This document shows, one piece after another, positions 1 to 34,815 of a stretch of DNA of 34,815 nucleotides. The stretch comes from Fimbriimonadaceae bacterium (GTDB taxonomy: Bacteria; Armatimonadota; Fimbriimonadia; Fimbriimonadales; Fimbriimonadaceae): the NCBI GenBank assembly GCA_024710805.1, contig JANJUB010000051.1:1-34815 (forward strand), in the 5' to 3' direction. The translations under genes were made by a program, and so were the position numbers. Below the pieces are notes generated by a model. That model was not told the origin of the DNA. It worked only from the letters and a program-made list of their open reading frames with translations, and searched no databases. Numbering within the stretch: the stretch's first letter is position 1; every line of letters begins with the position of its first letter.

Positions 1-10
1 GGGGCGAACG

Positions 11-39
11 GATGCCCCGGTTTTGGAGACCGGGGCATC
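11..39 (-). terminator. Hairpin after the first PEP-CTERM gene
   Basis: A perfect 10-base inverted repeat (GATGCCCCGG at 11-20 and CCGGGGCATC at 30-39) with a 9-base loop lies ten bases beyond the stop codon of the minus-strand gene ending at 49. No T-run follows the stem on the minus strand, so it could be a rho-independent terminator without a U tract or an mRNA 3'-end stabiliser. Confidence 0.6.
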
Positions 40-48
40 CCGGAGGAC

Positions 49-579
49 TCAGCGACGACGACGGTTGAGGAGAGCCAGCCCACCCAAGGCGAGCACGGCC
101 AAGCCAGCCGGTTCAGGAACCGCCCCGGCGACGATGTAGATAGTGTCTTCCTCGTTTGGAAGGATGGGGGTCACGCGGACGTGATAGCCAAACCACTCTG
201 GCGTACCGGTAAGCGACGCATAGTTATGAGTCACCTGTTGCCCGGAGGTCAGGCCGGTATTGGGATTCGTATGCCAACCTGCAATCCCACCCGTGAACGA
301 GTAGTTGTCATGATACACCCATACGCCCTGATCTACTCCAGTTGCGACGAAGTCATCGTTATCATCAAGAAGAAAGACCGCAAACACGTCTGTAATCGAA
401 TAGGTCTGTGCCTGGTATACGAACTGGGCACCCAGACTTAAGGAAGTCTGCATATCCAAGCCCGTAAGTGACGAAGTAAGACCAAACAGTCCACTGATGA
501 GTTCAAAAGAAGCCCGATCTTGCGCCATGATGCTTGCGCTCACGGCAGTAGCTAAGGTGATGCTTAGGAGCCGTTTCAT
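49..579 (-). CDS. PEP-CTERM domain exported protein (paralogue A)
   Basis: This 176-residue protein has an N-terminal signal peptide (basic MKRLL, hydrophobic stretch, AQ at about residue 20). Its C-terminus is the classic PEP-CTERM tripartite signal: VPEPAG, a hydrophobic helix of about 15 residues, then an RRRR tail. In other bacteria such tails are recognised by an exosortase that processes and exports the protein to the cell surface or matrix. No exosortase gene is in this window. The middle is unrecognised, but it shares a GW-TNPNTGLT segment and an FGYHVRV-like segment with the neighbouring gene at 680-1228, so the two arose by tandem duplication. No Shine-Dalgarno is visible. A TAGCCT hexamer ends 6 bases before the ATG, suggesting a leaderless transcript. 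Function is unknown. Confidence 0.85.
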   Translation of the reverse strand: MKRLLSITLATAVSASIMAQDRASFELISGLFGLTSSLTGLDMQTSLSLGAQFVYQAQTYSITDVFAVFLLDDNDDFVATGVDQGVWVYHDNYSFTGGIAGWHTNPNTGLTSGQQVTHNYASLTGTPEWFGYHVRVTPILPNEEDTIYIVAGAVPEPAGLAVLALGGLALLNRRRR

Positions 580-616
580 ATCAATAGGCTACCGCACAAT
601 TGAGTCCAACATAATC

Positions 617-651
617 GATTTAGACCCCTTAATCATGAAGGGGTCTAAATC
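617..651 (-). terminator. Strong hairpin between the two PEP-CTERM genes
   Basis: A perfect 14-base inverted repeat (617-630 with 638-651, loop 631-637) lies 28 bases beyond the stop codon of the gene ending at 680. The sequence following it on the minus strand (GATTATGTTGG) is only mildly T-rich. The likely role is termination or 3'-end stabilisation of the upstream PEP-CTERM transcript, which makes the two paralogues separate transcription units. Confidence 0.75.
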
Positions 652-679
652 AATCTCACAGCTATTCAAAAACGCAGTT

Positions 680-1228
680 TTAGCTTCGCTTCCGACGTCG
701 CATCAGAGCGGCAGCGCCTAAGCCCAATGCGGCAATCGTTGCGGGTTCGGGCACGGGCGGAGCGGAACTGTTCTGGATGTAGAGCGTATCGCTACCACCA
801 GGCAGTTGGCCAGCGACCCGGACGTGATAACCAAAGCCCTCAGGCTGGCCGATCACGGACGTGAACGTGAGTGAGTTCGACCCACCCGGGGTGAGCCCCG
901 TGTTCGGATTGGTCTTCCAGCCACCGATACCGCCGATGCCAGCCCAGTTCGAATGCGAGTTCCAAACGCCGATGTCCTCACCCGTCGTCATGAGATCGTT
1001 GGTGTCGTCAAGAAGCCAAATACCGAAGACATCAGTAATGAAATACTGCTGCGCGTTCAGGATGAACGACGCATTGTTCGACAACGAAGTGTCCATCGTC
1101 ACTCCAGACAGCGATGAGGTTAAACCTGTCAGTCCCGTAACTACCTGAAACGAATTGCGACTCTGAGCTGATGTCAGAGCCGTCGCACCCAAAGCCAAAG
1201 CAATAAAAACACAACCCTTGGTGTACAT
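680..1228 (-). CDS. PEP-CTERM domain exported protein (paralogue B)
   Basis: This 182-residue protein starts at the ATG at 1228, which puts a proper signal peptide (MYTKG, hydrophobic core, TSAQ) at the N-terminus. A longer frame from 1261 would place a charged 11-residue stretch before it. The C-terminus carries VPEPAT, a hydrophobic helix and an RRRKRS tail, the PEP-CTERM sorting signal. The body resembles the protein at 49-579: a short aspartate cluster (LLDD), a GVW segment, GWKTNPNTGLTPG and FGYHVRV. No enzymatic motif is visible. It is probably a surface or matrix structural protein, an inference from the sorting signal only. The start lacks a clear ribosome binding site, and a TAGTAT box lies just 4 bases before the ATG. 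Confidence 0.83.
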   Translation of the reverse strand: MYTKGCVFIALALGATALTSAQSRNSFQVVTGLTGLTSSLSGVTMDTSLSNNASFILNAQQYFITDVFGIWLLDDTNDLMTTGEDIGVWNSHSNWAGIGGIGGWKTNPNTGLTPGGSNSLTFTSVIGQPEGFGYHVRVAGQLPGGSDTLYIQNSSAPPVPEPATIAALGLGAAALMRRRKRS

Positions 1229-1232
1229 ACAA

Positions 1233-1261
1233 ATACTAGAACGCCAACGGGAGAAAAACAA
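1233..1261 (-). promoter_or_regulatory. Possible promoter of PEP-CTERM gene B
   Basis: Reading the minus strand, TTGTTT (1256-1261) and TAGTAT (1233-1238) are separated by 17 bases and end 4 bases before the start codon at 1228. The -10 matches the consensus at 4 of 6 positions and the -35 at 3 of 6. The transcript would be essentially leaderless. Confidence 0.35.
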
Positions 1262-1295
1262 TCTCGAATCGAACGCCTATCCGCACAATTACCAG

Positions 1296-1595
1296 CTAAA
1301 GCTCGGGGGTTACTTCGACACGAATACCGATGGTGGCGATAATTTCCGCCGCCGCGCAGCACTCTTCCTCATTACCTACGTGTACGACCGAGTGCCCCAA
1401 ATGGTCGATCTCCCAGGTCTCAATCCATGCCTCTTCCGGTGAGCAACTCGTGGCAATGATCAAGATCGTTATGACCTCTTCGTACGTATTGGTCTCGTTG
1501 TTGAAGACCGTCACCAACCAGCGTTCGCCGCGGTTCTCATCCGCGGTGAACTCTTCCGGTCGAATCTCGATGGAGGGGTTTACGACTCGTCCCAC
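1296..1595 (-). CDS. ClpS-like adaptor protein, second of a tandem pair
   Basis: This is a 99-residue protein if started at the GTG at 1595. No ATG exists in the conserved part, and the GTG overlaps the end of the upstream ClpS-like gene by 16 bases, implying translational coupling. It shows the ClpS fold signature: W-V-VFNNE-N-EEV near residues 26-41, then EEA-IE-WE and a short tail of beta-type residues. ClpS normally delivers N-degron substrates to ClpA/ClpC. Aligned with E. coli ClpS, the substrate-amino-group residues N34-D35-D36 are N32-N33-E34 here, and the conserved His66 position is Asp64 (the next residue is His65). The classic N-degron pocket is therefore doubly altered. It may bind other clients or only the Clp ATPase. 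Family assignment is by pattern. Confidence 0.7.
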   Translation of the reverse strand: MGRVVNPSIEIRPEEFTADENRGERWLVTVFNNETNTYEEVITILIIATSCSPEEAWIETWEIDHLGHSVVHVGNEEECCAAAEIIATIGIRVEVTPEL

Positions 1596-1870
1596 TCTCG
1601 CTGCACCACGGTCCTCACCCCGATCGTCGAGATCATAGCAGCGACAACCTCGCACTCGGTTCGATCGGCAAAGTGGCACGGTGCCTTGCCGTACGTGTGG
1701 GCCTCCCATGCCTCGATGAACGCCTCTTCGGCCATGCAGCCCGTCGCCTTCATGAGGACGCCGATGACCTCATCGAACGAGTTGAACTCGTTATTGAAGA
1801 TCATCACCATCCAACGGCCGGTGCCGTTGGTCGACTCGATGACTTCAGGAAACAGGATTGGACGACTCAT
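1580..1870 (-). CDS. ClpS-like adaptor protein, first of a tandem pair
   Basis: This 96-residue protein has the ClpS core: RWMVMIFNNEFNSFDEVI (residues 19-36), an EEA-containing helix, and AHTYGKA (57-63), which matches the VHYQGKA segment of E. coli ClpS. The spacing from the first Asn (26) to His58 is 32 residues, as between Asn34 and His66 in E. coli. The two pocket aspartates (35, 36) are replaced by Asn27 and Glu28. Established role of the family: adaptor handing N-degron proteins to a Clp ATPase. Whether this member still binds N-degrons is uncertain. It lies 35 bases after the aldehyde dehydrogenase gene and overlaps the next ClpS-like gene by 16 bases, so the three may be cotranscribed. 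Confidence 0.75.
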   Translation of the reverse strand: MSRPILFPEVIESTNGTGRWMVMIFNNEFNSFDEVIGVLMKATGCMAEEAFIEAWEAHTYGKAPCHFADRTECEVVAAMISTIGVRTVVQREWDES

Positions 1871-1905
1871 CTCGCTATCTCATTGTAATGCAAGTTTTGC
1901 GCCGA

Positions 1906-4182
1906 TCACTCACCGTAGGGCACCCACACGTTCTTCACTTGAGTACATCGGCGGAGCAATTCGTCGACCTGTGGGTCACGCCAATCCGGTTCGCTGCCGG
2001 TCCACGTCTGCTTCAGATTCGCCGTCGAACGTAACTCGACGTCCCTCCGCTCGGCATCGCTCCCGAAAGCAAAAATTGCATCGACGCCATCGTGATCCGC
2101 CAGCGTGGCCACGAGTTCCTCACGCAAACCGGTGACGATGTTCACGACCCCTGCCGGGATGTCGCTCGCCTCCAAGACTCGGTAGAGCGCTGCGGCAGGC
2201 AGCGGGTTCGTCTCGCTTGGAATCAGGACCATCCCGTTCCCCATACCGATGCCGGCCGCGATCAGAGTCACCAGGGCGAGGAGAGGCGCGTGGTCGGGCA
2301 GGATCGCAGCGACAACCCCGATCGGTTCGTTCTGTGTGTAAGCCATCCCTCGGCTGGGCACAGCGTGGACCCGCCCTTCGAACTTGTCCACCCGGCCCGC
2401 GATCCGAAACACGGCTTCCGTTGCGGCTTCGATCTCCTCAAGAGAAGCTCCGAAGACGTCAGCCCGCTGTAGGTTCTCCGCCAAGTAGTACAGCACTTGC
2501 GACCGCAGATAGGCGGTTGACTTCTGCCAACCGGGCTGAGCGGAGCGTGCCGCCTCGACCGCGTTGCGGATGTCTTTGCGGTTGCCGCGGGCGATTTCGT
2601 GCCCGTGGATCACCAGGCTGTATCCTGAATCGGGGCGCACCTGCTTTCCGCCGATGTAAAGCTTGTGTGTGCGATCGATGAGGTCGCTAGCGGCCACAGG
2701 GTCGCCGGCTGCTTCGAACTGGCGCTTGACGTGGTGCCGTGGCTTCACATACTCGTGTAGGCCCTCGAGCCCGCCTTCACGCCCAAAGCCGCTCTCGCGA
2801 TAACCACCAAAGCCCGAGGACGCATCAAACTGGTTCGTGCAGTTAATCCACACCGTGCCCGCCTTCACCCGAGAGGCGATATCGAATGCGAGATTGAGGT
2901 TCTCCGACCACACGCTCGCCGCTAGACCATAAACCGTGTTGTTCGCGAGGTCGACGGCCTCCGCCGGCGTTCGGAAGGGCATGGCCACCAGCACCGGGCC
3001 AAAGATCTCCTCTTGCGCAACCGTCGAGGCCGGGCTCACGTTGGTCAACAACGTCGGCGGGTAGTACCAACCTTCTGAGGGGCATGCGCCGGCCTGAAAT
3101 AGTTCGGCTCCCTCATTCACCCCCACTGTCACGAGTTCTTGGATGCGATCTCGCTGCACGGGAGCGACGATTGCGCCGATGTCCACGGCCTTGTCCAGCG
3201 GATCACCAACCCGCAAAGTCTGCATGCGGCGTCGCACCTTGTTCAGCACGACATCTGCGACCGACTCTTGCACCAGCAAGCGCGATCCCGCGCAGCACAC
3301 CTGTCCCTGGTTGAACCAGATCGCGTCGACCAAACCCTCGACTGCCCCATCGAGATCGGCGTCATCAAAGATGATGAACGGCGACTTGCCCCCGAGTTCA
3401 AGCGAAAGCTTCTTCCCCGTTCCGGCCGTCGCCCGCCGAATGATCCGGCCGACCTCGGTTGAACCGGTGAAGGCGATCTTGTCGATGTCGGGATGCTCGA
3501 CGATGGCTTGCCCCGTCCTCCCATCGCCGGTGACGATGTTGACGACGCCGGCAGGCAGGCCAACCTCGGCGCAGATTTCGGCGAACAGCAACGCAGTCAG
3601 CGGCGTGAATTCGGCTGGCTTCATCACCACCGTGTTTCCGAGCGCGATGGCCGGGGCAATCTTCCAGGCAAGCATCAGCAGGGGGAAGTTCCACGGGATG
3701 ATTTGCCCGCAAACGCCTACCGGCTCGTGATCGGGAAGCATGTCCGTGACCCCTGCATGGTAGTAAAAGTGACGTGCCACGAGCGGAATGTCGAGGTCCC
3801 GAGTCTCACGGATAGGTTTTCCGTTATTTAGGGACTCTAATACAGCGAACAAACGGGAGTGCTTCTGAATATGGCGCGCGATCGCGTAAAGGTAGCGCCC
3901 CCGCTCGATGCCCGCCAACGCCGCCCACTTGGGTTGGGCTTCACGTGCGGCCCGAACCGCCCGATCCACTAAGTCGTCGCTAGCCTGGGCGACGGTGGCA
4001 ATGGCTTTCCCGGTGCCGGGCGAAAAAACCTCGAACTGGTCTTCCACCGCGTGCCACGCGCCGTCGATGTACACGCCGAACCGTCGGCTACGATCGTCGA
4101 GCCAAGCCTGCGCGAGCTTTGGGTCCTCGGGTGCGGGGCCGTAGGGCAAGGTGTCGTACAACTCGGAGACGGTCACTTCCAT
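1906..4182 (-). CDS. Two-domain aldehyde dehydrogenase, ALDH16-like
   Basis: This 758-residue NAD(P)-dependent aldehyde dehydrogenase carries an extra C-terminal half-domain. Residues 1 to about 490 form a complete ALDH: PWNFPLLML, the cofactor loop FTGSTEVG, the general base Glu262 in LELGGKSP and the nucleophile Cys296 in GQVCCAGSR. The Glu-Cys spacing of 34 equals that of human ALDH2. Residues from about 505 to the end form a second ALDH-like segment with a coenzyme-domain pattern (NEPIGVVAAILPDHAPLLAL, IPAGVVNIVTG) but no catalytic cysteine region. This architecture matches the ALDH16 family, in which bacterial members keep the cysteine and the C-terminal domain is non-catalytic. The substrate cannot be read from sequence. 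There is no ribosome binding site; TACAAT abuts the ATG and lies 6 bases before an in-frame GTG at codon 3, so the true start may be that GTG. Confidence 0.92.
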   Translation of the reverse strand: MEVTVSELYDTLPYGPAPEDPKLAQAWLDDRSRRFGVYIDGAWHAVEDQFEVFSPGTGKAIATVAQASDDLVDRAVRAAREAQPKWAALAGIERGRYLYAIARHIQKHSRLFAVLESLNNGKPIRETRDLDIPLVARHFYYHAGVTDMLPDHEPVGVCGQIIPWNFPLLMLAWKIAPAIALGNTVVMKPAEFTPLTALLFAEICAEVGLPAGVVNIVTGDGRTGQAIVEHPDIDKIAFTGSTEVGRIIRRATAGTGKKLSLELGGKSPFIIFDDADLDGAVEGLVDAIWFNQGQVCCAGSRLLVQESVADVVLNKVRRRMQTLRVGDPLDKAVDIGAIVAPVQRDRIQELVTVGVNEGAELFQAGACPSEGWYYPPTLLTNVSPASTVAQEEIFGPVLVAMPFRTPAEAVDLANNTVYGLAASVWSENLNLAFDIASRVKAGTVWINCTNQFDASSGFGGYRESGFGREGGLEGLHEYVKPRHHVKRQFEAAGDPVAASDLIDRTHKLYIGGKQVRPDSGYSLVIHGHEIARGNRKDIRNAVEAARSAQPGWQKSTAYLRSQVLYYLAENLQRADVFGASLEEIEAATEAVFRIAGRVDKFEGRVHAVPSRGMAYTQNEPIGVVAAILPDHAPLLALVTLIAAGIGMGNGMVLIPSETNPLPAAALYRVLEASDIPAGVVNIVTGLREELVATLADHDGVDAIFAFGSDAERRDVELRSTANLKQTWTGSEPDWRDPQVDELLRRCTQVKNVWVPYGE

Positions 4183-4221
4183 ATTGTAGCGGGCGGCGCC
4201 GCTTAACGACAGACAAAACTA

Positions 4222-4257
4222 AGGGCCCCGGCTGCCATAAGAGGCGGCCGGGGCCCT
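4222..4257 (-). terminator. Rho-independent terminator of rpoB
   Basis: An 11-base perfect stem (AGGGCCCCGGC at 4222-4232 with GCCGGGGCCCT at 4247-4257) extends inward by another 3 pairs. On the minus strand it is followed by TTAGTTTTGT, a T-rich tract. It sits 10 bases past the rpoB stop and ends the rpoB transcript before the aldehyde dehydrogenase gene. Confidence 0.85.
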
Positions 4258-4267
4258 AGTCCTTAGC

Positions 4268-8278
<4,011 letters not shown>

Positions 8279-8371
8279 CAGACCTCCGGGGCGTTGGGCG
8301 CGAACGTTCATTCTACCCGGCCCCGACGCGCTAGGGTCAAGAGGACAGCCCAATATTCGACGAAACGGTGA

Positions 8372-9757
8372 CTACGCCGTTCGTCGCTTGCGAGAACTCA
8401 GCAGCTTGGTGCGATCTCGATACTTGTTGACGGTTCTTCGAGCGACTTCGACGCCCTTCTTCTTCAGAATCGCCGCAATCTGCTCGTCGGAGAGGGGATT
8501 GCCCGGGTTTTCCGTCGCCAAAATATCCTCGATCATCTTCTGCACGCGCAGCGCGGGCTTGAAAAAGACCTCGAAGGCGACCACTTCCCCATTGCCGATC
8601 TGAACAAACTTGCCCATGGTGGCGCGGCTGATCGTGCTCTCGTGAACCCCCAAGTCTCGGGCCAGTTGGGTTCGCGTAAGCGCCTTCAGGAACTGATACT
8701 GCCCCGTCGTCACAAATCCGCTCTGGTGCTCCAGCAAATACTCGCCGATCCGCCGGAGCGTCAATCGGCGCTGGTGGACGCTCTGAATGAAGTTCGCCGC
8801 TCGCTTCACATACTCGGTCACGTGTCTGCGCTCTTCCTTGTCGGGATGGGCTGCCTTCCGCATCTGCTCGAAACGAACCCGATAGGCGCGGTTGATGCTG
8901 AGCGAGTTCGGGTCGGCGCCGCGGACATCGACGTGCCAGCCGGTCTCGTCGTGACTCAAGATCAAGTCCGGAACGACCGACGGCATTCGGATCGCCCGGG
9001 AGGTCGTCACATGACCCGGGCAGAACGTTTCGCCGGGGTACGGGCAGAGCTGCAAGATGGCCTTGAACGCTTGTTCGACCACCTCGGGCAGCGCCCGGTA
9101 ACGGCGAGCGATCCGCATCGGCTTTCGCGCCAAGAAATCGTCGAGGTGATGCTTCAGGATCAGCCGGGCGAGCTTCGACTCGATCGTATCGTCGTCGCGA
9201 AGTTGAAGCAGCAAGCACTCTTCGACGGTCGTCGCGCCAACTCCAGCCGGCTCGCAACGACGCAGATGACTCAAAACCAACTCGACTTCCTCGAGCGTGT
9301 AGCTGGTCGCCAGCGAAATCTCCTCGACCGGCGTAGCCAGGTAGCCCTTCTCGTTGATGCACTCGACCAGATACTCCGCCAGCGGTTCGAGGTTTTTCGG
9401 CACCATGGGCAACAGCTGGGCCCGCAGGTGCTCCCAAAGCGAGGTGGTGGTTGACGCAAGATCGGTCCAGTCGACCGAGTCATCGTCGTTGGGCAGGCTG
9501 CGCTGGAACTCGAAGTCCTCGCTTGAGGGTCGCAGCTCATGCGGAGCGATCGCCCGCAAAATCGCCTCGTCGGTGATCGGAGGCTGTTCCTCTTCGAGCC
9601 GCTCAAGAGCAGGATTCTCGTTGATTTCGGCGTCGATCGCCTGCTCGAGCTCCTGCTGCGTCAACGCCAGAATCTGGCTGGTTAACACGATCTTTGGGTC
9701 GACTCGCAACCCAAGACCCGATTCGATACGTGTCCAGTTTCGTACGCCCTGACTCAC
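8372..9757 (-). CDS. rpoN: RNA polymerase sigma-54 factor
   Basis: This is a 461-residue sigma-54. The N-terminal activator-interacting region (LTSQILALTQQELEQAIDAEINENPAL) is followed by an acidic linker, the core-binding domain, a helix-turn-helix (LARDLGVHESTISRATMGKFVQ) and the RpoN box ARRTVNKYRD near the C-terminus, which contacts the -24 element. Sigma-54 holoenzyme needs AAA+ enhancer-binding proteins; none is encoded in this window. The start chosen is GTG at 9757, preceded by GAGG at 8 bases. A TTG at 9790 would add 11 residues but has no ribosome binding site. The gene diverges from pyrF and precedes rpoB on the same strand with a 93-base gap, so cotranscription with rpoB is possible. 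Confidence 0.96.
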   Translation of the reverse strand: MSQGVRNWTRIESGLGLRVDPKIVLTSQILALTQQELEQAIDAEINENPALERLEEEQPPITDEAILRAIAPHELRPSSEDFEFQRSLPNDDDSVDWTDLASTTTSLWEHLRAQLLPMVPKNLEPLAEYLVECINEKGYLATPVEEISLATSYTLEEVELVLSHLRRCEPAGVGATTVEECLLLQLRDDDTIESKLARLILKHHLDDFLARKPMRIARRYRALPEVVEQAFKAILQLCPYPGETFCPGHVTTSRAIRMPSVVPDLILSHDETGWHVDVRGADPNSLSINRAYRVRFEQMRKAAHPDKEERRHVTEYVKRAANFIQSVHQRRLTLRRIGEYLLEHQSGFVTTGQYQFLKALTRTQLARDLGVHESTISRATMGKFVQIGNGEVVAFEVFFKPALRVQKMIEDILATENPGNPLSDEQIAAILKKKGVEVARRTVNKYRDRTKLLSSRKRRTA

Positions 9758-9855
9758 CGCTGTTCCCTCAAGTGAGGTATCGGCATCCAAAAGGGTCGAT
9801 CAACCCGGAAGGATTGCGGGCTTCTGCGTGTACACTGAAGTTCGGAGATCACATC

Positions 9856-10563
9856 ATGGGTATTCGCAAGGTTATCTGCGCGCTAGATACGGGCGATTTG
9901 GGAGAAGCGCTCCGGATTGTTCGTCGTCTGGCCCCCAGAATCTCGCGATTCAAGGTGGGCCATGCCCTAACCTTGCCCCACGGGCTTGATGTGCTTGCCC
10001 AACTCCAAGACGCGGGCGCCTCGAAGATCTTCCTCGACCTGAAGTTTCACGACATTCCGAACTCGGTCGCGCTGGCCGTTCGAGAAGCGGCCCGCCACCG
10101 CGTGTGGATGATGACGCTCCACATCGCCGGCGGCCCGGCCATGATGACCGCCGCCGTCGAGGAAGCCCGGTCCTTTGGCGAAGAACAAGCCCCGAACCTC
10201 GTCGGCGTTTCCGTGCTCACGTCGCTCGATCAGCACGTGCTGACCGACCATCTTGGCGTCAATCGGTCTCTGGAAGATCATATGGTGTATCTGTCCAAGC
10301 TCGCGATCGACTGCGGAATGGACGGCGTCGTGTGCTCGTGCCATGAAATCAAGCCGATCCGCGCAGTCGTTGGCCACGGCATCATCGTCACGCCGGGGAT
10401 TCGCTTGGCCCACGGCGAAACCCACGATCAGCAGCGAGTCGGCACCGCAAAGCAAGCCTTGGGAGATGGCGCTGACTATCTGGTGATCGGCCGCGCCCTC
10501 ACCGATTCGCCCGACATCGACTTGACCCTGGCCGCCTTGGGATTCGAGACCGTCGGTTCGTGA
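9856..10563 (+). CDS. pyrF: Orotidine 5'-phosphate decarboxylase
   Basis: This 235-residue enzyme converts OMP to UMP, the last step of de novo pyrimidine synthesis, in the cytoplasm. The catalytic signature DLKFHDIPNS gives Asp61, Lys63 and Asp66 in the D-x-K-x-x-D arrangement. A TIM-barrel phosphate-binding end is seen in VTPGIR and YLVIGRALT. The ATG at 9856 has GGAG 8 bases upstream; longer frames starting at 9694 would run into rpoN's 5' end. The stop overlaps the mutY start (GTGA), so mutY is translationally coupled. Confidence 0.96.
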   Translation: MGIRKVICALDTGDLGEALRIVRRLAPRISRFKVGHALTLPHGLDVLAQLQDAGASKIFLDLKFHDIPNSVALAVREAARHRVWMMTLHIAGGPAMMTAAVEEARSFGEEQAPNLVGVSVLTSLDQHVLTDHLGVNRSLEDHMVYLSKLAIDCGMDGVVCSCHEIKPIRAVVGHGIIVTPGIRLAHGETHDQQRVGTAKQALGDGADYLVIGRALTDSPDIDLTLAALGFETVGS

Positions 10564-11486
10564 GTCTGCTGGATTGGTACGACCGACACGGTCGCGACCT
10601 GCCTTGGCGTCGTACCCGCGACCCCTACGCCGTATGGGTCAGCGAAGTGATGCTCCAGCAAACCCAAGTCGCGACCGTCCTTCCCTACTACGAGCGATGG
10701 ATGGCCCGATTCCCGACCGCGGCGTCGCTGGCGAACGCGGATGACGAGACCATCCTCGCCCATTGGCAGGGCCTGGGCTACTACCGCCGATGCCGCAATC
10801 TGCTCGAGGGCGTGCGCCAATGTGTGGCCAACGGCTTTCCCATGGGTCATGACGCCTGGCGAGCGATGCCCGGAGTCGGCGATTACACCGCCGCCGCGCT
10901 CGCATCGATCCTCGACGGCGAACCCACGCCCGTCGTCGATGGCAATGTCGAGCGCGTTTACGCGCGAGTCTGCGCCGACCCGTCAACCGGAGACACGCGC
11001 AGAAAAGCCGCCCGAGCCTGGGCGCAAAAGCTGATCTCCCACGAGCGACCCGGCGATTGGAACCAAGCGATCATGGAGCTCGGCGCAACCGTCTGCCGCC
11101 CGCGTCAACCCAAGTGCCCGACCTGCCCGCTCCTCAGCGAATGCCGCGCCCACGCCGAAGGCCGAGTCCACGAGTTCCCCACCCCCAAGCCGCGGCCCGA
11201 AACCCTCAACATCGACCGTTGCGTCGGCATCTACCGACGAGACAACACCATCGCCCTCACCCAAGCCGAGGAAGGCGATTGGTGGACCGGGCTTTGGATC
11301 CTGCCTCCCGCCACAGGCCCCGAGTACGCGCGAGTCACCACGACGGTCACCCGCCATCGCGTGACGCTCATCGCCGTCGAACCCGACGAGCCGCCAACCA
11401 ACATCATGTGGATCAAGCGAGAAGACCTCGCCGACATCCCCATCCCCGCGCCCTTCCGAAAGCTGCTGGCTAAGCTCGGGATTTGA
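10560..11486 (+). CDS. mutY: A/G-specific adenine glycosylase
   Basis: This 308-residue base-excision repair enzyme removes adenine mispaired with 8-oxoguanine. Residues 1 to about 200 hold the HhH-GPD fold: catalytic Glu29 in SEVMLQQTQV, the helix-hairpin-helix MPGVGDYTAAA (103-113) and Asp127 in VVDGNVERV. The iron-sulfur ligands follow the C-x6-C-x2-C-x5-C spacing (CRPRQPKCPTCPLLSEC). The C-terminal MutT-like 8-oxoG recognition domain is present but compact, with TRHRVTL where many MutY proteins have an F-S-H loop. The start is a GTG overlapping the pyrF stop by 4 bases. Its 3' end overlaps the convergent oxidoreductase gene by 17 bases. It is shorter than the 350-residue E. coli enzyme, mostly in the C-terminal domain. 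Confidence 0.95.
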   Translation: MSLLDWYDRHGRDLPWRRTRDPYAVWVSEVMLQQTQVATVLPYYERWMARFPTAASLANADDETILAHWQGLGYYRRCRNLLEGVRQCVANGFPMGHDAWRAMPGVGDYTAAALASILDGEPTPVVDGNVERVYARVCADPSTGDTRRKAARAWAQKLISHERPGDWNQAIMELGATVCRPRQPKCPTCPLLSECRAHAEGRVHEFPTPKPRPETLNIDRCVGIYRRDNTIALTQAEEGDWWTGLWILPPATGPEYARVTTTVTRHRVTLIAVEPDEPPTNIMWIKREDLADIPIPAPFRKLLAKLGI

Positions 11487-12489
11487 TCTGCCGAATCTCT
11501 TCCAGCGTCGTCGCGAGCGATTGGCGCGAGGTCAACGGCGTCACGATCTCCAGCGGCCGTCCGGCATTCACCCGATCCACGAAGTACCGCAGCTCGTGGT
11601 AGTAGCCCCCGAGGTCGCTGATGTTCCCGCCGCCTTGGGCTTCCATCTTCGCAAACTCCGGCACGACCGGGTCCTTGCCCGGCTCATAAATCGTCAGCGG
11701 CCCCGCATCCATAATCGCGGCTCCGCGCTCGAAGATCGCGCGGAATGCCATCTTGAAGGGCGTGTGCGAAGGCAGATTCCAGCCGCCTTCCAGGTGGGCG
11801 ACCGTGCTGCCGTAAGTCATCGTCGTGAACACGTGACCCGGGCCGCGCTCGTCCACCGTGCCCCACGAGCTGATCGAGTCGGGATCGCCGAGCAGGTAGT
11901 GGATGAAGTCGGTGTCGTGGATGTGCATGTCGAGCACGCCCCCGCCTGCGAGCTTCTCATCGGCGAGCCAGTTGTCGCTCGACCAGTGCGGAAACTCGCC
12001 GTAACGCAGAAGGTTGATCGAGAGAAGTTTGCCAAAACGCCGGTCGTCGGTGATCTCCTTGAGGAGCGCGTACTCGGGCCAGAAGCGGATGCAGTGGCCG
12101 ATCATGAGCTGCACGCCCGCGGCGTCGACGGCGGCGATCATCGCGTCGGCGTCGGCGACGGTCAGCGCCATCGGCTTCTCGCAAAAGATGTGCTTGCCGG
12201 CTTGGGCGGCGAGGATCGTGGCGTCTTTGTGCAGATGGGTGGGGAGGCAAATGTCGACCGCGTCGAGCTCTTCGCGGGCGAGCATGGCATCGAGGCTGGC
12301 GTAGGCGTTCGCGCCAAAGTCGCGGCCGAACGTCTCCGCCCGATCCGGCTTGTGATCCGCCACCGCGACGAACTCCGCCCCATCGAGCAAGCCATACACG
12401 TTCGCATGCATGCGACCCATAAACCCACAACCCACCAATCCGACTCTGAGCATGGTTGGATGATGACGCATGGGAGCTAAATCGGGCAT
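11470..12489 (-). CDS. Gfo/Idh/MocA family oxidoreductase
   Basis: This 339-residue NAD(P)-dependent sugar or cyclitol oxidoreductase begins with a Rossmann fold (LRVGLVGCGFMGRMHA) and carries the family's CEKPMAL motif with the catalytic lysine and the HxxD-type segment DMHIHDTDFIHY. The substrate cannot be deduced; typical ones are glucose-fructose, myo-inositol or amino-sugar derivatives. The start at 12489 forms a TAATG junction with the stop of the preceding gene and has GGAAG just upstream, suggesting translational coupling. An alternative ATG at 12453 would begin exactly at the Rossmann strand but has no ribosome binding site. The gene converges on mutY. Confidence 0.9.
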   Translation of the reverse strand: MPDLAPMRHHPTMLRVGLVGCGFMGRMHANVYGLLDGAEFVAVADHKPDRAETFGRDFGANAYASLDAMLAREELDAVDICLPTHLHKDATILAAQAGKHIFCEKPMALTVADADAMIAAVDAAGVQLMIGHCIRFWPEYALLKEITDDRRFGKLLSINLLRYGEFPHWSSDNWLADEKLAGGGVLDMHIHDTDFIHYLLGDPDSISSWGTVDERGPGHVFTTMTYGSTVAHLEGGWNLPSHTPFKMAFRAIFERGAAIMDAGPLTIYEPGKDPVVPEFAKMEAQGGGNISDLGGYYHELRYFVDRVNAGRPLEIVTPLTSRQSLATTLEEIRQIKSRA

Positions 12490-13628
12490 TAGCTTCCGAA
12501 CTTCTTGGCTGGCTTTGGCAGTGAGGCAAGGTGCTTCTGCAATGGCTCGTCGGGTTGGTAGATCACGTCCTTGCCCGCTTCGGAGAGATAGAGGCGATTG
12601 GTGCTGCGATCGTAGCGCATGCTCAAGACCTTCCCGTCAGCGACGAGGGTCACGATGTCGCCTTGCGCAATCCCGGCCTCTCCACGCTTCGCCGTGCCGA
12701 GTTGCCTGCCCTTTGCGTCTTTGAAAGCGTAGCTCGCGTCCGCTTTCCAACGGGGCGGAGCGCCTCCCGACGAGCCCGTGGAACTCGAACGAAATGACTC
12801 GAGGTTTAGCACCAGTGCTCGCCCCGTCATCGCATTGACAATCACGGTTTGGCCTGCGATGCCGTTGGGCTCGCCGACATTACGGAAGTGAACATAGTAG
12901 AGGGGCATCGCCACGTAGTCTCGAAACTCCGAGAGCTCCGCGGGGCTGATCTCGTGCAGTTGTGGATCCGATCGTTGAATAGCCATAGGGGCACCAAACC
13001 AGAGGTTCGGTCCGCCGATTTCGGCGAGTGTGAAGGGTGCGTAGCGCGAGTAGGCTGCGATCGCCGACTCTCGGGCAACCTCGGATGTCACTCTGCTGGC
13101 ATATCGATACTTCTCGTAGTCAAGACGATCGAGCAGGATGACGCTCTTCAGGTAGCCACTCTTTCGGTCAAACGTGACCGTACCGCCATGATTACTCTTA
13201 GTACCATCGATCATTGGCCGAACCAACACGCGCGGATCAAGACCGTCTTGCTTGACCGTGTACGTGATCGGGAAGTTCCAATGCCGAATCTTGGACAAGA
13301 CAACACGCGCTTCATCGGTCATTTCGGCGTCGGTGCGTGGTGCTCTCTGCGCCAACGGCAAATGGGTTGCGTTGTATCCACGAAAATCACCACGGCGAGT
13401 GTAAGAAACTGATGACAACCCCGCATGCAATCGCCACGAACCGATGCTAGGCAGACCTTGAACGGGTCTGCTCTCAGGTGATCTAAGATCGGAGAGAATC
13501 CGCTCTAGCATCGTGGACTGTGAGATCAGCGCCAGGGACTCAAAGACCTGTCGCATCTCCTGAACCTTAGCTTCACTCAATCCCTGAGCGGATATCATCA
13601 ATGGAATGAGTGCAAGAGTGTTTATCAT
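12489..13628 (-). CDS. Exported hypothetical protein
   Basis: This 379-residue protein of unrecognised family starts at the ATG at 13628, with AGGA 9 bases upstream. This start gives a plain signal peptide (MINTLALIPLMISAQG). The mature part is mixed alpha/beta with no cysteine pairs or catalytic motif I can name. Segments such as TVTFDRKSGYLKSVILLD and QTVIVNAMTGRALVLNLESF resemble the repeats of PepSY-like or outer-membrane beta modules, but this is weak. A C-terminal stretch (IVTLVADGKVLSMRYDRSTNRLYLSEAGKDV) looks like a small beta domain. It lies 11 bases after the HExxH protein and its stop overlaps the oxidoreductase start by one base, so the three probably form one operon. Confidence 0.75.
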   Translation of the reverse strand: MINTLALIPLMISAQGLSEAKVQEMRQVFESLALISQSTMLERILSDLRSPESRPVQGLPSIGSWRLHAGLSSVSYTRRGDFRGYNATHLPLAQRAPRTDAEMTDEARVVLSKIRHWNFPITYTVKQDGLDPRVLVRPMIDGTKSNHGGTVTFDRKSGYLKSVILLDRLDYEKYRYASRVTSEVARESAIAAYSRYAPFTLAEIGGPNLWFGAPMAIQRSDPQLHEISPAELSEFRDYVAMPLYYVHFRNVGEPNGIAGQTVIVNAMTGRALVLNLESFRSSSTGSSGGAPPRWKADASYAFKDAKGRQLGTAKRGEAGIAQGDIVTLVADGKVLSMRYDRSTNRLYLSEAGKDVIYQPDEPLQKHLASLPKPAKKFGS

Positions 13629-13639
13629 GGTAACTATTC

Positions 13640-14575
13640 CTACGGGACATGAGGCGGTGCCCACCACCAATTGACATAAGCGTGCGGAGCAGACAGCGCA
13701 TCGCGAACATCGGGCGGCAAATACACATTGCTAAATGTTGCATATGGGTCGCCGGTCCACACTGCAATGGCTACCTCTGGGTCTTCTTCTTCGGAGGAGT
13801 TAGCATCCACAGGTATTCCATTATGTTCGTTAACTTCGAGCAAGGCAGAACTTATCGCGTAACCTTCAGAAAGGTAATGAAACAGTACATGGATGTGCTG
13901 CATTTCGTGGTAAGTAAAGATATAACCTCTGTCGAATCCCAAGCTACCTGCGTTGACAATGACTCCGGATTCCGCGCGTGGCACCCGCGTCAGCCAGAAT
14001 AGGTCGGGCGACTGACCGGGAATCGTCGCACATGCATAGAAGAACAAGTGGCTGACTTGCGGCAACGTTGTGGACGTGTACCTGTTGCCCAGACCATTCT
14101 CAATGTCAGACCATGTTAGGCTGTAAGCAGAACCGATACCTACTCCGTCTGTCACACTTGTGGCATTCCCATGAGTGATGCCAAAAACGCTCGTGACGCT
14201 AGTAAGTGCTGCCTCTAGCTGCGATTTGGTGGCCATGGAAATGTAGTTGACGCCGTAGTTCGCACTCTCATACCACGCAATGGCCTCCTCTTTGGAGTCC
14301 TCTACCCAAGCATCCCACGTTGGCAGCCACGGAAGTAAAGGAATATGTGAGGGTGGGTCGGAATCAAGTTCTGCTACATGGGTTCGCCAGATAAGAAGCT
14401 TGTTGTACGCCTGCGGTGTGATCACAGCTGGGTTCAACTCATGTTCATCCGATGCTCCCGAGCTTCTCTTGAGCACATACGTCAAGGTCAGGGTTACTGC
14501 GACAGCAGAATCATGGTCGAACTTTGTACTCGCGAAGATCACGTCCCGTGGGTCCCTGACGTCGGGATAGAGCAC
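13640..14575 (-). CDS. C-terminal part of a secreted HExxH protein (probable frameshift)
   Basis: This 311-residue frame could start at a GTG at 14575, but it has no signal peptide or ribosome binding site of its own. It is most simply the continuation of the gene starting at 14952, displaced by one base. The frame is open back to a TGA at 14630-14632, and the extra upstream stretch encodes a Pro/Ala/Glu-rich linker (TEPAAPAPQGQEP). Near the C-terminus is HEMQHIHVLFH (His223, Glu224, His227, His233 in this frame), a zinc-metalloprotease-type HExxH with a further His. No other protease landmark is recognised, so catalytic function is a suggestion only. No known family was identified. Confidence 0.65.
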   Translation of the reverse strand: MLYPDVRDPRDVIFASTKFDHDSAVAVTLTLTYVLKRSSGASDEHELNPAVITPQAYNKLLIWRTHVAELDSDPPSHIPLLPWLPTWDAWVEDSKEEAIAWYESANYGVNYISMATKSQLEAALTSVTSVFGITHGNATSVTDGVGIGSAYSLTWSDIENGLGNRYTSTTLPQVSHLFFYACATIPGQSPDLFWLTRVPRAESGVIVNAGSLGFDRGYIFTYHEMQHIHVLFHYLSEGYAISSALLEVNEHNGIPVDANSSEEEDPEVAIAVWTGDPYATFSNVYLPPDVRDALSAPHAYVNWWWAPPHVP

Positions 14576-14952
14576 GGGTTCCTGACCCTGAGGTGCCGGT
14601 GCCGCAGGCTCAGTGCTTTTGAAGCAGGCTCAGGCTCATTGAATGCCACGGTGAACACATCGTTGTAGACGGACTGTCCACCAATCGTCAGCACCGCCCG
14701 TTTCAGTCGCACCTGTACCACCGGATCCGACACCGATGCGCCATTATTCTGCGCTTTGGACTCACAATTCAAGGCCACGTTGGTCCCGGAGATCCGGTGT
14801 CCATCACTCGTAACGCCCGGGATGGACACCTTTGCGGTCAGAATCGCATTGTCGACAGTTTCTTGCACCTGTCCGTAGACCCGCGCCCCTGCAAAACAGG
14901 TTCCGATGAGCAGCACTGCCAAGACCAACAAGCGAGTACCCATCTGATTCAT
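14539..14952 (-). CDS. N-terminal part of a secreted protein (probable frameshift)
   Basis: This 137-residue frame starts at the ATG at 14952. A strong signal peptide (MNQMGTRLLVLAVLLIGTCFAGARVYGQ) is followed by a beta-rich domain (VDNAILTAKVSIPGV, VVQVRLKRAVLTIGG). After AFNEPEPAS the frame degenerates into an Arg-rich tail (LRHRHLRVRNPC) unlike the preceding sequence. The overlapping frame reads a Pro/Ala/Glu linker and continues for over 300 residues. One extra base at the A4 run (14617-14620) would join them into one protein of about 460 residues. The cause could be a sequencing error, a real mutation, or -1 ribosomal slippage at TCA-AAA-GCA. The promoter is the 14959-14987 element. Confidence 0.7.
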   Translation of the reverse strand: MNQMGTRLLVLAVLLIGTCFAGARVYGQVQETVDNAILTAKVSIPGVTSDGHRISGTNVALNCESKAQNNGASVSDPVVQVRLKRAVLTIGGQSVYNDVFTVAFNEPEPASKALSLRHRHLRVRNPCSIPTSGTHGT

Positions 14953-14958
14953 GATCGT

Positions 14959-14987
14959 ACTATACACGATATCTGGCGCTTCTCCAA
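14959..14987 (-). promoter_or_regulatory. Promoter of the HExxH protein operon
   Basis: On the minus strand TTGGAG (14982-14987), a 17-base spacer and TATAGT (14959-14964, 5 of 6 consensus) end 6 bases before the ATG at 14952. The geometry predicts a leaderless mRNA; no Shine-Dalgarno is present. Confidence 0.6.
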
Positions 14988-15136
14988 GTAATTAGCGAAC
15001 ATTCGGGGAGATCTTGATGGCGCAAGGTGTGCCGAGATGACACTCGCGCCGACCCGAACAAAAGCACCGATAGTCACGGATTAGCGACGAGAACCGGCAA
15101 CCTCGCACAAGAATCAGGTGCGGAACACCGCGCGGA

Positions 15137-15337
15137 ATGCCAAACATCTCCTTTGGTATGTGGAGGGACGAGGAACTCTTTCTGGTGTTGACGCAAGAAG
15201 AAGCGTGGGAACTGATGTCCCGCTGCCTCAACAGCGCGGAACCCGACAACGAGACGAGCCGGGCGGTGTTGCGCAAGCTCGCGCGGATTCTGCAGTGCGC
15301 CCAGATGGAACCCGCGACGGATCAGCGCGCGGCGTAG
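15137..15337 (+). CDS. Small acidic hypothetical protein
   Basis: This is a 66-residue protein. The composition is coding-like: a short beta-type start (ISFGMWRDEELFLVLT), then an amphipathic helix (QEEAWELMSRCLNSA), an acidic turn and a second helix (TSRAVLRKLARILQCAQ). Acidic residues and one cysteine in each helix stand out. No family is recognised. It stands alone between divergent and convergent neighbours. No clear ribosome binding site precedes the ATG at 15137. The antisense frame here looks random by comparison. Confidence 0.55.
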   Translation: MPNISFGMWRDEELFLVLTQEEAWELMSRCLNSAEPDNETSRAVLRKLARILQCAQMEPATDQRAA

Positions 15338-15345
15338 CCCGGGGA

Positions 15346-15467
15346 GTTGGCAGTTTGCAGTTGGCAGTTGGCAGCTTGCAGTTGGCAGCTTGCAGTTTGC
15401 AGTTTGCAGTTTGGAGTTGGATTTCTGCCAACTGCTGACTGCTCACTGCTCACTGCCAACTGCTAGT
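15346..15467. repeat. Heptamer array that inverts on itself
   Basis: Eleven contiguous heptamers of the type GTTGGCA / GTTTGCA / GCTTGCA fill 15346-15422, the last two degenerate. After TTC, the complementary heptamers TGCCAAC / TGCTGAC / TGCTCAC run from 15426 to about 15467. The second block is the reverse complement of the first, so the region can fold into long imperfect hairpins in several registers. It lies between convergent genes and extends over the last codons of the membrane-protein gene ending at 15463. It may act as a bidirectional terminator or be a replication-slippage product. Confidence 0.85.
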
Positions 15468-16767
15468 TGCAGCCGTGAATCTGCCGCAGCGCGCGCTTGT
15501 TGAAGTACGCCAGCGCGGCCAACTCTCCGATCAGCGCCACATTCATCGCGAACGCGGCGATCGAGACGCCTGGCCACTTCATCGCCAGGCCGATCCCCAG
15601 CCCGACAAACAGCAGCCCCATGCCGACTCCGACCGAGGTCAGCCGCGGCATCGTCATGCGCGCCACAGTCAAGGTGCCGCGGGCGAAGCTCTGCAGCGCG
15701 CCGATGAGCGGGAACGCAACGCAGAGAATGATCGCGGCATGCGCCATCTCGGCGGTGTCGGCGGGGGTCTTCAGCAGTCCGGAAAGGAAGGCGAGATCGC
15801 CCCGCGTCAGCCAAAGCACGCCGAGCAGCGACGAGGAGAACACCCCGACTCCGATGCAGAAGCGCCGCAACTGGCGAACCGAGTCGGCATCCTTGGCGAG
15901 GGTAATGACGACCTCGGGCAAAGCATAGACGATCGTTCGGTGCATCCAGACGAGGGTGGTCGTCACCTGCCAGCCCGCCATCGCGAGCACGGAATCCGGG
16001 GATCGGGCGAGCGCGGCGCCGACGATCGGCCCGGCGCTGAGCGTGAGCATCGTCGTTGCGGTCAGCGGTAGGTGAAACTTCGCGAGATCGGACATGGACA
16101 GATCGGGGCCATCGACTTCCTCGGGCAAACCGGCGACCACCCGCCGGCTGACCAAGTGCACGAAGATCGCCTCGGACGTCACCGACGCCATCAGCGCAAT
16201 CGCGACCGCCATCGTGCCGCTGACCTGGGCCGTCGATGCCACGCCAAAGCCGACGGTTGCAGCGAAGAACATGCGCACCACCGTGCCCACTCCCACCGGG
16301 CGGGTGTGGCCGTTGCGGATGAGTAGGCCCTGCTTATATCTGCGCCAACCGATCATCGCGCTCCACGGAATCATCACCGCCAAGGGGAGGCGAAGTTCGT
16401 CGGCCACGGCCACGGGAAGCCGCAGGATGTTCAGCGTGATGAGGGGATAGAGCGGGGTCAGCGTCACCAGTGCATGGACGACCGTGCACCAACCCATCAC
16501 CCACCACACAAATCGGCTGATGAGCGCGAACCGCTTTCGATCTCGGGCGAGCGCGGTGGACGTGCTGAGCAGGTCGATGACCGGACTCTCGATCCACAGC
16601 GACATCGACATCAGCATCAGGAACGCTGCGATGTGGAGCTTGGCGTCGGGCAGCTGCGAGATGATGCGCAGCGATATCGGGGCCTCCGCCGACATGAACA
16701 GCCACGAAGCCGCAAGCGGAACATAGAAGCGAAAGATGCGGCTGGTGGTGAGTGGCCCGGTTGACAA
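15463..16767 (-). CDS. Polytopic membrane protein, ANKH/MATE-like
   Basis: This 434-residue protein has about twelve hydrophobic segments. The N-terminal stretch FYVPLAASWLFMSAEAPISLRIISQLP and the following AAFLMLMSMSLWIESPVIDLLSTSTALARDR resemble the bacterial relatives of progressive ankylosis protein (ANKH) within the MATE/MOP flippase superfamily. Family members export small anions or lipid-linked compounds; the substrate here is unknown. The start is a TTG at 16767 with TTGAGG 4 bases upstream; the next Met is 25 residues in and would remove the first helix. The last codons and stop lie inside the heptamer repeat. It diverges from the cation ATPase with about 54 bases between starts. 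Confidence 0.75.
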   Translation of the reverse strand: MSTGPLTTSRIFRFYVPLAASWLFMSAEAPISLRIISQLPDAKLHIAAFLMLMSMSLWIESPVIDLLSTSTALARDRKRFALISRFVWWVMGWCTVVHALVTLTPLYPLITLNILRLPVAVADELRLPLAVMIPWSAMIGWRRYKQGLLIRNGHTRPVGVGTVVRMFFAATVGFGVASTAQVSGTMAVAIALMASVTSEAIFVHLVSRRVVAGLPEEVDGPDLSMSDLAKFHLPLTATTMLTLSAGPIVGAALARSPDSVLAMAGWQVTTTLVWMHRTIVYALPEVVITLAKDADSVRQLRRFCIGVGVFSSSLLGVLWLTRGDLAFLSGLLKTPADTAEMAHAAIILCVAFPLIGALQSFARGTLTVARMTMPRLTSVGVGMGLLFVGLGIGLAMKWPGVSIAAFAMNVALIGELAALAYFNKRALRQIHGCN

Positions 16768-16821
16768 CGCGCCTCAAGGTACCCGGATCGACCCGTCTCG
16801 GATAACCTGTGCTTGGCCGCA

Positions 16822-19500
16822 ATGGGAAGTCTCCGTTCGCAGCGTTGGTATAGCCTGACCGCCTCGTCGGTGCTCGAAAAGCTGGAAACCGCCGAGCAAG
16901 GCCTATCGACGCCCGAAGCCGCCGCCCGGCTGAAGACCTTCGGCACCAACGAACTTCCCCACGAGCCGCCGCCCACGCCGCTCGAGATCCTGCTGAGGCA
17001 GTTCAAGAGCCCGCTGATTTACATCCTGCTCATCGCCGCCGCGATCTCGCTGATGACGGGACAACCCGAGGACGCGGCTTTCATCGGGGTCGTGCTGCTC
17101 ATCAACGCCAGCATCGGCGGCTATCAAGAGCTGCGGGCCGAACAGAGCAGCCGCGCGCTCCAGCACCTGCTGCATACCCAAGCCCACGTCTTGCGAGACG
17201 GACGTTTGGTCGACATCGATGCCGAGGAACTGGTGCCCGGAGACGTCATTCAGCTTGAGTCGGGAGGGCGCGTGCCCGCCGATGTGCGGCTGCTCTCCGC
17301 CCAAGCATTCGAGTGCGATGAGTCTTTCCTCACCGGGGAATCGTTCCCGGTGGCGAAGGACGCGGAGTGGCTCTCGGAGAGCGAAGTTGCCCTCGGCGAA
17401 CAGCTGAGCATGGCGTTTGCCGGGGCGATCGTGGTGCGCGGGCGGGCGCGCGGCGTTGTCGTCTCGACCGGCCTGCGCACCGTCGTCGGCGAACTTGCGG
17501 TGGACGTCATGGCGTCAGCGGGCGGCGAGGCTCCGCTCATCGAGCGGATGGCGAAGTTCACCAAAGTCATCGCCCTGACCGTCCTGATCGCAACCGTCGT
17601 GGTCTCAGTGGTTGGCGTGGTCGTCCACGGCTACGCGTGGGATCACATGGTGATGTTTGGCGTGGCGCTCGCGGTATCGGCGATACCGGAGGGACTACCC
17701 ATCGCATTGACCGTTGCCTTGTCTGTGGCGACGACTCGGATGGTCAAGCGCGGAGTGATCGTGCGACGGCTGGCGGCGGTCGAGGGGCTCGGCAGCTGCA
17801 CGATGATCGCCAGCGACAAGACCGGAACCCTAACCTGCAATGAACTCACCTGCCGCGAAGCGCTCACTCCAGACGGCGGGAAGTATCCGATTACCGGCGA
17901 GGGGTTTGCCCCAGTTGGCGAAGTTCAACGCGATGGTTTACCCGTTAGCCTCGACGAGGACGATGCTTTGCGCAGTCTCGCCGCGTGCGCCGTCCTCTGC
18001 AATGAAGGCGACCTGCGGCAGACGGGCGGCGAATGGACCTGGCTCGGCGACCCCACCGATATCGCGCTGCTCTCGTTTGGTGAGAAGCTCGCCATGAGCC
18101 GCGCCGTCTTGATCGAGAGCTACCCGCAGGTCGGCGCGATCCCCTTCGAGCCCGAGCGGCAGTTCGCCGCCACCTTCCACCGCAGCGGCTCCGAGACCTA
18201 CGTCTTCGTCAAGGGTGCGCCGGAACGAATTCTCGCCATGTGCGACGACGCGGACTGGTTCTCAGAACGTGCCGCGAGCATGGCCGAACAGGGACTTCGG
18301 GTGCTGGGGTTCGCCGCGTCCCAAGTCGACGTCGTCGACGAATCGGCGGTCCCGCACAACTTGCAGTTCCTCGGCTTCATCGGCATGATCGACCCGCTGC
18401 GTCCGGGCGCAAAGGAGGCCGTAGCGGAATGCCAGAAGGCAGGCATCACCGTCAGTATGATCACGGGCGATCACCCGGTCACTGCGTTCGCCATCGCCCG
18501 CGAGTTGGGCTTTGCCGACGATCCCTCGCAAGTGGTTACCGGGGCCGAACTCGCCGATAAGTCCGAGGCGGAGTTAGCTGAGCTGGTGAAGTATGCCCGC
18601 GTCTTCGCCCGCACCACGCCCCGCGACAAGCTGAATCTCGTCGGTGCCGCTCGTGCTGCGGGCCACTACGTCGCCGTCACTGGAGACGGGGTGAATGACG
18701 CTCCCGCGCTGCGTGCCGCGAACATCGGTGTCGCCATGGGCAAGTCCGGAACCGACGTCGCCCGTGAGGCTTCGGAGTTGGTCATCGCCGACGACCAGTT
18801 CAGCACGATCATCAAGGGCGTCGAAGAGGGTCGCGTCGCCTACGACAATGTCCGCAAAGTCATCTATCTGGCCGCGTCCACCGGCGCCGCCGAGGTGCTC
18901 ATCCTGGCCTTCGCGATGTTCACCGGCTGGCCGAACAACGCGGCCGGGTTGGTACTGCCTCTCATCCCGGTCCAGCTGCTCTGGCTCAATCTCGTCACCA
19001 ACGGCATTCAGGATGTCGCGCTGGCGTTCGAGCCCCAAGAGGGCGACGTACTGGCCCGCCCCCCGCGCCGACCCGACGAGCCCATCTTCGACCGGCTAAT
19101 GATCGAGCGGATCATCCTTGCCGCCGGGGTGATGACCGTCGTCGCCTACGGCGTGTTCGGCTATCTCATCGAAGTCGCCCTGTGGGAAGAGGCCCAAGCG
19201 CGGAACGTCGTCTTGCTGCTCATGGTGCTGTTCCAGAACGTCCACATCGGCAACTGCCGTTCGGAGACCATCTCGGGATACCGACTATCTCCGCTTCGCA
19301 GCCCGATTCTGCTCGGCGGTGTCCTGCTGGCCTGTGGCATCCACCTTGCGGCGATGCACATCCCGCTCACTCAGAGGCTGCTCAAGATCGAACCCGTCGA
19401 CTTTCGCACGTTCGTGACCCTGTTCGGACTCGCAGTGACGGTCTTCCTCGCGATGGAGATCCACAAGGCGTGGCGCAAGCGGAAGCCGGTGACGCCCTAA
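16822..19500 (+). CDS. P2-type cation-transporting ATPase
   Basis: This 892-residue P-type ATPase most resembles the PMR1/SERCA calcium pumps. In order: a cation-ATPase N-terminal segment (WYSLTASSVLEKLE, GTNELP), the actuator TGES motif, M4 with the ion-binding PEGLP sequence, the phosphorylated Asp332 in SDKTGTLT, the nucleotide-binding KGAPE, MITGDHPVTA, TGDGVNDAPAL, and six C-terminal membrane helices with NLVTNGIQDVALAFEP. Ca2+ is the likeliest ion; Mn2+ or Na+/K+ cannot be excluded. The ATG at 16822 is preferred over a TTG at 16813, but neither has a strong ribosome binding site. The stop overlaps the convergent murB by 4 bases. Confidence 0.95.
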   Translation: MGSLRSQRWYSLTASSVLEKLETAEQGLSTPEAAARLKTFGTNELPHEPPPTPLEILLRQFKSPLIYILLIAAAISLMTGQPEDAAFIGVVLLINASIGGYQELRAEQSSRALQHLLHTQAHVLRDGRLVDIDAEELVPGDVIQLESGGRVPADVRLLSAQAFECDESFLTGESFPVAKDAEWLSESEVALGEQLSMAFAGAIVVRGRARGVVVSTGLRTVVGELAVDVMASAGGEAPLIERMAKFTKVIALTVLIATVVVSVVGVVVHGYAWDHMVMFGVALAVSAIPEGLPIALTVALSVATTRMVKRGVIVRRLAAVEGLGSCTMIASDKTGTLTCNELTCREALTPDGGKYPITGEGFAPVGEVQRDGLPVSLDEDDALRSLAACAVLCNEGDLRQTGGEWTWLGDPTDIALLSFGEKLAMSRAVLIESYPQVGAIPFEPERQFAATFHRSGSETYVFVKGAPERILAMCDDADWFSERAASMAEQGLRVLGFAASQVDVVDESAVPHNLQFLGFIGMIDPLRPGAKEAVAECQKAGITVSMITGDHPVTAFAIARELGFADDPSQVVTGAELADKSEAELAELVKYARVFARTTPRDKLNLVGAARAAGHYVAVTGDGVNDAPALRAANIGVAMGKSGTDVAREASELVIADDQFSTIIKGVEEGRVAYDNVRKVIYLAASTGAAEVLILAFAMFTGWPNNAAGLVLPLIPVQLLWLNLVTNGIQDVALAFEPQEGDVLARPPRRPDEPIFDRLMIERIILAAGVMTVVAYGVFGYLIEVALWEEAQARNVVLLLMVLFQNVHIGNCRSETISGYRLSPLRSPILLGGVLLACGIHLAAMHIPLTQRLLKIEPVDFRTFVTLFGLAVTVFLAMEIHKAWRKRKPVTP

Positions 19501-20435
19501 TCCCAGCGGCCCAAGAACAGCACTTCCGGTTCGAGGGTCACATGGTACGCCTCGGTCACTTTCCACCGCGCCAGCGCGGCCAGGTCACGGATTTCCGTCG
19601 CGGTCGCGCCGCCCACGTTGACGATGAAGTTCGCGTGCTTTCGAGACAGCATCGCCCCGCCGATGCGGTGGCCGCTGAGCCCCACGTTCTCGATGAGATA
19701 ACCCGCCGGAACCACCCCCGCTTCCTTCAGCTTGGGCGGAAGGGTCTCCAACCGCTGCGCTAGATCAGCGTCGTTCACGTTCTTGAAGAAGCTGCCGGCG
19801 CTCGCCGAAGGGGGTTGCTTCGAGATCCGTTGCCGCTGGTAGTCGCGTGCTTCGTCGTAAATCGCTTTCTGCTTTCCGGATGGAAGTCGGAAGCGAAGCC
19901 GAAGCAAGACCGCCCGCGGGGGATTCTGCCTGCGCAAAACGCTATCGCGATACGAGAACTCCATCCACGCCGGGGACACCCAGCGTCGCTCGCCTTCGTG
20001 GACGATCTCGATCTCGGTAAGGAACTCCGAGACATTGCTTCGGTACGCGCCGGCATTGCTGACCAATGCGCCGCCGACCGTGCCCGGAATGCCGACCGCA
20101 AACTCCAGCCCCGCCAGTCCCTGCTGAGCCGTTTTCAGGAACAGCTCTTGGAAGCCTACGCCCGAGTCGACCTCCACCTCCCCGGAATCGCGATCGATTC
20201 TGAGCTCGCGCGTCTCGTTGATGATGACCGTCCCCGCTACTCCCGCATCGGAGGGCAGGACATTACTTCCCCAACCGAGCACGGTCAACGGATCGGGCTT
20301 CTGGTGACGGGCAGCGACGAGAGCCGCAAGTTCATCGACCGATCTTGCCTGAGCGAACCATTCTGCCCGTCCACCTGCCCGCAAGGTGGTGAAGGGGCGC
20401 AGGCTGACGTCCGGGATCAGTTGAGGCGGTTGCAT
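19497..20435 (-). CDS. murB: UDP-N-acetylenolpyruvoylglucosamine reductase
   Basis: This 312-residue FAD enzyme reduces UDP-GlcNAc-enolpyruvate to UDP-MurNAc, the second committed step of peptidoglycan precursor synthesis. FAD-binding segments include TTLRAGGRAEWF, GWGSNVLPSDAG and GIPGTVGGALVSNAGAY. The proton-donor serine is Ser215 in SAGSFFKN, and the C-terminal substrate motif is SGHRIGGAMLSRKHANFIVN. It is the last gene of a long minus-strand cluster, 56 bases after tsaB, and its end overlaps the convergent ATPase gene by 4 bases. Confidence 0.96.
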   Translation of the reverse strand: MQPPQLIPDVSLRPFTTLRAGGRAEWFAQARSVDELAALVAARHQKPDPLTVLGWGSNVLPSDAGVAGTVIINETRELRIDRDSGEVEVDSGVGFQELFLKTAQQGLAGLEFAVGIPGTVGGALVSNAGAYRSNVSEFLTEIEIVHEGERRWVSPAWMEFSYRDSVLRRQNPPRAVLLRLRFRLPSGKQKAIYDEARDYQRQRISKQPPSASAGSFFKNVNDADLAQRLETLPPKLKEAGVVPAGYLIENVGLSGHRIGGAMLSRKHANFIVNVGGATATEIRDLAALARWKVTEAYHVTLEPEVLFLGRWD

Positions 20436-20491
20436 GGTGTTCTGACTGAGTGCTCGTGGGCTACTGTTTCGGTGTGCCCTCGCTCTTGAAC

Positions 20492-21046
20492 TCAGCTATC
20501 GACCCTCCGGTAAGGCGTCTTCGGTTGCGAAATCGCGGGCTCCATCAGATGGTCGGGGCGCAGTTCCTCGGGGGTAACCAAGCTCGCCCGCATGCGCAAC
20601 TCAATCGCCCTCGCCGCCGAAGGAAACCGATCCGCGCTGCCCAGTCCAAAACCGACGGCGGACGCAGGCACATCAGCCGTGCGATACGGCGGTTCGCCGG
20701 GAACCCTCACAAACCACTCGCCCCTCCGACTCGGAAAGGCAACCGTTCGATCGGCGTCGATCAAGTCAAAGGCGCTCAGGCCGCGGGCCTGACGTTTGCC
20801 CGCAAACGCGAACGTCTTCGCCAACATCACGCCGACCCGAACCCCGATAAATGAACCCGGGCCCATGTCGGCGATCCACTCCTCGACTTCGCGGGAATCC
20901 GCTCCGTCCAGGAGGTCGTCGAGCATGGCGAGGCAAGCCGCGGAAGCCGCACGCGGCGCCTCCTGCGAGCGCTCGACAATCTCACCGCCGAGCAGTTGCA
21001 CGGCGACCGAAGCTACCGCGCTCGAAGTCGAAAACGCGACAATCAC
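20492..21046 (-). CDS. tsaB: tRNA t6A synthesis protein TsaB
   Basis: This 184-residue protein belongs to the ASKHA fold. The N-terminal strand VAFSTSSAVASVAV and the signature ADMGPGSFIGVRVGVMLAKTFAFA correspond to the GPGSFTGLR-type motif of TsaB (YeaZ). TsaB partners TsaD and TsaE to form threonylcarbamoyladenosine at position 37 of ANN-decoding tRNAs. It is shorter than E. coli TsaB (about 230), mostly in the C-terminal half. The GTG start overlaps the upstream stop by 4 bases (GTGA). Confidence 0.88.
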   Translation of the reverse strand: MIVAFSTSSAVASVAVQLLGGEIVERSQEAPRAASAACLAMLDDLLDGADSREVEEWIADMGPGSFIGVRVGVMLAKTFAFAGKRQARGLSAFDLIDADRTVAFPSRRGEWFVRVPGEPPYRTADVPASAVGFGLGSADRFPSAARAIELRMRASLVTPEELRPDHLMEPAISQPKTPYRRVDS

Positions 21047-22113
21047 GAACCCGCCGCTTTCGGTTCAATGCTCATCGTTTGGGCGAGACGTGCGATCAGG
21101 TCGCGCTGCGCAGCCGCGGTCTTGGCATCGGTGGCGCTCCACGAGCCCAGCCAGTAGTAGTCGCCCGTCGCCCCAACCAAATCGAACGTGAAGATCGAAC
21201 CCGAAGCAGCAGTACCTTCACGCCAGATCATCATGATTTGGCTACCGCTCAGACTCCGCACGGGACCGTGCTCCTCGCGCTTCGTGACCTTATCGAACTG
21301 ACCCAGGGACTGCCCCGACTGACGAAGGAGCGCCTTGCCGGGAGGGTCGTTCTCGTTGGCATTATAGGCTCGGAGGGTGACCTTACCGGTTAGGCTCGGA
21401 TGGGTCGCCGAAAGACCGTTCCCGTCGGCGGCAAACGTCCACTCACCCGAATATCGGATGGTCACGGGAATGTTGCCGGCAGTCGTCTCAGCGAGGCGAT
21501 CACCCATGACCGGCACTTTGACATCTTGGCTGGGCTGCTTCCAGGTCGTGCGTTTCTCGGGACGATCGGGCCGCCGGAGATCCTCAGATTGCGGCACGGT
21601 CGGATCGAACGCCTTGGGCAGCTTGCCTCCCTCGGTGCGAATCGTCTGGAGTACGTTGCGCGTCTGCGCGAGCGCCAGCTCGAAATCGTCGGTATTGGCA
21701 GTCAGCCGCCAGAGGAACTTGCGCCTCGTGTCCGCGTAAATGAGACCGCTGTCGGAAGTCTTGCCGATGCCATTCTTCTCTTCCCACGTCGTGCGTGTCA
21801 TGAGCATCGGCACCGTGAGAATCTCTTCTTGCCATTGCCGCGCGACTTCGCGCTTCAGCTGTTTGGCCGCATTTTCCTGCACGGCTTGCCAAGTCGGAAT
21901 GTCGTTCGTGAACGTGACTCCATAAATCTCAAGCTGGGCCGCCCGATCGGTGCCTGTGACAGTGAACACGAATCGGTGGCTGTCCCGCGTTTTCGTCAGC
22001 TTCCAGGCTCGCGGTACCGACAGTTGAAAACCGGTCTCGATATGGTCGAAAACCACATTGTCGGCCACCTGAGGACCGGCCATCACCCACAACATTCCAA
22101 GGAACACACTCAT
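21043..22113 (-). CDS. Exported hypothetical protein
   Basis: This 356-residue protein has a short signal-like N-terminus (MSVFLGMLWVMAGPQ). It appears to contain two similar halves: residues about 20-165 and 215-350 each read as a domain opening with a phrase about a solute-free beta strand (GFQLSVPRAWKL; IRYSGEWTFAADGNGL) and ending in a helix (ELALAQTRNVLQTIR; AAQRDLIARLAQTMS). This pattern resembles PsbP/DUF1795-type lipoprotein domains, a weak match only. A charged linker (PDRPEKRTTWKQPSQD) joins them. It is joined by 4-base overlaps to both the histidine kinase upstream and tsaB downstream. Function is not known. Confidence 0.8.
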   Translation of the reverse strand: MSVFLGMLWVMAGPQVADNVVFDHIETGFQLSVPRAWKLTKTRDSHRFVFTVTGTDRAAQLEIYGVTFTNDIPTWQAVQENAAKQLKREVARQWQEEILTVPMLMTRTTWEEKNGIGKTSDSGLIYADTRRKFLWRLTANTDDFELALAQTRNVLQTIRTEGGKLPKAFDPTVPQSEDLRRPDRPEKRTTWKQPSQDVKVPVMGDRLAETTAGNIPVTIRYSGEWTFAADGNGLSATHPSLTGKVTLRAYNANENDPPGKALLRQSGQSLGQFDKVTKREEHGPVRSLSGSQIMMIWREGTAASGSIFTFDLVGATGDYYWLGSWSATDAKTAAAQRDLIARLAQTMSIEPKAAGS

Positions 22114-23831
22114 GACTTCTCCTCTAGCGGACGATTGGCGACGGGCAGCAGGATCACAAACTTTGCCCCGCGCCCATGTTCCCCGTCTTCGTAGACGGTA
22201 CCGCCGTGGGCATCCACAATGCCCTTCACGATCGAAAGACCCAAACCCATTCCCTTCACGCGCCCGCTATAGAACGGCTGGAAGATCGTCGCCTTCTTGT
22301 CGTCTTCTACGCCAGGACCGGTATCTGCGACCTCGATCATCACGTACATCCCACCCGGAGGAACCCGGCCCTTCTTGATCGCATCCGGAGTCGCCACCGC
22401 GGTTTGCACGCGCAACTCGCCTTCTTGGACATAGTTCATCGAGTTCTCGATGAGTTCCGACAGGGCGCGGCGAAGCTTCTTGCTGTCGACGACGATTTGA
22501 GGCAGCGAATCTCCGAGAACGAGGCTCAGCCGCACGGGGGTGCGCCGCGGGAAGATCTCCTGGGTTGTCGTCTCCACCAGTTCGTTCAGGTCGACCGGCT
22601 CGGGAGACAGCAGCGTCGCCGTGAGGAAGTCTCGGAACTCGTGCAAGATCTCTTCGATCCTAAGCACGTTGACTTCGAGCGAGCGATGGAGCGACTCGAT
22701 GGGTTCCCGCGGCAAGTCCGGCAGCTTCAGCACGTGGCCAAGTTCGTTGACATCACCCTTGAGCGCAAAGACCCGGTTGCCGATCATGTGTGAACTCTTC
22801 GCGCTGAGTTCTCCCCAAGCGGCCATGCGCTCTGACCGGAGCAGCCGGCTGAGCGAGCGCACATTCTCAAGCGTGCTCGCAAACTGCTCGGCGATCGCGG
22901 TCAGCACGCGGACATCGGCACCCGTAAATCGATTGTCTAGGTGCCGATTCTCTGAGACCTTGCGAAGCACCCGGAGCACGCCCAGGCACCGTCCACGGAA
23001 CACGACGGGCACCGCCACAAAGCTCGCGATTTCCTCGTCGGGGAACTCCACGTTCTTGCCTCGCCACCGGGGGTCCTGGCGCGGGTCGTGAGTAAGTACG
23101 GCTTGGCCTGTTTCTGCTACCCACCCCGTGAGCCCCTCGCCACGCCGGTATCCCAGCTTGCCCACCTGATCCTTCAGCCGCCCAACCGAGCCGCGAAGCA
23201 CGAACTCATCGCGCGCGGGATCGAGCAAGAACACCGAGAATGCCTGAAACCGCAGCACCTCGCCGGCGATCCGGATGACGCCACGGACCGCCTCGTCTTC
23301 GGACTGGGCGCGATCCAAGGCGTGACCAATCTCGACCAGCGCCTCTTCGCGGATGGTTGCATCCGCGCGATTGACGACCACCGAGGCGCACTCGGCAAGC
23401 GAGTGCAGCAAGTCCAGAGTGTCCTCGTTATACGCATCCGCTCCGTCGGACTCCACGTTGAAGACCCCGCGAGCTCGACCGTGGGTGTCGCGAATCGGCA
23501 CCGCCATCTCGCTACGGGTGGTCGCGAACATCTTCACGTACCGAGGTTCGTTCTCCACATCGCCCGTGATGAAGGGCTGACCGGTCGCCCCGACATAGGC
23601 AACGATCCCCTCCCGAGTTGTGAGGGCGATGCGCGCCTCGTTGTGCTGCTCACTCCACTCAGGTCCGCTTCCGTACGCGATCTCCAACAAACCTGCTTCT
23701 TCGTCGAGCAGGGCGATCAGCGCATTGCGGCTTCGGGTCAGTTCCAGAGCCGCCCGCGTCAGCCCCTCAAGGGCGCGCGCAGGATCGGTCTCCGCGTTGA
23801 CCATCGCCAGCAGCGGGCGGAACGAGTTCAC
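22110..23831 (-). CDS. GAF-GAF sensor histidine kinase
   Basis: This is a 573-residue cytoplasmic sensor kinase without membrane segments. Two GAF domains (about 5-160 and 165-320) precede the dimerisation helices; the second has the GEGLTGWVAETGQAV motif. The predicted phospho-acceptor is His348 in AKSSHMIGNRVFALKGD, which differs from the usual HE-xNP form. The ATP-binding domain shows the N-box SELIENSMNY, DTGPGVEDD, FQPFYSGRVKGMGLGLSI and a final HGRGAKFVILLP. No response regulator gene is nearby, so it is an orphan kinase. The GTG start overlaps the ydbT-like gene by 4 bases; the stop overlaps the next start by 4 bases (ATGA). The ligand is unknown. Confidence 0.93.
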   Translation of the reverse strand: MNSFRPLLAMVNAETDPARALEGLTRAALELTRSRNALIALLDEEAGLLEIAYGSGPEWSEQHNEARIALTTREGIVAYVGATGQPFITGDVENEPRYVKMFATTRSEMAVPIRDTHGRARGVFNVESDGADAYNEDTLDLLHSLAECASVVVNRADATIREEALVEIGHALDRAQSEDEAVRGVIRIAGEVLRFQAFSVFLLDPARDEFVLRGSVGRLKDQVGKLGYRRGEGLTGWVAETGQAVLTHDPRQDPRWRGKNVEFPDEEIASFVAVPVVFRGRCLGVLRVLRKVSENRHLDNRFTGADVRVLTAIAEQFASTLENVRSLSRLLRSERMAAWGELSAKSSHMIGNRVFALKGDVNELGHVLKLPDLPREPIESLHRSLEVNVLRIEEILHEFRDFLTATLLSPEPVDLNELVETTTQEIFPRRTPVRLSLVLGDSLPQIVVDSKKLRRALSELIENSMNYVQEGELRVQTAVATPDAIKKGRVPPGGMYVMIEVADTGPGVEDDKKATIFQPFYSGRVKGMGLGLSIVKGIVDAHGGTVYEDGEHGRGAKFVILLPVANRPLEEKS

Positions 23832-25279
23832 GTGGAGATTATGGCCCCCGGCTCGATTCCGGATTGGCTGAGCGTTGCCAAGAGACCCTCGGCCTCGGGG
23901 AAATCAAGCTCTGGAACCTGGTGGCGTCGGACGGCGGTCGCGACGGTTACGTTCGCGATGCGCATCCGCCGCATGAACCAGTTGCCCGATTGCTCGCACC
24001 ACTGAATGGTCGACCGCGGCACAAACTCGACGGTCTGCCGGAGGACTCCCGAGCGGATCATGAGGAACTCTTGATCGACGCGCCACCCGGCCCTTCGGAA
24101 CTGAGCGCCTGAAATCAGCACCGCCCAGAGCAGAATGACACCCACCAGGGCAAGCCACGAGGTCACCGGGACGTCGAGGATGTCGGCTTCTCGGATCGAG
24201 TAAGACGCGCCCCACAGGATCAGTACGAGAATGCCCCAGGTCAGCGACCGAGAAATGATGCCTCGGCGAATGGACTTGCGGCTGATCGGGCGCCACTCGA
24301 TCCCCGTCGCCGTACGACCCGGATACACGAACCCGACGAGACGATTCACGCGCGTGCCGTGGACGATCGGCGACAACGTCACGCCGCCGGTCGCAATCTT
24401 CTCATCGAAAGATCCAAGGGCATCGGCACGGACTTCGGCATAACCAAACCAGCGATACAGCAACGGCCGGGCGACCGTGAGCGCCTGCACCCGCCGAAGC
24501 GGCAGCAGCACCTCAGTCTGAGCCAGCAGCCCGTAGTGCATGCGCAACCCCTTCTCATACCGGTCGATGCGGAAGCCGCCGTACTTGATCACGGTTGCCA
24601 CAATCGACACGGCCCAGCCCACAAGGAAGAGGCCGAGCGTCAAACCGATCCACGCCATCGGGCTCAACGAGAGGTTCTCGCCGGAACGGATCAGGTTATC
24701 GATCGCATCACCTTGGACGCCGAACTGGAGAAATCCGAATGCCGACGCGAGAATCCAGAGCGCACGGTTCTGCAGCGCCCCGGCCACGATCAACTCCCTA
24801 TTGGTCAGCATGTACAGCGCGGGCGGAAGTTCGAAAGACGGCCCCTTCTCGGTACTGACCACGCTGAGGAGCCTCGACCTCAGATTCTCCGCATCCTCCT
24901 GACTTAACGAAGACAGTTGGGCCTCGGTCTGCAAGCCCGCCGCCGTCTCGACCACGACCGTACACACCCCGATCAGCCGTTCGATAATGCTGCGTTTGAT
25001 CGTGACGTTCTGGATGCGGTCAAGCGGAATCGTACGATGTTGCTTCCAGATGCCGCCCTTCTGCACCACCAACGCCCCAGACTGGATACCGTAGCGGGTG
25101 ATCACGTAGCGATAGACCGACGAGAGCACGCCCAACCCGCCGAGCCCCGCCATGACGATCTCAAACGTAGCATCATCCCGCCCTGCCGAAGTGAGCGCCA
25201 GCACGACGATCGCAAACACAAACTGCCGAACAAACTCGAACAGATTGACGACGATCGTAGCGGGATGGAGCCTCTGCAT
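23828..25279 (-). CDS. Membrane protein with three bacterial PH domains (YdbT-like)
   Basis: This 483-residue membrane protein alternates hydrophobic helix pairs with bPH2 (DUF304) domains. The domains are near residues 60-140 (TRYGIQSGALVVQKGG, RTIPLDRIQNVTIKRS), 235-310 (FRIDRYEKGLRMHYGL, LPLRRVQALTVARP) and 405-480 (WRVDQEFLMIRSGVLRQ, VEFVPRSTIQWCEQSGN). In Bacillus the YdbS/YdbT pair is linked to resistance to other strains' peptides; in general bPH2 membrane proteins are poorly understood. It begins 3 bases after the YdbS-like gene, forming the standard pair, and overlaps the histidine kinase by 4 bases. Confidence 0.88.
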   Translation of the reverse strand: MQRLHPATIVVNLFEFVRQFVFAIVVLALTSAGRDDATFEIVMAGLGGLGVLSSVYRYVITRYGIQSGALVVQKGGIWKQHRTIPLDRIQNVTIKRSIIERLIGVCTVVVETAAGLQTEAQLSSLSQEDAENLRSRLLSVVSTEKGPSFELPPALYMLTNRELIVAGALQNRALWILASAFGFLQFGVQGDAIDNLIRSGENLSLSPMAWIGLTLGLFLVGWAVSIVATVIKYGGFRIDRYEKGLRMHYGLLAQTEVLLPLRRVQALTVARPLLYRWFGYAEVRADALGSFDEKIATGGVTLSPIVHGTRVNRLVGFVYPGRTATGIEWRPISRKSIRRGIISRSLTWGILVLILWGASYSIREADILDVPVTSWLALVGVILLWAVLISGAQFRRAGWRVDQEFLMIRSGVLRQTVEFVPRSTIQWCEQSGNWFMRRMRIANVTVATAVRRHQVPELDFPEAEGLLATLSQSGIEPGAIIST

Positions 25280-25282
25280 AGA

Positions 25283-25795
25283 TCAGGCATCCGGATCGCG
25301 CGTATCGAGCAACTGCTGGCGCAAGAACTCGGCCTCGCTGTGCGTGAGGCCAGGAATCGCCGCCACACTGCCGATCATGCCCGCCGTGTGGATGACCACC
25401 TGTTTCAGCCCAAACCGTCGATCCAGCGGACCCTCGTTGATATCGATGTGCTGGATGCGATCGCGAGCCACACAGCGCCGCGTCTGCCAGAACACGCCCC
25501 AGGTCATCACGAGGTCCTGTTCCCGAAGCTGATAGGTCCAGTTCGTCCACTGACGATCCACCAGGATCAGCGACGGCAGCGAGATCAGAACCGCTAGCCC
25601 TCCCCCCGCCGCCAGCCCCACCCATCGTGGCTGATCGAACGCACCGGCCAGAGCAACGCCGATGAGAAGAAAGATGCCGGACGTGACGAGCAGCGAGATA
25701 CCCGCCGAGAGCCGCCAGACGGTCTTGATCGCCGGGTGAATCGACCGGACTCCAGTGGTTTGCACGGGAGGACGCGGGCCGGCCCCGGGCATCAT
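25283..25795 (-). CDS. Membrane protein with one bacterial PH domain (YdbS-like)
   Basis: This 170-residue protein has two membrane helices (LSAGISLLVTSGIFLLIGVAL and GLAAGGGLAVLISLPSLILV) followed by a bPH2 domain: YQLREQDLVMTWGVFWQTRRCVARDRIQHIDINEGPLDRRFGL and VVIHTAGMIGS. It is the small partner of the YdbS/YdbT pair. The start overlaps the DUF1080 stop by 4 bases. Function beyond membrane association is unknown. Confidence 0.88.
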   Translation of the reverse strand: MMPGAGPRPPVQTTGVRSIHPAIKTVWRLSAGISLLVTSGIFLLIGVALAGAFDQPRWVGLAAGGGLAVLISLPSLILVDRQWTNWTYQLREQDLVMTWGVFWQTRRCVARDRIQHIDINEGPLDRRFGLKQVVIHTAGMIGSVAAIPGLTHSEAEFLRQQLLDTRDPDA

Positions 25796-26466
25796 TGCTT
25801 GATCGTCCGGATCTTGATGTTGCGGAACGCCACCAAGCCGTGATCACCTTGAATCGCGATCAGCCCCTTCTCAGCCTTGGCGAACTGCGGGAAGCGGGAA
25901 AACTTGCTCTTCTTCACGCGCGCTACGAAATCCTCGCTACCGAGCACGTACTCGTAGTACTTCACCCCGTTCACGTAGGTCTCGCACTTGCTGGGCGACA
26001 CCACAATCCGAATCTGATTCCATTCGCCCGCCGGCTTTGCCGCGTCGACGCCTGGTGCCGGCTGATACAGTTGATACAGGAGGCCGGTGGTTTCCACGCC
26101 ATCCTGCCGAGGATGGTCGTAAAGCTGGACCTCGGGACCACTGTGCCACGCGGCCGCCCCATCTTCGGTCACGCGGAACATGATGCCGCTGTTCTGACCC
26201 TTGCCCAGATTCGCCTCGATGCTCAGCTCGAACCAATCGTAGGCGTCGGTGGTAACGATGTCGCCGGCCTTGCTCGAATCGACAATTGTGAGGGTGCCGT
26301 CCTTCACCTGCCAGCCATCCGAAATGGCCTTGGCCTTGTAGTTTCGCCAGCCAGCGGTGGTCTTGCCGTCGAACAGTAACTTCCAACCGGCTTCGACTTC
26401 GGCGGGCGTCAGCGTGTTGTGGGCCGGAGCCTGAAGAACAAGGGAGAGAGCCAGCGCAGTCACCAT
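25792..26466 (-). CDS. DUF1080 / 3-keto-disaccharide hydrolase-like exported protein
   Basis: This 224-residue protein has a signal-like N-terminus (MVTALALSLVLQAPAH) and one concanavalin-like DUF1080 domain: WKLLFDGKTTAGWRNYK, YDWFELSIEANLGKGQNSGIMFRV, GPEVQLYDH, GEWNQIRIVV and GLIAIQGDHGLVAFRNIKI. DUF1080 proteins are typically secreted and act on glycosides; 3-keto-disaccharide hydrolase is the annotated activity for some members. It is the first gene of the minus-strand cluster that ends with murB. The sequence upstream of the ATG is TATAGATT, AT-rich with no Shine-Dalgarno. Confidence 0.9.
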   Translation of the reverse strand: MVTALALSLVLQAPAHNTLTPAEVEAGWKLLFDGKTTAGWRNYKAKAISDGWQVKDGTLTIVDSSKAGDIVTTDAYDWFELSIEANLGKGQNSGIMFRVTEDGAAAWHSGPEVQLYDHPRQDGVETTGLLYQLYQPAPGVDAAKPAGEWNQIRIVVSPSKCETYVNGVKYYEYVLGSEDFVARVKKSKFSRFPQFAKAEKGLIAIQGDHGLVAFRNIKIRTIKQ

Positions 26467-26524
26467 AATCTATACATTCTGACTGACTGTAAAGCCGGAG
26501 CGTTGCGCGAAAGGCCGCATCAAT

Positions 26525-26540
26525 TCGGCACAATTGCCGA
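26525..26540. promoter_or_regulatory. Palindrome in the divergent DUF1080/glgA promoter region
   Basis: TCGGCA-CAAT-TGCCGA is a perfect 6-base inverted repeat with a 4-base centre, located 59 bases upstream of the DUF1080 start and 166 bases upstream of glgA. Such a symmetric 16-mer in a divergent promoter region could be a repressor operator or a small hairpin. There is no direct evidence of function. The rest of 26467-26705 holds no convincing gene; a TGTAAT hexamer at 26574-26579 is a weak -10 candidate. Confidence 0.35.
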
Positions 26541-26705
26541 TGCGCGGAACATCGGGGGCGGGAAAGCAATCATTGTAATCACGACACCTTCGGGTGACGC
26601 GCGAAAAGAGGTCTACGACGCCGCTCCGGACTCAATGGCGAGGTCGGGCGGCGTTCTCTCCGTTTGGTAGAGCGGCGGATTGCATTGGGCTCAGGAGGAT
26701 TTGGG

Positions 26706-28157
26706 TTGAACAGAAAAGTCGCATTTGCCTCGAACGAGGTTGCTCCGTTTGCCAAGGTCGGCGGCCTCGCCGACGTCGCTGGATCGCTGCCGAAGGCCCT
26801 GAAAGCTCGCGGACATGACGTACGCATCGTCATGCCCGCCTATCAAATGGTGCTCGACGCAACGCAGCCTAAGCCGCTGCTGGGTGGCGAACCTCTGGAT
26901 GTCGAGTGCGGACCGCATTGGAATGAGCGCGCCTATCTGTGGGAGACCACGCTCGGCGACGTCCCGGTGTGGCTTATCGGCTCCGACCATTACTTCCGCG
27001 ATACCGTCTCCAGCCAGACCGTCTACCTCCCGGGCGCTGAGCAGCATCTCTTCTTTGCCCGCGCCTTTATGGCCCTTGCCGAAAAGAGCGGCTGGATTCC
27101 TGACGTCATCCACGCGAATGATTGGCACACCGGCTTCATGCCCGTCTTCCTCCGCGAAAGTGCTCCCCCGGCGTGGAGTAATACGGCCAGCGTTTTCACG
27201 ATCCACAACCTCGCCTATCAAGGCGAGTTCGGCCCCGACCTCTTGGCCGAGTGCGGACTGCCTTGGAGCTTGTTTAATCACCATCAGCTCGAGACCTACG
27301 GTGCTGTCAACTTCCTGAAAGCCGGGAGTGTGTTCGCCGACCAGGTCAACACGGTCTCTCCGCGTTACGCCGAAGAAATCCAAACGCCCGAGTTCGGTTG
27401 CCGCCTTGAGGGGCTCATGAAGCACTTGGCCTCGCAACAGCGGCTCAGCGGCATCGTGAACGGCATCGACCAGCACGAGTTCAATCCGGAGATCGACCCG
27501 CACATTCCGGCCCACTTCTCGGCCAAGGATCTGGCAGGCAAGGCGACATGCCGAGCCGAACTCCGCAAGGAGTTAGGACTCGATGACCGACCCGGAGTCC
27601 CGCTGTTCGGCGTGGTTAGCCGCCTCAGCAATCAGAAGGGCATGGACTTGATCCTCGAGATCTCCGATGCCCTCATGAACATGCCCGCGCAGCTAATCGT
27701 CCAGGGTCTCGGCGACTCGTGGATTGCCGAACAGATGCGCCACCTCGAGGTCCGCTACCCGCACCAGATGCGATTCGTGGAGCGGTTCGACGCGCCCCTC
27801 GCTCAGCGCGTATATGCGGGCTCCGACCTGTTCCTGATGCCCAGCTCCTTCGAGCCGTGCGGCCTCGGACAGCTGATCGCCATGCGATACGGCACGATCC
27901 CCGTCGTCCGCTACACCGGCGGCCTCGCGAACACCGTACAAGATGCCCACAACGGCTTCGTGTTCGCCGATTACCAACCCGATGCGCTCCTCGCCACGGT
28001 CCAGCGTGCAGTTTCCGCCTTTTCCGACCCTGAGCACTGGAACCGCCTTGTGCAGGGTGCGATGGCGACCGACTCAGGTTGGGACCGCAGCGCCGCCGAG
28101 TACGAATCCATTTACGAGCGGGCCATCGCCTCGCGACGCGTTCATCAGGCCGCATGA
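26706..28157 (+). CDS. glgA: Glycogen synthase (ADP-glucose, GT5)
   Basis: This 483-residue glycosyltransferase extends alpha-1,4-glucan from ADP-glucose. The ADP-glucose-binding KVGGLADVAGSLP is at residues 17-29 (KTGGL in E. coli). Other family segments are HANDWHTGFMP, FTIHNLAYQGEF, SPRYAEEIQTPEFGCRLEGLM, VNGIDQHEFNPEIDPHI, FGVVSRLSNQKGMDL and the C-terminal MPSSFEPCGLGQL, with RYTGGLANTVQD. The start is a TTG at 26706 with a perfect AGGAGG 7 bases upstream; a longer ATG frame from 26664 would cross this ribosome binding site. The stop overlaps rfbD (ATGA). No glgC, glgB or glgP is in the window. Confidence 0.95.
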   Translation: MNRKVAFASNEVAPFAKVGGLADVAGSLPKALKARGHDVRIVMPAYQMVLDATQPKPLLGGEPLDVECGPHWNERAYLWETTLGDVPVWLIGSDHYFRDTVSSQTVYLPGAEQHLFFARAFMALAEKSGWIPDVIHANDWHTGFMPVFLRESAPPAWSNTASVFTIHNLAYQGEFGPDLLAECGLPWSLFNHHQLETYGAVNFLKAGSVFADQVNTVSPRYAEEIQTPEFGCRLEGLMKHLASQQRLSGIVNGIDQHEFNPEIDPHIPAHFSAKDLAGKATCRAELRKELGLDDRPGVPLFGVVSRLSNQKGMDLILEISDALMNMPAQLIVQGLGDSWIAEQMRHLEVRYPHQMRFVERFDAPLAQRVYAGSDLFLMPSSFEPCGLGQLIAMRYGTIPVVRYTGGLANTVQDAHNGFVFADYQPDALLATVQRAVSAFSDPEHWNRLVQGAMATDSGWDRSAAEYESIYERAIASRRVHQAA

Positions 28158-28990
28158 AGATCCTTTTGATCGGCGGCTACGGCATGCTCGGTTCCGATCT
28201 GCGCGAGGAGTTCGTGCGGCGGGGATGGGAAGTGGCCGCGCCGACGCTCGAAGAGGTCGACATCACCGATCCGATCCAGGTTGCGGGATGTGCCGAGGTG
28301 GCCGGAGATTGGGTCGTCAACGCTGCCGCTTACACCGCGGTGGACAAGGCTGAGTCCGAACCTGACGAGGCGATGATGGTGAACGGCCTCGCGGTCGGTT
28401 ATCTCGGGCAAATGGCGGCGATGGCGGGGTCGAAGTTTCTGCACATCAGCACCGACTTTGTGTTCGATGGCACGAAGTCCGAGCCGTACACCGAAGACGA
28501 CGCCACGAACCCGCTGGGCGAATATGGACGTTCGAAGCTGGTCGGCGAAGAGCAGGCGCTCTCCCATGCGGGAGTTGTCGTGCGTACAGCGTGGCTGTTT
28601 GGTCCGAACGGCGGGAGCTTTCCGCGGACGATGATCCGGGTGGCGCGCGAGGGCAAACCACTGCGCGTCGTCGCCGATCAAACGGGCTGCCCGACCTACA
28701 CCCGGGACCTTGCCCGCGTCATCGCGGACCTCATCGCCAAGGACGCCTACCCCGGCGTGTACCATGCGGTCGGCCCCGATACAATGTCGTGGCATCAGTT
28801 CGCCGTGCGAACTCTAGAGGCAGCGGGTATCGACTACGAGGTCGCTCCCATCTCCACCGCCGACTACCCGACTCCGGCAAAGCGCCCCGCCTACAGCGTG
28901 CTGAGTACCGCGAAGATCGCGGCGATGGGAATCGCTCCGATGCGGCCGACCGACGAAGCGCTGGCCGAGTTTGTATCTCGGCTCGGCTAA
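28154..28990 (+). CDS. rfbD: dTDP-4-dehydrorhamnose reductase
   Basis: This 278-residue extended short-chain dehydrogenase makes dTDP-L-rhamnose, the last step of that sugar's synthesis. The N-terminal nucleotide-binding glycine motif is LIGGYGMLGSDL. ADVVNAAAYTAVD-type residues appear as VVNAAAYTAVDKAE, then STDFVFDG, the catalytic Tyr124-x3-Lys128 in EYGRSKLVGEE, RTAWLFGPNGGSFPRTM, and DQTGCPTYTRDLA. The ATG overlaps the glgA stop by 4 bases. rfbA, rfbB and rfbC are not nearby, so the pathway is dispersed. Confidence 0.94.
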   Translation: MKILLIGGYGMLGSDLREEFVRRGWEVAAPTLEEVDITDPIQVAGCAEVAGDWVVNAAAYTAVDKAESEPDEAMMVNGLAVGYLGQMAAMAGSKFLHISTDFVFDGTKSEPYTEDDATNPLGEYGRSKLVGEEQALSHAGVVVRTAWLFGPNGGSFPRTMIRVAREGKPLRVVADQTGCPTYTRDLARVIADLIAKDAYPGVYHAVGPDTMSWHQFAVRTLEAAGIDYEVAPISTADYPTPAKRPAYSVLSTAKIAAMGIAPMRPTDEALAEFVSRLG

Positions 28991-28998
28991 CGTATAAT
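28971..28998 (+). promoter_or_regulatory. Promoter of leuD
   Basis: A perfect TATAAT (28993-28998) lies 6 bases before the leuD GTG, with TTGTAT 16 bases further upstream (28971-28976, 3 of 6 matches). No ribosome binding site is present, so a leaderless transcript is expected. The -35 overlaps the last codons of rfbD. Confidence 0.7.
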
Positions 28999-29004
28999 CC
29001 TCTC

Positions 29005-29607
29005 GTGGCTGGATTCACGACGCACCGCGGACGCATCGCGGTTTACAACGCCGATCACGTCGACACCGATCGCATCATTCCTGCTCGGTTCCTCACGATG
29101 ATCACCCGCTCGGGCTATGGCGAGCTTGCCTTCAGCGATGTGCGCGGCCCCGAGTTTCCGCTCGATGCCCCCGAAGCCAAGGGCGCAACCCTCCTCGTCG
29201 CCGGAACCAACTTTGGCTGCGGATCTTCCCGAGAGCACGCGGTGTGGGCGCTTCAGCAAGCCGGTTACCAGTGCGTGATCGCCAAGAAGACCGCAGAGAC
29301 CCCCGGTTTCAGCGACATCTTCCGCCAAAACGCCGCAAACTGCGGCCTGCTCCTTATCGAACTGGAAGAAGCTGACCATGCCCAGTTGGTTCAAGCGGGA
29401 ACGGGAGCGCAGGTCGAGGTCGACCTACCCGCCCAGACCGTCTCCCTGAACGGCCAGAAGTTCCGATTTGAGATCAATGCCACGGTCAAGGACGCGATCG
29501 TTAAAGGGCTCGACCTGATCGGCACAACCATGGAGCTTGACGACGCGATTTCGCAGTACGAGGCGCGATCCACGGCCTACGTCCCCAAGGCGGAGACGGT
29601 CGCGTGA
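29005..29607 (+). CDS. leuD: 3-isopropylmalate dehydratase, small subunit
   Basis: This 200-residue aconitase-like swivel subunit of the leucine pathway enzyme LeuCD isomerises 2- to 3-isopropylmalate. Family marks: NADHVDTDRIIPARFL near the start, GTNFGCGSSREHAVWAL and GFSDIFRQNAANCGLLLI. The start is GTG at 29005, giving the usual length; the frame is open much further upstream through rfbD, but that part is a shadow. leuC is not in the window. A close paralogue, homoaconitase small subunit, cannot be excluded. The stop overlaps the DUF192 lipoprotein start (GTGA). Confidence 0.93.
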   Translation: MAGFTTHRGRIAVYNADHVDTDRIIPARFLTMITRSGYGELAFSDVRGPEFPLDAPEAKGATLLVAGTNFGCGSSREHAVWALQQAGYQCVIAKKTAETPGFSDIFRQNAANCGLLLIELEEADHAQLVQAGTGAQVEVDLPAQTVSLNGQKFRFEINATVKDAIVKGLDLIGTTMELDDAISQYEARSTAYVPKAETVA

Positions 29608-30206
29608 GAGCGTCCTGGTTCGTGTTCGCCGCGCTCGTGCTGGCCTCCTGCCAGTCGTCCACCCCCACAGCTTCCAATACCCCGACGCCCGAACCGGCTC
29701 CGAATCCGACACCCGTCGCGCCCGACCCCAAGCCGGCCGCGGTCACCCCGGAACCGGAGAAGCCCGTCGAAGAGCCGCAGAAGAAAGATCCCAGCCACAA
29801 CCCCTCACGCATCTATCAGGTGAAGGAGCTTGAGACCACGGTCGTTACGATCGGCAAGAACAAGCTGACCGCGTGGGTCATGGACACGGACTCCAAGCGT
29901 ACCGAGGGCATGATGTTCCTCCAGAAGAACGAGCTCAAGGCCAACTCCGCGATGCTGTTCGTGTTCCCCGACGAACTCGACCGCAGCTTCTGGATGCGAA
30001 ACACCTACGTGCCTCTGGACATCGCCTACATCGCCGCAAACGGCCGTATCGTCTCGGCGAAAGCGATGAAAGCGCTTGACGAGACCGGCGTGCCGAGCGA
30101 TGGCCCCGCAATGTATGTGCTGGAGATGCAGCAGGGTGCTTTCAAGCGGCTGGGGATCAAGGCCGGCATGAAGGCGATCATCGACCCGAAGGTCAAGTCG
30201 AAGTAG
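29604..30206 (+). CDS. DUF192 lipoprotein
   Basis: This 200-residue protein starts with a lipoprotein signal: hydrophobic WFVFAALVLASC with the lipobox LASC, giving Cys16 as the acylated residue. A long Pro/Thr/Glu/Ala-rich spacer (residues 17-70) follows. The DUF192 domain then includes RTEGMMFLQKNEL, MLFVFPDELDRSFWMRNTYVPLDIAYI and LEMQQGAFKRLGIKAGM. DUF192 proteins are common single-domain exported proteins of unknown molecular role. The GTG start overlaps leuD by 4 bases. Confidence 0.9.
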   Translation: MRASWFVFAALVLASCQSSTPTASNTPTPEPAPNPTPVAPDPKPAAVTPEPEKPVEEPQKKDPSHNPSRIYQVKELETTVVTIGKNKLTAWVMDTDSKRTEGMMFLQKNELKANSAMLFVFPDELDRSFWMRNTYVPLDIAYIAANGRIVSAKAMKALDETGVPSDGPAMYVLEMQQGAFKRLGIKAGMKAIIDPKVKSK

Positions 30207-30408
30207 CGTGACTCACTCTCTCCGCGGGTGAGGGGTGAAGCGTTCGGATCCACACGTCTGGGCGGTCCTGGGTAGCTGTACTCGCCCCACATGACATCAA
30301 CCCTCAGTCTCGCTTCGCGATCGAGCTCTACTTGAGAGGGAGTGTTCATTGCCGCGCGAGCCCAGCATCTCCGAGCTATTCCGTGCCATCCCAAGGTAGA
30401 ACCCGCCC
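30207..30408. other. Intergenic region before the DUF885 gene
   Basis: No convincing gene is seen here. A weak hairpin can be drawn from CTCAC and GTGAG at about 30213-30232 after the lipoprotein stop. Just before the DUF885 ATG, TAGAAC (30397-30402) lies 6 bases upstream of the start, matching the -10-like spacing seen before other genes in the window. AAGG at 30393-30396 is too far away to be a strong ribosome binding site. Confidence 0.4.
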
Positions 30409-32184
30409 ATGGCGATCCGTTCCACCCTTCTCGCCCTTGCCCTGCTGGCGGCGACGCCCGCAATGAGCCAGAATCCACCGATGGCTTCTCCGATTCCCCA
30501 CGAAGTGCCCAAGGTCGATCTCGGCGAGTGGACCCGAGGTAGCGACCTACAACCGGTCGTCGAGCGATTCGTCGCCGACCGCAATCTGCTCCGTCGCTCG
30601 CTCGCGATCAGCGGCAGCCCGCAGGGCCGCGCGACCTGGAAGACGTTCTACACCCAGTGGCAGAAAGAACTCGCCAAAGTGCCCTTTGCCAAGCTCACCT
30701 TCGATGGACAGGTCGACTACCTGCTGCTCAAGAACCACTTGGCCCGAGAAGCGCGGCAGAACGAGCTGAGCGAGCCCAAGGCGAAGGAAGGCGAGAAGTG
30801 GGTGCCGTTCGCCCAGACCATCTGGGACCTGCGCGAGAAGCTCCGCCGGATGGAGAAGATCGAGCCGGAGAAGCTGGCGACCGAGATCACCACACTCGAG
30901 AAGACCATCGCCGCCGAGTCTGCCAAAGTCGACAAAGCCAAGCCCGTCGATCGCGGACAGGCCAACCGCGCCATTCAGACCGCAACCACCGCCAAGGAAG
31001 AGTTGAAGGAGTGGTTCGACTTCTACAACGGTTACGACCCCATGTTCACCTGGTGGGTGGCGGAGCCCTACAAGCGCACGGATGCCGCGCTCGACGCGTT
31101 CATCGGCAAGCTGAAGGAGAAGCTGATCGCGAACCCCAAGGAAGAGGAGCGCGTACCGCCGATCGGCGCGGAGGGGCTCCAGGCCGACCTGACCGCCGAG
31201 ATGATCGTGTACTCAGCCGCCGAACTGGTGGAGATCGCGAACAAGGAGTACGCCTGGTGCGAAGCGGAGGCCAAGAAGGCGAGCCGCGCCTTGGGCTTCG
31301 GCGATGACTGGCACAAGGCGATGGAGCACGTAAAGGGACTCCATGTCGCGCCCGGCGAGCAGCCCGAGATGATCCGCGAAATGGCGATCGAAGCGATCGA
31401 CTATCTTGAGAAGCGCGACTTGCTGACCATCCCCGACCTCGCCAAGCAGACCTGGCGCATGACGATGATGTCGCCCGAGCGCCAGCGCACCAGCCCGTTC
31501 TTCCTGGGCGGCGAGGTGATCATGGTGTCGTTCCCGACGAACACGATGTCGCATGAAGAAAAGCTCATGAGCATGCGGGGCAACAATCGCCACTTCGCCC
31601 GCGCGACAGTGCATCACGAGCTTATCCCTGGGCATCACATGCAGGGCTTCATGACCGCGCGCTACCGGCCCTATCGCGGTCTGTTCAACACGCCGTTCTG
31701 GGTCGAAGGTTGGGCGCTGTATTGGGAGATGCTGCTGTGGGAGATGGGCTTCCCCGCGACACCCGAGAACAAGATGGGCATGCTTTTCTGGCGGATGCAC
31801 CGGTGCGCGCGGATCATCTTCTCACTGAGCTACCACCTCGGCACCATGACGCCGGAGCAATGCGTGGATCTGCTGGTCGAGAAGGTCCGCCACGAACGAT
31901 CCACTGCCGAGGCTGAGGTGCGCCGCAGTTTCAATGGTTCGTATCCTCCGCTCTACCAAGCCGCGTACATGCTGGGCGCGTTGCAGATTTGGCGGATGCG
32001 CGAGGAGTTGGTCGACACCGGCAAGATGAAGGAGAAGGAGTTCCACGACGCGTTGCTGAAGGAGGGTCCGATCCCGATCGAAATGATGCGGGCGATCTTC
32101 ACGAAGCAGAAGCTGTCGGCGGACTGGCAGCCTTCGTGGCGCTTCTATCCGGGCATCGAGAAGGGTGTTGCGAAGAAGAAGTAG
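30409..32184 (+). CDS. DUF885 family zinc-dependent peptidase-like protein
   Basis: This is a 591-residue exported protein. A signal peptide (MAIRSTLLALALLAATPAMSQ) is followed by a largely helical DUF885 domain. The metal motif is HHELIPGHH with His403, Glu404 and His409 (HE-xx-PGH, the family's signature). WVEGWALYWEMLLWE downstream supplies the candidate third ligand, Glu. RRSFNGSYPPLYQAAYMLGALQIW is the conserved C-terminal segment. DUF885 proteins are related to M2/M32-type gluzincins; few have tested substrates. It is followed by queE after 66 bases. Confidence 0.92.
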   Translation: MAIRSTLLALALLAATPAMSQNPPMASPIPHEVPKVDLGEWTRGSDLQPVVERFVADRNLLRRSLAISGSPQGRATWKTFYTQWQKELAKVPFAKLTFDGQVDYLLLKNHLAREARQNELSEPKAKEGEKWVPFAQTIWDLREKLRRMEKIEPEKLATEITTLEKTIAAESAKVDKAKPVDRGQANRAIQTATTAKEELKEWFDFYNGYDPMFTWWVAEPYKRTDAALDAFIGKLKEKLIANPKEEERVPPIGAEGLQADLTAEMIVYSAAELVEIANKEYAWCEAEAKKASRALGFGDDWHKAMEHVKGLHVAPGEQPEMIREMAIEAIDYLEKRDLLTIPDLAKQTWRMTMMSPERQRTSPFFLGGEVIMVSFPTNTMSHEEKLMSMRGNNRHFARATVHHELIPGHHMQGFMTARYRPYRGLFNTPFWVEGWALYWEMLLWEMGFPATPENKMGMLFWRMHRCARIIFSLSYHLGTMTPEQCVDLLVEKVRHERSTAEAEVRRSFNGSYPPLYQAAYMLGALQIWRMREELVDTGKMKEKEFHDALLKEGPIPIEMMRAIFTKQKLSADWQPSWRFYPGIEKGVAKKK

Positions 32185-32194
32185 CCGCCAAGCT

Positions 32195-32248
32195 CCCCCT
32201 CTCCTCTATGTGCACTTGTCTTCGCGGGGAGGGGGGTGGGGGGTGGGG
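32195..32248 (+). promoter_or_regulatory. G-quadruplex / hairpin leader in front of queE
   Basis: Four G-runs separated by single bases (G4-A-G6-T-G6-T-G4, 32226-32248) end two bases before the queE ATG and include its ribosome binding site. Upstream, CCCCCTCTCC (32195-32204) can pair with 32226-32235 (10 pairs with one G-U). The RNA can therefore form either a hairpin or a G-quadruplex at the translation start. Sequence-level observation; regulation is inferred. Confidence 0.55.
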
Positions 32249-32250
32249 AA

Positions 32251-32943
32251 ATGAACCTCCGCATCGCAGAAATCTTCACGTCCATCCAGGGCGAGGGCGA
32301 GCGGCTTGGCGTGCCCTCGGTGTTCGTCCGCATCAGCGGGTGCAACTTGCGGTGTCGTTGGTGCGATACGCCGTATGCCTCCTGGAATCCGGAAGGGCCG
32401 GTGCGAGCGGTGGCAGACATCCTTGACGAAGTTGCCGCGACGGGCGTGAAGGATGTCGTGGTGACCGGCGGAGAGCCGATGCTGTTCGACGCCGTCGAGC
32501 CCCTCCTGCACGGCTTGGCGGCCAACGGCCACTACGTAACGGTCGAGACGGCGGGCACAGTCTTCCGCGATGTGCCGATCGATCTGCTCTCGGTGAGCCC
32601 GAAGCTCGCGAACTCCACGCCCGACGATCCCGACTGGCGCGAGAGGCATGAAGCGACGAGGTCCGACCTGAACCCGCTCCGCCAACTGCTCGCGCAGTAT
32701 CGGCATCAGCTCAAGTTCGTGGTCGATCCGGACGACGATCTGGAGTCTCAAGATCGAGAGATCCACGCACTCTTGGAGACGGTCGGTGCCTCGGCTTCCA
32801 AGGTGATGATCATGGCCGAGGGCACCGACTCGGAGACCCTTCATCGGCGGGGACGGGTGTTGGTGGAGTGGTGTATCGAGCGCGGCTATCGGCTCACGCC
32901 TCGATTCCACGTCGATTTGTTTGGGAACACGCGCGGGACGTGA
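32251..32943 (+). CDS. queE: 7-carboxy-7-deazaguanine synthase
   Basis: This 230-residue radical SAM enzyme converts 6-carboxytetrahydropterin to 7-carboxy-7-deazaguanine, an intermediate of queuosine synthesis and of 7-deazaguanine DNA modification. The cluster motif CNLRCRWC is the C-x3-C-x2-C of the family. IFTSIQGEGERLGVPSVFVR, VVTGGEP and VETAGT are diagnostic. LSVSPKLANS and KFVVD mark the C-terminal half. queC, queD and queF are not nearby. The ATG at 32251 follows a G-rich tract serving as ribosome binding site; a frame from 32236 would start within the G-tract. Confidence 0.95.
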   Translation: MNLRIAEIFTSIQGEGERLGVPSVFVRISGCNLRCRWCDTPYASWNPEGPVRAVADILDEVAATGVKDVVVTGGEPMLFDAVEPLLHGLAANGHYVTVETAGTVFRDVPIDLLSVSPKLANSTPDDPDWRERHEATRSDLNPLRQLLAQYRHQLKFVVDPDDDLESQDREIHALLETVGASASKVMIMAEGTDSETLHRRGRVLVEWCIERGYRLTPRFHVDLFGNTRGT

Positions 32944-32951
32944 GGTATCAT
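32921..32951 (+). promoter_or_regulatory. Promoter of the tRNA-Ala gene
   Basis: TATCAT (32946-32951, 5 of 6 consensus) with TTGGGA (32921-32926, 4 of 6) 19 bases upstream, overlapping the queE end, lies 15 bases before the first base of the tRNA. The spacer is 2 bases longer than ideal. Confidence 0.5.
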
Positions 32952-32966
32952 ACACATCTCAGTCGT

Positions 32967-33042
<76 letters not shown>

Positions 33043-33070
33043 CGAACTCCAGTCCCCGATTACCCGCGGC

Positions 33071-34210
33071 CTAGTCAGACGTACCCGCGAATCGGTCGGC
33101 CTCGACAAACAGCTTCAACGTTGGTCGCTCGATCTGGATCGTGATGAGCATGGCCGTTCCAATGAGGGCGGCTGCTCCCACCAGCGCTCGATCCAACATC
33201 GACGGCGGACCGAGGTTGCTAAAGGTCCCGGCCAAGTAGACCATCGTCAAAAAGCACACGAAGAGGGCTAGCAGATACGGTGCGGCGGGCGTGTAACGGC
33301 CCAGTTCCCCTTGAACGACTGATTTTCGCAAAGCGCGCACCTGGCGACCGAGAATCGCTCGGTAGGAGAGGATCACACCAGCCAGCGTTGCGGCGATGAC
33401 CCAGCGACTTGGGGCGACCTGTTCCATTGGCAATCCGTAGCTTGCCATGTGCAGCAGCTTGATGAGCAGCATGCCTCCGAATCCCAGCACAACAAAGTCC
33501 TGGACACCACCGATCGCCGGATAGTCAGGAAATCTCACCACAAGCAAGAATGTGATCGACTTCAAGATCAAGAGCGATGACAACAGGGCCACAACACTGG
33601 TGATCATCAGGTGCCGTCGGACGTTCGCTACCAGGACCTGATCGAGGATGTCTGCCCGAGCCCTCAACCTGTCGAGTGCCGGATGATCCGCAAGCTTCGG
33701 GTCCTTGTCGAGTTCATGAACGATGAGAGCCACTGCGCCCGCTGACTCAAAGAACTCTCCAGAAGTACCATGCAGACCGATCATCTGACCCGCGATCTGC
33801 GACTGATCGAAACCCATCGCCTCCAGATACTGAGATACCTCGCCTTCGGCCCGGGTACGCGCCTGCTCGACCGAAACGGCTTGGGCATTAACTTCGGCCA
33901 GCATGAGCGCTCCAATAAAGCAGATAACGCTCGCCACCGCCAACGAGAGCGACACATGCCGCAACACCACGCCATGAGCCGCAACGTGCGCGCGGGTCGC
34001 CCGCTGAGCATCTAGGGCTTCGAGACCCAGCATGACGGCAAGAACCGTTATTGCGAATCCGCCGAGGCCTGCCAGCAGTCCGCTGTATCCGACGGACATC
34101 GAGCCATAGTCAAAGGGAAACGGGTCGGCTTTGGGGGTCGCAATCGCCAACGCAGTCGTCACAAAGGTCACGAACGCGAGGTAGTAGGCCCAAGTCGTAA
34201 TGCCGCGCAC
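33071..34210 (-). CDS. Polytopic membrane protein of unknown function
   Basis: This 379-residue protein has about seven or eight hydrophobic helices, in two groups. The first group includes YYLAFVTFVTTALAIA, LLAGLGGFAITVLAVMLGLEAL and SLAVASVICFIGALMLAEV. An extramembrane region (about 110-195) rich in Glu, Gln and Asp is probably helical. The second group includes LMITSVVALLSSLLIL, a FVVLGFGGMLLIKLL segment, VIAATLAGVILSYRAI, PYLLALFVCFLTMVYLAG and ALVGAAALIGTAMLITIQI. No family is recognised. The GTG start at 34210 is uncertain; no ribosome binding site is visible. It stands alone, convergent with the tRNA gene. Confidence 0.7.
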   Translation of the reverse strand: MRGITTWAYYLAFVTFVTTALAIATPKADPFPFDYGSMSVGYSGLLAGLGGFAITVLAVMLGLEALDAQRATRAHVAAHGVVLRHVSLSLAVASVICFIGALMLAEVNAQAVSVEQARTRAEGEVSQYLEAMGFDQSQIAGQMIGLHGTSGEFFESAGAVALIVHELDKDPKLADHPALDRLRARADILDQVLVANVRRHLMITSVVALLSSLLILKSITFLLVVRFPDYPAIGGVQDFVVLGFGGMLLIKLLHMASYGLPMEQVAPSRWVIAATLAGVILSYRAILGRQVRALRKSVVQGELGRYTPAAPYLLALFVCFLTMVYLAGTFSNLGPPSMLDRALVGAAALIGTAMLITIQIERPTLKLFVEADRFAGTSD

Positions 34211-34449
34211 TATTGTGAAGGACGGACCTGGTCGCTTCGTCGGTGCGCACCGGACGAGGGGTTCCCATCCTTACCCACGGCATGAGTGCGCGTTGCCAAG
34301 CACTAGAGGGACGCCTTGAACGTGGCGGTAAGCAGGCGCCATGCATGAGAGGTTACTGCACGCTCCAGCCGCAAGAGAGACTGCCTGATGCTGGCAGATA
34401 TGCGTGAGAGAGCACTCACCATGGATTCCATCCACTCCATAATGTCAGC
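34211..34449. other. Divergent intergenic region
   Basis: No convincing gene is seen in these 239 bases. CATAAT (34438-34443) lies 6 bases before the ATG at 34450 and is the likely -10 of the following gene, with no good -35. The sequence before the opposite gene (34210) contains CACAAT right at the GTG. Confidence 0.4.
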
Positions 34450-34815
34450 ATGAAAGTCATTGCGCTTCGCCTTCTCCCTGCCTTGGCGATTGCTTCCGCA
34501 GCCATGTTCTGTTCGCATGCAGAAGCTCAAGCGACTTCCCGAGGTTCGGTGGTTGTCTACCCCGTGGTTTTCGACAAGTCGGGTACCGACACCTCGCGGG
34601 CGAAGGCCAAGGAGGCGATGAACGAGATCTTCAAGAAAGGCGGATTCAAGGTGGTCGAGGAGACCGGCGCCGCCAAGACATGGAGCACGAAGAAGTTCTC
34701 GACACCGACGATCACGCGGCCACCGAGCAAGGAGAACCTCGTCTCGCTGGGCAAGTCGCTCGGCGTGAAGTACGTCTGCTCAGCCTCGGTGACCTTCCAC
34801 ACCCGCTCGATCTGG
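34450..34815 (+). CDS. Exported protein, 3' end beyond the window
   Basis: This frame of 122 codons has no stop before the window ends. It begins with a signal peptide (MKVIALRLLPALAIASAAMFCSHAEAQ). The following VVVYPVVFDKSG and KAKEAMNEIFKKGGFKVVEE, then ENLVSLGKSLGVKYVCSASVTF, follow the pattern of secreted alpha/beta domains of the TolB N-terminal or GNA1162 kind, where a strand, helix and conserved G-[VA]-[KD]-Y-V strand recur. The assignment is tentative. No ribosome binding site; CATAAT 6 bases upstream suggests a leaderless mRNA. Confidence 0.7.
   Translation, partial: MKVIALRLLPALAIASAAMFCSHAEAQATSRGSVVVYPVVFDKSGTDTSRAKAKEAMNEIFKKGGFKVVEETGAAKTWSTKKFSTPTITRPPSKENLVSLGKSLGVKYVCSASVTFHTRSIW

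Follow-up and report, generated by a model that had tools for sequence, protein, structure and literature searches.

Within the 34,815 nucleotides analysed here, to which we refer as the window, two genes of the ClpS family lie side by side on the minus strand. The 5' gene of the pair (positions 1580 to 1870) starts with ATG and encodes a protein of 96 amino acids, paralog A; the 3' gene (positions 1296 to 1595) starts with GTG and encodes paralog B with 99 amino acids. The two reading frames overlap by exactly 16 nucleotides (1580 to 1595, minus strand), an arrangement already recognized in an earlier note on this DNA, and the overlap includes the TAA stop codon of A and the GTG start codon of B. 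Although the frame of B is open further upstream, no start codon other than the GTG at position 1595 lies close to where A ends. The pair is preceded by a gene for an ALDH16-like double aldehyde dehydrogenase (1906 to 4182, minus strand), which is matched in two stretches by the Pfam model Aldedh. Downstream, the same strand encodes two secreted proteins that resemble each other and have C-termini of the PEP-CTERM type (49-579 and 680-1261).

Both small proteins are members of the ClpS family. They score 40.1 bits (A) and 42.2 bits (B) with Pfam PF02617 (ClpS), the curated cut-off of which is 23, so that the profile search that the earlier note had named as a means of placing them outside the family sets both of them inside. 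The proteins are free-standing, the ClpS match is the only one along their 96-99 amino acids, and the combination of a UBR box with a RING is lacking. The NCBIfam ClpS equivalogs require 86 to 160 bits, whereas the best score attained is 21 bits, and A and B therefore have to be regarded as divergent ClpS proteins and not as these named equivalogs. The suggested structural prediction yielded ClpS folds in both cases: AlphaFold2 models of the two, based on 58 and 74 related sequences, attained a pLDDT of 88 each and exhibit the ClpS core topology with an N-terminal stretch of low confidence. About 18-24 residues at the N-terminus of each paralog form a disordered extension. Plant, mycobacterial, Caulobacter, malarial and E. 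coli ClpS are the solved structures that match the models best (Z about 12-15), the closest superposition having an rmsd of about 1.1 Å across about 76 residues, and are followed by the N-domain of yeast Ubr1 and by L7/L12 (Z about 10). A and B share 44% identity across the core, in agreement with the earlier view of the two as similar duplicates.

In the draft genome from which the window originates (3.25 Mb), A and B are the sole ClpS genes and a further copy with the canonical N-D-D motif, for which the earlier note had proposed to search, is thus not present there. The conservation of the pair was surveyed in a phylum sample of 201 genomes, 34 of which stem from the window's family. Two ClpS matches, side by side and in the order A then B, occur in 31 of these 34; the exceptions are one genome with B only (G128) and two reduced genomes of 1.5 Mb with A only (G181 and G185). 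The existence of A-only and B-only genomes implies that the paralogs are not strictly interdependent. In an order-wide survey, at least two ClpS genes were present in 74 of the 80 family genomes having any. A second family of the order (f42) possesses the same tandem pair, and a third (f43) contains a single ordinary ClpS with N-D-D and His66 in the five genomes read. A sixth genome of the latter family (G275) encodes a proteobacteria-like ClpS (locus L175 on G275:C36; motif NDDYTTMDFVV; 109 bits to Pfam) that could possibly stem from transfer or contamination.

The order A then B is kept in all of 96 tandem loci. Genes of the B type were encountered in the genome collection only in records consistent with Armatimonadota, where Fimbriimonadales have B next to A and genomes of the Chthonomonadales type have it as a stand-alone gene; in the examples of the latter that were inspected (G007, G131), an ordinary second ClpS sits elsewhere in the genome. 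In seven Chthonomonadales-type loci (L067, L070, L071, L147, L150, L158 and L166) a GlnD-like gene follows the stand-alone clpS-B gene, often with overlapping frames. The neighbours of stand-alone B genes (GlnD-, SbcC- and ScpA/ScpB-like by eye) were considered as a clue to function and set aside as uninformative housekeeping genes. Single records deviate in other ways: clpS-A is split across two frames in L128, where it is either broken or mis-sequenced, a third, divergent ClpS-like gene is located away from the pair in L180 (G230), and record JADZEW010000001.1 (L087), entitled 'Methanoregulaceae archaeon isolate SJ84', carries the clpS pair of the window's genus and looks wrongly named.

In a tree of 195 proteins, the 74 A sequences form one clade (SH-aLRT 100), the ordinary Armatimonadota ClpS proteins form another (99), and B makes up the remainder. 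Identity between A and B amounts to 44-46% as compared to 54-59% within the groups. For close pairs for which dN/dS could be computed, values of 0.003-0.08 were obtained for both genes, indicating strong purifying selection. Gene order, conservation, the pocket differences described below and selection together argue for an old, selected duplication that is neither a recent accident nor due to chance.

The first start codon of B in the 96 tandem loci lies most commonly 13 nucleotides before the end of the A stop codon, followed in frequency by distances of 8 and 16 nucleotides. These positions suggest that the two genes are likely to be translationally coupled, and the overlapping frames would then provide for balanced synthesis of both proteins. 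The ALDH16-like gene is indeed located directly upstream of the pair in the window, as the earlier note had pointed out; as a conserved link the adjacency fails, since a survey of neighbours found it only in the window and in loci of the same genus. The aldehyde dehydrogenase was therefore rejected as a functional partner and is probably unrelated to the clpS pair. A gene for a protein of about 770 amino acids with multiple membrane spans is found near the pair in 73 of the 96 tandem loci, nearly always directly abutting A. The protein, YfhO-like by eye, has no match in Pfam or NCBIfam; an example is found in L058 (G173:C2:472852-475248). In the genome containing the window, the homolog resides on another contig (G000:C10). 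The ancestral operon may have consisted of this membrane protein gene, clpS-A and clpS-B.

In Caulobacter ClpS, the α-amino group of the substrate is held via N47, D49 and H79, corresponding to positions 34, 36 and 66 of the E. coli protein (PMC12493166). The numbering used here is that of an E. coli ClpS reference identical to PDB 1mbu. Alignment to this reference bears out that both paralogs have N34-N35-E36 instead of N-D-D (N26-N27-E28 of A, codons at 1787 to 1795; N32-N33-E34 of B, codons at 1494 to 1502; both minus strand) and that His66 is retained in A (His58, codon at 1697 to 1699, minus strand) and replaced by Asp only in B (Asp64, codon at 1404 to 1406, minus strand). Paralog A accordingly presents N, E and H at the three cup positions, a classical N34/His66 cup combined with N35-E36, and paralog B presents N, E and D, accompanied by Tyr40 as gatekeeper, T62 and I65. 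The functional conclusions previously attached to these residues have to be revised. N-D-D as such had been taken as the grip on the amino group; as the gripping positions are 34, 36 and 66 (PMC12493166), N35 entails no loss of a gripping acid, and N34 and the acid at 36 are both retained. Asp66 had contributed to the suggestion that the pair may read a different degron or act as a partner and a regulator; by itself it does not imply a protein that reads no N-degrons, the same residue being present in human UBR1 and UBR2 and in Leptospira ClpS1 (PMC12493166). UBR N-domains read type-2 N-degrons and recognize bulky hydrophobic residues, Ile among them (PMC4447728, PMC11668491). Judged by these analogs, Asp66 most likely keeps amino-group binding rather than abolishing it; its natural occurrence in UBR proteins and Leptospira ClpS1 also means that it is no bar to ClpS membership. 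Four ordinary ClpS proteins with N-D-(D/E) from other Armatimonadota (L004, L011, L013 and L032) likewise contain Asp66, and one of them, L032, reads FNDEEHTF...TVD, closely resembling UBR2.

Among 74 different A proteins, N34 is present in 70, Asp or Glu at position 36 in 67 and His66 in 66, with N34 and His66 occurring together in 65. The 93 non-redundant B orthologs contain an acid at position 36 in 87 cases and N35, N38 and V43 without exception. Their residues at 34 and 66 are N/D in 54 proteins, D/H in 21, D/D in 16 and N/H in two, and an additional carboxylate is consequently found in the cup, at 66 or 34, in 91 of the 93. Twelve independent contrasts at position 66 were extracted from a tree calculated without columns 34 and 66: nine of them oppose N34/D66 to D34/H66, none runs in the opposite sense and three are unchanged at position 34. 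The 9:0 ratio corresponds to p 0.004 on the single best tree, in which one pair only is situated on strongly supported branches, and to a Fisher p of 5e-9 without correction for the tree. Because the tree is poorly resolved, the exchange of one carboxylate between positions 34 and 66 in B is suggestive rather than proven. Chemically it would be sensible, as both positions meet at one nitrogen.

Beyond the cup, B resembles UBR1 in the wall of its pocket. The B protein of the window has the residues of UBR1 at positions 34, 36, 40, 43, 62, 65 and 66 (among them Y40, V43, T62, I65 and D66) and thereby displays the complete pattern of a UBR1-like type-2 pocket (aromatic residue at 40, V43, T/A62, I/V65, D66). 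At positions 40, 62, 65 and 66, B proteins match UBR1 on average at 2.8 of the four sites and E. coli ClpS at 0.5; the respective values are 0.7 and 1.3 for A and 0.3 and 2.0 for other ClpS proteins. Searches of solved structures with single sequences and profiles also placed the N-domains of human UBR1 and UBR2 at the top for both paralogs, and the B profile hit UBR2 with an E value of 8e-8 and UBR1 with 1e-7. Overall UBR likeness was nevertheless rejected as a trait specific for the pair, since a control profile of ordinary Armatimonadota ClpS matches UBR2 more strongly (6.7e-11, with 2.6e-12 for E. coli ClpS); only the pocket wall of B is retained as distinctive.

N35 prevails in both paralogs, occurring in 65 of 74 A and 93 of 93 B proteins, as opposed to Asp35 in 25 and Cys in six of the 32 other ClpS proteins sampled from the phylum. 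This position belongs to the specificity-pocket list of Caulobacter ClpS (PMC12493166). In a simulation of M. tuberculosis ClpS, Asp35 is termed universally conserved and modelled as a strong contact to Lys85 of ClpC1 (PMC6274998). The contact residue Lys85 is retained in the aligned Armatimonadota ClpC proteins. The N-domains of M. tuberculosis ClpC1 and E. coli ClpA served as rulers in this alignment. Compensation in ClpC for the lost Asp35 was rejected, as the aligned proteins show no sign of co-evolution. With Lys85 kept, the change from D35 to N35 may weaken or alter docking to ClpC. ClpC is the expected partner: the double-ring Clp ATPases stay under the cut-off for ClpA, those read resemble ClpC and ClpB and not true ClpA, and ClpC as well as ClpP are present in the genome.

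A tie of either paralog to aminoacyl transferases was rejected. The L/F-tRNA-protein transferase Aat is encoded in 31 of 35 tested genomes with A or B, in each of the 11 other relatives tested that possess ClpS and in none of four ClpS-less relatives. It is missing, however, from both genomes of the window's genus (G000, G198), which keep both clpS genes, and from the two A-only genomes, and is present in the B-only genome. Neither paralog is thus simply the partner of Aat. An ATE-type transferase is absent from the window's family, and in the window's organism, with neither Aat nor ATE, degrons would have to arise by proteolytic cleavage or through a transferase of another kind.

We consider it somewhat more likely than not that A and B form a two-adaptor N-degron module for ClpCP, in which the pair probably splits the reading of 'destroy me' tags. 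Both proteins would dock on the N-domain of ClpC and hand over proteins according to their first residue. A would act as the classical reader with N34, the acid at 36 and His66. B would read amino termini by means of an acidic cup, the extra carboxylate of which is positioned at 66, as in UBR1/UBR2 and Leptospira ClpS1, or at 34, as in mycobacterial ClpS, and its UBR1-like wall (Y40, V43, T/A62, I/V65) might, as in UBR, accept β-branched residues such as Ile. Hydrophobic N-degrons would then be divided between A and B, following the precedent of cyanobacterial ClpS1 and ClpS2. In favour of this reading are ClpS membership and fold, the conserved tandem pair under purifying selection, the pocket counts with the 34/66 exchange, the UBR1-like wall of B, the presence of Aat in most ClpS-bearing and its absence from ClpS-less relatives tested, the retained Lys85 of ClpC, the presence of ClpP, and the cyanobacterial, Leptospira and M. 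smegmatis precedents. The loss of Aat from the window's genus in spite of both genes being kept counts against such a module, as do the few genomes with a single paralog (G181, G185 and G128), the weak support of the one tree behind the contrasts, and N35, through which both paralogs lose an acid that the simulation called universal and assigned to a strong contact with ClpC (PMC6274998).

Three other explanations have to be weighed. It appears unlikely that B is a regulator bound to ClpC, where it would compete with A or gate it without carrying a substrate, as an anti-adaptor beside an adaptor. Coupling in tandem with A and the departure of Asp66 from the classical cup fit such a role, as does Leptospira ClpS1, a protein of similar type with Asp66 and Tyr40, which binds ClpA and inhibits its ATPase, although ClpS2 does likewise (PMC12493166). 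A degenerate pocket would be expected to drift, however, whereas N35, N38 and V43 are invariant in B and the carboxylate at 34 or 66 is nearly so, and some genomes have B but no A, namely G128 and those of the Chthonomonadales type. We regard as rather improbable that the two are near-equivalent copies kept for dosage with pockets that differ by neutral drift. Both cup solutions are indeed known in other organisms and either copy has been lost in some genomes, but A and B remain distinct across dozens of genera, as the identities and the separate A clade attest, and the exchange between 34 and 66 is non-random. Least probable is that the more acidic cup and the pocket wall unlike that of E. 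coli equip B for another class of N-termini such as basic or small residues, for UBR1 and UBR2 N-domains with Asp66 read bulky hydrophobics and leave basic residues to a separate UBR box (PMC4447728, PMC11668491), D34 is also the residue found in mycobacterial ClpS, of which the M. smegmatis protein was solved with Phe- and Trp-dipeptides according to the titles of the matched structures, and the side-chain pocket of B is still hydrophobic (Y40, V43, I/V65).

Should the two-adaptor module be real, the phylum Armatimonadota would be added to those with a built-in two-reader N-degron system. A more far-reaching version would make B a free-standing reader of the UBR1 type that holds the amino group by a movable carboxylate at 34 or 66, and would give this coupled N-recognin pair a broader code than that of E. 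coli, for instance by inclusion of Ile. It is put forward here as a tentative and rather doubtful extension; if true, the N-degron code of Armatimonadota would exceed that of E. coli. Reading by the ClpS pocket is usually studied via engineered mutants of the E. coli or Caulobacter protein. Here, some 90 natural B proteins swap one carboxylate between two positions beside a classical A in the same cell. They offer a way to ask if Asp66, which bacterial variants have in common with the UBR N-domain of eukaryotes, determines specificity or serves only to hold the amino group. ClpS paralog pairs are already known; an order-wide, overlapping tandem of a classical ClpS and a UBR-like one that swaps its carboxylate was not found described in the literature searched, which included no paper combining 'Armatimonadetes' and 'ClpS'.

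With E. coli and Caulobacter ClpS (PF02617) the pair shares fold, size, N-terminal extension, N34 and the acid at 36, and A in addition His66; it differs from them by N35 in place of D35, by replacement of the Met40 gatekeeper and of Met62, by Asp66 in B and by the overlapping tandem genes. Cyanobacteria likewise contain two ClpS paralogs in one cell, which serve ClpC and differ in their preferences, F, Y and W being the residues bound by ClpS1 and L, F, Y, V and I those bound by ClpS2 (PMC7966870); they belong to a different phylum, and the likeness concerns the number of paralogs, their partner and their preferences. Mycobacterial ClpS combines D34 with His66 and N38 (PMC6274998), which is the state of 21 of the 93 B proteins; unlike B it retains D35 and has P36, and a single ClpS alone is treated in that work. 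ClpS1 from Leptospira interrogans resembles B in that His66 is replaced by Asp and the gatekeeper Met40 by Tyr (PMC12493166), whereas its gene is not adjacent to clpS2, the cup reads D30-D31-N32 instead of N-N-E and the partner studied was ClpA. The N-domain of human UBR1 and UBR2 is part of a large E3 ligase and retains D35, in contrast to the free adaptor B, with which it nevertheless has Asp66 and, in the case of UBR1, also the residues of the pocket wall in common.
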